Shown here: positions 1 to 64,000 of the stretch, piece by piece
Position numbering within the stretch: position 1 is the stretch's first letter
Layout of the letters: each line of letters starts with the position of its first letter
Assembly: GCA_028692735.1 (NCBI GenBank)
Contig: JAQUWS010000001.1
Coordinates: 1-64,000, forward strand
Direction: 5' to 3'
DNA from: Candidatus Altimarinota bacterium
GTDB lineage: Bacteria; Patescibacteriota; Gracilibacteria; BD1-5; UBA6164
Length of the DNA: 64,000 nucleotides
The notes under the pieces: generated by a model
What the model was told of the DNA's origin: nothing
The model's database searches: none
The model's input: only the letters and a program-made list of their open reading frames with translations
Position numbers and translations under genes: made by a program

Positions 1-56
1 GAACCCACGACCTCTAGGTCCGCGGCCTAGCGTTCTTCCAACTGAACTACGGGAGC
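1..56 (-). tRNA. tRNA-Arg (anticodon GCG), 3' part cut by window edge
   Basis: Read on the minus strand this begins GCTCCCG (acceptor), TA, then a D arm (GTTC/GAAC with an 8-nt loop containing GG), a perfect anticodon stem CTAGG/CCTAG, a 5-nt variable region and the start of the T arm (GTGGG TTC). The rest of the T arm and the 3' acceptor strand lie outside the window. The seven-base anticodon loop is CCGCGGA, so positions 34-36 read GCG and would decode arginine CGC/CGU. Position 33 is C instead of the near-invariant U. The fold is seen directly; the identity follows from the anticodon. Confidence 0.85.
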
Positions 57-81
57 ATGTATATGGAATTATCTTTTTTGT

Positions 82-107
82 GATTCTAGAATAGGTCCAG
101 AATGATA
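82..107 (+). repeat. Dispersed hairpin repeat, degenerate copy 1
   Basis: An imperfect inverted repeat (TTCTAGA ... TCCAGAA) followed by TGA. It has the layout of the better copies further on: a stem starting with ATTC or ATCC, a short AAG-containing loop, the complementary stem and then a conserved ATGAC tail. It lies between the tRNA and a TrmB-like gene, in a spacer with no gene. Confidence 0.5.
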
Positions 108-214
108 ACTTGGTACAAGTAGATTGCTTTTGTACTTCACAATTATAGATAAAATCTGCTAAATTATAAATAAAAAGAGTTAAATCACAAATTTTTTGAT
201 AAAATAAGTAAATA

Positions 215-937
215 TTATTTTAAGATGTTCCAGAAATAATTATGTAAGTTTCTATGAAAATCTGCTAAAGTCTTATTTTTTATTACAATAGCATAAATAG
301 GAGAAAAAGAAATCATTATAATAGAGTTTCATAGTACTATTATATCTACATCAAGCTCAAAATCTTTTGGTAAAAGTTTAATTTGTGAAAACGGATTGTT
401 TTTTATGTACTCTTTAGAAAAACTGTAGTTTTTTGTAAGAGTTTTGGTTTTTCATCAGGCTTTTTTTTCTAGAAATCATAGAGATCTATCAAACTCTTCG
501 CTAAAATGTTTGTAAAACTCTAAAGGGGATATAAAAGTGTAGATAGTCATTCAAGATCACCAAATTTTTTTGTAGAGATTGCGTAAATCTTCTTTGTCTT
601 CATAAAACTCTAAACTAGGATTTGGAGAATTCTTTGAGTATAGTGATTCTAAAATAGGTAATTTTTCTAAAAAGTTTTTCTTTTTTTCATCAAGAATATT
701 TACAAAACTTTTTGGATCTTGAGCTATATAAAAGGTTCTTTTTCATTTTATGGTTCTTTTTATTACATCTTTTTTTAAAAGAGATAGGATATGTGGATAT
801 ATAGTAGTTCTTTTTATCTCAGATTTTTTTGAAATACTTGATATTCATGATTTTCATAACTCCAAAATAGTTAGATATAACTTTGCTTCTATCTCAGATA
901 ATCATATTAAATTTAGTATTTTTCCGATATTTTCCAT
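215..937 (-). CDS. TrmB-family transcriptional regulator
   Basis: 240 residues under code 25. The N-terminus reads MENIGKILNLIGLSEIEAKL, followed by YLTILELGKSGISSISKKS and EIKRTTIYPHILSLLKK. This is the winged helix-turn-helix of the TrmB family, with the recognition helix around residues 35-55. The C-terminal stretch (around LDVDIIVLGNSIIMISFSPI, then a helix with FHRNLHNYFW) resembles the C-terminal effector region that follows the HTH in this family. Several glycines of the HTH are UGA codons. It probably binds DNA as a dimer. The target is unknown, and nothing in the neighbourhood suggests a sugar regulon. It is monocistronic, downstream of a gene-free spacer. Confidence 0.75.
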
Positions 938-1318
938 AAATAAAAAAAGTTAGAATAAAAATGCTTGTCAAAAATTGTCATTATCTGACTTATGTTGAAC
1001 TTGTTTTCGTATTGATCAGATATAAACTTAGGTTGTGTACTGGGGACTTAGATCAAGTCCGAGTATGACAAATAGGTAGTTTTATATTTTTTCACAGATT
1101 ATTATCTTTTACTATATTATTATTTTTTATTAAAAATGTCAATTTTTATGACACATTTTAAGAATTATAAAAATAATTATGTTTTATATAAGCCGTTTAT
1201 GTATTTTGTAAATTAAAATAAGTTTTAAAATATAGATTATTTTGTATTATTTAGTTATCTTTAAAGATATACATTTACAAAATAAACTTTTTAGAATTTA
1301 TTATCTAATTAATTACTT
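938..1318. other. Gene-free AT-rich spacer between two divergent TrmB-related genes
   Basis: About 380 bases with no convincing gene. It must hold the promoters of both divergently transcribed neighbours, but no clear -35/-10 pair stands out in the A/T background. The only structured element is a hairpin at about 1043-1070 (GGACTT/AAGTCC followed by GAGTATGACA), which looks like a diverged member of the dispersed hairpin repeat family. A 66-codon open frame from 961 runs across that repeat and is treated as chance. Confidence 0.6.
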
Positions 1319-1756
1319 ATGGAAAAAACTGTTTTTAAAAATGTCACAAAGCAAAAACTTTATGATATAACTCTAGAGTCAGCAAATTCAAAAGATAAAG
1401 AAATATATATTTTTGAAAAATGAAATATGTGAGATTTGGTGTGATATGAAGATGCTGAAAAATTGAGAAAAGTGTTTTTAAAAAATAACATAAAAGTAAA
1501 ACAAATTACAAATGAAGAAAATTTAATCTCTTTTTCAGATAATAAGGAGTTTATAGAAGAAGTTATGTCTATGAGATATGTTCCACAAAACAAGTTTTTT
1601 ATAGATTATGAAATTCTTATATTTGATGATATTGTAGCTGTTTATGATACCAAAGAATTATTGGTGATAAAAAATGAAAGATATGCAAGAATTCAAAAAT
1701 CAGTTTTTATGAATTACCGGAATAATTGAAAAGAAATTAGTATAGATAAAAAATAA
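1319..1756 (+). CDS. Small protein resembling the C-terminal domain of TrmB-like regulators
   Basis: 145 residues, starting MEKTVFKNVTKQKLYD. It has no HTH. The C-terminal half (FIDYEILIFDDIVAVYD, then LLVIKNERYARIQKSVF) has the same strand-strand-helix pattern as the end of the TrmB-like protein encoded divergently at 215-937: an acidic FDxEI strand, a hydrophobic strand, an I-KNE turn and an aromatic helix. I infer an orphan ligand or effector-binding domain related to that regulator. Its function is not known. It contains a few UGA glycines. No RBS is obvious. Confidence 0.6.
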
Positions 1757-1762
1757 TAATTA

Positions 1763-1812
1763 ACAGTGAATAATGAATAATGAATAATTATGGTAGCCAA
1801 TGCTAATAATCT
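1763..1812 (+). repeat. A/T-rich repeat of the GTGAATAATGAATAATG type
   Basis: Short near-tandem units of GAATAAT are followed by TATGGTAGCCAATGCTAAT. A clearly related copy lies at 10472-10521 (same ATGCTAATAAT end) and a shorter one is inside mnmA at 20528-20567. This is a second dispersed repeat family, distinct from the hairpin repeat. No coding function is seen. Confidence 0.6.
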
Positions 1813-1817
1813 TTTAA

Positions 1818-1845
1818 TAGATTCCGGACTAAATCCAGAATGACT
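1818..1845 (+). repeat. Dispersed hairpin repeat copy (ATTCCGGA/TCCAGAAT)
   Basis: An imperfect stem with a 5-nt loop followed by TGACTA, in the 3' spacer of recQ directly after the A/T repeat. It matches the family format of stem, AA-rich loop, stem and TGAC tail. Confidence 0.6.
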
Positions 1846-1881
1846 ATCTTCTTTTTTCTTTCAATTTCTTAATCTTTATTT

Positions 1882-4179
1882 CTATAAATCCTTTTTTTCT
1901 ATCATGGCAAGGCAAAGTTTTATATCAACATAGCTTATGTTTTTATTTTCTTTGTCTATTGCTTCTTTTATTTCTCAAAGTTTGTTTGATTTTAGTTTGT
2001 TTTTTTCTACAAACTCTTTTATAAGTTTTAGTTTCTTTAGTTCTGATAGTTTCATAACTTCATTTAAAGGGATTTTAGAATATGTGTAAAGTGAAATTAT
2101 ATGTGATTCTATTGTTTGTTTTGTAAGTTCTCTTTGTTTTGCTATTTCTTCAGTATTTAATCATTGATTAAACAATTCAAGAGTTTGAGTGTATGTATCA
2201 ACTTTTTCTATTTTTATTGTGTTTTTTTCTTTTGATTTTTTGGATGATTTTTCTTTTTTTTCAGGTTTGTTTAAAAATTTGTTTGCTTTTAGGTATAGGT
2301 TTGATTGTAATTCATCTTTTTCAGTATATAAGAGCTTATTATCAAAAATAGATAATCTTCATTTTTCTGTAAGTCATATCTTTGGGTATTGTCAGTCTGA
2401 TTTATATAGAAATCAAGCATCTATAAGCACTTCAAAAACTGATACTATTATATCTTTTGAGTATTCTTCTAAAATCGCATAATCTCTGTCTAAATCTAGA
2501 TCCCATTCTGTGATTTTTTTCTCCTTACTTCAAGTTAATACAGAAGCCAATATGTTGGCTCAAAATTTGCAATCAAATCTTTTTATAAATTCCAAAACTA
2601 TAAAATACACATTTGTTTTTATGATTTCTTTGAAATTTCAATTTGTAAGTTTCTTTTTGTCTATGCAATAATCACAAACTCAGCAGTTGTCTCATAGGGA
2701 ATTTATATCATCTTCATCTCAAAAGTATTCTAGTATAAATTTTTTCCTACACCCTGGTTTGAAAAGTAATTTTTTTATTTGTTCAAGTTTGAAATAAGAT
2801 TCATTTTTTAGTATATCTTGATGGTCCCATTTTATTGGGATGTCTTTATGTTGTTTTTTTCATAATATAATAGTGATTCATCTTCATCTAAAATCCTCTG
2901 TATCTTCATTTACATCAAATCATCTTTTTACAATTCAGTATTTTTCAAATATCTTTATGATACTTCAAACTTTTGTAGCACTTTTTAAATCACTTTCTTT
3001 TGCGATAAGTGCATAAGTTTTAAGTATTTGTTGATTTACTCATCATCATAGAGAAAAATCATTGTAAATATAATCATAAAGTTTAAGGATATCTTCTTTT
3101 GAAGGATTAGCATTTTCTATAAAAAATTCTTGTATAATTGTATCTTGATAAGAAGCTATTACAATAGAAAAACTTGTCTTTCAATCTCTTCAAGCTCTAC
3201 CTGCTTCTTGGTAATAATTTTCTATACTTCAAGGTAAGTTATAGTGAATTACATATCTGATATCTCTTTTATCAATTCACATACCAAAGGCATTGGTTGC
3301 GACTATGACATCGTAAGTCGAATCCATAAAATTATTTTGTTCACTTTCTCTAAGAGTTGATTTCATTTCTCAGGTGTAAACTCAAACATTTATTCATTGT
3401 GATTTTAGATGTTCATATACTTCTTTAACAGCTTTGATAGATGAACAATACACTATTCAGTAAGGGGGAGTTTTCTGAATTATCTCGACAACTTTATCAA
3501 GTTTATCTTCTTTTTTTGTTATTTCTCTGATTATAAAAACTAGGTTTTTTCTATCAAATCATTTTGTAAATATCTTATAATTTTTAAGTCAGAGTCTCAA
3601 AACTATATCTTCTCTTACTTTTTTTGTAGCTGTTGCAGTTAGTGCGACTATAGGAAAGTATTTATTTTGTTTTAAATCATCTATGAATCATTTTATTTTC
3701 ATATAACTTGGTCTGAAATCATGTCACCATTGGCTTATACAGTGAGCTTCATCTATTGCAATAAGAGCTATATCTATATTTTTTATTACTCTTAAAAAGT
3801 GTTCATCGTTGAGTCTTTCAGGAGCAATATATAGAAACTTTATTCAGCCTTGTTCATCAGGCATATTTTGACTTATTTCGTCTAGTATAAATCTTTTGTC
3901 TACTACTGAAATACTTGAGTTAATAAACTCTGTTCTTATATTAAGCTCATTTAGTTTATCAACTTGGTCTTTCATCAATGATATAAGAGGTGAAATAATT
4001 ATAACAAGACCGGTTCTCATAATACCAGGGAATTGATAAGTAAGGGATTTACCTCATCAAGTTGGCATAAAAACAAGAGTATCATTTCAATCAATTATAC
4101 TTTGTATAATTTCTTCTTGTCATTCTCTAAATGATTCTAATTTAAACTTTTCTTGGAGTATTTTTTCTAGTTTTTGCAT
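1882..4179 (-). CDS. recQ: ATP-dependent DNA helicase RecQ
   Basis: 765 residues. Helicase motifs appear in order: motif I MPTGGGKSLTYQ (two of its glycines are UGA), motif II IDEAHCISQWGHDFR, motif III ALTATAT, then motifs IV-VI (IVYCSS, VIVATNAFGMGIDKRDI, YYQEAGRAGRDG). A zinc-binding RQC part follows (CRKKFILEYFG ... DNCGVCDYC) and then a helical C-terminal region with an HTH-like segment (TQTLELFNQGLNTEEIAKQ). RecQ unwinds DNA 3' to 5' in recombination and fork repair. Length and domain order are normal for the family. The start is the first in-frame ATG before the conserved N-terminus. No clear Shine-Dalgarno is visible. Confidence 0.95.
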
Positions 4180-4270
4180 TTGTTGGGGGATTAATTATTC
4201 TCATTTAATTTCTTTTATTTTTTTCAATTTCAGAATCTTAATAGCTTATTTTATACACAAACATTGTATT

Positions 4271-4300
4271 ATAGATCCTGAAACAAGTTCAGGATGACGG
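4271..4300 (+). repeat. Dispersed hairpin repeat, perfect copy
   Basis: Stem ATCCTGAA / TTCAGGAT with loop ACAAG, then GACG. The 28-base core is identical to the copy at 5284-5312, which shows this is a true repeat and not a chance hairpin. It lies in the spacer between recQ and the antitoxin gene. Confidence 0.8.
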
Positions 4301-4311
4301 AAAAATTGGTC

Positions 4312-4653
4312 TTAATTATTGACTAAACATCTATTTTTCACATATTCACTTACATTATCATATCAGTTTGCTTTTGCATTTTTTTCAAGTTGCATTCTTT
4401 GTTTTGGAGTAAGTCTGAATTGGAATACTGATGTCTTGTTTTGAGATTGTTCGTCTTCTATTAATCAGGGAAGATCTTTTAAAAGTAAATCTAGGTCATT
4501 TTTTCCATAAGGCTGAGAAATTCAAGCTCATTCACATTTTATATATATTTCTTCTTCTTCAGTTGTATCATATATATATAAATTGTATTTTTTTGTTCAG
4601 ACAGGGATTATTATAATCCTTTCTGTTTCAGGTTTAATTATTTCTTCAAACAT
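4312..4653 (-). CDS. Probable antitoxin partner of HicA, with C-terminal ribbon-helix-helix-like segment
   Basis: 113 residues. The first part (MFEEIIKPETERIIIIPVGT, then YNLYIYDTTEEEEIYIKCEG) is rich in beta strands. The C-terminus (RLTPKQRMQLEKNAKANGYD, then NVSEYVKNRCL) has the pattern of a small DNA-binding strand-helix-helix module such as those on RHH antitoxins. It starts 11 bases after the stop of the HicA-like gene, in the usual toxin-then-antitoxin order. I therefore infer a HicB-type role: neutralising the toxin and repressing the operon. The N-terminal domain does not clearly match the classical HicB fold, so the family is uncertain. Confidence 0.6.
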
Positions 4654-4664
4654 AATTATTGTAA

Positions 4665-4907
4665 TTAATTATTAAAATATCTTTTAAACATTTTTGATAT
4701 TCTTTGTTTGTATATTGGTAATGTGTCGTTTCAATGAACTGGGTAAGTATATACAATTCATTTTTCTTTATGAGTTATTTTTCTATGGCTTCATTTTCAT
4801 TCAATGAATATAAATCAAAGGTCAAAAAGTAAAATTTCTATCTCTGATAACTTTAAACTATTAGGATTATTTAATAGTTTTTCTATAATTTTTTCTCTTT
4901 TTGTCAT
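4665..4907 (-). CDS. hicA: HicA-family mRNA interferase toxin
   Basis: 80 residues. It carries the small dsRBD-like HicA pattern: an N-terminal helix (MTKREKIIEKLLNNPNSLKL), a strand, GKGSHRKITHKEKG containing the catalytic histidine in the G-SHxxxxH motif, then YPVHGNDTLPIYKQRISKMF. HicA toxins cleave mRNA. The length is typical. The gene is first in a two-gene operon with the adjacent antitoxin-like gene. The G of GSH is a UGA codon, so this toxin depends on the recoded UGA for its active-site motif. Confidence 0.8.
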
Positions 4908-5061
4908 AAATTATTATTTATGTATAGACATTATAATTATTTGTAATTACAATGCAAATATAATATTTTTTATTGTATAATATATACTTTAATGTATTTA
5001 TCGTATATAATATAGTTATACTTTTTAAAAATGCAAATAAAAATATGGATATTATTTTTTC

Positions 5062-5091
5062 ATAGATTCCTGTCTTTGCAGGAATGACGAA
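5062..5091 (+). repeat. Dispersed hairpin repeat copy (ATTCCTG/CAGGAAT)
   Basis: A seven-base perfect stem with loop TCTTTG, followed by GACGA. The stem sequence differs from the 4271 copy at both arms in a compensating way, so base-pairing is preserved while sequence changes. Confidence 0.8.
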
Positions 5092-5153
5092 GATAAAAGA
5101 TAGGTATGGTATGCTTTTTTAAAGGTTCTTTTTATGTATAATAATTTTTAATT

Positions 5154-5188
5154 AAAAAAAGTTTACTTGAAACAAGTAAACTTTTTTT
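5154..5188. terminator. Intrinsic terminator, bidirectional
   Basis: A perfect 16-bp inverted repeat (seven A, GTTTACTTG, loop AAA, CAAGTAAAC, seven T). U-runs lie on both strands. It probably ends the minus-strand peroxiredoxin transcript. Confidence 0.85.
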
Positions 5189-5210
5189 AAAAGGATTAAT
5201 AACTTTTTTA

Positions 5211-5238
5211 TGGTTTCTGAACAAGTCCGGAATGACAG
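5211..5238 (+). repeat. Dispersed hairpin repeat, degenerate copy
   Basis: TTTCTGA, loop ACAAG, TCCGGAA and then TGACAG. It keeps the AACAAG loop and TGAC tail of the family with partial pairing. Confidence 0.6.
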
Positions 5239-5283
5239 TTTATTAAGTATTAGTCTTTAAATTTTTTGTAAGGATTAATTTAT

Positions 5284-5312
5284 TAGATCCTGAAACAAGT
5301 TCAGGATGACGA
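5284..5312 (+). repeat. Dispersed hairpin repeat, perfect copy identical to 4271
   Basis: Same stem ATCCTGAA / TTCAGGAT, same loop and same GACG tail as the copy about 1 kb upstream. It ends a few bases before the stop codon of the peroxiredoxin gene. Confidence 0.8.
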
Positions 5313-5318
5313 AAAGGA

Positions 5319-5945
5319 TTATTTATTTAAAGCTTCATAAACTTCTCAAGCTATTTTTATAGATGGAGCAAGAGTTGTGTTTCATTTAACCCATTTAGCA
5401 GGACATGCAATTCAAGGATTTGCTCTCATATGTTGAAGTGCTTCTATTTTCCTTATAAGTTCTTCACTATTTCTTCCTAGTGGTCCAGAAGTCACTTCTA
5501 TAACTCTAGTTATACCATCTGGATCAATTACAAAAGTACCTCTTCATGCAATTCAAGTTTTTTCATCAAGGATATTGTATGTATCAGCTATTTCTAAATT
5601 GTGATCAGATAACATCTTGTAAGGGAAGTTTTGCATAAGTCTTTCATGTTTTACCCATGCTCTATGAGAGTAAACAGTGTCAGTAGATGTAGCTAGTACT
5701 TCAACTCAAATAGTCTCAAATATATCTCTAGCATCAGCCATATCTTTTAATTCAGTAGGACATACAAATGTAAAGTCAGCAGGGTAGTAAAATAATACAA
5801 TCCATTTTCATCTAAGGCTTCATAAACTTACTACAGTTTCATCATCGATTAGTGGATCATAAGCTGGTAAGTTAAAATCCGGAGCCTCAGTATCAATTTT
5901 TACTTGTTTATACAAGTATTCATTATTTTCGCAGTTGCAACTCAT
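5319..5945 (-). CDS. 2-Cys peroxiredoxin (AhpC/Prx family)
   Basis: 208 residues, starting [16 protein letters not shown]. The peroxidatic cysteine lies in [16 protein letters not shown], the family signature with Thr and Pro around the Cys. The resolving cysteine is in NPGIACPAKW near the C-terminus. It reduces hydrogen peroxide and organic peroxides using thiol electrons, probably supplied by the thioredoxin reductase encoded at 48.3 kb. The length is typical of the typical 2-Cys class. Two extra cysteines in the N-terminal CNC are unusual. It is monocistronic, with a terminator 130 bases downstream. Confidence 0.93.
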
Positions 5946-6022
5946 ATTATTCTTTAATTAAGGGATAAAACTGTAAATGTTAGTAGTATAACATTCATTA
6001 TGATTTTATAGTTTTTTAAGTT

Positions 6023-8299
6023 TTAGTCAATTTTTGATTTTACATAATTGTCTGATCTGTAGACTCTTCATTCTATTCAGTTTGATACTATATATAATTT
6101 CTTTTCTCAATAGAAATTATCAATAAATCTTTTTTCTTGTCATTGTCCGCGTCATATTAAATCAGCTCTGTTTTTTTGTTCCATTAGTGTTAATTTATGT
6201 CATGAAAAAATTATTGTTATTCATTTTTCAGCACAGATAGTTTCTATATGTCATCTAAAATGGTTTGAAGCTCATGTAACTATAACAACTCAATCTTTAG
6301 GTAGCATACTTTCGTCAAAGTTATTTATTCCTAAAGAACAAAATTGACTTCAGTCAAATATAACACATCATTTTTCATTACTATTATTTTTCCAATTAGG
6401 TAATATATCTAGAGTAGTATCAACTGCTCATAAACTTCTTCATCTAAATAAAGAATTTTTGTTTTTTGGAAAAGTTATATCACTTTTTTGGGAGTAGTTT
6501 TCAGGTAAATAACGGCTTTGGAGTATATGTAAAATAGGCTCATCATACAAATCAAGTATAGTTTCAATTTGAATTGCTTTGTTGTAATGTTTTTCAAGTA
6601 AGTAGCAAATTATTCATATTTCTTCAATTTGATCAAAAAGAGAATATGATCAAACTCGTTTTGAATCAAGTTGGTAATGAAATGAATTTCTTTCATTTGA
6701 GTTAGGATCTGTAATTTTTTCTATTAGTTTATTTTTATTTATTATTGGTCTAAGTTTTGATTCATCTTGATTTTCTCACATTTCTAATTCATATTGTTTA
6801 TATTCAAATACTATATCCATAAGCTCAGGTACATTTTTTAGTATAGTATTTATATAAATTTTTTCATTTTTATGATGTTCATCAATATATTCTTGAATGA
6901 TTATTCACATTTCTTCTTTGTTGATTTTATTATCTTTTTGGTATTTTATAGCTTTTTCACTATTTGTTGATTCATAGATTTTTATTATTTCATTTTTAAA
7001 TTCTTCAAAACTTGCATTTTCTTTAAGTGTAATTGACTCATAGATTCAAGCTCATGTTGAATTTTCGTTATCTTCAGAATATAGTGCACTACTTCTTAGT
7101 ATGACTTTTTTGCCTTTTATTTGGTTAAAGTAGGTTTTTAATTCTTTATCTATGTTTTCATTGTTTTTCCATTTTTTGTGGATTGAAACTGGTATTTTTT
7201 CATATGCAGGAATATTTAATTCTTTTATTTCATAATAAAAAGGAAGTTTAGTTTTTTCTCTTAATAAATTTAGTTTTTCAAGAAATTCTTTAATCATATC
7301 TAAATTGGCTCATTTTGCTCAGTAAATTTTAGTTTTTTCTTCTAACTTTTTTTTATCTATTATTCATATTGTTTCATCAAAATCGTTTAAAAATTCAGCT
7401 ATTTGTAAGTTTATACTTGCTGTATCTAATCAATATACATGAGCTATAACTCTTTTTTCATCATATCTGTATACATCAGTTTCTTTATCAATTTGGTATA
7501 TCAAATCCATAGTAATAGGAATTCCTTCTCTTCTATGACCATCTAGGAAATATTGGTTTTCAGTAAGTAGTTTTTCAAGTTTCTCTTTTAAAATTTGTAC
7601 CAATTTTTTTCTTTTTTGAGTGTCTGTTTCATTTATAGATTTATTTGATATGTCTTTTATTTGAGCTATTTTAATATTGTCTATATTGTATATCAAATAA
7701 TATCTAACTTTTTCAATTTTTTCTTGTATTTCATCTTTTGATTGCTTAATTCAATGTAATTTTAGTATTGATTCGCTTAGTTCTGGATTATTTTTTAAAT
7801 TATCTAAGAACTTTAACGTGTTGTCTAGATTTGTTTCAGGAAAGTTAATGTTTATTTCATAATTTAATTCATCATCATCTTGTTTTAGATCAAGTTTATT
7901 AAAAATGAAAACAGCTATTTCTAAGTATCAATTTAATGTGTTTTGAATGTTTATAAGAGTATGTTTTAAAGTTTTTAATTTATTACTTATTTCTGAAAAC
8001 TCTATTTTATCCCAGTATTTTTCAAAGTACTTATATGCTAGTTCTGGGGTATTTTCTATATTTTCTATATTTTTTATCAGTTCTTGGAAATCATAAAATC
8101 AGTATTTTTTATAAGTTTTTGTTATAAAATTTATAGGATTTATTTCATCAAGATTTGTTTGATTGAAAAGACTAAATATAAAATCAGTGTAATCCATTAT
8201 TGTGCTTACTTTTGTTTTTGAATTGTTTATATGTTGTTCAAACTCAGTATTATTTCTTTGCTTTGAAATATCTCAATTTAGATTGTTTAGAGTAGACAT
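6023..8299 (-). CDS. PEP synthase/pyruvate phosphate dikinase-like protein (divergent)
   Basis: 758 residues. The first 330 or so are helical and unrecognised. Around residue 330 an ATP-grasp-like PPDK N-terminal region begins (KTKIYGAKGANLDM), followed by the nucleotide-binding signature VILRSSALYSEDNEN and by an I-L-R-L-type ILHILQSRYL segment. The C-terminus holds a swivelling domain (GVVIVTGASNHFRGHIETIC, AEKGITII) in which the H of RGHIE fits the phosphorylated histidine of PEP-utilising enzymes. No PEP-binding TIM barrel follows. This is what rifampicin phosphotransferase-like and other short members look like, but the true substrate is unknown. Phosphotransfer is inferred, not shown. 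Confidence 0.6.
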
Positions 8300-8440
8300 A
8301 ATTAAATAATAATTATAAAAAAATTTGATTAAATATAATATATTTTTATATTATGTCAATAAGTTTATGTTAAGTATAATTTATATTAAATCTTATATTT
8401 AAAATTTGCAATTTAAGAAAATATTTTTAATATATGATGT

Positions 8441-8674
8441 ATCAAATAAAAGCGATTGAGCAGAAAACAACTGCGAGCTGAAGGAAGAAAGTGAAATATT
8501 AATTGATTTCTGAAAAGTTGTTTCAGAATGACTATTAAAGTAATTATTAGAACCTTCCGAGAGTAAAAGCTCTTGTTACAAAAAATAAAATTAAGAAATA
8601 GCTTTTGGTGGCACCTCCTCGTTTTTAGCGAGGCCGAAAGCACACATTAATTTTATGTGTGTTTTTATTTTTAA
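8441..8674 (+). promoter_or_regulatory. T-box riboswitch (transcription attenuator) for aspS
   Basis: An antiterminator of canonical build is visible. Helix A1 is CTTTTGG (8602-8608) with CCGAAAG (8634-8640), the T-box bulge is TGGCACCT (8609-8616) and helix A2 is CCTCG/CGAGG. TGGC is complementary to GCCA, the 3' end expected for tRNA-Asp with discriminator G73. A competing terminator (AAAGCACACAT ... ATGTGTG then TTTTTATTTTT, 8637-8672) shares its 5' arm with A1, as the T-box mechanism requires. A small stem III-like hairpin lies near 8559-8577. Stem I should occupy about 8441-8500, but I could not place the specifier codon. Uncharged tRNA-Asp would favour aspS expression. Confidence 0.78.
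8504..8534 (+). repeat. Dispersed hairpin repeat inside the T-box leader
   Basis: TTCTGAAA, loop AGTTG, TTTCAGAA and then TGACTA. This has the stem-loop-stem-TGAC format of the dispersed family. It sits between the presumed stem I and stem III of the aspS leader. Alternatively the hairpin may be a native leader stem that only resembles the repeat. Confidence 0.6.
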
Positions 8675-8686
8675 AAAAATTATATT

Positions 8687-10459
8687 ATGCTTAGAACTAT
8701 TACATGTAATGAACTTACAAAAGAAAATGTATGACAAGAAGTAACTCTTTGTTGATGGGTATCAAATAGAAGAGATCATGGGTGAATTATATTTATTGAT
8801 TTGAGAGATAGATATGGTATAACTCAAGTAGTTTTTGATCCTGAAGATGATAAACAATCTTGGCTTGAAGCTAATGATTTTAGAAGTGAATTTGTAGTAC
8901 AAGTTACTTGAAAAGTAAGAAATAGACCTGACTGACAAAGTAATCCAAATTTAAAAACAGGAGATATAGAAGTAATTATAAAAAATACTAGATTGTTATC
9001 TAAATCTAAAACTCCTCCTTTTGAATTAGATGATTTTTGAGATTTAGCAGGGGAGGATATAAGATACAAATACAGATATATAGATTTAAGAAGAAGAAAG
9101 GCTTTAGAAAATGTTACTTTTAGATCAAATTTCTTAAATTTTACTAGAAATTGGTTTGCTAGTAATGAGTTTTTAGAAGTTCAAACTCCTATTTTTACTG
9201 TTTCTAGTCCAGAGTGAGCAAGAGATTTTTTAGTTCCTTCAAGAATTCATCCAGGTAAATTCTATGCTTTACCACAAGCTCCTCAACAATATAAACAACT
9301 TTTAATGGTTTGATGAATTGATAAGTATTTTCAAATTGCTCCTTGTTTTAGAGATGAGGATCCTAGAGCTGATAGACATGCTTGTGAATTTTATCAGATT
9401 GATGCTGAAATGAGTTTTGTTGAACAAGCAGATGTATTTAATGTAGTTGAAACATATATAAAAGATGTAGTAAACGCTGTAAGTAAAAAAGAAGTTTTAT
9501 GAGATTTCAATATATTAAGTTATGATGAAGCTTTAGAAAACTATGGTAGTGATAAACCTGATTTGAGATTTGGTATGAAATTTGTTGATTTAACAGATAT
9601 ATTTAAAAATAGTGATTTTTCAGTTTTTAAAAATGTTTGTGATACAAATTGAGTAATAAAAGCTATCAAATTGGAATGACAAACAATGAGTAGAAAAGAT
9701 ATAGATGATTTGACTCAAGTTGCTATAAAAGCTTGAGCAAAATGACTTGCTTATATCATTTATGATGCAGTTGAATGACCAAAATCACCAATATTGAAAT
9801 TTTTTAGTGATGCAGAAATGAAAGAAATGGAATCAAGACTTGAACCAAAAACTTGAGATATAATTTTCTTTTCAGCAAATGAATTTAAAAGAGCAGTTTG
9901 AGTATTGTCTGTTGTTAGACTTGCTTTAAGAGATAAATTTAACTTAGCTGACAATGATAAATTATCATTTGCTTGGATAGTTGATTTTCCTATGTTTGAA
10001 CAAGATGAAGTAACTTGAAAACTTGATTTCTGTCATAATCCTTTTTCTATGCCACATGGTTGAGTTGAAGCATTTGAAAGACAAGATTTATTGAATATAA
10101 AAGCTATACAATATGATTTAGCTTGTAATTGATATGAGATACTTTCTTGATCTATAAGAAATCATGATGTAGAAAGTTTAGTAAAAGCATTTTCTATAGT
10201 ATGAAGAGATAAGCAAGAAGTAATGGATAAATTTGGGGCAATGTATGAAGCTTTTCAATACTGAGTTCCTCCTCATGGATGATTTGCTATAGGTATGGAT
10301 AGATTTATGATGATTTTAAAAGATGAAGAAAATATAAGAGAAGTTTATGCTTTCCCTAAGTCATGAAAAGCTCAAGATGTGATGATGAATGCTCCTTCTA
10401 TTATTGATCAATCACAATTAGATGAGTTACATATTGAAATAAAACAAATTGAACTTTAG
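8687..10459 (+). CDS. aspS: Aspartyl-tRNA synthetase
   Basis: 590 residues, the full bacterial-type length. An N-terminal OB anticodon-binding domain ([20 protein letters not shown]) is followed by class II motif 1 ([20 protein letters not shown]), motif 2 ([16 protein letters not shown]), the GAD-type insertion around residues 290-400 and motif 3 ([19 protein letters not shown]). [12 protein letters not shown] is the usual aspartate-binding segment. It charges tRNA-Asp. Whether it is discriminating or also charges tRNA-Asn cannot be told here. It is controlled by the upstream T-box leader. Many conserved glycines are UGA. Confidence 0.97.
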
Positions 10460-10471
10460 TTGTGTGGAATA

Positions 10472-10560
10472 GAGAATAAATAATAGTGAATAGTTATTGT
10501 AATCAATGCTAATAATTTTTATTTAACAATAATTATTCATTATTCACTATTAGTTATTAA
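10472..10560. repeat. A/T repeat pair in inverted orientation between aspS and corA
   Basis: AATAGTGAATAGTTATTG with a trailing CAATGCTAATAAT (related to 1763-1812) faces an inverted copy ending ATTATTCACTATT. The two arms could form a long AT hairpin between the two genes. It has no U-run like a good terminator. It is best read as two copies of the A/T repeat family. Confidence 0.6.
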
Positions 10561-10570
10561 TTAAATTTCT

Positions 10571-11485
10571 ATGCTTAGACAGGTAAACATAAAAAATATT
10601 TTGTGGATTGATGCAGTTGATGTTACAAAAAATGAACTTTATTCTGTTGTTAGGCATTATAATTTTCATGAGTTGGATATAGAGGCTTGTTTAGAGGAAA
10701 ATCAGAGAGCAAGAATAGACTATTATGATGATTATATGTTTATCACTTTGCATTTTCCTAAGTATAATTTAAAAACTCAAATTTATGAATTGAATGAATT
10801 TAATGTTTTTTTATGAAAAGATTATATAATAACTTTTAGAAGTTATCCAGGTAATCATATTGATAAGATTTTTGAACAATATAGTAAAATTGATTTATGA
10901 GATGATAGTAAATTAAAAGTTTCTTCGGGTTATGTATTGTATGAGATTATACAAGCTATGCTTGAGAAGATGTTTAGGGTTATTGAAAAGATTAGTATTG
11001 ATATGAAAAAGATTGAAAAATCTGTATTTTCTACAGCTTCTTCATCATTGGTAAAAGATATAATGATAAAAAAAAGAAATATTATAATGCTTAAGAATAT
11101 GTTTAGACCTCAGATTGTGGTGTTAAATCAACTTGAGTTTAATATAAATAAGTTATTTGCTTGAAAAATTGAAGCATATTTTGAAGATTTGGAAGATAAA
11201 TTATCTCAAATAGTAAATGAGATAAATTTACTTGATGAACATATAAGTTCAACTGAGGTCTCATATAAAACTATAATTGATATAAGAACAAACTCGGTTA
11301 TTAAGATATTAACGGTTGTATCTACTTATACTTTTCCTATGATGCTTATAACAAGTTTCTATGGAATGAATGTAAATACTCCAATGCAAAATAATCCTAT
11401 TTTTGTTTTATCTGCTATTTTTTGAAGTACTGCATTAGTTATATTTATTTTGTATCGGTATTTTAGGGATAATAAATTTAAATAA
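10571..11485 (+). CDS. corA: CorA-family magnesium transporter
   Basis: 304 residues. The N-terminal cytoplasmic domain (MLRQVNIKNILWIDAVDVTK) is followed by a long helical funnel and two C-terminal transmembrane helices. The first ends in the selectivity motif YGMNVNTPMQN (GMN) and the second is FVLSAIFGSTALVIFILY, ending in the basic tail YRYFRDNKFK. This is the CorA topology, a homopentameric Mg2+ channel. An ATG start lies right after the repeat spacer. A bidirectional terminator follows immediately. Confidence 0.93.
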
Positions 11486-11486
11486 T

Positions 11487-11520
11487 AAAAAAATAGAAGT
11501 TGTATTACTTCTATTTTTTT
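11487..11520. terminator. Bidirectional intrinsic terminator between convergent genes
   Basis: AAATAGAAG / CTTCTATTT stem with an 8-nt loop and A and T runs on either side. It serves corA (plus) and the hypothetical gene ending at 11519 (minus), whose stop codon lies in the T-run. Confidence 0.85.
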
Positions 11521-12034
11521 ATTCAAGTATTGACAATAACCATTTTTCATCCGAGTTACTATCTTTATCAGTAGCTTCAGGCATTGGAGATAGGTGTTCT
11601 TGGAAATATTGTTGTTTTATTTCTTCTAAGAAACTTTCATCAAGTATTTTTGTTCTATCAACTATTTCAAGAATATAATCTTCTTCATATTGAGGATATA
11701 ATTTTTTTAATGCAAACTTTATTTGAATAACTGTCAATATTTTATCCATTACAGTTTTTAATTCAAGTTCAACTTCTTTTTCTTTAGATTTTAAATTGTT
11801 AGTTATGTTTTCATTTTTAAACATATCCATAACTATTTCAAAATCGTTTTTGAACAAGTCATAATTTAGATTTGTTATATCAGTTTTTTTAAGTCTGTTT
11901 ACTATCATTTCAAATTTTAGTGTTTCTAAATCTTCTTGATTATCAGTATTTCAAAAAACTAATTTATTTATTGTTTCATTATTTAATGGTTGTTTTTGTG
12001 TTTTTGTAAAAAAATCTTTTTTATCTATTGACAT
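11519..12034 (-). CDS. Hypothetical protein, helical
   Basis: 171 residues, starting MSIDKKDFFTKTQKQPLNNE. It is highly charged and mostly helical (for example KSKEKEVELELKTVMDKIL and YEEDYILEIVDRTKILDESF), with no signal peptide or membrane segment. I do not recognise it. The start chosen is the in-frame ATG at 12034, 42 codons upstream of an internal ATG, because the frame stays open and compositionally the same. It follows the small gene at 12075-12380 on the same strand by 40 bases, so the two may form an operon. Confidence 0.7.
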
Positions 12035-12074
12035 TTTATCTAATTTAAAAGTTTATTATTTATGTTTTTGGATT

Positions 12075-12380
12075 CTAATTACTAGGTGGAGTAGATCATT
12101 CTCCTACCATTAATTTTATCCTATCAATTTGACTTCATGTTAAGATCTCAGTTTCTGTAATTTTTCAGTCTTTTATAGTTTCAATCTGAGTTAATTTTTC
12201 AGTTCATTTTTTAAAAGTATAAATTTGTCAATTTTTTGGTAATTTATCTCATTCTATATATTTTCAATTTTCTATTCTATCTACTCATTTTAAATTATCT
12301 GTTCACTCTTCAAATTTAAATATTAATCATTTTTTAGGCATATCATTATGTTCTTCTGTATGTTGTAATTTTTCTCACAT
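12075..12380 (-). CDS. Hypothetical protein with a two-fold internal repeat
   Basis: 101 residues and 11 UGA glycine codons, so it is invisible under the standard code. Two similar units of about 25-30 residues are visible: one around GLIFKFEEGTDNLKGVDRIE with NGKYIEGDK, the other around GQIYTFKKGTEKLTQIETIK with DGKITETE. Both share G-I-[FY]-x-FK-x-GT-x-x-L and [ND]GK. This suggests a small beta-rich repeat protein. Function is unknown. The start ATG is followed directly by a UGA codon. Confidence 0.65.
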
Positions 12381-12508
12381 ATTATTTATTATATAAAAAT
12401 GTAAATTCTATAAAATTTTATCATATTGCTTTTATATTTGCAATAAAATTGCATTTAAAAATAATTATGTATAATTTAGTTTAAATATTTTTTAATTTAC
12501 AGATTAGA

Positions 12509-13885
12509 GTGTTAGCAAAAGTTACAATTATATGAAGACCAAATGTTGGAAAGTCAAGTTTCTTTAATATGTATGTATGACATAAGATAGCTATTGTTGC
12601 AGATGAACCTGGTACAACAAGGGATATATCAGAATTTGAATATACTGATGAAATAAATGACTTGACATACGTATTATCAGATTCTTGATGACTTGATTTT
12701 TCAAGTTCAAATGATGAAATAGCAAAAGATATAGTTTCAAGAACAGCACAGTCAATTGAAGAAAGTGATTTGTTAATATGGCTTTTAGAATATGATAGGT
12801 TTACTGAGCTTGATGAGAGAATTTTGAAATTATTAAAAGAGAAAAAAGCTAAGGATGTTATTTTGGTTGCAAACAAAGCAGATAATGAAAATAAGATAAT
12901 GGAGTCTTATAGTTTAGCTTGAACTTGATGATATAGTGAATTCTTCCCAGTTTCAGTTTCACATAATAGGTGAATTAATGAAATCAGGAAATATGTGTCA
13001 ACATTTTTAAAGGAAAAGTGATTAAATTATAAAGAAGAAGAATTTGATGATAGTTATATAAAAATCGCTCTTATTTGAAGACCAAATGTGTGAAAATCAA
13101 GTATAATGAATGCTATTTTATGAAAAGATAGAGTAATGGTAAAGGATATGCCATGAACTACTAGAGATAGTATAGATACAAAGTTTGTTTATAATGGACA
13201 AAATTTTGTACTTATCGATACTGCTTGAATCAGGAGACTTAGTAAGGTTTGAACAAGAAATATAGAAAATTGGTCAGTTATGAGAACTGAAAGAGCTATA
13301 AGTAGAGCATCTATTGTCGTTGTTGTTGTTGATGCTTTTGATTGAATCGTTTCTCAAGATTTGTCTATAATCAATAGAAGTTTAGAAGAAAACAAAGGTT
13401 TGGTTTTGGTTATGAATAAATGGGATAAAGTTTTGGCAAAACCTTGAATAAATAAAGATAATATAATGGATAGATATATAGATTATATGAAGCAAAAGAT
13501 AGATTTTTTACCTTGGGTTTCAACTATATTTACATCAGCAATTGAGAAAAAAAGAGTTAATGAAATACTTGATAGTGCTATATGAATAGATAAAGAAAGA
13601 AAAAAGAGAGTAAAAACTTCTATTTTTAATGAATTTTTAGAACAAGTAGTTTATAAACATGCTCCAAGTTGAAATAAAAAGACACATAATCCAAAGATTT
13701 ATTATTGAAGTCAAGTTGATGTTAATCCTCCTAAATTTTTGATTACTGTTAATAATCCGGAGCATTTTCATTTTTCTTATAAAAGATATCTTGAAAATCG
13801 TATAAGAGATAATTTCTGATTTTTTGGAACTCCTATTATTTTGGAGTTAAAAGGAAGAGGGAAGCATAAAGATAGTGTGAAATAA
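12509..13885 (+). CDS. der: GTPase Der (EngA), ribosome assembly
   Basis: 458 residues with two tandem G domains. The first has P-loop [21 protein letters not shown] and NKAD; the second has [29 protein letters not shown] and NKWDK. A KH-like C-terminal domain ends in [16 protein letters not shown]. Der acts in 50S subunit maturation. The first GKS glycine is GGA and the second is UGA, a direct demonstration that UGA equals glycine. The start is taken as GTG at 12509 because there is no ATG between it and the upstream in-frame stop. An ATT at 12503 is the only other option. Confidence 0.95.
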
Positions 13886-13893
13886 AAAAATTT

Positions 13894-13937
13894 AATAACA
13901 AAAAAACTGGAAATATTATTCCAGTTTTTTTGTTATT
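13894..13937. terminator. Strong bidirectional intrinsic terminator
   Basis: A perfect 17-bp inverted repeat (AATAACAAAAAAACTGG and its complement) with a 10-nt loop. It lies between der (plus) and the convergent ABC ATPase gene (minus) and can serve both. Confidence 0.9.
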
Positions 13938-13954
13938 AATAAAATTTATAGTTT

Positions 13955-14710
13955 TTATCTAATTTTTTTTTTTTCTTCTGTTTCTTTATGTTCGTTTTTA
14001 TGATTTGTTTTTTCAATATTTTCAATGAAGAATTTTTCTAAATCTTCATTTATATCCTTAACATTTTTTGATTCAACTATGATTTTTCATTTGTGGATTA
14101 TACTTATTTTGTTACACATTTTTTCTGCATCAGCAAGTATGTGTGTGTTGAAAAATATAGTTGTTCATTCTTCTTTTAGTTCTAGAAGTAAATCTTTAAC
14201 CATTTTTCTTCAAATAGGATCAAGTCAACTCATAGGTTCATCTAAAAATAGAAGTTTAGGTTCATTTATGATTGATTGAGCAAGTCATATTCTTTGAAGC
14301 ATTCATTTTGAATAATCGCTTAATCTTTTATCTCAAGCTTTTTCAAGTCACACTTTTTTAAGAAGCTTGTTGATTCTTTTTTCTAATTCATCTTTTTTAA
14401 TATCAAAAAATTTTCAGTTAAATCTTAAAAATTCTTTTCATGTTAAATGTTTATAAAGGTATGTATTTTCTGGCATAAATCATATTTTTTTCTTCGCTTC
14501 TTGTGTAATTCAGTCTTCTCAAAATATTTTTATTTCTCATTCTTCAGGTGTTATAAGTCACATTATACATTTCATTGTAGTTGTTTTTCATGCTCAGTTT
14601 GGTCATAAAAAACCATAGATATCTCATTTTTCTACTTCAAAACTAACATGAGACAGTATTTTATTTCAGTTAAGATATTTTACTATATTTTTTAATTCAA
14701 GGATTTTCAT
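13955..14710 (-). CDS. ABC transporter ATP-binding protein
   Basis: 251 residues. Walker A is GPNGAGKTTTMKCIMG, the Q-loop region GFMPENTYLYKHL, the ABC signature LSDYSKGMLQRIG, Walker B PKLLFLDEPMSGLDP and the H-loop FFNTHILADAE. This architecture matches the drug/Na/copper-export type (NatA/CcmA-like), but no permease gene is adjacent, so the exported substrate is unknown. The tail after residue 225 is charged (EKTNHKNEHKETEEKKKIR) and of no known fold. Confidence 0.92.
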
Positions 14711-14786
14711 ATTTTTATTTTTAAATATAATTAATATAAGTGAATTATCAAGCAGTATTTTATATAAAAAATTTTTTAAAACAAGT

Positions 14787-14813
14787 TTGATTTTACAAAA
14801 AAAATTGTATACT
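14787..14813 (+). promoter_or_regulatory. Candidate promoter of frr
   Basis: TTGATT (14787-14792) and TATACT (14808-14813) separated by 15 bases (16 if TTTGAT is used), about 67 bases before the frr start. Spacing is slightly short. It stands out because the -10 has a C in an otherwise A/T run. Confidence 0.4.
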
Positions 14814-14879
14814 AAAATAGTTGATAACTAATAAAGACTAGTTATGGCTTTGATTTTTAATTATTAATAAAAAATTTTT

Positions 14880-15425
14880 ATGTTAGATAAAGCAAAAGAT
14901 TGAATTAAAAAAGCTATTTCACATCTTGAAACTGAATACTCTAAATTACAATTATGAAGAGCAAATCCTGCAATGGTTGAAGATATTTTGGTTGATCAAT
15001 ATGGAAGTTTGATGCCTATAAAAAACTGAGCATCTTTGACACTTCTTGATTCTCAAACTATTTCTATTCTACCATGGGATAAATCTTTGGTTCATAAGAT
15101 AGCTAAAGCTATTACTGAGGAAAATCTTTGATTAAATCCCCAAACTATGGCTGATAGTGTGATGATAAAAATTCCAGCTATGACAGAGGATAGAAGAAAA
15201 GAAGCTGTTAAAATAGCAAAAAATATGGCAGAAGAAGCAAAAGTTTGAGTTAGAAATGCAAGAGCTGATTCTCATAAGGTTATTCAAATAGCAAAAGATT
15301 GAAAAGAAATTAGTGAAGATATAGCAAATAATTATGAAAAAGATTTACAAAAAATGGTTGATGATGCGAATAAGCAAATTGATGAAATGACAAAAAAGAA
15401 AGAAGTTGATATAATGAAGATTTAA
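14880..15425 (+). CDS. frr: Ribosome recycling factor
   Basis: 181 residues, the family's usual length. An N-terminal helix (KAISHLETEYSKLQLGRANP) with the conserved GRA(N/S)P, then YGSLMPIKNGASLTLLDSQT and the domain-I strand-helix ISILPWDKSLVHKIAKAI. The basic region MTEDRRKEAVKIAKNMAEEA and the helix VGVRNARADSHKVIQ follow. RRF with EF-G splits post-termination ribosomes. It is followed by an intrinsic terminator. Confidence 0.97.
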
Positions 15426-15426
15426 A

Positions 15427-15460
15427 AAATAGACTTACAAAAATTTTGTAAGTCTATTTT
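15427..15460. terminator. Bidirectional intrinsic terminator
   Basis: AAATAGACTTACAAA with its complement and a short loop, then a T-run. It lies between frr (plus) and the oleate hydratase gene (minus). Confidence 0.88.
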
Positions 15461-17035
15461 TTATCTAATTAATGTTTTAAAAGCATTGTATAAAACTTTT
15501 GGATTATTTTTAAATTCAGGTATTTCAGTTACTTTTTTTTCTATTCATAATAGTTCATAAACTGCTTTTTGAGCGGTTCTTACTGAGTATTCAACTGTAA
15601 AAACTATATCATCTTTCATATCAACAAATTGTCATATAAAGGCAAAATTTAAAGAGTTTTCAGGAACAACTGGTGGTGTATCTCATTTTTTTGTTGCAAT
15701 AAATTGGCTAGTAACATAAGGAGTATAATCAGGTATACAAATTGTTGTTTCAAGTATTTTATTTCTATAATTTTCTAATCAAAAATGGTGTATTATTTCT
15801 TCTAGTATTTCTTTTCAATTACAGTCTTCAATTTTTTTGTTTATATAATTTCAATTATTCTGAGGATTTAAAGTATATCACCATGCTATTAAAGTATCAT
15901 CTTCTTGATTCTTAAAATATTTTTCTAAGTGAAATAATAATGTTATAAACCAATTTGAATCTATAAAAGTAGTTCAAGTAAATGCAGTATGGTCTCACTT
16001 TATATATTGTTTTAACAAATCTCTTATTACAGAGTCTTTGAAAGTAATAGTAAACGAAGTCCATCATGTGTTTTTTATATTATTTGTAAAGACTTCTGGT
16101 TTTCAATATTCAGGATTATTTTTAACTATATTTTCCCATAAACTCCATGATAAAGATAATTTTTCTGTTTTTTTCTTTGGTGGATTGTTCATATCTCAGA
16201 TACTTGAACTAGCTGTCATAGAACCAATAGTAATAAAAACATAGTCATTATTTCATAAATTAATAACCTTATCTTTATCATTTTTGGTTAAATAAATTTT
16301 TTTGATTGCTTTTTTATTATAAGTTTTTTCAAATTCAATATCTATAATCTTTACTTCTTCTTGTATATTTACTCAGTTTTCTTTCAAATATTTTTCTATT
16401 GGTAAAATCAAAAACTCATATTGGTTTAGTGGCGTAATTTGTAAAACCTCTAGTGTATCTATGTATTTAAAACTATTTAAAAATCTTAATAAATATCTTT
16501 TCATCTCAATCAAAGAATCATCTTTTTTAAAAGCAAATAATGTACAAAATTCATACCAAAAATTTGAGCAAAAAAATTCTTCAGAAAAATAATCATTTAT
16601 TTTTCTATTTTCTATTTTTTCTTCTTTAGTGATTATTAATTTAGAAAATTTTTCTTTATCTAATATACTTATTTTTAATTCTTTTGAATCTATTATTTCT
16701 TTATTTTTAGTTAGTCTTCATGGAAAATATACTTTTTTTTCTTTGTTGTAATCTAAAAATATATCTTTTAAAGTTTTATTATTATTTGTTGGAATTCTTC
16801 ATAATAAATCCATATATGCAGTATATGTAGATTTTTCAAATGCTCTAATTCATCTCATTGTATATCACTTTACTTTGTTAGAATCTTTAGCATCAAGTGA
16901 TCATCCTATTTTTTTTGCTTTTTCATATATTGAGATTTGTTCTCATTTTATTTTTCATTCTTGTATCAGGTAAACAGCTGTAGCTAGTCATGCTATTCAT
17001 CATCAAATAATATGGTATTTAGATTTATTGTTCAT
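15461..17035 (-). CDS. ohyA: Oleate hydratase (FAD-dependent fatty-acid hydratase)
   Basis: 524 residues. The N-terminal FAD motif KYHIIGGGIAGLATAVYLIQ is followed by an acidic strand end (ISIYEKAKKIGGSLDAKDS) and MRGIRAFEKSTYTAYMDLL, the conserved R-E/F-Y region of the myosin-cross-reactive antigen family. WYEFCTLFAFKKDDSLIEMKRY, TLEVLQITPLNQYEFLILP and FITIGSMTASSSIGD also match the family. The C-terminus (NFAFIGQFVDMKDDIVFTVE, YSVRTAQKAVYELL) is typical. It adds water across the cis-9 double bond of free unsaturated fatty acids, often as detoxification. Length is slightly below the usual 560-590 residues. It is monocistronic. Confidence 0.92.
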
Positions 17036-17052
17036 ATTTTCCTTAATTTAAA

Positions 17053-17078
17053 AAAAATAACAATTACTTGTTATTTTT
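17053..17078. terminator. Intrinsic terminator
   Basis: AAAAATAACAA / TTGTTATTTTT with a 4-nt loop, placed after the HD-domain gene (minus strand) and before the oleate hydratase start. Confidence 0.75.
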
Positions 17079-17115
17079 ATATTATCATATTGTCATTTTT
17101 TTCACAAGAATTTTA

Positions 17116-17757
17116 CTAAATTTCTCAATCAACTTCTTTGTTTAGTCTTTCAAAGAAAAATTCCATAAAATCATGTCTTGTTTGTGCTACTTTTTTTCAT
17201 TCTTCAGTTAGCATTCTGTCTTTGATTTTTTTTAATTTTACATGAAATTCTCTATATGCTGTATCTTCTTTAGAATACTCTTTTGATTTTTCTAAGTCAA
17301 GATCTTTGTTGTGTACTTTTGCTCATATTTCTCAAGAAAAAGAGAATGCTCTTCCTATTCATATAGCTCAAATAGAATCTAGTTTATCTGAGTCAAAAAG
17401 TATTTTTGCTTCTTTTGTTAGAGGAATTTTGTTTCATCTGAATCTGTGAGTTTCTATACAATGAATAATGTTTTCAAATTTATCTTTTTCTAGTTCATAT
17501 TTTTCTAGTAGTTCTCTTGACATAATTCATCATGCTTCTGCGTGACAAACTTTTCATTTGCATTTATCTTGTTTTATTCTTCATATATCATGTAGTATAG
17601 CAGCTATTTCTAGTACTTCTAAATCAGCATTTTCTTTTTCTCAAATTTTTAAGCATAGATTACAAACTCTCATTGTATGATCCCAATCATGTGATCATTT
17701 TGCTTTTTTTGATATTTTTTTTGCTTCTTTAATTATTTGTTTTATTTTGTTTTTCAT
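17116..17757 (-). CDS. HD-domain metal-dependent phosphohydrolase
   Basis: 213 residues. HD-domain metal ligands are visible in order: H of GSHDWDHTMRV, the HD pair in ILHDIGRIKQDK, H in CHAEAGG, H in IIHCIETHRF and D in ILFDSDKLDSIGAIG. The profile is that of the YedJ/PF01966 HD hydrolases. Substrates in this family range from nucleotides to cyclic dinucleotides, so I give none. It is followed by a terminator, and the gene upstream on the strand is 38 bases away. Confidence 0.88.
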
Positions 17758-17795
17758 TAATTATCATAATTATAGGATAAATTTGTTTTATTATA

Positions 17796-18449
17796 TTATT
17801 CATAATTACTTTTTCAATTTAAATTTATTTTTTCTCATAAAAATTTAGGTTTTGATTTTAAGTTAATGTTTAAAAATGCTTTAAATCTAGAGAAAAATTC
17901 TCTTAACGAATAGTATTTTGAATTTTTATATATATGTAAATCTGTTTTTACTCACATACAATCAATTTTTAATCAATCACATATATATAAGGCTCTTTTT
18001 AGATGAAATTCTTGAGTGAATATAGTTAACTCTTTTATTTGAAATATTTCTTTTGCTCTATATAAACTATCGTAGGTATCAAATCAAGCATAATCAAGAA
18101 ATATATCTTCTTTATTTACATTGTTATTATATAAATAATTTTTTGCAGGTGTGATTTCATCATATTGATTATTTCAGTTATCTCATGATATTAGTATTAC
18201 TTTTATCTTATTGTTTTTATATGCATTTATTGCTTGAGTTAATCTATCTTTATATATATCACTTGGTTGTCAGTTTTTGACTCAAGCTCATAAAACTAAT
18301 CCTACTTTATTGGTTTTTATTTCTTTAATAGTTTTGATTTTTTCTAAGTAATTTGTTTCAACTTTATAATTTATATAAAACATTAAGCTTATTATATATG
18401 TAATTATTGTTAATATTATAATAATTGAGTATTTAATTTTTTTTGACAT
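17796..18449 (-). CDS. DUF218/SanA-YdcF family membrane-anchored protein
   Basis: 217 residues. One N-terminal transmembrane helix ([20 protein letters not shown]) is followed by the extracytoplasmic DUF218 fold. The first strand is NKVGLVLGAGVKNGQPSDIY, then [43 protein letters not shown] and [20 protein letters not shown]. In the family these surround an acidic and Arg/His pocket thought to bind envelope precursors. The start overlaps the stop of the upstream transporter gene (TAATG), so the two are translationally coupled. Confidence 0.85.
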
Positions 18450-19117
18450 TATAATTTTATAGGGTTAAAGTTTGTTTTGTTATCATAATAATCTTCTTGT
18501 TCAGATTTTTTTAATTTGTTTATGATTATGTAAGTGATTGGAGTAAATAGTATTTCAACTCAAACTTTAAAAACATAGTTTGATATTATGATATTTTTTA
18601 TTAGTTCATTGTCGTAAATTCAAGCAAATGCTATTAATACAAATATAATTGTATCAAAAAATTCTCAGATGATTGTTGATCATATAGTTCTAACCCAAAG
18701 CATCTTTCATTGCATTTTTATCTTTACTTTAGCCATTATATATGAGTTACTAAATTCTCAGAATAAATATGCTATTAAACTTGCTGTCACAATTCTTGGT
18801 GTGAGTCATAGTATATTGTTGTAATCTGCTTGATATGTCCGTTCTGATGCTCAAGGTAGAATTCAAACTATTATAATAATTGCAGATAGTAGTATAGTTG
18901 AAACAAATCACATCCAGATAACTTTTCTTGTTTCTTTATATCAGTAAACTTCAGTTAGTACATCTGAAAATATATAACTAAGTGGAAACAGTAGAGTTCA
19001 AGCATCAAATATAAATATACCTAAATCAACTAATTTTGTTGATACAATGTTTGAAACTAAAAGTATAGTTACAAAAAATATAGTAATAAAAGTTAGAAAT
19101 TTATAGTTTTTTGTCAT
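18449..19117 (-). CDS. VUT/YhhQ family membrane protein (queuosine precursor transporter type)
   Basis: 222 residues and about six transmembrane helices. Typical features are the N-terminal FLTFITIFFVTILLVSNIVS, then IFDAGTLLFPLSYIFSDVLT (EVYG), a hallmark of the family, and FGEFSNSYIMAKVKIKMQGK with VRTIGSTIIGEFFDTIIFV. Characterised members import queuosine precursors. A queH domain lies at 50.9 kb in this window, which fits such a role. It overlaps the DUF218 gene by one base (TAATG). Confidence 0.88.
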
Positions 19118-19181
19118 TTTATTTTATAATTAAAGATTATTGTTTTATTTATAATTATTTTAGGATTATATATAAAATAAA

Positions 19182-19210
19182 AAAAAGACCAAAATTGTTT
19201 TGGTCTTTTT
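19182..19210. terminator. Intrinsic terminator after the lipoprotein gene
   Basis: AAAAAGACCAAAA / TTTTGGTCTTTTT with loop TTG, with A/T runs on both sides. It is active on the minus strand for the lipoprotein transcript. Confidence 0.88.
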
Positions 19211-19430
19211 ATTTAATCTTTGCATTTTGAATACTTTTTCAAAGTTCATCTACTTTTTGGTTATATTGATTTTTTACTTCTTTTGCGTTTTTTATGCTTG
19301 TTTCAAGAGTATCAGGATAATCACTTATTATTTGTTTTGTTTCTTGTATAACTGATTGGTCATTGTTATTTTTTGTAGTTGAACAAGAATAAAGGGATAT
19401 AATAGTTAATAGAATTAATAATTTTTTCAT
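19209..19430 (-). CDS. Small lipoprotein
   Basis: 73 residues. A short basic start and hydrophobic core (MKKLLILLTIISLYSC) end in a lipobox with C16. The mature part is polar and helical (SVIQETKQIISDYPDTLETS, IKNAKEVKNQYNQKVDELGK). It is probably attached to the outer face of the membrane. Function unknown. Confidence 0.8.
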
Positions 19431-19588
19431 AGAAATAAATTAAATATTAAAATATTTTTATTATATCTGATATATGAGATTTTCAAAAATAATTTATATC
19501 TTTTTTTTAATCATAATGTGTTTTAATGCCATCTATAGATAAAAAGATAATTTGAGTTGATTGTTATTTTATAATTTTTAAATTGTAT

Positions 19589-20059
19589 TTATATAAGTGA
19601 TTTTTCCATTTTATTTAATTCAAATAATATCCCATTTATATAGTGTTCATTTAATCATAGATTAGTAAATCATAATTTTTCATATATTTTATTTTTAGAT
19701 GCATACTTAGTAGCAAATAGTGATAATTTAGTAATTCATTTGTTTTTAGCAATTTTTTCTATTTCTTTTATTAGATTTTTTCAATATCAAGAATTAATTG
19801 AGTTATATTTTACATATAAATAATTTATATATCAATCATCTTTCATCATTATAAAACCAACAATTTTTTTAGTTTTTTCAATTATTATTATCAATGTTGT
19901 ATCTAATAGCATTGTTTCATTAAATATCGCTATATCATAATGTAACATAACATCCTTTTGTTTTTTTGAAAAATCTGGAAAATTGTGTATAATATTTGTT
20001 TCGTTGTATAATGTCATAGTGCACTCAGCATCTGTTTCTTGATATGGTCTTATTTTCAT
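19589..20059 (-). CDS. GNAT-family N-acetyltransferase
   Basis: 156 residues, starting MKIRPYQETDAECTMTLYNE. The GNAT fold is seen in IIIIEKTKKIVGFIMMKDDG (strand pair), YINYLYVKYNSINSGYGKNL with the acetyl-CoA pyrophosphate loop [N]SGYGKNLI, and FATKYASKNKIYEKLGF with the C-terminal IYEKLGFTNLG motif. Substrate unknown. UGA codes both glycines of SGYGK. Its start faces mnmA divergently. Confidence 0.85.
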
Positions 20060-20150
20060 AAATTATTATATTAAATTGCCTTTAGTGAAAAAAAATATAA
20101 AATGTTAATTATTATAATAGTAAATATATATCTAATAAAGTCAATAGTAT

Positions 20151-21326
20151 ATGAAAAAAGTTTTAGTTTGATTGTCTGGGGGGGTAGATAGTGCGGTTTC
20201 TGCTTATTTATTGAAAGAAGCTTGATATGATGTAACAGCTTGATTTATGATAAATTATCTTGATGAAGAAAATCCTAATTGTCCTACAAAAGTAGATTTG
20301 CAAGTTGCAAAGGAAGTTGCTGAATTTTTAAATGTTCCTTTTTTTACTTTTGATTATAGACAAGAATATTCTAATAAGGTACTTGATTATATGTTTGAAT
20401 GATATAAAAGGTGAATTACTCCGAATCCTGATGTTATGTGTAATAAAGAAATAAAATTTAAGATGTTTTTAGATGAAGCTATGGATTTATGATTTGATTA
20501 TATTGCAACAGGACATTATGCTAGGATAGTGAATAGTGAAAAATGAATAGTTAATAGTTGAATAGACTTCGTCATTCCTGCGAAGGCAGGAATCTTTAAT
20601 AATGTTCAAGACGATTTAATAGATCTTCGTGTCAAGCACGAGGATGACGATATTGATTGACAATTTACAATCTTTCACCTTTTAAAATGAGTTGATTCTA
20701 CAAAAGATCAATCGTATTTTTTGGCATTTTTAAATCAGTATCAATTATCAAAATCATTATTTCCTATTTGATGACTTGAAAAAAAAGAGGTTAGGGAAAT
20801 AGCTGAAAAGATTTGACTTCCAAATGCAAAAAGAAAGGATAGTCAGTGAATTTGTTTTGTTTGAAAGGTGGATTTTAAGAAGTTTTTGGAGAAAAAAATA
20901 AAACCAAAAGAATGAAATATTATTGATACTAGTTGAAAAATACTCTGAAAACATAGAGGGGTGTATTATTACACTATTTGACAGAGAAAATGAATTGAGA
21001 TTTGATGACTTAAAGAACCTATTTTTGTTATAAAAAAAGATATTGAAAGAAATGAACTTGTCGTTTGAAATTCTTGAGATATTAAATTATATTCGGATAA
21101 ATTATATTGTAATAATTTAATTTTTATTTCAGAAGTTTATGATTTTCCGTTGAAAGCAAAAGCTAAAATAAGATATAGACAAGTTGATCAAGATTTAGAG
21201 ATTGTTAAATTATGAAAAGAAAATTTTGAATTTGTGTTTGAAGAAAAACAAAGGGCAATAGCATCTGGTCAAGTAGTTGCTGTATATATATGAGAAGAGT
21301 TAATTGCTAGTGGTGTAATTAACTAG
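20151..21326 (+). CDS. mnmA: tRNA-specific 2-thiouridylase MnmA, with repeat-derived insertion
   Basis: 391 residues. The PP-loop is MKKVLVGLSGGVDSAVSAYL, with NPDVMCNKEIKF (catalytic Cys), ATGHYARI, LLKGVDSTKDQSYFL and RKDSQGICFVGKVDF (second catalytic Cys), then the central and C-terminal beta domains (RGVYYYTIGQRKGIEIGGLK ... SGQVVAVYIGEELIASGVIN). MnmA makes s2U34 in tRNA-Lys/Glu/Gln. About 45 extra residues (roughly 127-172) between ATGHYARI and LLKGVD are encoded by three repeat elements and include FVIPAKAGIF. The frame is intact, so the gene is probably functional. Confidence 0.95.
20528..20567 (+). repeat. A/T repeat unit inside mnmA
   Basis: AGTGAATAGTGAAAAATGAA followed by TAGTTAATAGTTGAATAG. 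It is related to the intergenic A/T repeats at 1763 and 10472. It is read through as VNSEKGIVNSGI because UGA is sense in this code and the UAG triplets are out of frame. Confidence 0.6.
20570..20595 (-). repeat. Dispersed hairpin repeat inside mnmA, inverted orientation
   Basis: CGTCATTCCTG, loop CGAAGG, CAGGAATCT. This is the reverse complement of the family format, with the GACG tail now leading. Translated in frame it gives VIPAKAGI. Confidence 0.85.
20621..20650 (+). repeat. Dispersed hairpin repeat inside mnmA, direct orientation
   Basis: Stem ATCTTCGTG / CACGAGGAT, loop TCAAG, then GACGA. It matches the intergenic copies at both ends while the stem interior differs with compensation. 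Translated in frame as DLRVKHEDDD. Confidence 0.85.
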
Positions 21327-21392
21327 TTTTTTTGTTATACTATAATTTATATGATAGAATTATTATAGTACATATTAATCTAATCATATAAT

Positions 21393-22100
21393 ATGAGAAA
21401 TTTATTTAACAAAAAATTAATTAAAATAACAAGTAGATTTAGATTTTATTTTTATATATTTTTTGTTTTTACTGTAATATTGTTGCTATCTTTTATTTAT
21501 GTAATGCATAAAAATAGAATATATTTAAATACAAAAATATTTTCTAATTATCATATGTTTTTTATACCTAATAACACAAATATGGAACAAAAAACTTTTA
21601 CAATAAAAAAGTGAGAAAAAATATCATATAAGAATTTAACAATAATTAATAAGTGATGATGACATAAGATATTTATGGATCGTAGTGATAAATTATATAC
21701 AGATTTATCTATATTAATTTCTTGAAAAAACATTGAAGATGCTATGTTTTTTTCTGATACTAAAAAACTGTATTCTCCATATTTGATTTCTATTTTTGAA
21801 ATTTGATGGAATTGAGAATATATAAAACTTAAAATTGAAAAAATCTGAGAACCAAAGATAACAGACTTTGAGGCTTCAGATATTGCTAGTAAATATTTAA
21901 GAAATAATTTTACAAATACATTTGATTTAAGTTCTATCAATGATGAATGAGATAGATTTATTGCAACTGTTTATATTATAAATAAAAAAACTTTAGATAC
22001 TTTAAATAATTGAGAATGGATTGATTTTATTAGTATCGACAAGATAACATGAAAAATTACAGAAATTTATGATAAAAATAAGTGATTTATAAAAAAATAG
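21393..22100 (+). CDS. Membrane-anchored hypothetical protein, N-terminus shared with the VanY-like protein next to it
   Basis: 235 residues. The basic N-terminus, one transmembrane helix (FYFYIFFVFTVILLLSFIYV) and the stretch to about residue 50 (HKNRIYLNTKIF) match the same region of the downstream protein. The rest is extracytoplasmic, with no recognised domain. It has strands around FTIKKGEKISYKNLTIINKG and FIATVYIINKKTLDTLNNGE. It resembles a paralogue that kept the anchor and took a different outer part. Monocistronic, with a terminator at its end. Confidence 0.7.
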
Positions 22101-22103
22101 TAA

Positions 22104-22141
22104 TAAAAAACCTTTAAATATTTTGTATACTTAGGTTTTTT
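22104..22141 (+). terminator. Intrinsic terminator overlapping a promoter
   Basis: AAAAACCT / AGGTTTTT stem with a 19-nt loop and a T-run. The loop and downstream arm carry the -35 of the next gene, so the two signals are nested. Confidence 0.6.
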
Positions 22142-22151
22142 GTGGTATAAT
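22123..22151 (+). promoter_or_regulatory. Candidate promoter of the VanY-like gene
   Basis: TTGTAT (22123-22128), 17-base spacer, TATAAT (22146-22151), 31 bases upstream of the ATG at 22182. The -10 is a consensus match at ideal spacing. Confidence 0.6.
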
Positions 22152-22181
22152 TGTTATGTTAATTTATTAATAATTTTTTAT

Positions 22182-22982
22182 ATGAAAAATTTTTTAAAGA
22201 TTAAATTATTTAAACATACTTCAAGAGTTAGGGTGTATTTTTATATGATTTCTGCTTTTATAATTGTTTTATTATTATATTTTATTTTTGTTGTTCATTA
22301 TAGTAGAAATTTTATTAATACTAAAATATATTATTATTACCCAGATCATTATAGTTCATGAATTATTCAATGATGAACATTATTGTCTGATGATAAATTT
22401 GATAATAATTATGATTTTGATACTGATTCTTCTTTTACTAAATTTGTTAATAATAAGGTTGGATTTAATAAAATAGATTATATCCCAGATGATTTAGAAA
22501 AAATTGAATCTGATTATGTTTTAGATATTAGGTGAGATTCTTTATATAGAAAAGATGCTAATTTAGCTTTACAAAACATGGCAAAAGATTTTTATTTGAT
22601 ATTTAAAAAGAAAATGGTTGTTGTAAGTGCTTTTAGAAGTTATGAATATCAAGTATGAATAAAGTCAAGATGATGTAGTGACCTGTTTTGTGCAAAACCA
22701 TGATTTTCTGAACATCAAACATGATTAGTACTAGATTTATGGGAAGCAAGTACAGAAAAAGAGTTTTTAAGTAATAAAATGTTAAATGCTTATTATTCTT
22801 GGATGCAAGATAATGCATATAAATATTGATTTCATAATACATATCAAAAATGACCTGATGTTGATTGATATGTTGTTGAACCATGGCACTGGAGATATCT
22901 TTGAATTGACTTTGCTACTTACCTTTATGAAAATAAATTAACTATATCTGAGTTCTATCAAAAATATACAGAAAATAAATAA
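22182..22982 (+). CDS. VanY/LdcB-type D-Ala-D-Ala (LD-) carboxypeptidase, membrane anchored
   Basis: 266 residues. An N-terminal anchor (YFYMISAFIIVLLLYFIFVV) is followed by a zinc peptidase domain. VVVSAFRSYEYQVGIKSRGC, SEHQTGLVLDLW (first two metal ligands, H and D) and GYVVEPWHWRYLGIDFATYL (third ligand, H) form the VanY/peptidase M15B signature. It trims peptidoglycan stem peptides outside the membrane. The first 50 residues match the preceding gene's product. Conserved glycines of the motif are UGA. Confidence 0.9.
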
Positions 22983-23053
22983 AAAAACTTGTAATTTTTT
23001 AAAAAATAATATAATTAGTCAATATTATTAAATTATTTTTATTATTATTTATT

Positions 23054-23233
23054 ATGGCAAAAGGTAAAAGAACATATGTAGGTTTATATAGTGAAGAAAC
23101 AGGAAATCTTTGTTATGTTACAAATATACAGAAAAAAAATTTTCCACAATGAAAAAAACTTTCATTAAGAAAATATAATCCTAAAACAAGACAACATGAA
23201 GTTTTAAAAATGAAAGAAATTAAAAAAGGGTAA
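23054..23233 (+). CDS. rpmG: 50S ribosomal protein L33
   Basis: 59 residues, starting MAKGKRTYVGLYSEETGN. It ends in the L33 hallmark LSLRKYNPKTRQHEVLKMKE followed by IKKG. The zinc-binding CxxC pairs of the C+ form are missing (only one Cys), so it is the zinc-independent type. Its small size is normal. A terminator follows. Confidence 0.88.
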
Positions 23234-23242
23234 TTATTAAAT

Positions 23243-23273
23243 AAAAAAACACTAGAATTTCTAGTGTTTTTTT
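23243..23273. terminator. Bidirectional intrinsic terminator
   Basis: A hairpin of ACACTAG with its complement CTAGTGT, a short loop and A/T tracts on both sides. It lies between rpmG (plus) and the U32 peptidase gene (minus), whose stop codon overlaps its edge. Confidence 0.9.
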
Positions 23274-24645
23274 ATTTATAAAAATTTGATAGAAGTTTTC
23301 TAAACCGGAGTTTTTCTCAAAAAATATGTGTTAGGTCGTAATGAGTTCTTTTTATACTAATTGATCTGTTTAATATAGAATTGTTAATTTCTCATTTTTT
23401 TATTAATTCATCTATTATCTTGATTTTATTTAATGATGTTCTTCATCTTGTAGGGAATTTTACTGTTTCTATATTTTGAAATTTCAAAAAAAATAAATAT
23501 GAATATAAATTTAATATATCACTTTTTCAATATAAATTAGCTAGTTCAATAGAATTGACTTTTGTTTCTCATCATAACTCATTTTGTTTTTCTAAATTAA
23601 AAGAAATTCAAGATTTAACAGATGCTTCTAATTCGTTTTTAAGTTCATTTATTGTATTTAGGTTTTCTCATGCATAATTGTTGTTTAATAAGTAATTTAT
23701 TCATTTTAAAACATTTAAAACCTTTTTATTTTGTTTATCTTCTAAATTTTTCATAGAATCATAATATAGGGAGATATTGTCCTTTTGTCTTATTATTAAT
23801 TTTTCAATTTCTTTTAATCAATTATTTTTATCAATGAATCATAGTTCAATGTTGTCTATGGTTTTTTTTATGTAATAAAAGTCATCTTTGAATGATTCAT
23901 TTATTAGTTTTGTTTTTTCATTGTTTGTTAGCTCATTATTTAGTATTAATTTTTTATATTCAGGATTAAATCTCTTTTTTATTATAAGTTCATTTATGAC
24001 AACAGTACAGATATCTTTATTTCAATATTTATGTTCAGCATAACATAATCAGTTATTATATCTACAGAAATCTCATTCTCAAAATACTTCAAATTTTATT
24101 TCTTTAAATTCTGTTACTAACTCTTCAATTTCTTTTAATGTAACTTCTCTACTTAATATAACTTTATTTATCCTATAGTTTTCTATAAAAAATCTTATTG
24201 ATTCTTTGTTATATAAAGCAAGTATAGTTGATAAGTTAATTTTTCATTTGTAATTTATTTCTTTTAGGTATTCTAATATTTCTATGTTTCAGCATATAAT
24301 TCAATCAAAATTTAATGAGATTAATTCTCAAATCATTTTTTTTATTAGTGGGAATGTTTCTATAGTGTAGTACCAAGCATTTAAATTAACAAAAATCTCA
24401 AGTTTATTATTATGTATTTCTTCAACTATATCTTTAAGTGTTTCGTAGTCAGTTATTTGTTCATGCTCTGCAAATCTTCAATTAGGACTTACTTCAAATC
24501 AAAATTTTTCAAACCAATATTGAGGATTATATCATGTCATAAATTCATTAGCTCAGTTCTCAATCAATAAATTTATATATTCTTTTACATCTTTTGCATT
24601 TTTTCATTTTGATTGGAATCATAATCATACAATTTTTTTAAACAT
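23272..24645 (-). CDS. Peptidase U32-family protein
   Basis: 457 residues. The N-terminal half has the U32 alternation: ENGANEFMTGYNPQYW, a KDIVEEIHNNKLEIFVNLNA segment, NFDGIICGNIEILEYLKEIN, NLSTILALYNKESIRFFIEN and the signature region VILSREVTLKEIEELVTEF. Four or more cysteines downstream (DFCRYNNGLCYAEH, DICTVV) could hold an Fe-S cluster, as in tRNA/rRNA-hydroxylating U32 members (TrhP, RlhA) and UbiU/V. The function is more likely RNA or cofactor hydroxylation than proteolysis. The second half is helical and unassigned. Confidence 0.78.
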
Positions 24646-24696
24646 AATTTATGGATTAGAATATAGATTTATTTATTAATATGTGTAATTTTGTTT

Positions 24697-25143
24697 TTAT
24701 GTAAATGCATACATAACTATTCAAGCTGCAACTGATACATTTAATGAATTTTTCTTTCACATCATAGGTATCATAAGGATTTTTTCTGACATATCAAGTA
24801 ATTTATTACTTACTCAACTTACTTCATTTCACATTATTAAGCAAATTTTATCTTCTTTTTTTCAAAAAAAATTTCTATAATCAATGCTTTTTTCAGTTAA
24901 TTCAACTGAGTAAATTTTATATCAATCATCTTTTAGTTTATTAACTATTTCAATTGGATTTTCATGATATTCCCATATTACTGTATTTTCTGCTCATAGG
25001 GCAGTTTTATTGATCTCATTTCTTGGTGGAGTTGGTGTAAATCATGTTAAAATAATCTTTCAGAATCAAGCTCAATCTGCATTTCTAAATATTGCTCAAA
25101 CATTTTGCATAGATCTTATAGAATCAAGTAGAATTATGTTCAT
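24697..25143 (-). CDS. SpoU/TrmH-family RNA 2'-O-methyltransferase
   Basis: 148 residues. The SPOUT knot shows motif 1 (DSIRSMQNVGAIFRNADGAG), motif 2 (CLIMGNEVSGVSNKLLDMSE) and motif 3 (ILMIPMMGKKNSLNVSVAAG with IVMYA). The Arg and Asn of SMQNVGAIFR and NSLNVSVA are conserved. It is short, like TrmH/TrmL-type enzymes without an extra domain. The target RNA cannot be told. It starts 140 bases from the divergent ATPase gene. Confidence 0.9.
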
Positions 25144-25224
25144 ATAATATTTTTATAAAAATTAATGTATTTTTATCTTTTTAACTAAAAAATAACTATT
25201 TTCAAGACTTTTTTTATTATTTAA

Positions 25225-25253
25225 TTACAATTTATATAATTTTGTGTTATAAT
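25225..25253 (+). promoter_or_regulatory. Candidate promoter of the conjugation-type ATPase gene
   Basis: TTACAA (25225-25230), 17-base spacer, TATAAT (25248-25253), 30 bases before the ATG at 25283. Confidence 0.55.
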
Positions 25254-25282
25254 AGACTAAGTATTATTTTATTTTTTACACG

Positions 25283-27715
25283 ATGGAAAAATTTTTATAT
25301 ATTATTCCTTTTGTTTTTATTATATCTGGAGTATATTTTTTCTATTTGAAAAAGAAAAGTGAATTAAGGCAAACATTAAATTTGGCTTTTTATAAAATAA
25401 TTGTACCTAAAAAAGATAGTGATTTGGATGATAAAAAAGAAACTTCAAGAGATTTTAAGGAAGCTGTTTCTATTATGGAACAATTATTGTCTTCATTAAA
25501 AAGTATTCAGTCTAGTAAAATATATAAAAAATTATTATGACAAGATTTAATTAGTTTAGAGTATGTTGCTATAAAAGATGAAATTTCTTTTTACATTGTA
25601 GCTCCAAAAGAATATAAAGAATTACTAGAAAAACAGATAAATTGATTTTATCCTGATGCTATAGTTGAGGAAACATTGGAAGAAAATATATTTTTAAATA
25701 AAAAATATAATGTTTCTACATATTTATTTACTAAAAGATCTTTTTGTTATCCAATAAAGACATATCAAAAACTTGAGTCTGATCCAATAAATAATATAAC
25801 TAATGCTCTCTCTAAATTAGATGAAGATGAGGCCGCAATAATACAGATTTTATTAAAACCTATTGATGATGATTGGCAAAAGGAGTCTTTTAAATTCTCA
25901 AGTAAGATTTTACAATGAAAAAAAGAAGATGCTTCTTTATGATTGTGAAGTTTAATTAAGTGATTTGTGGATATAATTTTAATGAACAAAAATGATTGAG
26001 ATAATGGTAAATGATGATGAAATTCTACTTCAGCATTGACTCAAGAAAGAGCAAAAACTGTTGATGAAAAAGGGGATAAAACATGATATGAAGTTAATAT
26101 AAGAATAATTACTACTTGAAATAATAGGTCTTCAGTTAACTCAAATCTTACAAACATTGTATCTTCTTTTTCTCAATTTTCATATCCTGAATTCAATAAA
26201 TTTTGATCTACTTATAAGCATTCTCATAATAGGCTAGTAAATAACTATATTTACAGAATTTTTTCTAAACCTTTTATGAAGGATAAAATGATTTTAAATA
26301 CTGAAGAAATTGCTTCATTGTTTCATTTTCCTCATAGTAAATATAATAAAACTCCTGAGATTAAGTGGCAGAATTTTAAAATAGTGAAAGCTCCTTCCAA
26401 TATTCCTAAAGAATGATTATTATTATGATACAACATTCATAGATGATCTAAAAAAGAAATAAGGGTAAAAACGGAGGATAGATTTAGACATTTTTATGTT
26501 ATTTGACAAACAGGTACTTGAAAATCAAGTATAATTCAAGTAATGGCTAGACAAGATTTAAGAAATTGAAATTGATTAGCAGTTATGGATCCTCATGGTG
26601 ATTTAGCTAAAGATTTACTTCCCTTTATTCCTAGAGAAAGGGCTGATGATGTAATTTATTTTGATCCTGCAGATGAATCAAGACCAATGTGATTGAATAT
26701 ACTTGAAGCAACTACTCCTGATGAAAAAGAGAAAGTTGCTCAAGATGCTATGAATATAATGATTAAACTTTTTGGTAGTGAAATATTTGGTCCGCGTATC
26801 CAAGATTATTTTAGAAACTGATGTTTAACTTTGATGGATTATCCACAATGATGAGCAATTACGGATATAATTAGAATTTTTACTGATAATGATTTTCAAA
26901 AAGATAGAATTAGAACTTTAAAAAATCCAATAGTAAGAAATTGGTGGGAAAAAACTTATGCTGCAATGTGAGAAAGAGAAAAATGAGAAATAATCCCATA
27001 TTTTGCTGCTAAGTTTTGACAGTTTATTACTAATTCAATGATGAGAAATATTTTATGACAATTGAAGAGTAGTTTTGATGTCTCTGATGTTATGCAAAAA
27101 GGAAATATCCTTATGATTAATTTAAGTAAATGACTTATATGAGATTTGAACTCAGAATTACTTTGACTAATAATTGTAAATAAAATTCAAATGGCAGCAA
27201 TGAGAAGACAGCAAATGTCAAAAGAAGATAGAAAAGATTTCTTTTTATACATTGATGAGTTTCAAAATTATATTACCCCAAGTATAGAATCTATTTTATC
27301 TGAAGCTCGTAAGTATCGTCTTTGACTTATATTAGCTCATCAATATCTTTGACAGTTAGAAAAATCTGATGCTTTAACAAAATCAAGTTTAAATCTAAAA
27401 AATGCAATATTTGGTAATGTTTGAAGTGTTCTTAGTTATAAAGTTTGACCTGAAGATTGAGAATTTTTAGCAAAGTATTATGCACCAACTTTTTCTGAAC
27501 AAGATTTAGTAAATATGGACAAATTTAAAGCAGTTATGAAGTTATCTATTGATCAGCAACCTTCTACTCCTTTTTCAATAATTCCTGTTAATCCGTATTT
27601 GGAAACTTGAGATACAAATATTGCAAAAGCTTTTGTTGAATTATCAAGATTGAAGTATTGAAGAGATAAAGAATTTGTTTGAAAGGAGATAGAGTATAGA
27701 ATATGAAGTATGTAA
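25283..27715 (+). CDS. Membrane-anchored type IV secretion/conjugation-type ATPase
   Basis: 810 residues. An N-terminal transmembrane helix (FLYIIPFVFIISGVYFFYLK) is followed by about 380 residues lacking a known motif. The motor domain has Walker A YVIGQTGTGKSSIIQV, a central GLAVMDPHGDLAKDLLPFIP (HerA/VirD4-type), Walker B-like DFFLYIDEFQNYITPSIESI and YRLGLILAHQYLGQLEKSD, the TraM-recognition pattern of coupling proteins. Homologues with this layout occur widely in CPR genomes beside pilus genes. It may power DNA uptake or secretion. The hexameric motor role is inferred. Confidence 0.82.
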
Positions 27716-27748
27716 AATTTTATTGTTTTTCTTATTTAAAAAATGTTA

Positions 27749-27779
27749 AAAATAATCTAGGATTTTCTAGATTATTTTT
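27749..27779 (+). terminator. Intrinsic terminator
   Basis: AATAATCTAG / CTAGATTATT, loop GATTTT, then TTT and G. It follows the ATPase gene by about 30 bases. Confidence 0.82.
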
Positions 27780-27906
27780 GATTTAATAAAAAAAATAACT
27801 ATTATGTTTTTAGTATTACAATGATACTTTTTATTTAAATTATATTTATTGAGTTGTATATATATAATTTAAAGTTGTGGCTATTTTAATTGTTATTTAA
27901 TTAATT

Positions 27907-28563
27907 ATGTTATATATAGTTTCTACTCCAATTTGAAATCTTGAGGATATAACTTTAAGAGCTTTGAGGACTTTGAAAGAAGTTGATTATATTGCTTGTG
28001 AAGATACAAGAACTACAGCAACATTATTAAATCATTATGAAATAAAAAAATCTCTTTTAAGTTATCATTCTTATTCTTGAGTTGCAAAGTTAGATAAAAT
28101 CATAGCATTACTTAATGAATGAAAAGATATTGCATTAGTTTCTGATGCTTGAACACCAGGTATATCTGATCCTGGTTATCCTCTTATTCAAGAAGCTTTA
28201 AAAAACAATATAAGAATTATTCCTATTCCTTGAGTTTCTGCTTTTTTAACTGCTTTACAAGCTTCTGGTTTACCTATAAATCATTTTTTATATTTTTGAT
28301 TTTTACCAATCAAAAAGTGAAGACAAACTTTATTTAAAAAACTACAAACAATTGAAGAGACTGTAGTTTTTTATGAATCAGTTCATAGAATAGAAAGAAC
28401 ATTAAGAGATTTATGAGAATATTTATGAGAAGATAGAAAAATAGTTATTGCTAGAGAATTAACAAAAAAATTTGAGGAATTTAATAGGGTAACTATAAAA
28501 GATGCTATAGATATATATTGTAAAAAAGAAAAACAGAAAGGAGAATTTGTTATTATAATTTAA
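27907..28563 (+). CDS. rsmI: 16S rRNA 2'-O-methyltransferase RsmI
   Basis: 218 residues, starting [20 protein letters not shown]. RsmI signatures are [58 protein letters not shown] and [20 protein letters not shown] with [18 protein letters not shown]. It methylates C1402 of 16S rRNA. The usual length is about 285 residues; here the C-terminal domain after residue 190 is shortened (ends KGEFVIII). No gap separates it functionally from the next small gene, 9 bases away. Confidence 0.94.
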
Positions 28564-28572
28564 GTTATTGTT

Positions 28573-28860
28573 ATGTATATTTCAAATTTATTATGAAAAA
28601 GAAATTTAAATGAACTTGTAATAAAATCTATTTTATGGAATTCTATAATAGAAATTTTTAGAAAAAATAAAAATTTTAATATTTTACCTTTTTTAGTTTC
28701 TATAAAAATTAATAATAATATAATTTTAGTTAAAGTATCTAGACCTATAATTAAGACTGAGGTTATGATTGAACGTGAAAATATAAATAATTTGTTTAAA
28801 TCTAAAATAACTAAAGTTTATAATAATAATAATGATTTTATAATAAAATATGTAGTATAA
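28573..28860 (+). CDS. Small hypothetical protein, possibly DUF721/DciA-like
   Basis: 95 residues. A predicted helix (NLNELVIKSILWNSIIEIF) is followed by strand-like NILPFLVSIKINNNIILVKV and then SRPIIKTEVMIERENINNLF. This order, hydrophobic strand then a helix with a charged face, recalls the DUF721 domain of DciA replication loaders, but the match is weak. It sits 9 bases after rsmI, probably in the same transcript. Its last codons overlap an unstarted open frame that continues to 29045. Confidence 0.5.
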
Positions 28861-29045
28861 AGGATAATGATAATAACTCTTGTTTTATTACTTCTTTTGA
28901 TAAAATAGGAAAGTTATCTCTTGAATTTAAAAAACAAATATATTTTGTTTTTTGTCAATTATCAGAGAAAAATTATATATTATTATTTGACAAATATTAT
29001 TCAAATCTTAAAATGTTTTTATTAGTAATAAATTATTTTATTTAA
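28833..29045 (+). pseudogene. Unstarted open frame in another frame, possible remnant or frameshift tail
   Basis: Frame -1 relative to the gene ending at 28860 stays open from 28833 to a TAA at 29045. It would encode a tail (KDNDNNSCFITSFDKIGKLS and then LEFKKQIYFVFCQLSEKN). No ATG, GTG or TTG starts it, and no classic slippery heptamer is seen. It reads like a coding sequence that has lost its start, or a C-terminal extension joined by a frameshift. Low confidence. Confidence 0.3.
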
Positions 29046-29061
29046 ATTTAACACTTAAAAT

Positions 29062-30954
29062 ATGATTGAAATATCATCTAAAAAAATAGAATTAAAAAAG
29101 AAAAATGAGATTCTTTTAAAAACTATAGAGTTAGATTCAGATTTAAGTTGTTTTATATTGATTGATTCGGAGGATAAGAAGTTTTCTGAAATTATATTAA
29201 ATAAAATAATTGATAATATTATATGAAAAATTTCGAAACAGTCTGCATATAAAGATTTTAGTTTAGCTTTAGAAAATACAAATATTATTTTAAAATCTTG
29301 GAGACAAGAGGAATGATTAATATGAAAATTGAGTATAATTGTAGCAGTATTGAATGATAAAAATTTAATATTTTCTACTATATGATTACCATCTTGATAT
29401 CTTATAAAAAGAGATAAAGAAATAATTGAAATAACTGAAAAAGATGATAATAAAAAGGAGTTTTCTTTTATTTCAAATTGAGAATTAAAGTGAGAAGAGA
29501 TTGTTATATTATGTAGTGATAGATTATTACATCATATTTCTAAGTCAGATATAATTGATTCTATTGATGTTGATAAGATTGATGATGTTTCAAATAACTT
29601 GGAAATTACTTTATTAGAAGAAAAATTAAATAAAAATTTAGGTTTTATTGTTATAAAAGAAGCTTATTTTAAAGATGTAAAAAAAGAGTCATTTATTTGT
29701 TTTAAAAATTATTGTTTTAAAGCTTTTGATAATAATCTTATAAAGAAAACTATTGCATTGTATATGCTTGCAAAGGAAAAATTTTCAATTCAAAAAAAGT
29801 CAATAAGAGCTATTATTTTGTTTTTATGAATTCTTGTATCGTTTTTTATTTTGTATTCAACTATTTCATGAATTATTATTAAAACATCAAAAACAGAAGT
29901 TATTAATGATTACAAAAAAGATTTGCAGAATTCAAAGGATTTGATAAAACTTGCTTCAGACAATATAAGTAATCAAGAGGTTTTTGACGAAAATATAAAG
30001 AAGGCAGAAGCTATACTTGAGACTTTAAAAGAAAATAAATTATTTTTAACTGATATTGAGGCAATTGATCAAAATATTATTATTTTGAAAAAACAGTTTA
30101 ATTTAGTTGAAACTTTTGAGGAAAGAACCGATAATATGGTTTATAATTCTTTACCAAAAACTGTTTTAAAAGTATTAGATGTAAAATGAGCTTTATATGC
30201 AATGACACCAAAAAGTATTGTTTGACCAATAATTTCTTGAGAAACTTCTAAGGAATATATCTTTAATGAATTATGAGATGATTCTTTTGTTGATATTATT
30301 GCAATAGATTGAGATATTTTTTTAGTAACAAAAATGTGAAAGATTGTTGCTGCTGAGAAAAATTGATTTTTTAGATATTATGATGTAAAATGACAGACTA
30401 AGTGGGAAGATTTTAAATATGCTACAACATATAATACTTATTTATACACTTTATCTTCTGCTTGAAATCAAGTATATAAACATAAAAAGTTTTGAACTAG
30501 TTTTGAAAAATGAATATCATATCTTACGGATGAAGATTCTAAGACATTTAATAATATAATTGATATTTGAATTGATTGATGAATTTATTTGTTGAAAGGT
30601 GATTTAAGTATGGTTAAGTTATTTAATAGTCCTTCTTACAGATTGGAGGCTTTGGTTTTAAATAAATTGCCAAAAAATTACGATATAGAGAAGTGAACTA
30701 GTTCTCCAAGAATTCTGGTATGAAGTAAATTAAAATATGTTTATCTATTTTTAAATAATAAAGTTTGGATTTTCAAGACAAATTCTCCAAATTTTAATCA
30801 AACAAAGACTTTAACGTATTTATGACAGATTGATTGAGTTAATAAGATATTAGATTTTACTGTTTATCGTGATTGAGAAGTGTTTGTTTTAAATAAAAAT
30901 TGAATATTTAGAATTAATTTTGAAGTTTCAGATAATAAGTTAATACTTAAATAA
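29062..30954 (+). CDS. PP2C-like (SpoIIE/PPM-type) domain protein with transmembrane helix and C-terminal repeat domain
   Basis: 630 residues. Residues 1-190 resemble a PP2C-type fold (IILKSWRQEEGLIGKLSIIV, AVLNDKNLIFSTIGLPSGYL, EEIVILCSDRLLHHI), although the metal-binding aspartates are not all recognisable. A transmembrane helix follows at about 250-275 (AIILFLGILVSFFILYSTIS), then a coiled-coil (YKKDLQNSKDLIKLASDNIS) and a C-terminal extracytoplasmic domain with recurring blades of about 40 residues containing ALYAM, IFLVTKMGK, TYNTYLYTLSS, GGIYLLKG and GEVFVLNKNG, like a beta-propeller. A signalling role, perhaps with the RsbW-like kinase at 39.0 kb, is inferred only. Confidence 0.6.
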
Positions 30955-31043
30955 AATGTAGAATGCTGAATATAGGGGATAGCATATAGATTAAAGAATA
31001 AAGATAAAAGATAAAAGAATAAAAAAATTGGAAATATATACAT
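30955..31043. repeat. A/T repeat-like stretch after the PP2C-like gene
   Basis: AAAGAATAAAGATAAAAGAT and AAAAGAATAAAAAAAT type units. A similar AGAGAAAAGACAAAAGAATA stretch lies at 45625-45655. They may be degenerate copies of a third A/T element. No gene is present. Confidence 0.4.
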
Positions 31044-31103
31044 AAAATTATTTAAAAAAACAGATACAAATTTTACTTTGTATCTGTTTTTTTAAATAAT
31101 TTT
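31044..31103. terminator. Very long perfect inverted repeat, terminator between convergent genes
   Basis: 27 bp of perfect inverted repeat (beginning AAAATTATTTAAAAAAACAG) with a six-base loop. It lies between the PP2C-like gene and yebC, which are convergent. It is much longer than a normal terminator stem. Confidence 0.9.
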
Positions 31104-31872
31104 ATGTTCTAAATGTGTTTTTTTCAATGAAATCATTTACCTCTTTTTTGAGTTCATCACTTATAACAGCATTTAAACTATAATCTTCTACATCTTCATC
31201 TTCGTCAAGTGCTTCAATCATTTTTACTATTTTTAACGCTTTATCAAATTCTGTAACTTCAACTTCATTGTTTGGTATATATTCTAAATTTGATTTTTCA
31301 TAAGTAATTCATTTTTCTTTAAAGAAGTCACTTACTGATTTTAAATTCTCAACACTACAAATTAATTTTATATTATTTTCATTAACTTGCATATCATCAA
31401 CATTTGTTTCAAATACTAATTCTTCAATTTTAGTTTCATCAATTGTAGTTTTATCAAATGTAATTACTCATTTTTTTGGAAAAATCCATGCAACACTTCA
31501 TGGTTCTCACATATTTCATCAAAATTTTGAAAATATATGTCTTATATTTGATGCTGTTCTGTTTTTATTATCTGTTAATACTTGAATAATAATAGCAACT
31601 CAACCTGGTGCATATCATTCATATGTTATTTGACTTACTTGTTCACTTCATTTATCAACTCAAGCTCATTTTTTTATAGCTCTTTCTATGTTATCACTTG
31701 GTACATTATCTTTTCTAGCTTTTTCTATAGCATCATGCAGAGATGGATTTAGATTTGGATCAATTCATTTTGATGCAGCTAGGGCTATAAGTTTTGCATG
31801 TAGAGAAAAATTTTTTTGTTTTAGTGCATTGGAAAAATTCTTTTTTCATTCCACAACAGGTCATCTTCACAT
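31102..31872 (-). CDS. yebC: YebC/PmpR-family protein
   Basis: 256 residues. [20 protein letters not shown] and [20 protein letters not shown] with [13 protein letters not shown] are the YebC signature, then [20 protein letters not shown] with [18 protein letters not shown] and [13 protein letters not shown]. The N-terminus ([17 protein letters not shown]) differs from the usual MAGHSKW start. YebC proteins were called transcription regulators. Recent work links them to translation of proline-rich stretches on the ribosome. The stop codon overlaps the terminator stem. Confidence 0.93.
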
Positions 31873-31976
31873 AGTTTTTTTGTTAAATTATAAAATTACA
31901 TAATTAGGTATCTTAAAATATGTTTGTGATTAAGTATATTTATTTTCATTATTAAATCAATCACTAAAAAATATTT

Positions 31977-32996
31977 TTATTTTATTGGATAAAAATATTT
32001 TATATTTTTTATTTTCCAATTTGAATCATTTTCTTTTAGTAAATTGTAAACTCAATCAAAATGTAGAAGTCAATAGGTTACAATTATTTTATCATATTTA
32101 CTTTTTATTATTTCACTAGCTAGATTTTTATTTCTTTCATTTAATATAATATCAAGTAAATTTTTATTTCATATATCTAATATTAATGGTTGTAATTTTG
32201 CATTATTTTTTATTATTAAATTTAATAATGCTTTGTTTATATATATTATTATTGATAATTCTTTATTATTAAATTGATTTAGTGTGTTTATCATTTCTTT
32301 GTTTATATCAATAATTTCTTTGTTATTATTATTTGAATTTTGTATTTTGCTTTCTTGAGCTTTTTTATCATATAGTTTAATTATTTCATCAATTGATAAA
32401 TCTATATTATAATCAAGATTATTTTGGATTCATAGAAATATATCATTTTCTTGATAAGTAATTCAATAAAGTTTACTCATGTTTTTGTATAAATCTTGAT
32501 TGAAATCTATTCAAATTGCTTGATTAAATTTTTCATTTGATTCTTTACTTCATTGTTTTACTCATTCATAGAAAAGAACTCCTCATGTTTTTTTTACATT
32601 ATTTATTTCTTGTTTTATTTGGTTATAGAAGTTTTCACTTCATATATGGCTCATTCACTGGAAAATAATTGTTTTTTGTCAATCAGAAAGTGTATATTGA
32701 GGTATTTTTGCTGGAGAAATAAAGTTATTGTAATATATAAATATCAATAAGATTAAAATAATAGAATATATTCATATGCTTATTGTATATATAAAATAAT
32801 TATAAAATTCAAAAAAATCTAAATATTTCTTTTTTCTTGTTGATTTCCATATAACGTGAATTGTATAGAAAATAATAGAGTATAAATTTATCATCATAAT
32901 TATATTTATTGATTCATATAATCATGAAATATATAATATACATAGTATAATTATAGATGATATAATATATGTAAAATTTTTTTTGTTTTGAGTCAT
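31977..32996 (-). CDS. TraB/GumN-like membrane protein
   Basis: 339 residues. Two or three N-terminal transmembrane segments (FTYIISSIIILCILYISGL, INIIMMINLYSIIFYTIHVI, FIYTISIGIYSIILILLIFI) precede an outer domain. That domain starts GQKTIIFQGMSHIGSENFYN and has KKTGGVLFYEGVKQG and a C-terminal NERNKNLASEIIKSKYDKII, VTYGLLHFDGVYNLLKEN. The G-H/E-G/G-H pattern of the TraB/PrgY/GumN family is visible. Plasmid members degrade peptide pheromones; the chromosomal function is unknown. It faces the pilus cluster divergently. Confidence 0.7.
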
Positions 32997-33081
32997 ATTT
33001 TATTATTTCTTAATAAAAATTTTTTATTTTAAAAAGTTTATGTATAATTTTTATAAATCAATTATTTTTTAAATATTTTAT

Positions 33082-33534
33082 ATGAATTACATTAAAAAAT
33101 TAGTTTTATCAATTTTTTTGTTATTTACAATTTCTCAAATTAATGCTTATGATGTAATAGGAAATAATAATTATGATAATCCTTATAATACTTCTTGATA
33201 TACATGATGACTTTCTGAAATTAAAGACCATTTAGATAATATAGTTGTAGATCAAACTTTATCTGAGTTTATACAAAATGTTGTACAGTATTGATTGACC
33301 TTTATAAGTATAATAGCAGTTGTTTATATAATTTATGCATGATTTAGAATTCTTACTTCAAGTTGAAGTGATGATGCATTAAAAAAATCAAGAACTACGA
33401 TTGTTTATGTATTTATTTGAATTGTGATAATTTGGTTAGCTTGGTCAATTGTGTTATTTATTTTGGGAATACTTGAATGATCTTCTTCAACTGATTCAAC
33501 CGTTTTATATATTATTAATTCTCAATATATATAA
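33082..33534 (+). CDS. VirB2/TrbC-like small membrane protein, possible pilin
   Basis: 150 residues. A signal peptide (KKLVLSIFLLFTISQINAYD) precedes a polar section and two hydrophobic helices (TFISIIAVVYIIYAGFRILT and TIVYVFIGIVIIWLAWSIVL) joined by SSGSDDALKKSRT. The IYAGF(R)-L-T-S-G-x-[DE]-x-x-[LI]-K-K pattern is that of the TrbC/VirB2 family widespread in CPR. Placed just before the pilus genes, it may form a conjugation-type pilus or pore with the ATPase at 25.3 kb. Inference only. Confidence 0.65.
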
Positions 33535-33623
33535 TTTTTTATAAAAAAAGTATATATTTTTGTTATTTTTTTAAATGTGTGATATTATTTACTTGGTAAT
33601 TATTTAATTAATTAAAAATAAAT

Positions 33624-34139
33624 ATGATTATACAAGAAGAAAAAGAGAAAAAAAGTCCTATGCTTATTTTTTCATATGCATTTTTTGCTATTTCAATTTT
33701 ATTAGCTGTGTGAATTTTTCTTTTAACTACATATTATGATAAAAAAGTTGATAAATTACAATGAGAAATTTCAACTTATGAAAATTCTATTAATGTGAAA
33801 AAGGAGAATAAAGAAATTCAAGTTTATAGTTTATTGCAAGAAAATAAAAAAGTTATAGATTTGATGGATAAAAAGTCAAAAATAAAAGTTCTAGTTGATC
33901 ATGTAAGAAGTATTGAGTCAGTTTATTGAATCAAGCTTAGTTGATTTAACTATAATAATTGACTTTTAAGTTTCTGAGTAGTTGCTCCGTTTAGTGTAGA
34001 TAGTTATGCTTCAGATAGAGTTTCAAACTTTATAAAGTCATATAGGGAAGATAAAAATGCTTTATTTACTTTAGATTTTATAAATTCATTTACTTGATTT
34101 GATAGTATGAACTTTTCAATATCATTAAAATTAAAATAA
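33624..34139 (+). CDS. PilN-like pilus assembly protein
   Basis: 171 residues. One transmembrane helix (LIFSYAFFAISILLAVGIF) follows a short cytoplasmic tail, then a coiled coil (YDKKVDKLQGEISTYENSIN) and an outer ferredoxin-like fold (SVYGIKLSGFNYNNGLLSFG). This layout matches PilN-type proteins that link the PilM ring to PilO. The call rests on topology and position before PilO-like and PilC genes, not on motifs. Confidence 0.55.
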
Positions 34140-34157
34140 TTATTAATATATTTATAT

Positions 34158-34706
34158 ATGCAAACAGGAAAACAAACAAAAATGATGGCGTATCTTCTGA
34201 TTTTTGTATCACTTTTTATATTAGTTTTTTTTGTAAAAAATTATTATTCATCATTGCTTTTAAGTATGGATAATTTTTCAATTAAACAAAATGAAGTAAA
34301 TGTGAAAAAAACAGAATTATCAAAATTAGATGAAATAGAAAATAGTTTAAAAACTAATTCTTGAGTAATAAAAGAGGTCTCTAAGTATGTGAATGAAATT
34401 AATGAAGATGAGCTAATTCCGTATTTTTATGATAAAGCACGCGAATCTAGACGTTGAAGTTGATACTTGGTTATAAATAGTATTGGTTTTGATAAATGAA
34501 CTCTTAATGAGTATTGATTCAATCAATGAACTATTAATTTAAATGTATTTGTTTCTGATGAGAATCAAGTTTTTGATTTTTTAGATTATTTAACTTGAGA
34601 AGATGCTAAATATAAGTTTTTTATTGATAGTTTTTCTTTTCCAAATGATCCTAGTTCTACTTCAGGTTTTCAAGTGAATTTACCTTTAAAGATTTTTTAT
34701 AAATAA
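34158..34706 (+). CDS. PilO-like pilus assembly protein
   Basis: 182 residues. N-terminal transmembrane helix (MMAYLLIFVSLFILVFFVKN), coiled coil (FSIKQNEVNVKKTELSKLDE) and an outer domain of strands (LVINSIGFDKGTLNEYGFNQ). It is the PilO companion of the preceding protein. The start is 18 bases after the previous stop. Confidence 0.55.
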
Positions 34707-34717
34707 TATATAATTAT

Positions 34718-35839
34718 ATGTATGAAATTGACACAAAATCAAGTGATAATGGTGCAAATAAATGAATTTTTGATGAAATATATTTGATAAAGAGAGTTTC
34801 TTTAGTTGATAAATATAATTTTTATGATTACATATGAATGATGATAGATTGATGAATTTCTATCTCTGAGGCTTTGAATTGAGTAACTGTAAAAATTAGT
34901 AATACTTATTTTGTTAGTAAAATAAAGGAATTGAATATGTATATATCAAGTTGAGATTCTTTTAGTAAAGCAATGAAAAAAATTCCTTCCATTTTTCTTA
35001 TATCTGAAATTGCAATTGTAGAATCTTGAGAAACAACTTGAGATTTACATAATGCATTTTTAAAACTAAGTGATGATTTTAAAAAAGTTCATAATTTACA
35101 ATTAAAAGTAAAGTGAGCTTTAACTTATCCAATAATAATTTTAGTTTTTTTATTTGTTGCTGTTGTTATAGTTTTAACTTATGTTATTCCTGCAATATTG
35201 CCGGTATTTACTAATAGTTGAGTCGATTTGCCTTTAGCTACGGTAATGCTTATAAATACATCTGATTTTATTGTTAATAATTTTGTATCTTTATTCTTTT
35301 TATTGTTTGCGTTTGTTATTTGATTTGCTTTTTACAAAAATACTAATTCTTGAAAATTAACAATATCACATTTTATTTTATCTTTTCCACTAATTTGAAA
35401 TATTTACAGGAATTATTTGTTATCAGTATTTGCTTCAAATTTGTGAACATTAATGTCTTCTTGAATTCCTATAATTAAGGCATTAAATTTAACTTCTAAA
35501 TCCTTAAATAATTTAGAATATCAGAATTTGATAACTAAAATATCTTCTGATGTTTCTAATTGAAGTAAAATTACAGATGCTATGCAAATTTATGACAAAG
35601 AAGGTTTTTATTTTCCTGCAGATTTTGTTCAATTATTTTCTGTTTGAGAAAAAACAGCTTCAATAGATGTAGTAACTAAAAAAATTAATTCTCAATACGT
35701 AATTGAAGTTGATAATTCTTTATCAAGTTTAACAAAGTGGATAGAGCCAATAGCTATATTAATAGCATGACTTTTTGTTGTTTGGTTTGCTTTTGCCATA
35801 TTTTGAGCTATTTTAAAAGTTACACAAACCGTAAGTTAA
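34718..35839 (+). CDS. pilC: Type IV pilus/type II secretion inner-membrane platform protein PilC
   Basis: 373 residues. Two T2SSF domains, each with LIxxGxxxxxAL-type motifs: DYIGMMIDGGISISEALNGV (first) and VFASNLGTLMSSGIPIIKAL (second). AIVESGETTGDLHNAFLKLS and QLFSVGEKTASIDVVTK are the matching G-E-x-[TS]-G segments. Three transmembrane helices are visible (YPIIILVFLFVAVVIVLTYV, VNNFVSLFFLLFAFVIGFAF and IEPIAILIAGLFVVWFAFAI). PilC is the membrane platform for the pilus assembly ATPase, which is not in this window. Confidence 0.93.
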
Positions 35840-35908
35840 AATATATTTTGAATAAAAAAAAAATGATATATAATAAAAAATATAGTTATATATCTTTTTT
35901 TTATTCAT

Positions 35909-36481
35909 ATGATTTTAAGAAAAGTTTTTGCTTTTACTTTGGTAGAACTTATGATTGTTATAACAATAATGGCCTTAATTTGAACAGTTTGATATATGAA
36001 TTATGCATATAGTCAGAATAAAATGAATTTAAATTTTACTTCAAAAGATATATCTCAAGCATTATATAATGCAAGAAATATGGCAGTTAATTGATTAGAC
36101 TCTAGTAGTTGAAATGTTTCAATTTGAGTATTTTTTGATAATTCACTTTGAAATAATAATAAAATTGAGTTATATACTTATCCTTATGATATGGATATAG
36201 CAAGTGAAGATTTAATTTCTACGAGTAAAAAAACTTTTTTGAAAGAAATAGATTTTTATAAATGAATAAGTATTGTAAATGTGGAAGGAAAAGATAAATT
36301 TTTATTTTTATTTCAAGCAGTTACAGGAAGTTGATATTATTATTATTGGGATAGTACTCCTGGGAAAAAAGATTTCGTATGATCAAAAATTGATATAAAA
36401 GTGTCATTATGAGCAAATTGAACAACTACTTTGTCTAAGGATTTAAATTATATTGTTTGAACAAATATAATTGATTATTAA
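35909..36481 (+). CDS. Type IV prepilin-like protein
   Basis: 190 residues. The class III signal is very short: MILRKVFA then FTLVELMIVITIMALIGTVG, with the E at +5 after the cleavage site. The residue before FTLVE is A, where most prepilins have G. The mature part has a globular domain (YGISIVNVEGKDKF, LFLFQAVTGSGYYYYWDS). It is likely a pseudopilin or minor pilin of the PilC system. Confidence 0.8.
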
Positions 36482-36498
36482 TTTGTAAAATTATTAAA

Positions 36499-37128
36499 AT
36501 GAAAAATTATTATAATAAATGATTTTCTATTATTGAGCTTATTGTTTGAATTTTTATCTTTGTTTTAGGATTAACTTCAATATATATGCTTATTTCCTCA
36601 ACGATAAATTTTAATGATTACAATAAAAATCAGATTATTGCAGCAAATTTATCAAGAGAATGACTTGAATTACTAAAGAATTTAAGGGATTCTAATTATG
36701 AAAATTTACATAAATGGAATTTAATTAATCCTAATATTGATAATAATTTTGATTTGTCTTCAAATTATATTACAAATTGATATTATAAAATTTGGTTAGA
36801 TTATAATTCTTTGTATCCAGATTTTTCTGTTAAATTAGAAAAAATAAATAATTTTAAAGAGTGAGCTAGTTTTTTAACTTCTAATATGAGGGATTATGAA
36901 TTATGTAATGATTTGTCTGGTAAATATACTTATGATTGTTCTTGAGGGAATAAGAGAACAAAAATTTTTAGGTATTTAAATATTGAACCTTTATCATATA
37001 TAGATTCATCATGAAATAATGTAATAATTGCTAATTCTTATAAAGTAACATCAAAAGTTATTTGGTATATAAGAGGATATCATGAGATTAATTTAACCAC
37101 AGTTTTATCTGATTACAAGAAATTATAA
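36499..37128 (+). CDS. Type IV prepilin-like protein
   Basis: 209 residues. Cleavage motif YYNKGFSIIELIVGIFIFVL (G before F, E at +5). The globular part contains NLSREGLELLKNLRDSNYEN, the helix-turn common in minor pilins of the PilV/GspI type, and several cysteines (CNDLSGKYTYDC). The conserved pre-cleavage glycine is a UGA codon. Confidence 0.82.
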
Positions 37129-37145
37129 TTATAATAATATCAAAA

Positions 37146-37733
37146 ATGTTAGGAAAAATAAAAAAAACGAATCTTTGAGGATTTACTTTAATAGAAATAA
37201 TAGTTGCTGTTACTATTTTTTCGATAATTATGACATCAGTAATAATGATTTTTGTAAATACAACAAATTTGTCAATGAGAATTGATGTTGATAGAATTTT
37301 GCAAGAGAATTCAAAAAATATAATAGAAATAATTTCTGAAGACTTAAAAAAACAAGATATAAAAGTATGTGATTTGTGAATTATACAAGGGTGTATATGA
37401 TTATCAAATATAATGACGTGATCTGAATTATGGGTTTGAGATAATCATTATTATTTAGCAAAGGAGAGTACTTTGTGAGGAACTTTTATTAAAGTAACAG
37501 ATTTGATTGATTGTAATACAAAACAATGTTATATTGTTAAAAATTGAGAATTGTTGTCAAATTCTTATGTAAATATAAAGAATTTAGAGTTTAGTATATT
37601 TTCAGAACATAATTCAAAAGTACAAATAAATGTTTTGATGTATCCTATGTCATGAAAATGAATAAAGTCATCTTTGATTGAAAAAAGTAAGTTAAATATT
37701 CAAACTACTTTGAATGATGATTATATAAAGTAA
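37146..37733 (+). CDS. Type IV prepilin-like protein
   Basis: 195 residues. Cleavage motif KTNLGGFTLIEIIVAVTIFS (G before F, E at +5), then a transmembrane N-helix and RIDVDRILQENSKNIIEIIS, which resembles GspJ/PilW pseudopilins. Cysteines (VCDLGIIQGCIG, CNTKQCY) could form disulphides outside the cell. Confidence 0.82.
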
Positions 37734-37754
37734 TTTATGTACTAATAATTTTTT

Positions 37755-38552
37755 ATGTTAATATACAATAATAAATTTTGATATTCTATAATAATAGCAA
37801 TAATTGTTATGGGGTTTTTATTTGCTATAACTTGAGCTGTTTTTAAAATAGTTTTAGTTGAATTGAATGATAATAGGGGAATGTATAATTATTTAAAAGC
37901 GTATTATGCTGTTGAGTGAGCATGAGAGTTGGCTATGTTGGAATTGAAAGAAAAATGATATTGATATTATAGACGTTTTGATTTAAATAAAAACGATAGT
38001 TTTTCAAATATTCTTAATTCAACTTGAACTTTTAATCCTATTATATCGTATGATATATGAACAAAAACATCTTTTTATACATGAGAATTAGCTCCTTTAT
38101 CTTATGATGTAATTCCTTTATTTTATAAAGATGATGCCTCAAATTATCCAGTTTTAGAAATAACTTCATCTTTGATAAGTTGAGATGTTGGAAATTTTAC
38201 TTGGAATATAGTTTCTGATAATTGATGATTATCTTCTGTTTGAGGTTTTAATTGAAGTTCTTTATGAACTTATAAATATTTGGATAGTTCAAATAATTTT
38301 GTTGTTGATATGAAATCTGTAAAAATGTTTTTAACAGATAATTCATCTAAATTTAATTATTTAGTTTTATTTAATTCTAGTACAATAACTTCTATAAAAT
38401 ACAATTTAGATTCAAATGGTACTTTTTTTTCTAGGCCTAGAACCGATATTACAGTATCTGCCAAAATTTGAAATTATAAGCAGAATATTAGCATAAAATA
38501 CGATAATACTGACTATCTTTGAATATATAAATATGCAATTTATGATGATTAA
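37755..38552 (+). CDS. PilX/GspK-like minor pilin candidate
   Basis: 265 residues. N-terminal helix (YNNKFGYSIIIAIIVMGFLF, then AITGAVFKIVLVELNDNRGM) and KAYYAVEGAGELAMLELKEK, the A-E-x-G-x-E-x-A segment typical of PilX N-terminal domains. The prepilin cleavage site is not obvious. The outer part is rich in Ser/Asn strands. It is the last gene of the pilus cluster. Confidence 0.72.
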
Positions 38553-38659
38553 AAGCTATGCTATCTTGTTTTCTTTTAAAGAAAATAAAAAAAAAACTTG
38601 AAATTCTTTTTTTATTTGCTATATTTTAAGTGTTTTTATTTTATAACTAACTAAAAACT

Positions 38660-38932
38660 ATGAAAAAACAAGATTTTATTAAAGCAGTTGCTACTAAAGC
38701 TAGCTTAAGTCAAGATGCAGTATCTAAAGCATTAACTTCTATGATTGGAGTTATTACTTCAGAACTTAAAGCTTGAAATGAAGTTAATATAACTGGTTTT
38801 GGTGCTTTTAAAGTATCAAAAAGAGCTGCAAGAAATTGAGTTAATCCAAGAACTTGAGCATCTATTAAAATTCCTGCTATGAAATCTCCAGTTTTCAGAG
38901 CTTGAAAAACATTAAAAGAAAGTATTAGATAA
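38660..38932 (+). CDS. HU-family DNA-binding protein
   Basis: 90 residues. KKQDFIKAVATKASLSQDAV, then VNITGFGAFKVSKRAARNGV with NPRTGASIKIPAMKSPVFRA and GKTLKESIR give the whole HU fold with its arm, including the conserved G-F-G-x-F and R-x-G-x-N-P. It is a dimeric nucleoid protein. The arm tip proline is in NPRTG. Three of the family glycines are UGA codons. Confidence 0.96.
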
Positions 38933-38942
38933 TTAATCTTTC

Positions 38943-38982
38943 AAAAAAATAAGAAATTCGTTAATGAATTTCTTATTTTTTT
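38943..38982 (+). terminator. Intrinsic terminator after HU
   Basis: AAGAAATTC / GAATTTCTT with loop GTTAAT, flanked by A and T tracts. Confidence 0.85.
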
Positions 38983-39036
38983 GATTTTTTTTAACATTTA
39001 TTATATTATATAGTAAAGGTATTTTATAATTATTAT

Positions 39037-39582
39037 ATGAAAAGAATAATTGTAGATGATAATTTTTTATCAAGTTATGATAAAAATTATATTATAGATA
39101 AGATAAATGAATTGAAAGATTTGAATTTAGAAATATTGTTTAAGTCTGATTTTTCGTATACAAGTAAGCTAAGAGAATTTATTTCTTTTGTGTGTGATAG
39201 TTTGTGAGTTGATTCAATTTTAAAGTTTAAAATTATATTAGTAGTTGATGAGTTGAATAATAATGCTATTGAATATTGAAGTTTATCATGAGAATTTAAT
39301 AAATTAAGAATAATTGTAAATTTTAATGAGAATGATTTTAAATTAAATATAGAAGTTGAAGATACATGAAAAGGAAATAAACATAAGACTTCTTATGAAA
39401 TGCTACAATTATGAGAAAGAAAATTATTAGAATGATTTTATAATCACTCAATTAGATGAAGATGATTGTTTTTAATTGTAAAAAATATAGTTAATAGGTT
39501 ATATTTTAAAGATACAGAGATGTGATGACTGATTGTTTGAATAGAAAAAAATATTAATTATAAAAAAATTGATAAAAAATAA
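39037..39582 (+). CDS. RsbW-like anti-sigma/histidine-kinase-type ATPase
   Basis: 181 residues. An N box (VVDELNNNAIEYGS), G1 box (VEDTGKGNKHKT) and G2-like RGRGLFLIVKNIVNRLYF mark the GHKL ATP-binding fold of RsbW/SpoIIAB type kinases. The first 70 residues are an extension. Such kinases act with STAS and PP2C partners in partner switching. The PP2C-like protein at 29.1 kb is a candidate partner, but no STAS protein is present in the window. Confidence 0.78.
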
Positions 39583-39616
39583 GATTTATATAGAATTGTA
39601 TAAATCTTATTTTTTT
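39574..39616 (+). terminator. Intrinsic terminator overlapping the stop codon
   Basis: AAGATTTATA / TATAAATCTT stem flanked by A/T tracts. The TAA stop of the RsbW-like gene is in the left arm. Confidence 0.85.
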
Positions 39617-39633
39617 GATGTAGGAAAATTTTT

Positions 39634-40611
39634 ATGAATTTAAATATATTTAACTCTTTCAAACAAAGATCTAATAAAAGGAAATTTAAAAATAAAATAA
39701 AACTGGAAAATAAAAAAATTTTTATAGATTCTTTTTCAGATAGAGATAAAGTTTTTAAAAAAAGAACAAAGATAGCTTTTAATATACCAAATATTAATAA
39801 TCTTTTTTCTAAGGAATGATTAATAAGAATATTTTCTTTTTTGGGAGTATCTTTGTTATTAATCTTTTTTTCATTTATTTTTAGTCCATATTTTTATTTA
39901 AAAACTATAAACATTGATAGGGATGATAGTGAAAAAGATTTTATTGATTTAAATATTTCATATAATTCAGTAAGTGCTTATAGAAATAAAAATGTAATTT
40001 TTCTTGATAAAAATAAGATTAGTGAACAGATAATTAATTATCAAAAGAATATATATAGGGTGGATATAAATAAACAATTCTTTCCACCACAGTTAGATAT
40101 AAAACTTTGGTCTTATAGGCCTGTTTTTTATACTGAAATTAATTGAAGAAAGTATGTTGTAATGGAAAATGGTGTTTTTATTCCTGCTAATGCTAGTTTA
40201 ATGAAAGATTTAAAAGAAATAAAGTTATCATTATCTAGAAGTTCTTTAGAGTTTATTGATTATAAAATTTTAATAAAAGAGTCTTATTTGAAAAAAATCT
40301 CAGATTTACAAAAAGCGTTAGTTAATAATATATCGTGAATAAAAATATCTAAAATTTACTATTTTGAAAAAGAAAGAGAGGTGCATTTTGACATAAATGA
40401 TAATGTAAAGCTTATGTTTGATATAAATATAGAAAGTGATGAGCAAATGAAAAAATTAGTTGTTTTTAATAAAGAACATATTGATTTGACTAAGCCTAAT
40501 GTGGTATTTTATATAGATTTACGTGTTGCAAATAAGATTTTTTATTGTGAAAAGGTTGATTCATGATATTGTAGTGAAAATTTAAAGATTTTATATAGTT
40601 TATATGGTTAA
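39634..40611 (+). CDS. ftsQ: Cell division protein FtsQ-like
   Basis: 325 residues. A cytoplasmic basic tail of about 65 residues, one transmembrane helix (FSFLGVSLLLIFFSFIFSPY) and then FYLKTINIDR, the start of a POTRA-like domain. A beta region follows (IDINKQFFPPQLDIKLWSYR, PVFYTEINGRKYVVMENGVF, then IPANAS), matching the RxPxxxxxW/Y...Y(Y)LxDxxGxxF pattern of FtsQ/DivIB. The C-terminus overlaps the lspA start by 8 bases. FtsQ bridges early and late divisome proteins. Confidence 0.75.
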
Positions 40612-41056
40612 GTATATATATAAAATGAGATTATGTATTTACATAATTTTATTAATATTTTTTGATTTTATAAGTAAGTATTTAGCATTTTCTTACTTGA
40701 GTTTGAAGCAAATAGATTTTTTCTCTTGATTTTTTTATTTACATTTATTTTTAAATGATTGAATTGCTTTTAGTTTTTATGTTCCTTTTCTAAAGATATT
40801 GACTATTGTTATTATATTATTATTGGGATTCTATTATATAAAATATGAGTCTTTTAAAAAAAATAAAATAATTGATTTGTCTTTTGTTTTAATTATTTCT
40901 TGAGCTTTATGAAATGCTTGGGAAAGAGTCTTTTTATGAAGAGTAACTGATTTTATTTGAGTAAAATATTTTTCAGTTTTTAATCTTGCTGATACATATA
41001 TAACATTATGAATGATTATTTATTTTGTTTTGGTAGTATTTAAAAAAGATAAGTAA
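40604..41056 (+). CDS. lspA: Lipoprotein signal peptidase (LspA)
   Basis: 150 residues with four transmembrane helices. The two catalytic aspartates lie in GALGNAWERVFLGRVTDFIG (VxDF) and YFSVFNLADTYITLG (N-x-A-D). The N-D-G-I-A-F-S motif of the third conserved block is in LFLNDGIAFSFYVP. LspA removes lipoprotein signal peptides, as needed for the lipoprotein at 19.2 kb. The ATG is at 40604, within the last codons of ftsQ. Confidence 0.92.
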
Positions 41057-41081
41057 TTTTTATTAATTAATTTCTATTATT

Positions 41082-41621
41082 ATGAAAGAGCTTTTAAATG
41101 TTTCCTTAAATGCTATAAAGTTTTATTTAGAAAAGTGAGAAAAACCTACTATAAAAGATTTTACTTTAAAGGATAATTCTTTGTTGACTAAAACCTGATG
41201 CATTTTTGTGACATTATATAAGGATTGAGAAGTAAGATGATCTTCTTGAAATGTTAAAGAAATAGAAAATAGTGTAGTGGATGAGGTTATTGTTAATACT
41301 ATTGAAGCAATTACAAATGATAAAAGGTTTTGAAAAATAACAAAGGAAGAAATAAATAATCTAAAAATAAGAATTGATTATATAAAAAAAAGAGATTTAT
41401 TAAGTGAATGAAAAATCTATAATTTAAATCCTTTAGAATCATGAGTGATTGTAATAACAAAGGATTATTCTGATTTGGCTGTAATTTTACCTAATATTTC
41501 TAAAAAACTTTTTGCTTGAGAGGATTTTATTCCTGTAATAGAAGAAAAACTTTGAAAGAAGTTTGAAGAAAAGGACTATTATAAATATGAAATAAAAACT
41601 GATGTATTTTCTAATCTTTAA
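41082..41621 (+). CDS. AMMECR1-domain protein
   Basis: 179 residues. TGCIFVTLYKDGEVRGSSGN has the V-T-L-x-x-x-G-x-L-R-G-C-x-G motif of AMMECR1, with S instead of the usual C in RGSSG. It continues with IENSVVDEVIVNTIEAITND and RFGKITKEEINNLKIRIDYI and ends in the typical Y-Y-K-Y basic segment. Function unknown. It is the third gene of the ftsQ-lspA cluster. Confidence 0.88.
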
Positions 41622-41633
41622 TTAATTTATACT

Positions 41634-43226
41634 ATGAAAATAATTTTTGTAACATGATGAGTACTTTCTTGAATTTGAAAGTGAATTACAGCTTCTTCTA
41701 TATGAGCAGTATTAAGGGGGTGATGATATGAAATAGCAATGCAGAAACTTGATTGATATTTAAATGTTGATCCTTGAACTATGTCTCCTTTCCAACATGG
41801 GGAAGTATTTGTTACTGATGATTGAGCAGAGACAGATTTAGATTTAGGACATTATGAGAGATTTATAGATAAAGATTTGAATAGTTTTGCATCTTTTACC
41901 TCTTGAAAATTTTTTGAGGAAATTTTAAAAAGAGAAAGAGATTGATATTATCTTTGAAAAACTGTTCAGATTATTCCTCATTTAACTAATTTGGTAAAGG
42001 AAACTATTAAAGAAGCTTATATCTCAAATAATGCAGAAATTTTAATTGTAGAGATTTGATGAACAGTATGAGATTTGGAAAATGGGTACTTACTTGAGAG
42101 TGCTAGGGAATTAAGAAATGAATTGTGAAAAGAAAATGTTTTGTTTGTACATGTGACTTTGTTACCATATCTTGAAGTTTCAAAAGAACTGAAAACTAAA
42201 CCAACTCAACATTCATTAAGACAACTTATGTCTTTTTGAATTATTCCGGATTTTTTGTTTCTAAGAGCTGATAAGCTTATAGATGATGAATTAGTAGAAA
42301 AAATTGCTTATATGTGTTCTATGGATAAAAATTGTGTAATTCCTTCTGAAACATTAAAAAGTATTTATGAAGTTCCATTGAAATATAATGATAAAGGAGT
42401 TTGAGCTTTAATTTTAGAAAAATTGAAGCTTGAGAATAAATGATTTGATTTATCAAAATGGGAAAAATTAAGAGAAAATATTGTTAATTCAAAAAAAGAA
42501 ATAAAAATTTGAATGGTGTGAAAATATAATTGACTTGAAGACTCATATTATTCTCTAAACGAATGATTAAAAATTGCTTGATTTGAAAATAATTGTAAAG
42601 TTAATTTAGTCTTTATTGATGCAGAAAAAATTGAAAAAAAATGAATTGAATTATTACAGTGACTTGATTGAATTTGTGTTCCATGATGATTTTGAAATAG
42701 ATGAATTGAATGAATGATTAGTGCTTGTAATTATGCTAGAGTAAATAATATTCCTTATCTTTGAGTATGTTTATGATCACAAATTATGTCTATAGAATTT
42801 GCCAGAAATGTATTGTGACTTGAAGATGCTAATAGTGAAGAGTTTGATATAAAATCAGAAAATAAAGTTGTTCATTTAATGGAATCTCAAAAATGTATTT
42901 ATAAAAAATGATGAACAATGAGATTATGATCTTATCCTTGTACAATAAAAAAATGAACTTTAGCTTATATTGTATATTGAGAAGAAGAAATAACTGAAAG
43001 ACATAGACATAGATTTGAGTTTAATAATCTTTATAGGGAAGTAATGGAAAAAAATTGATTTGTGGTTTCATGAAAGAGTCCAAATTGAGAATTAGCTGAA
43101 ATTGTAGAAGTAAAAAATCATCCTTATATGATTTGAAGTCAATTCCATCCAGAGTTTAAATCTCGTCCGACAAAATCACATCCACTTTTTCATAATTTTG
43201 TAAAATCAATTTTACAAATTAAGTAA
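41634..43226 (+). CDS. pyrG: CTP synthase
   Basis: 530 residues, the usual length. The N-terminal synthase domain starts MKIIFVTGGVLSGIGKGITA, has [40 protein letters not shown] and [20 protein letters not shown]. The C-terminal glutamine amidotransferase has [20 protein letters not shown] (nucleophilic Cys) and [14 protein letters not shown] (catalytic His and Glu). It converts UTP to CTP using glutamine. Most of the conserved glycines are UGA codons, including both GG pairs. Confidence 0.97.
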
Positions 43227-43267
43227 GAAATATATACTATATATAACTTTATCACTAATAATTTTGT

Positions 43268-44386
43268 ATGGATATTATACTTTGAATAATCGTTGTGCTT
43301 TTGATTTGAGTAGTTATTTATTTAGTTTTAAATTGAAATAAAAAGGAAGATGGTGATTCTATGAGACTTTTGCAGGAACAAGTATTAAACTTAAATAGGA
43401 CTTTAGATCAAAAATTAACAGAAAATACTAAAACTTTAGAAGATAAATTAAGTAATACAAATAAAACTTTAGATACAAAGTTAAACGATGCAAATAAATT
43501 AATTACTGATAATATGCAAAAAACATTTGCAACTTCAACAAAAATAAATGAAGAAGCAAATAAAAGAATTGAAGATATTACAAAAAAACTTACTCAATTA
43601 GAAGAAACAAATAAACAAATCAAAGATATTTGATGACAATTAAGATGACTTGAAAATATACTTAAAAATCCAAAACAAAGATGAAATTTATGAGAATATT
43701 TCTTATTGGAGTTACTTGAAAATGTTTTTAATCCTGATCAATACAAAATACAATATACAATTGAATGAGTTTGAATTGTTGATGCTGCTTTATTTATATG
43801 ATGAAAGATTATTCCTATTGATTCAAAGTTTCCTCAGGAAAATTATGAAAGATTGATTGATGCTGAGGATGATGAAATAAAAATAAAAAAATATTCTACC
43901 GAGTTAAAAAAAGATTTAAAAAATAGAATTGATGAAACAAGTAAATATATAATGCCAGAAAGAGACACTACTGATTTTGCATTTATGCTTATTCCTGCAG
44001 AATGAATGTATTATGATATATTTATTAATAAAGTATGAGATATAGAGGCTAAAAAACTTATTGAATATGCTTTTTCTAAGAAAGTTATTATTTGTTCACC
44101 TTCAAGTTTTTATGCTTATCTTCAAACTGTAATTCAGTGAATGAAAGCTTTGCAAATAGAAGAACAAGCTAAGGAAATACAAAAGTATGTTATAAAATTA
44201 CAAAAAGATTTAGCAAATTATGAAGAACTATTCCAAAAAGTCTGAAGAAATTTATGAACAACAGTGAATAGTTATAATGATGCATATAAGAGATTTAATA
44301 TTGTTGATAAAGATATAATAAAAATTACAGGAGGTGAATCTAGTGCAGATCCTTTAGCTCTTAGTAAACCAGAGATAGATTTGTAG
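43268..44386 (+). CDS. rmuC: DNA recombination protein RmuC
   Basis: 372 residues. One N-terminal transmembrane helix (MDIILGIIVVLLIGVVIYLV), a long coiled coil rich in Asn/Thr heptads (residues 35-125, repeating around KTLEDKLSNTNKTLDTKLND) and then the RmuC nuclease-like domain. That domain includes NPKQRGNLGEYFLLELLENV, YTIEGVGIVDAALFIGGKII with PIDSKFPQENYERL, and AEGMYYDIF. Typical length and order. Confidence 0.93.
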
Positions 44387-44431
44387 TACAAATAATTTTT
44401 GAAATATGGTAGTTACTAATTTTTAAAATTC

Positions 44432-45292
44432 ATGAAAGCAAAAGTGTTTTTAGTAAAAGCATTTACAAAGGATAAAAATGCTTGAAATCCTGCATGAGTA
44501 GTTTTTGATGCTGATTCATTGGATTATGAACAAATGTTAAATATTTCAAAAAAACTATGATTTTCTGAATCAGTTTTTATTTCAAAGTCAAATAAAGCAG
44601 ATTTTAAGTTAAGATTTTTTTCAGTAAAGGAAGAAGTTGATTTATGTGGGCATGCAACTATTGCTGCTTTTTATGCTTTGGTTAAAAAATGAAAAATTGA
44701 TTTTTGAAATAGATTTAAAAAAATATTAACTCAAGAGACTAACTTATGAATTTTAAATGTGGAATGTGATAAAAGTTGATTTATTACAATGGAACAAAAA
44801 GTTCCAGAATTTCATGTTATAGAAAGTGACAGGGGAAAAATATCTAGATTATTAAATATAAAAGTAGATGATTTAGGTAATTATCCTATACAATCAGTTT
44901 CAACTTGAGCCCATAAGTTAATTGTTTCAATTAAATCTTTGGAAATACTTCTTAAAATAAAACCTGATTTTGATAGTATTATTTCTTATTGTAAGGAGAA
45001 AAGTACAAGAGGATTGTACTTGTTTACTTTTGATACTTTAGAAAATTGAGATTTTCATACTAGACAATTTAGTCCACTTATTTGAATAAATGAAGATCCT
45101 ATAACTTGAATAGCTTGATGAGCTCTTTGAGCATATGCTGTTAAACATAGTTTATTAGGTAAAACAGATTTTGTTATTGAACAATGATATATAATGAGTA
45201 AATTTGGTAGAATATATGTTAAAGTAATTAATAATTTAATTAGAGTCTGATGATATGCTTGTATTTATTGAGAAATAAAATTTGAAATATAA
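44432..45292 (+). CDS. PhzF-family protein
   Basis: 286 residues. KVFLVKAFTKDKNAGNPAGV (V-[DN]-[AV]-F-x-x-G-N-P-A-[AG]-V), LGFSESVFI with E as the catalytic-site glutamate, RFFSVKEEVDLCGHATIAAF and YLFTFD-TRQFSPLIGINEDPITGIA (with G-x-A-x-G-A-L) are the PhzF isomerase/epimerase signatures. Family members have diverse small-molecule substrates, so none is given. Several catalytic-pocket glycines are UGA. Confidence 0.9.
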
Positions 45293-45322
45293 AAAAATTC
45301 CTGATAATTCAGGAAATTTTTT
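45292..45322. terminator. Bidirectional intrinsic terminator
   Basis: TTCCTG / CAGGAA, loop ATAATT, with A and T runs on both sides, between phzF (plus) and rpsU (minus). Confidence 0.85.
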
Positions 45323-45329
45323 ATATTTA

Positions 45330-45530
45330 CTAAAAGTAAACTTTTGTATTTAAATCTCTATAATGTTCTCTTACCATAGCTATTTCTCTTCTTTTTCTTT
45401 TGCTTGGTGTTTTTGTAACATATCTTTCAGATTTTAATTTGTTAGATATTCTTGATTGAAAAAATAATTTTTTATATTTTAAAATTAATTTTTCATTAGT
45501 TTCACCTTCTTTTCTTAATGAATAAATCAT
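45330..45530 (-). CDS. rpsU: 30S ribosomal protein S21
   Basis: 66 residues: RKEGETNEKLILKYKKLFFQ then SRISNKLKSERYVTKTPSKR with KRREIAMVREHYR. This is the S21 pattern of a basic, Arg/Lys-rich helix pair. Length is normal. This is one of the few genes here with no UGA codon. Confidence 0.9.
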   Translation of the reverse strand: MIYSLRKEGETNEKLILKYKKLFFQSRISNKLKSERYVTKTPSKRKRREIAMVREHYRDLNTKVYF

Positions 45531-45624
45531 AATTCTATCTCCTTGTTTTTTAATAATATAAGTATATATATTTTATTTAAAAAAATTTTTTGTCAATAAA
45601 AAATTTATAAATATAATAAGTAGA

Positions 45625-45656
45625 GTCAAAAGAGAAAAGACAAAAGAATAAAGTTT
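45625..45656. repeat. A/T element similar to 31004-31035
   Basis: AGAGTCAAAAGAGAAAAGAC then AAAAGAATAAAGTTTTAT. It shares the AAAAGA/AAAGAATAAA units with the stretch after the PP2C-like gene. It lies in the 190-base spacer between rpsU and rbfA. Confidence 0.35.
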
Positions 45657-45721
45657 TATTTGTGAACTTTAAATTTGTTTAATCTTTTTTATTTTTCGCT
45701 TTATACTTAATTTTAAATTAC

Positions 45722-46066
45722 ATGAAACAAGATAGACTTAATAAACTTCAATCTACAGCACAAAAATTATTATCTGAAATAATTTTTGAAGAAATAGAAG
45801 ATAGTGAAAAAATATTTTGAATAATAACAATTACTTGAGTAAAAGTTAGTTCAGATTTATCATATTTAGATGTTTTTATAAGTTCTTTTAAAGAAAAAGC
45901 TATTTTACCAAAAACATTAGCGAAGCATTGATATGATATACAAAAAAAATTTAATCAAAAAATTGGATTAATAAAGTTACCAAAGATTAGATTTAGGTAT
46001 GATAATTCATGAGAAAATTATTCAAATATTGATAGCATATTGAGAGATTTAAATATAAATTGATAA
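45722..46066 (+). CDS. rbfA: Ribosome-binding factor A
   Basis: 114 residues, starting MKQDRLNKLQSTAQKLLSEI. ITITGVKVSSDLSYLDVFIS is the RbfA KH-like core (VT-x-V-x-x-S-x-D-L-x-x-A-x-V-[YF]-I). A helix and RFRYDNSGENYSNIDSILRD at the end match the C-terminal D-x-S...I-x-x-L pattern. It aids 30S maturation. Confidence 0.88.
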
Positions 46067-46085
46067 TAATAATTAATTAGATTTA

Positions 46086-47288
46086 ATGGATTTTGTTTCT
46101 TATGATAATTTGATAAAAAAATTTTTCTTAGAAAATTCTTATTTGAGTGATCATATATTTTTGTTTTATATTGATAAAAAAACAACTGATGTTGATTATA
46201 AAAAATGATTTTTATATTTAGATTATCCAAATGTCAATTTTCTAAAATGAAAAGAAAATGAGTTAAAAAAAGATTATAATAAATTACTTTTATTGTTTGA
46301 TGATGTAGAATTTGAATCAGATTTTTTGAAGGTTCAATATCAAAAAAAACTTGGAGAAATATGAAATATCTTAGAATTGATAAATTGTTTTTATGATAAA
46401 AATGAAGAAAAGAAATTTCATCTTGTAACTAAGTCTTTTTGAGTTGATTTAGATTTTTGTAGAGAAGAAGTTTTAAAAAATCAAGATTTGATAATTAATT
46501 ATTTTTCGGATTTATTAATTGAATCAAAAAAATATGATGTGATTTTTTCAAAAATTCAAGAATTTGTTTGGTATACTTTTAATTCAACACAAATCAAGTT
46601 TTATTTTGAAGAGGCATTAAAGTATCTAAAAATTTCTGATTTTTGGGATGTAGAAATTACAAATAATGTGTGATCAATTGTTCATTGAGGTTTTACAAAT
46701 AATAAGGGAGTTATATATATTCCATCTGATGCTAATGTTTCTTTTGAGAGATTATTTAACTTGATTATTCATGAAATAGATTGACATGCAAAACAATTTT
46801 CAAATTTTTCTTCTGAATTATTATTTTCTTCATTAGTTAGATTTTCTAATTCTGAAGAATATATAGAATGATTAGCTATGTATCTTGAAAATTCTTTTAA
46901 TACTTTGATTTTTAGAAATTTAAAAGTAAAAAAATACATTGATAAATTTAGTCAGGTTTTATGATTGTTAGATTGAAAAATAGATTATTATGATTTTTTA
47001 GAGCAATATGAATTTAATAAGTTCAGAGTTTTTAGGGGGTTTTCTGATATAAAAAATTATATAAATACTAAGGATTTGATATATACTCAAGGATTATATA
47101 AAATTTTGAAGAAACAAAAAGATTTTGGGAAAAAATTATTTGATGTTATTTATTTGTGATGTGTAAATGATGATTATTTATTAGAAAATCTAGATAAATC
47201 TGAAAATAAATTTGATATATTTAGTCTTATTGAAAATTCGAGTGCTTTTTTTGTAATGAATAAATTTTTTTTAAAACTTGATAAATAA
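46086..47288 (+). CDS. DUF1704/MATCAP-like metallopeptidase
   Basis: 400 residues. The zinc motif is LFNLIIHEIDGHAKQFSNFS (HExxxH) with a downstream glutamate in SEEYIEGLAMYLENSFNT. The preceding strand VHGGFTNNKGVIYIPSDANV resembles the substrate-binding region of DUF1704 peptidases (the tyrosine carboxypeptidase-like group). Bacterial substrates are unknown. There is no signal peptide, so it is cytoplasmic. It shares the operon direction with rbfA, 19 bases downstream. Confidence 0.78.
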
Positions 47289-47335
47289 TTTTAACAGAGT
47301 ATTTTATATTATATTATTTCTTAAGAATATATATT

Positions 47336-48310
47336 ATGTGAAAAATGATGGATTATTTTTCTATAACTTCTAAAATTCTTGTTTCTGAAGCAAAGAAATT
47401 AGGTTTTTTTGTAGAAATATTAAATGAGAAAAAAAATTTTTTTTTAATAAAATGAAATTGAAAAGAAGTATATTTTAAAAATAATGATTTTTGATGAAAT
47501 TCAGCACTTTGATATAAAATTGCTGATGATAAAGAATTAACAAATTTGATTTTAGATAAAAATTGAGTAAAAGTTCCAAAAAGTATTTATTTGAAAAAAA
47601 GTGAGTTTGATTCTTTTGATGTAACTAGTATTAATTTAAGTTTTCCTTTAGTAACTAAACCTGTTGATGAGTGACATTGAAATTGAGTTACTGTTTGAAT
47701 TGATTCTTTAGATGAGTTAAATTATGGGATAAAAGAAGCATTTAGATTTTCTGATAATATAATTATCCAAGAGCATATAGAGTGAGATGAACATAGAATA
47801 CTTGTTATATGAGATAAAATTGTTCTTTGAATTAAAAGAATTCCAGCTTTTATTATTTGAGATTGAATTCATAATATAAAAGAACTTATAGAGATTGAAA
47901 ATAAAAATCCTTTAAGGTGAATTTGATATGAATCAATTTTATGTATAATAAAAACAGATGATAGATTGATGCATTATATTTGAAAAAATTGATATAACTT
48001 GTATTCTGTTCCGAAAAAAAGAGAAAATATTCAATTAGTATGAATATCAAATTTATGAGCTGGGTGAGTTTTAAAAAATGTTACAAATGACTTATGAGAA
48101 GAATTGAAACAGGAATGTTTAAAAGCTGCAAAAATTTTGTGATTAAAAGTAGTTTGAGTTGATGTTGTTACTAAGGATTTATCTAAATCTTTGATAGAAA
48201 CAAATTGAGCTATTATTGAAGTAAATACAACTCCTTGATTTTGATGAGATTTTGAACTTGCTTGAGTTAATACATGATTAGAACTTTTAAAACATGTTTT
48301 TAATATTTAA
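47336..48310 (+). CDS. ATP-grasp ligase, cyanophycin synthetase/D-Ala-D-Ala ligase-like
   Basis: 324 residues. ATP-grasp signs: FPLVTKPVDEGHGNGVTVGI (K and the glycine-rich lid), NIIIQEHIEGDEHRILVIGD (adenine pocket and E-x-R-x-x-V), KIVLGIKRIPAFIIGDGIHN and the metal-ligand end AIIEVNTTPGFGGDFELAGV. The E-x-D-E-x-R and R-x-P-A segments are those of cyanophycin synthetase and glutathione-synthase-like enzymes, which add amino acids to peptides. Only the ATP-grasp half is present. The substrate is unknown. Confidence 0.78.
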
Positions 48311-48321
48311 TTGTATATGTT

Positions 48322-49221
48322 ATGAATTATGATGTAATAATAATTTGAGCGTGAAGTGCTTGATTACCTGCATGAATGTATGCAAGTAGATATAATTTGA
48401 AAAATTTGATTATATGAAGTATGTTTTGATGAGCTTTGGCTACTTCACATAAGGTTGAGAACTATCCTTGAACACTTAGTGCTTCTTGAAAGCATATAAT
48501 GGATAATTTTCGCAAACATGCTGAAGAATCTTGAAGTGAATTTCTACAAGATACTGTTGCTCGTGTGGAAAAAAATGATAATTTATTTTTAATCAAAACT
48601 GTTTCTTGAAAGGAATTTAATTCAAGATTTGTTGTTTATGCTACTTGAAATAAATATAAAAAAGTATGATTTAAATGAGAGGAAGAGTTTTTGTGAAAAT
48701 GAGTTAGTTATTGTGCTACTTGTGATGCTATGTTTTTTAAAAATCGTGATGTTGCTATAATTTGATGATGAAATACTGCTTTGACAGAAGCTTTGTTTTT
48801 ATCTGATATTTGTAGAAAAGTTTATCTTATTCATAGAAGAGATACTTTTAGAGCTGAGTCTGTTCGGGTAGAAAAAATAAAAAATACCGAAAATATTGAA
48901 CTTGTTTTGAATGAAGAAGTTGAAAGTGTAAGTTGATCTATGTTTATGGAGGAAATTTATTTAAAAAGTTGAAAGATTTTGAAAGCAGATGGTATATTTG
49001 TTGCAGTTTGAAATGAACCAGATACAAAGATAATTGATTGTATGGCTCCTAAAAAAGATGAAGATGGTTGTTTAATTGTTGATCAAAGACAAGAGACATC
49101 TATTGCATGACTTTATGCGGCTTGAGATGTAACAACAAATAGTAATAAATTTAGGCAAACTATAATGAGTGCTGCTGAGTGATGTCTTGCAGCAAATAGT
49201 ATACATGAAGATATAGTTAGG
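48322..49221 (+). CDS. trxB: Thioredoxin reductase
   Basis: 299 residues. The N-terminal FAD motif (DVIIIGAGSAGLPAGMYASR), the redox active site VSYCATCDAMFFKNRDVAII (CATC), the NADPH motif IIGGGNTALTEALFL and the C-terminal FAD segment SIAGLYAAGDVTTNSNKFRQ. The end (AAEGCLAANSYTGRYS) is a little shorter than usual. It supplies electrons to thioredoxin and so to peroxiredoxin. Five UGA glycines lie in the dinucleotide motifs, including three in a row at 48762-48770. It follows the ATP-grasp gene by 11 bases. Confidence 0.95.
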
Positions 49222-49256
49222 TTAGGGCATAAAAAATAAAATAAATTGATTTTATA

Positions 49257-49290
49257 AAAACATTGATTAATATATTGTCAATGTTTTTTA
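49257..49290. terminator. Intrinsic terminator
   Basis: AAAACATTGA / TCAATGTTTT with an AT loop and a T-run, ending trxB and also placed for the convergent minus-strand operon. Confidence 0.75.
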
Positions 49291-49296
49291 TTTGTT

Positions 49297-49998
49297 TTAA
49301 TAATTTATTTCAAATTTAGTTTTTTCTCATAAAAATCATAAATCTTCATAATTATAATTTAATATTTTTGCAAGTGTGATTGGTAAAAAATGTTCTTGTT
49401 TGATTTCATTTTCAAGAAAGTTTTTTTCTTCTTTTCATATATTTTCAATGTAGATTCATGTAATACTTCATCTATTTAATCATTTATACATAGATTTTAC
49501 TTGTCATGCTTCTCTTATAGGAGGAATAAAAAATATATCTTTTCACATTCTTTTATAATCACTTCATCTCCAAATAAGGTTCTTTATATCAACTGATGTT
49601 GATATAAAAGGAATATTGTAATCTACTTTAAAACAATTTATATCTTCATTGAAAAATCATAATTCATTATAGTAATTTTCAAGCATTTCAACTTCTTCTT
49701 TTAGAGTAATTCATATTATATGAGTTTTTTCTTTGTTATTTATTGCATTTTCAAAAATTTCAGTAAAAATTTCTAATTCATCTTTTGGGGAATATACTTC
49801 ACTCCGCATTGCTGGGTGAATTTTTACTTTTTCAAGTAATGATTCATTTTTTTTCTTTTCAAGTAAATCTTTCATAAAGATTATTTTTGTATCACTTGAT
49901 TTTATTCATAATGAAAAATCAAAAATTTCAAGTAAAAATTTATTATCAAAATAGTTTCAGTCTATGTCTGTAATTTTGTCTTTAAATATTTGTTTCAT
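49297..49998 (-). CDS. Unrecognised protein, last gene of the rnhB-queH operon
   Basis: 233 residues. No signal peptide, no membrane helix, mixed alpha/beta. It shows an alternating pattern (KTHIIGITLKEEVEMLENYY, IPFISTSVDIKNLIGRSDYK and MGKDIFFIPPIREAGQVKSM) that may be a Rossmann-like or nucleotide-binding fold, but no family motif is recognisable. The start codon directly abuts the stop of the DMT transporter gene (TAAATG), so translation is probably coupled. Confidence 0.7.
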
Positions 49999-50883
49999 TT
50001 ATTTGTATAGTTTAAGTCATAAAATTCAAATAATTATAATAAATATTCAGAAGTATTGTTTAAAGCTTAGTTTTTCTTTAAATAAAAATATTCCAAATAT
50101 CGTTGAAAAAGCTATTCATAAAACACCTATAGATGATACAATTCATATTGGTCAAATAGTTGATGCAAAAGCATAACATCATGTTCATATTAGGGAAGGA
50201 CTAGATGCTGTAAAAATATTGAGAAAATCTTTTTTTGATATTTTTTCTATTTTTCATTTGTATACTTTGTTTCTTATAAGTAATATTATTAATAATACTA
50301 TACCTATTTCAAATTCCCAAAAATATGAAGAAACAAAAGGATCAAGCTCTCTTGATACTTTAACCATTAATGTTAGTGCTATAGCAGATAATATTCAACT
50401 AATAGATGCTAAAATAATTCAAACATAAAAGTTATCATTTATTAAATGGTTAAATTTAACTTTACTTAATGAAATAATAACTCATCAAATTAAAATCACT
50501 AAAACAAAAATAATTGTGATTAGACTTAAACTTTCTCAGAACAGTAAAAATCATCAAACAATTGTTGTTAATACAGAGAATACTGATCTAAAACTTGTAG
50601 TTATTCATATTGGTAATGATTTCATACTAATATACATAAACCAGACTCAAATTCAGGCACTTATTGAAGATAAGATTAGTTCAAATTGGTAATTATAAAT
50701 AATTAATATGTTTTTAGTACTTGAAAAAAGTAGTAATGGTAACATACTTATTGCTAAACTTAAGCTTCTATATGTTCACATTGATAAAGAATCTCATTTT
50801 CTTCAAAATTTTGTATTAAGAGCCCATTGTAAATTGTATCCAATGGTTGATAATAATGCAAGTCACCAAAAAAGTAAGCTCAT
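49999..50883 (-). CDS. EamA/DMT-family transporter
   Basis: 294 residues with about ten transmembrane helices in two repeats of five. The first is around LLFWGLALLSTIGYNLQWAL and the second around YVGIILASISGILSAIALTL, with the repeat-end glycines and E-x-L pattern (GGFLLFGESLSL and FGIFLFKEKLSFKQYF). DMT proteins move small metabolites or drugs. It starts 2 bases after the QueH stop and ends at the next gene's start, so it may supply or export a substrate of that operon. This is inference. Confidence 0.85.
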
Positions 50884-50885
50884 AA

Positions 50886-52043
50886 TTATTTTTTATTACT
50901 ATATATACATCCACAATAGTTTTGTCTATAAATTCAATGAAGTGTAGTATATTCTATACTTCTTTTAAATCAATCATTTTTTTTGAAATCTATAATTAAA
51001 AATTGTTCATTGTTCTCATTATTTAGTTTTTCTCATGTTTTGAATATCTTTTTTTCGTCTTTGTGTGGTGAAATAGTTAGAGTTGTTGTGTAAAGATTTA
51101 TTCATAGTTTTTTGGCTTCATATAGAGTTCTTTCAAGTCTGAAGTCATAACATTTTTTACATCTTTCTCATTTTTCTGGACATTTTTCTAATCAAGTTGA
51201 TATTTTAAAGAATTTTTTTGTATCATATTCTCATTCTATAAAAGGTATTTTTTCAATTTTACAAACCTTTTTAAATGCTTTTAATCTTTTATCATATTCT
51301 TCTTTTGGATGGATATTTGGGTCATACCAGAAACATCTTATATCATATTTGTCTTTTAAATCTACTATAGGGATAGTTGCATCTGGTCAACAGCAAACAT
51401 GAAGTAGTAGTTTTTCTTTATTTTCTAGTACTTTCTTTACTGGTTTATAACTTACTCTGTGAATTCATGTAACTTTATCAGGTCATGTTAAATAATCTAT
51501 ATGTTTTTTTGTACCATATCATTTATGATTTTCTAGATTTAAGTTAGGGTAAATTAGAGAATAAGTTCATATAAGTTTATCTCTAAAAACTTTTGCTATT
51601 ATACTTGCTGCTCCGATTTCTATTATCTTAGCATCTCATCATATAATAAAAATTGGTTTTTTAGTTAGTTCAGAAAATGTATAATTATCATTTCAATCAA
51701 TAAGTACTGAGTCTACATCTTCTATTTTTATTTTTCTTAGAAGTTCACTTAAAGCTCTTTTCATTGCTTCTTTGTTTGCTTGTTTTATATTTATCTCATC
51801 AATTATGTAGTTATCTACAACTCAAACTCAGAAGTAAATTTTTGGTTTTTCTTCTATTGAAAGTTTTATTAATTCATTGAAAATTTCTTCTCTTTTTTTC
51901 TCACTTAATTTTTTACTATCATTTATTTTGTTTAATAAGGAGTTTTCTATATTTCAAGCAAACGTCAGGGCACAGGCAACTACTGGACCTAACCATGGTC
52001 ATCTTCAAGCTTCATCAATTCATATTTTGTATTTTTTTTGCAT
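50886..52043 (-). CDS. rnhB: RNase HII - QueH (epoxyqueuosine reductase) fusion protein
   Basis: 385 residues, two domains in one frame. Residues 1-195 are RNase HII: GIDEAGRGPWLGPVVACALT (catalytic D-E), SVLIDGNDNYTF, IIGGDAKIIEIGAASIIAKV and FRDKL. Residues 200-385 are QueH (DUF208): LLLHVCCGPDATIPIVDLKD (CCGPD), CFWYDPNIHPKEEYDKRLKA, CPEKGERCKKCYDFRLERT (CxxC) and FKRSIEYTTLHGIYRQNYCG with CIYS. RNase HII cuts RNA-DNA junctions. QueH reduces epoxyqueuosine in tRNA to queuosine. No stop or restart separates the two, so one polypeptide is the simplest reading. Confidence 0.93.
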
Positions 52044-52178
52044 AGAAAATTAATAATATAGGATATTTAAATTATTATATTTATATTTTTGAAATGAAAA
52101 GGTATGAAATCTTTATTTTTTATCAGATTCATAGTACTAGTGATAATCATATTTCATTGTAAATTGTTTTTATATAGG

Positions 52179-52772
52179 TTATCTTGGATTAATTACACAT
52201 ATTCTAAGAATTCTTTGTCTGATTTTATTTGGGCGATATACATAGGTTAGTTTTGTTTTTCATGCATGACTTCTTTCATGGTATTCGTCTTCATTTTCCA
52301 TAAATCATTGTCAGTCTGTATATATTTCAACTGATCAATATCCAAATATATTTCATATTAGTCAGTTTCTTGATGATACAATGGATCTTATTTTTTCTGC
52401 AGGTAAGTCTTTAAAATCTGAATTTAATAATCATTCTTGTTTATAGGTAAATATTCTTTTACATGTAAAAATTGAAAAATCATATTTATAATCTAAGTAT
52501 ACTAGGAAAAATTTATATAGGACTGAAAGTGAAAAAATTGATAAAACTGTTACAATTGACCGAAAAACATATGTGTATGTTTTTAAAAAATAGGCTCAAA
52601 TTATAATAGGTATTATTAATATAATATATAAAAACAATGGGATCCATCATTTTATGATTAGGTAAGCTATACATCTTTGAACTAGTAGAACATTTTCTTC
52701 TCAATAGTTTTTTATAGCTTCGTTGTATTCTTTTTCTTTAAATTTAGAGTCAAAGTTATTAAAGATTTTCAT
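52179..52772 (-). CDS. PH-domain (bPH2/YdbS-like) membrane protein
   Basis: 197 residues. Polar N-terminus (MKIFNNFDSKFKEKEYNEAI), two transmembrane helices (IIKGWIPLFLYIILIIPIII and SIVTVLSIFSLSVLYKFFLV) and a beta-rich end (FSIFTCKRIFTYKQEGLLNS, DFKDLPAEKIRSIVSSRNGL then IGNIFGYGSVEIYTDG). The I-x-x-I-F-G-Y-G-[ST]-V-x-I segment is the bPH2/DUF304 signature. Likely a membrane-associated scaffold. Function unknown. Confidence 0.72.
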
Positions 52773-52951
52773 ATGAATACTTTATTAATAATTTTTATTT
52801 ATTATAAATAAAAATTATATATTATCAATATATTTTTATCATTTTAATATTTTGCAGATTTATTTTATATGTGAAATTTTGTTTATAAAAAATAATTGAT
52901 TTTTTATAGATTATACTTAATATATTCATATGTTATAAATTAAAAATAAGT

Positions 52952-53470
52952 ATGGATACAGTTAAAGATTTAATTATAAAAGTTGAAAATTTAAAACAGA
53001 ACAAGAAGTTTAAAGAGGCATTAAAACTATTAAAAGATGTTATTTTAAATTATTGTGATGATTATAGAATATATGAAGAAATAGCAGATATTTATTTATA
53101 TGAGTGAAATTTAGTTCAAGCAAAAAAAGCTGTTAATTTTGCATTATCCTTAAATAAAGATTCAGCAACTTGAAACTATTTAAAAGGGTTTATTTTACTT
53201 TCAAATAATAAATCTCAAGAGTCTATAAAGTATTTAGAAAAATCTAATATGCTTATGTGAAATAATGCAGAGGTTCTAAGAAATTTATGATGGGGGTATT
53301 GTATGGTTTGAGAACAAGAAAAATGAATATTAATTTTAAAAAGGGCATTAAATATATCTCCATGAGATGAACTTATAACTGAAGATTTAGCAATGGCGCT
53401 TATTTGAGCCTGAAATGTAAAAGATTGAAATTTATTACTTTCAAAAATTTGAAAAAATTATAAAAAATAG
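52952..53470 (+). CDS. TPR-repeat protein
   Basis: 172 residues. At least four tetratricopeptide units (for example FKEALKLLKDVILNYCDDYR, IYEEIADIYLYEGNLVQAKK, YLKGFILLSNNKSQESIKYL, LRNLGWGYCMVGEQEKGILI), each with the G/A-x-x-Y pattern. It starts 180 bases after the divergent PH gene and ends 3 bases before the FtsA-like gene, so it probably forms one operon and may serve as an adaptor. Confidence 0.75.
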
Positions 53471-53473
53471 TTT

Positions 53474-54652
53474 ATGTTTAAAAAAGAAGAATTAGGCGTT
53501 AATAATATTGGGGTTATAGATATATGAAGTTACAAAATCAAAGTAGCTAATTGTAAATTTAAAAAAGATGAGATTGATATTGTTTCATATGCTGAAAAAA
53601 GACAGGAACAAGATATTATTTTAAATTGAGAAATCTCAGACTTAAAAGGATTATGTGAAAACTTAAGAATTGCATTAAAGAAAGTTGATCCAAATAATCA
53701 AATAAAAAAAATTATAATAAATTCAATAACTCCAGATGTATTTTTGGTTTTTTCAAGAGTTATATTTGAAAGAGAGAATAGAAACGAAAAAATTAAAAGG
53801 GAGGAGATTTTTCATATATTAAAAAATAAGGAACTTGAATGTATTGATAGATGAGTAAAAAAAATAAAATCAAAAACATGATATATAAAAGAAGATTTAA
53901 AGATATTGTTTAGTAATATAAACCAAATTTTTATTGATAATAATCAAGTTAAGGATATTTATTGAAAGGTTTGAAAAGATGTTTTACTTTCTATTACAAA
54001 TATTTTTATTCCTAATAGTAAATATGAAGTTTTTGAGGAAATATGAAAGATTCTTAACAAGGAAATAATTACTATTATTCCTGAAGAATATAGTGTTACA
54101 AAGTTATTTGATGATACAAGTAGTGTTGCCATAATCAATATTTGAAATTTAAATACTTTTATTACGATAAAGAAAGCTGAAGAAGTTATTTGATCATCAA
54201 AAATAAATATATGAATGAATGATTTGTTTAAGAAAATCAAACAAAAACAAATTATTCCAACAGAGAAAATTATAAAAAACTTAGAAAAAGATTTTTACGA
54301 TGAAAAAAAAATTTTTTTAGAGACTTTATGAGAATGTATAATTCTTGCACTACAGGAAATAACTGAATGAAGAGTTTGTCCAAATAGATTTTTTATAACT
54401 TGATGATGATGAAAAAGTCAGTTTATAAGAGATTATATTAAGAAAATTGATTATAATTCAAATAACATAAAGATGTTGAAAAGTGTTGAATTGGTTGATT
54501 CTGATTTTACTTTAGATCTTGATGAAATAAAAAAAGTCTGAACTGATAATGTGAATTTATTATCGATGGTGTTTATTGCATATAAGATTTTTTATGATGA
54601 AGAATCTATTGTAAAAGATATCTTGAAAGAAGTTATGATGGAAATAGATTAA
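53474..54652 (+). CDS. Actin-fold ATPase, FtsA/PilM-like
   Basis: 392 residues. The phosphate-1 loop GVIDIGSYKIKVANCKFK, a middle SHS2-like region around VLLSITNIFIPNSKYEVFEE, the second phosphate loop SVAIINIGNLNTFITIKK and the adenosine loop FFITGGGKSQFIRDYIKK mark the FtsA/PilM/MreB superfamily. The length (392) and the SHS2-like insert favour FtsA or PilM. No FtsZ gene or pilus gene is adjacent, so the choice remains open. It precedes murA by 66 bases. Confidence 0.72.
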
Positions 54653-54718
54653 TCTTTTTTGATTTTAATTAAAAAGTTGCTATAATTTTTAGGTTTTATT
54701 TATTAATAATGTTTATCT

Positions 54719-55978
54719 ATGTTTGTCGTTAATTGATGAAAAAAATTGTATTGAAATGTAAAAATAAGCGGTTCTAAAAATGCATGTTTACCTTTATTGG
54801 TTGCATCATTACTTGTTAGATGAAAGGTTGTTTTAAAAAATGTTCCTTATATATGAGATGTTGTAACAATGTTGGAAATAATGTGAACTTTGTGAGTTCA
54901 ATATAATTTCTTAGATGATACATTATTTTTAGATACATCTAAATTGTCTCTTGATAATTTTCAAGCATCTAGAATTAAAGAAATAAGAGCTAGTATATTA
55001 TTATTAGGACCAATTTTACAGTTTTTCAATAAATTATCCATTCCACAACCTTGAGGTTGTAGTATATGAAAAAGACCTATTGATTGACATCTTGAGTGAT
55101 TAAAGACTATTTGATATGATTATAAGTATACAGATGATTGTATGATTGAAATTACATGAACTAAAACTTCGTGAGATAAAGTAATCAATGCATGATTTTC
55201 TGTTACCTCTACTGAAAATTTAGTTTTAGCTAATGTTTTGAGAAATTGAAAGACTATTATAAAATTAGCTGCTATAGAACCTCATGTTATGAGTTTGATT
55301 AACTTTTTAAAATTAGCATGAGCAGATATTTATGTAGATTATGATCATACAATTATTATTGAGTGAGTAGGTAGTTTAAATAATAATTTGTGATATGAGG
55401 TGATTTCTGATTATATAGAGTCAGGTACTTTTATGATAATTTGAGCTTTATTATCAAGAGAATACATAGATATAGAAAATGCTAGAGTTGATGATTTGTA
55501 TGCTTTTATAGAAAAAATGAGAGAAGCTTGAGTAAAAATTGATATAACATGAAATGATTCAGTTAGAGTTCGGAGATCTACAAGTTTAAAATCTGTCTCA
55601 TTACAAACAAATATATTTCCATGATTTCCAACTGATTTACAATCACCTTTTTCGATTTTATTAACTCAGGCTGATTGAGTTTCAAGAATTCATGAGATAT
55701 TGTTTGAGTCAAGATTAAATTTTTTGGTTGAGATTGAAAAAGTAAAATGACATATTGCTATTTTGAATCCTCATGAAGCATTAATTTTCTGAAAAACTAA
55801 TTTTAAATCATGAGAAACTTTAACTAGTTGGGATTTGAGAGCTTGAGTTGCTATGGTAATATTGGCTTTATTAATTGAATGAGAAACAAAAATAACTAAT
55901 GTAAATTATATAAAGAGAGGTTATTCAAATTTTTTAGAAAAGATAAGACTTTTAGGTTGAGATGTAGTTGAAGAATAA
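54719..55978 (+). CDS. murA: UDP-N-acetylglucosamine 1-carboxyvinyltransferase MurA
   Basis: 419 residues. NGGKKLYGNVKISGSKNACL (K-N pair), the active-site loop QPGGCSIGKRPIDGHLEGLK (with Cys), ALLSREYIDIENARVDDL and FPGFPTDLQSPFSILLTQAD are MurA signatures. The end LIEGETKITNVNYIKRGYSN then FLEKIRLLG is also typical. It makes the first committed precursor of peptidoglycan. This organism therefore keeps wall synthesis, consistent with FtsQ and the VanY peptidase. Confidence 0.97.
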
Positions 55979-56002
55979 ATTTTAGAAGGTAACAAAATTT
56001 TT

Positions 56003-56203
56003 ATGAGAATAAGTTCTATATTTTTAATTTTATTTTGAATTATAATAATAAAATTTCCTGAGTTTTTAGCGTATCTTATAGGTTGATTCTTTGTTTTTTT
56101 GTGATTAAATATGTTGATTGTTTGAATAATTTTTAATTTAAATATGAAAAAAACTAAGGATGAATGATTTGTAAAATTTTGAAAATATAAGATTTACAGG
56201 TAG
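56003..56203 (+). CDS. Small membrane protein
   Basis: 66 residues. Two hydrophobic segments (SIFLILFGIIIIKFPEFLAY and LIGGFFVFLGLNMLIVGIIF) and a basic end (KKTKDEGFVKFGKYKIYR). No family recognised. It sits 24 bases after murA and 25 bases before the PrsW-like gene. Confidence 0.6.
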
Positions 56204-56228
56204 TATTTTATATTTTATATTTTTTGTT

Positions 56229-57173
56229 ATGTTAATTCTATTACTTTCAGTTATAGTTTTATTCCCAATAGTAATATGGGGATATATATTTTCATATATT
56301 GATTGAGATAGATTAAATAAACAGAGATTTATTATTGGAATTGTCTCTTGATTTTTAGGAGTAATTCCGATTTTTTTTTATGATAAGATTTTTAAATTTT
56401 TAAAAATTTCTTATTTATTTGATGTTTTTTCTAATTTTTCATTGTTAAAATATTATTTAATAGTTTTTATTTTTTTTACTTTAATCTTTATATTTTCATT
56501 ATTATTTTCATTGTTTTGTAAAAATGAAAATAAAAAAGTTTTAAAATATATGTTTTATTCTTTGTTGTTATTTTGTTTTATATCTTTTTTGTATTCACAA
56601 TTACTAGTTTTTTTTGATTTTATTTGATTATTTAATCATATCAAATTAGGGGAATTAAGAGAATTATCTTTTTGATGAGTTAGTGTTTTTGGTTTGAATA
56701 TGATTGTTTTTTATTATTTATTTGTTGCTTTAATTGAGGAATTATCAAAACATATCAATTTTTTAGGAACTTCTTTAGGTTTTGTAAAAACTATAAACAA
56801 ATGAGTTTTATATACTTTTTTTGTTGCATTAGGGTTTGTTTTTCTTGAGAATATTTTATATATATATAATACTTATATAGCATACTGACTATCATCTGAT
56901 ACTATAACTGTGTATTTTTCAAGATCAGTTTTTTCTCTTATGTTACATATTTTTTGTAGTTGAGTTATTGCATATTATTTTTCAAAAGCATATTTGGAAT
57001 ATTGAAAAAGTTTTAATTTATGATATGTTAAAAATTTGTTGATTTGAATCTTTTTTTCAGTTTTACTTCATTCATTTTTTGATATTTCTTTAGAATTTGG
57101 TTGGACTTTTGTTATGATTCTTTATTTTGTTTTTTGATATTTTTATATAACGAGTATTTTTTATAAATCATAA
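56229..57173 (+). CDS. PrsW-like membrane protease
   Basis: 314 residues with about eight transmembrane helices. The catalytic-type motifs are FVALIEELSKHINFL (E-E-x-x-K), FFVALGFVFLENILYIY (F-x-E-N), SVFSLMLHIFCSGVIAYYF (H) and LLHSFFDISLEFGWTF (H-x-x-x-D). This E-E/E-N/H/H-x-x-x-[ND] layout is that of PrsW-like glutamic-type proteases, which cut membrane-bound anti-sigma factors in Gram-positives. Target unknown. Its end nearly touches the convergent minus-strand gene. Confidence 0.75.
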
Positions 57174-58859
57174 CTAGTTTGTATTTTCTATTTCAAATAT
57201 TACATTATTTTCAATATTTGATATTTTATCCATAAAAAATGGTTGTATATCAATATCGACATTTCTTATATTTTTATCATTTAATAAAATTTTTTCGGCA
57301 TCTTCTTTTTTAAGTCAATAAATTCAATTTTTTAATCTTTGAACGTAAGCACTGTTTTTATTTAAGAAGTTTTTATACATTCTTGCATCAATTTCGATAG
57401 TTAATTTTACTTCTAGTGGTTTAGTTTGTTCATATATTATATTTGTTATTCTTAAAGAGTTTTTATCAATTGAAAGCAGTTTTTCAACTTCTTCTGATAC
57501 AGCTTCTCAATTTATATTTTTTTCTTCTTTTATTATTCTTTCATTTACAATACTTTCAAGTTTGTTTATAACTGAGTCTTTGTTGTATATATAACAAAAA
57601 AAGTCAATTGTTCATTTTAATTGAAAGTTTTTTATTTTTTCTCAGACTTTTATGTTATCTGGAATAGTTATATTTACTTTTGCATTTTTAAAGATATCAT
57701 CATAAGATAGAATTTCATATGTAACATTATTTGTTTTATTTTCTTTATCTAAATCACTTTTAATTTCACTTAAGGCTTGTTTTTTTAATTTATCTTCAAA
57801 AATATTTTTTGAATTTTCTATGTCATTTTCTCATAATATATTTTCGTAAGTGTCACTTCATCAAGAAAATTTTCAACTTGCCATAGCATATATTTTTGTT
57901 TTATCATCTCACTTTAATCATGGTAAACTAAATTTTTCTTTTATTATTATTTTATTTCATCTTGTTCATATATATCTTCAATTTATATCATAATCTTTAG
58001 CTGCAACTTCTGATTTTATTATTCAAGGAATGATTTTTCAATTTGTGTCTATGCTTCAGGCTGGTATAGTTACTGCAGTTTTTGTTTCAAAGATTAATCA
58101 GTCTTTATTTTCAATTCTTGTATTTATTTTTAGTGATACATTTTCTGTATAAGTATTATAAAAAGTAACTTCTCAACTTGTTTTTTTTGAATTTCATGCA
58201 TATATTCAACTTGTTTGAAATATTTCTTCAAGAGAAAGAGTTTTTGATATTTTTTTAACTTTAATAATTTTTCAGTTTGATGATGTTTCATCACTATTTC
58301 ATAAATCTTTAAAAATATAATTGTATGCAATAGTTTTGATATTTATTTCAGGTTTTATGTATATATAGGTTTTGTTTATTGCAAAAAAAAGTACTACAAA
58401 AAATATAAATATAGATAAAAGAAGTATAAGTATAAAAACTCATGCTCAGTTTTTGTTATAGTATTTCAATGAATATTTTTTAAATTCATCTATCTTTTTG
58501 TTTTTTGTTAAATATGAAATTAATAATTTTGAATAACGATTTATTTCAAATTTAAAGTATTCCCAATACGATAAATTGTGATTAATTATTTTAGCATTTT
58601 GAGATAACTCTATAAAATTACTGTCTTTTATTATTGAAAAATTGATTCATAATTTTTTTCATATTTTTCTACTTGTTAAATCTTTTGTTACTATAGTAAT
58701 TGGTTTATTTCAGGCTTTATTTTTTAATATTTTTAAAGATAAATAGTTGTGTAATATTGGGTGTCAAAAAGGGAAATCAAGTATAACCTCTTTACTTTCT
58801 TCTTCTTGAATTTTTTGTATTATATCTACGATAGAATCAGTATTATTTATTTTTATCAT
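57174..58859 (-). CDS. Large membrane-anchored protein of unknown function
   Basis: 561 residues. Residues 1-130 are cytoplasmic (NNTDSIVDIIQKIQEEESKE, ILDFPFGHPILHNYLSLKIL, ITIVTKDLTSRKIGKKLGI), which resembles a small alpha/beta domain. One transmembrane helix follows (GVFILILLLSIFIFFVVLFF). The rest is extracytoplasmic and beta-rich, with repeated immunoglobulin-like or baseplate-like sequence (GEVTFYNTYTENVSLKINTR and FETKTAVTIPAGSIDTNG). This pattern recurs in CPR surface proteins, but no named family is certain. Confidence 0.65.
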
Positions 58860-58971
58860 ATTTTTTGTTAATTTATTATCAATAAATACTTTTTTTGTTT
58901 TTTAATTTTGAAAATTTATTGATATATTTATAATCTTAAAAGTAATATTTTCAATTTAATTTTTAAATTTT

Positions 58972-60354
58972 ATGCAAGATATTTTAAGTATAATAGATTT
59001 GATTGATAAATCAATAAAGATTGATGGAGAAAATCTTATAACAGGATGAAATATTATCAAAGATTGATATGATATAGAGATAGATAAAATAAGGGATAGA
59101 ATAAGTAATTCTAGAGATTGGTTGGCAAATTACCAGTCTTCTTTAATTGAACAAACTCAAATATCAACATTAAGAATAAAATACACAAATGTTACTGGGT
59201 ATTTTATTGAGATTTCGAAAAATCATATATCAAAAGTTCCTGATTCTTTTGTACATAAGCAAACTTTGGTAAATGCTGTTAGATATATTACAGAAGAACT
59301 AAAGCAATTTGAGAAAGATATAATTGAAGGTGAACAAATATTAGCTGAGTTAGAGTATAAGGAGTTTTTGAAAATCAGAGATGTAGTTTTAGATGATTTT
59401 AATTCTATAAAAGAGTTAGGTGAGAAAACTGCATACGTAGATTTTATTGTATCTTTGTCTAAAATGGCATATGACTGAAATTATAGAAAACCTATAATCA
59501 CAAATAATTATGATCTACGTATAAAAAATTGAAGACACCCTATAATTGAAAAGATTGTTTCAGATTTTATATCAAATGATTTAGATTTGAAAGGTGATAG
59601 CTATGTTCATATTATAACATGACCAAATATGTGATGAAAATCGACTTTTCTTCGTCAAAATGCTTTGATAGTTTTGATGAGTCATATTTGAAGTTTTGTC
59701 CCAGCTTCAGAATCTATTATACCTATAACAGATAAAATTTTTTCTCGTGTGTGAGCTTCAGATAATTTGTATTTATGACAGTCTACATTTATGGTTGAAA
59801 TGCAGGAAATGGCAAATATTCTTAATAATTCTACTAAAAAAAGTTTTGTTATTATAGATGAAATATGAAGATGAACTTCAACTTATGACTGAATGAGTTT
59901 AGCTTGGGCTATACTAAAAGAAAATCATGATAATATAAAAGCTAAAACTTTATTTGCTACTCATTATCATGAACTTGTTGATGAATCAAAAATTCTTTCT
60001 TGAGTTAGAAATTTTTCTGTTGCTGTTTGAGAAAATGATGAAAATATAGTATTTTTGAGAAAAATAGTTCCTTGATGAATGAAAAAATCATATTGACTTG
60101 AGGTTGCCTGTTTAGCTTGAATTAATAAAAAAATAATAAATGAGGCTAGAGTAATGCTGAAAAAATTGGAACTGACTCATAATAATAAACAATTATCCTT
60201 GTGAATTGATAAATCTTGTAAAGAAGTTGAAGTTGTGTATGTTGAGAAGGATAGTGAAATTGAAAATATGCTTAAAGACATTGATGTAAATTTATTGACT
60301 CCAATTGAAGCATTAAATAAGTTAAGTGAATTAAAACAAAAATCAAATAAGTAA
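58972..60354 (+). CDS. MutS lacking the mismatch-recognition half
   Basis: 460 residues, against 800-900 for MutS. It starts inside the region that normally follows the connector domain: [20 protein letters not shown] and [20 protein letters not shown] are the MutS1 clamp signature. The ATPase follows with Walker [61 protein letters not shown] and [11 protein letters not shown]. The N-terminal FxE mismatch domain and connector are absent. A stop-free start lies in a normal spacer, so it is a stable short gene rather than a fresh deletion. Function in mismatch repair is doubtful. Confidence 0.9.
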
Positions 60355-60389
60355 TAATTACATTATTTTATATTTTAAAAAATTATTAT

Positions 60390-61859
60390 ATGAAAAGAAA
60401 ATTAAAAGTTATACTTTTTTTAGTTTTTGTAATAATTATCATTTTAACGGTTTTTATCTTTTCAAGGTTAAATAATTGAATTAATGAAGAACAAACAATG
60501 TTAGAAAAAACTTATGTTATTTCAAAGCAATATGTATCTCTTCGTTATCAAACTGATAATATACTAAGAAATGCAAAAACATACAAATATTATGAGACAT
60601 GGAGCAATGAAATGACAGTTTTAATTTCAAAATGGGAACAATTGGATAAAGATGCTTTAGAATTAGAAAAATTAGCATCAAAAATATCAGAAGAAAAAAT
60701 AAGTTTTAATCTAATTTTAAAAACAAATGCTTATACAAAACAAGAGATATCAGATGTATTTGATAAAGCTCCAGCATGAAAAAAGATAAAGACATTAGCT
60801 AAATTTCTTTGAGTAGATGCAAAAAAAGCATTTCAAATACTTAAACAAGATCAAGCACAAGTTGAAGCAGATACATGGAATGAAGCTTGAAATACATTTC
60901 AAAATCTTGAAACGTCAGCAACTATTTTAAAAGATTATTGCAAAGTTGCTTGATTTGTATGATGAGTAATAGTGAGTTGATGAACTGCATGATTTGTATG
61001 AGCATCTACTTTATGACAAGTAGCAGTAGTTGTGGCTTGAGCAGATTTAACTCTTGAAGTAACCGATGATGCAGCGAAGATAGCATTATGAAATAATAAT
61101 AAGATATCAGAAATAGTTTGAGATGTACGTATAGTTACAGAACCATTTGCAACAGTTTTAACAATTACAAATATTCCGTGAAATCTTGATAAAGGAATTG
61201 ATAAATTTAATGCTGTAATGGTTGCATTGGATCAATTTAATTCTGCTGTTCAAGATTGAAAAGCTGTATGAATTAAATTACCAGTTTACACAAAAGATAA
61301 TACAAAACAGAAAATTGAAGTATCAATATTAGAAAAAAATGATTTAGAAAAATGGATAAAAGATCAAGGTGGAACTTTAGATAAAGAAACTTTAGAAGAT
61401 ATAGAAAATATATTAAAAAATTCAAAGTCAGAAGCAAATAAAACATCTGATACAAAAGAAAATAAAAAGTCAGATAATACTCAGAAAGAAGAAAAAAGTA
61501 CTTTAAATGTAAGTAATTCTTCAGTTGAATGAGTTTGGGAATGAACGATGAAATATACTCCTAGTCATGACGCTGCGGAACAAGAAATGGATATTTCTAT
61601 TATGTTAGAAAAATGATGAAAGATTGTTTCTAATAAATGATTAGATTGATTAACATCATGGAAACAAGAATGATCAGTAGTTAGATTTTATGCTGATTCA
61701 AGTAAATGAGAATGATATTATGAATTTAGCATTTCTTGAGAAACCTTGACTTTTATTAAATTAGCTTGACCAAATTCAGAATGAAAATGGCAAGAAGATT
61801 TTGCTTGAGAAGATTTTTTTTGAGGGAAGTTTTATACGATTATATTAAAAAAACAGTAA
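60390..61859 (+). CDS. Large secreted or anchored protein, unknown function
   Basis: 489 residues. N-terminal signal anchor (KVILFLVFVIIIILTVFIFS), a helical region (residues 30-170), a glycine/valine-rich hydrophobic stretch (VAGFVGGVIVSGGTAGFVGA with STLGQVAVVVAGADLTLE) that could be a membrane or pore-forming segment, a Lys/Glu-rich linker (NKTSDTKENKKSDNTQKEEK) and a C-terminal beta domain (VEGVWEGTMKYTPSHDAAEQ to the end), like a lipocalin or DUF-type sensor. Its glycines are nearly all UGA. Its paralogue or operon partner may be the following prot-like gene. Confidence 0.65.
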
Positions 61860-61982
61860 TAATTTGAGGGGATATATATTTATTTTTCATATGCTATTAA
61901 TAATTTGCATTATATATAAAATAACTATATTTATATCATGTGTTTATTATTTTAAATTAATTTATTTAATAATTTTATTTTT

Positions 61983-64000
61983 ATGAAGAAACTTTTAAGT
62001 TTTGTTTTGTCTTTTTGTATGTTGTTTACAAACTTTTTGGGTGTATTTGCACTTACTTCGGCTTCTGTAAATACTAATATAAATCTAAATTCTAATTTAG
62101 AGAATGTTTTTTTAACTGATTTGTGAAATAAAACTTTTCAAATAAATTACCAAGATGTTACAGCAAGTAATGCTTGAAAAGTTATAAAAACATGGAAATG
62201 AAAAACAAATATTCCAACTAAATTTGTTTTAGAAGGAGGTTTTAGTTTAAATCTAAATGAAACTAATTTGGATTCATATCTAGTTAAGACAAAGAAGTTT
62301 AAAGATGATGTTGAAAAATTAAACAAGACAACTTGATTTAAATCAATAAATCAAGAAGATATAGAATTAACATTATTACCTGATAGATTACAAATTACAC
62401 AGAAAACTACTGTTAAATTTACATGAAAAAAGTTAGTTGAACCGAGTTTATTAGAAGATGTAATATCAACAAAATCAAATTGACCTACTGAAGATGAATT
62501 GAAAAATGATAAAAATGTAAAAGCTTTAGGAATAAGTCAGGATTTTTCAATACCAGATAATGCTGATGAATTACTTATAAATGAAATAGTAAAAGACTGT
62601 AAGGCAAATAGTAATGAATTACCAAGTCAATTAAAATGAAATTGTACTTACGATTCCGTAAAAACAAGATTTGAAAATATAGAAAAAACAATGGTTACTG
62701 AAGAAAAAGTTGATATTTCTATAATTCCTCCAAGTTTCAATGATGTAACTAAAAAAACAGTATTATCAGCTGTTGCTAGTGATGCAAGAATTACAAAAAA
62801 TGAGATTATATCAAGATTTGAAACTTATAAAAAAATTCAACAAACTAAAAATACATATACATTAAAGTATAAATGAAAATATTTTACACTAGATCAATCA
62901 AAATTTGATACATTTCAAAAAACTTATAATCAAAAGTTTCAACAATCAAAAACTAATTCTTGATCTGTAATTTGATGATGAGTTTCTTATACAGAGAATC
63001 CTACAGCAGTACTCTGAGGTTGAGTAACTTATCAAGAAGAAACTCCATATATTTATTGAGATATTTCAACTTGTGATAGGTATTCAAATATACAAGACAA
63101 AAACGATTGTAAAGCTCTTTTTTCTGAAAAAGAGAATGCAACAATTGTAAAATATAATCAAATGTTATTAAATGGTTTTACATTATGACAAGCAGATCGT
63201 AAACATTGGAGTAAAAGTTTGTATGCTTTTGATTATAAGGTTTTTAAGGCTCGGATTGATGTAGGTTATTCTTATTGATTTTGAGTTAGGATTCCTATGT
63301 CAGCTGAAGTTAATTTATGAAAAAATATTTTAGATGATTATACAGAAGGTGATAAAATAAACAATAGTTATAGTTTTGATGTAAAAGTAGATACACATGA
63401 TTTTTCAACTCAAGATTATAAAAATGTATGAGTTAATCAAAATCAAACATTCGAATGAAAAGAATTTGTATTAGAACTTGATGCTTATCTTGATGCATGA
63501 ATATATTTAAGATGAATAATTAATAAAAATTATCATTTATCATTAGTTGATACTGTTATAAGGGCTATTCTTACTTATGCTTGATTTACAAAGGAAGAAA
63601 TTGATATGATTGTAACACCAGATAAATGATTTTATAGAAGTAAAGATTTTATTCCTCCTTTTGCTTGAGATGATAAGGTTGCTTTGTTTGAACCTATTGA
63701 TTGAGCTTATCCATTTGTTGATACATCTTACTTAGTATTAAAATGATGAATTACAATAGAAGCTTGAATTGATTGAGCTATAAAAATGGATTGTGAAAAT
63801 ATCAATAGTAGTTGATGATGTCCAAGTTCAATAAGATTTGATGATAAAAATAAAAAATCATATACTTGAACAGCCTTGTTTAATGAAAATAATTATTCAA
63901 CTGATAAATTAGGTGCATATAGTAATTTTTGACCTAAGCTAGATAATTTTCAATATATTCCTGAATTAGTTTTTCAAATGCTGGCTTATGGTGTAGTTAA
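61983..64000 (+). CDS. Large secreted protein, 3' end beyond the window
   Basis: At least 672 residues, still open at base 64000. A signal peptide (LSFVLSFCMLFTNFLGVFAL) is followed by LTSASVNTNINLNSNLENVF. The domain around residues 30-300 is polar and mixed. Later segments carry paired cysteines (STCDRYSNIQDKNDCKALFS, MDCENINSSGGCPSS) suggesting disulphides, and VGYSYGFGVRIPMSAEVNLG and YPFVDTSYLVLKGGITIEAG with repeated beta strands. It could be a cell-surface or attachment protein. No family is recognised. Confidence 0.65.

Follow-up and report, generated by a model that had tools for sequence, protein, structure and literature searches.

A short-stem-I T-box leader upstream of aspS in a Gracilibacteria genome, with tRNA-Asn as its probable ligand

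Introduction

The nearest known kind of element to the leader described here is the short-stem-I ("class II") T-box of actinobacterial ileS genes, as in Mycobacterium tuberculosis and Nocardia farcinica (PMC7583486, PMC10651847, PMC1262725). The specifier lies in a side bulge in T-boxes with a long stem I and in the apical loop in those with a short one, and the smaller, translational class is found mostly in Actinobacteria (PMC7583486). The solved ileS T-boxes contain a K-turn in stem I, an S-turn in stem II and a IIA/B pseudoknot (PMC10651847). An earlier survey recorded T-boxes in Firmicutes, Actinobacteria, Chloroflexi and a few other groups (PMC2494555), and TBDB sought the short-stem class in Actinobacteria only (PMC7778990). 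Our search of the literature available without subscription found no work joining T-boxes with CPR, Patescibacteria or Gracilibacteria; in PMC11665869, the only riboswitches mentioned are synthetic.

In this work, we analyse a leader located in the initial 64 kb of contig C83 (hereafter, the window) of a 92%-complete, 1.53-Mb assembly of a Candidatus Altimarinota bacterium. Judging from its sequence, it is very likely a transcriptional short-stem-I T-box by which aspS is regulated in response to uncharged tRNA-Asn.

Results

The open reading frames of the window genes require TGA to be read as glycine (table 25). The leader is flanked by a divergent minus-strand gene (6023-8299) and by aspS (8687-10459, plus strand). 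Read with this code, aspS encodes a bacterial AspRS of 590 aa, whose RRDHGG and RPDG motifs we take to be usual in non-discriminating enzymes of bacteria. The stretch of the window immediately before the leader yielded no consensus promoter, and no ribosome-binding site is visible before the aspS start at 8687. The named matches of the leader were mostly Candidatus Gracilibacteria. At the contig end, a truncated tRNA gene (1-56, minus strand) has an anticodon read by eye as GCG (Arg).

The 251-nt leader, on the plus strand, folds better than 200 of 200 shuffles (z = -3.4). Stem I (8451-8479) is formed by an outer AGC/GCU helix (8451-8453/8477-8479) and an inner GCAG/CUGC helix (8460-8463/8471-8474), with a K-turn-like GAUUGA/GA loop and an apical AAAACAA loop. 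The latter holds the predicted specifier codon AAC (Asn) at 8466-8468, followed by A8469. The first-pass annotation of this DNA had remarked that a normal stem I would have to be accommodated in some 60 bases; the stem I does fit, being of the short, apical-loop type. Stem II (8480-8557) starts with GAAGG/CCUUC (8480-8484/8553-8557), continues with AAGAA (8485-8489) facing UUAGAA (8547-8552), a loop S-turn-like by sequence only, and encloses a lineage-specific extended hairpin. The whole 8480-8557 hairpin was also considered as a long stem I and rejected, because the outer part corresponds in alignment to stem II of the Ile T-boxes and the inner hairpin is specific to the lineage. A stem IIA hairpin with an F-box-like UUGUUA follows (8558-8578), whereas the pairing of a IIB pseudoknot is visible only by eye, in some relatives.

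The T-box core GGTGGCACC occupies 8607-8615, with the bulge UGGCACC at 8609-8615; its UGGC (8609-8612) is complementary to the GCCA end of a G73 tRNA, and one extra unpaired base, U8616, stands in place of the G that usually follows. The sequence GGTGGNACC occurs twice in the whole 1.53-Mb genome, both times on the forward strand, and a reversed control pattern does not occur at all. The bulge belongs to an antiterminator (8601-8641; -16.0 kcal/mol alone) composed of helices A1 (8601-8608/8634-8641, arms GCUUUUGG and CCGAAAGC) and A2 (8617-8621/8629-8633). Downstream, an intrinsic terminator with the structure AAAGCACACAU-loop-AUGUGUGUUUU and a U-run spans 8637-8673, its hairpin (8637-8665) alone amounting to -11.1 kcal/mol. 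As the first-pass annotation had recognised, the two structures have an arm in common, namely AAAGC at 8637-8641, which makes them mutually exclusive folds.

A terminator hairpin with U-run is present in all 34 testable aspS leaders and in 74 of 80 other loci, its 5' arm overlapping the antiterminator arm in 34/34 and in 69 of the 80, respectively. Shuffled controls for the aspS-leader terminator gave 3/102, and -8 kcal/mol was reached by 33/34 real aspS downstream segments vs 2/102 shuffled ones.

The Rfam model RF00230 reported no match in the leader at any E-value up to 10 (gathering cut-off, 93 bits), and of 341 genomes scanned in the class, not one passes its cut-off. Even an actinobacterial ileS T-box receives only 33.9 bits from it, and scores so far below the cut-off explain why short-stem T-boxes were missed earlier. 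A covariance model built from the aspS leaders of 14 relatives, with the window excluded from training (model R1), matches 8447-8642 with 122.1 bits (E = 5.3e-33). An RF00230 score below threshold had been named beforehand as evidence against a T-box; such a result was indeed obtained, yet it is overridden by the lineage-specific model, the covariation and the gene context, which together uphold the proposal of a T-box in a CPR genome.

The covariation was assessed in structure-fitted alignments of leader loci. The aspS gene was found in 91 of 99 related genomes, and the DNA upstream of each copy was read. More than 30 of these leaders have one common layout, starting with AAGC..UYGA-G(CAG)nnAACAn(CUG)C-GA-GCU and continuing with a stem whose internal loop reads AAGAA/UAGA, then a third hairpin and ..GGUGGCACCU. 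In the alignment used to train R1 nearly all pairs are kept, and several show two-sided changes, such as a CG pair replaced by UA in stem I or a GC pair by CG in stem II. Moreover, when the structure of the aspS group was laid on 81 other, mostly Ile-type loci, 94.8% remained paired, compared with 30-50% in slid controls, and 29 of the 33 pairs showed two-sided changes (629 in all, vs 152 in shuffles). Across those loci, pairing in the stem I helices reaches 99.6-99.7% and both strands of the helices vary; the corresponding values in alignment A7 are 98.3% for stem II (two-sided changes in 5/5 pairs), 97.6% for stem IIA, 85.8% for A1 and 96% for A2. The stem II loop, which by its sequence appears to be of the S-turn type, is conserved as AAGAA/AGUAGA-type (UUAGAA in the window), and the same loop is present in Nocardioides. 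A T-box relic, or a plain terminator that senses no tRNA, would be consistent with the lack of any Rfam T-box at or below threshold, but the compensatory changes, the persistence of both specifier and bulge across distant genera, and the match between codon and downstream gene make this reading hardly credible.

The identity of the tRNA was addressed by tabulating codon and bulge for 113 loci of the class. AAC occurs with UGGC in 36 loci, AUC with UGGU in about 75, and GAC/UGGC and AAC/UGGU in one each; one cell of this table was corrected by eye. The covariation between codon and bulge base (Fisher p ~7e-29) is indicative only, given that the test ignores phylogeny and related loci are dependent; both states recur in many genera, and the single exception is an aspS leader (L032) with AAC and UGGU. 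Copies before aspS combine AAC with UGGC and the others AUC with UGGU. The AUC copies precede ileS (~20 cases), ilvA (threonine deaminase), thrC, ridA and several genes of unclear role, named by reading N-terminal sequences rather than by profile search. The stem I specifier thus fits the tRNA of the downstream pathway (AAC with aspS; AUC with ileS, ilvA and thrC), and the bulge complements the NCCA end of the same tRNA, with C accompanying AAC (tRNA-Asn, G73) and U accompanying AUC (tRNA-Ile, A73).

In the genome under study, tRNA-Ile(GAU) ends in ACCA and tRNA-Asp in GCCA. The tRNA-Asn gene is absent from the 92%-complete assembly and its G73 is taken from relatives: a tRNA-Asn(GUU) pattern matched 72 of 99 genomes, with a GCCA end. 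The lone ACCA match, in G082, is spurious: it falls next to the real gene, on a sequence that is not a tRNA. The first-pass annotation had assigned the bulge to tRNA-Asp; the complementarity to G73 tRNAs, tRNA-Asp included, holds, but tRNA-Asn equally has G73 and the bulge alone cannot discriminate between them. The aspartate specificity was not borne out, the apical codon being AAC. The same annotation had found no GAU or GAC specifier. The codon is indeed neither of these, but a specifier is present, as AAC at 8466-8468, and was overlooked because GAU or GAC was expected.

A T-box for tRNA-Asp, whose specifier would lie in the internal loop of stem II or be AAC read by wobble, nevertheless has some points in its favour, that is, the aspS gene itself, the G73 of tRNA-Asp and the GAC or GAU that precedes UAGA in stem II of some relatives. 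In addition, one aspS leader (L057, of G005) has GAC (Asp) in its apical loop, the only one to do so, in a rebuilt stem GUCUCG/CGGGAC, so that tRNA-Asp sensing is possible in that relative. For the window leader we consider this reading quite unlikely, as 37 loci carry AAC as their apical codon, and the triplet before UAGA, rejected here as a specifier, varies freely (UAG, UAU, GAC, CAG and others), equally in Ile-type loci.

Discussion

The presence of a tRNA-Asn switch before aspS would be explained if AspRS charged tRNA-Asn as well. Where a bacterium lacks AsnRS, Asp-tRNA-Asn is formed by a non-discriminating AspRS and then amidated by GatCAB (PMC4206432). No AsnRS over the TIGR00457 cut-off was found in the genome under study or in any of 77 genomes examined from the same order (G000-G076), a few of which gave weaker AsnRS-profile matches (169-211 bits), whereas AsnRS is present in 13 more distant genomes of the class. 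GatB is present in the genome under study (467 bits) and AsnRS is absent from its assembly, suggesting that its AspRS is probably non-discriminating and also charges tRNA-Asn.

If one AspRS serves both tRNAs, the leader might be a dual sensor for tRNA-Asn and tRNA-Asp. The probable breadth of the enzyme, the occurrence of both AAC and GAC in the lineage and the G73 common to the two tRNAs agree with such an arrangement. Against it, the A in the first codon position would be mismatched with C36 of tRNA-Asp, and T-box decoding takes three Watson-Crick pairs (PMC7583486), which leaves dual sensing highly improbable.

Under the tRNA-Asn reading, the nascent leader would present AAC in the apical loop of stem I, where the anticodon GUU of tRNA-Asn would pair with it, the S-turn of stem II bracing the duplex. 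The 3' GCCA of uncharged tRNA-Asn would then pair with the bulge UGGC, and the antiterminator would keep AAAGC, allowing RNA polymerase to read into aspS. With aminoacylated tRNA-Asn the bulge would stay empty, AAAGC would join the terminator and transcription would stop. In this way sensing of charging would be coupled to readthrough, and more AspRS would restore Asp-tRNA-Asn and hence Asn-tRNA-Asn.

Control by tRNA-Asn linked to an aspS has a precedent in Clostridium acetobutylicum (cited in PMC4206432), where, as reportedly described by Saad et al. in 2012 and 2013, a T-box puts tRNA-dependent amidation under the control of tRNA-Asn; this is said to be a canonical Firmicutes T-box that controls a second aspS together with gatCAB. 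The two cases would have in common a tRNA-Asn T-box tied to aspS and tRNA-dependent amidation. The canonical T-box (RF00230; Firmicutes, transcriptional) shares with our leader the UGGN bulge, the competition of antiterminator and terminator and the position before a synthetase gene, but the leader is devoid of the canonical long stem I, with its specifier side bulge and T-loop apex, and a canonical stem III is not established in it.

The likeness to the actinobacterial ileS T-boxes is closer. The order of elements is the same (K-turn stem I, apical codon followed by A, stem II with an apparent S-turn, stem IIA with a putative IIB pairing, bulge), and the codon lies in the apical loop of a short K-turn stem I as in class II. 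The actinobacterial elements differ in being Ile-specific and in blocking the ribosome-binding site, whereas the window leader combines AAC with a terminator and its U-run. R1 also matches the ileS leader of Nocardioides terrae (42.6 bits, E = 1.8e-10), which has the same stem II layout. A DNA pattern derived from stems I and II of Gracilibacteria, run over ~85,000 named species genomes, matched 29 loci. Most came from Gracilibacteria and other CPR, two bore the label Nomurabacteria, and one was located before ileS of Nocardioides terrae. Since this pattern also matches before the latter gene, the CPR and actinobacterial elements are of the same architecture and are probably homologous.

Of the 353 class genomes scanned, 83 contain members of the R1-type family, and 80 further loci were fetched and compared. 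Among genomes sampled across the phylum, 36 of 380 contain the family, the loci read being mostly before ileS with AUC. Four phylum loci (L244, L248, L251 and L255) have GUC-A in an enlarged apical loop of stem I and a UGGU bulge, some of them before ValRS-like class I synthetase genes, and are possibly Val-specific short-stem T-boxes. The AAC type, in contrast to this phylum-wide distribution, is confined in our data to families f1 and f2 within the order of the genome under study.

Other leaders add to this picture. The genome under study has a second copy elsewhere (C51:6940-7104; L104 1501-1665), which scores 100 bits with R1, has an apical loop CU-AUC-AA and a UGGU bulge (Ile), and precedes a NUDIX hydrolase and a GNAT acetyltransferase, not an Ile gene; T-boxes before NUDIX genes recur in relatives (L154, L158, L171 and L182). 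A third, very small T-box (C89:8720-8842; L001 1501-1660), with 35.6 bits for RF00230, has one hairpin with apical GUUGGAAA (GGA, perhaps Gly) and a UGGA bulge that fits the U73 of the genome's own tRNA-Gly. A RidA-like gene (L283) and a GlyRS-like gene (L284) are each preceded by a similar loop. Sub-threshold RF00230 matches (L263-L287) lie before genes read as argG, argF, argB, thrS, glyS, ileS and AspRS/AsnRS-like genes, contexts which suggest a broad T-box repertoire in CPR.

Based on our data, we regard it as fairly probable that short-stem-I T-boxes are old, phylum-wide, mostly Ile-specific and transcriptional in CPR, and that in one Gracilibacteria order the specificity of an Ile copy shifted to tRNA-Asn through joint changes in codon (AUC to AAC) and bulge (UGGU to UGGC), bringing aspS into step with the indirect Asn-tRNA pathway. 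The direction from Ile to Asn is drawn from distribution rather than from a tree, the Asn type occurring only in this order and the Ile type both phylum-wide and in Actinobacteria.

The occurrence of the short class across CPR shows that standard annotation overlooks such T-boxes, through which bacteria that depend on a host would sense their amino acid supply directly. The family may also provide a natural transcriptional counterpart to the solved translational T-box structures, as well as an example from nature of a switch in specificity through joint alteration of codon and bulge.
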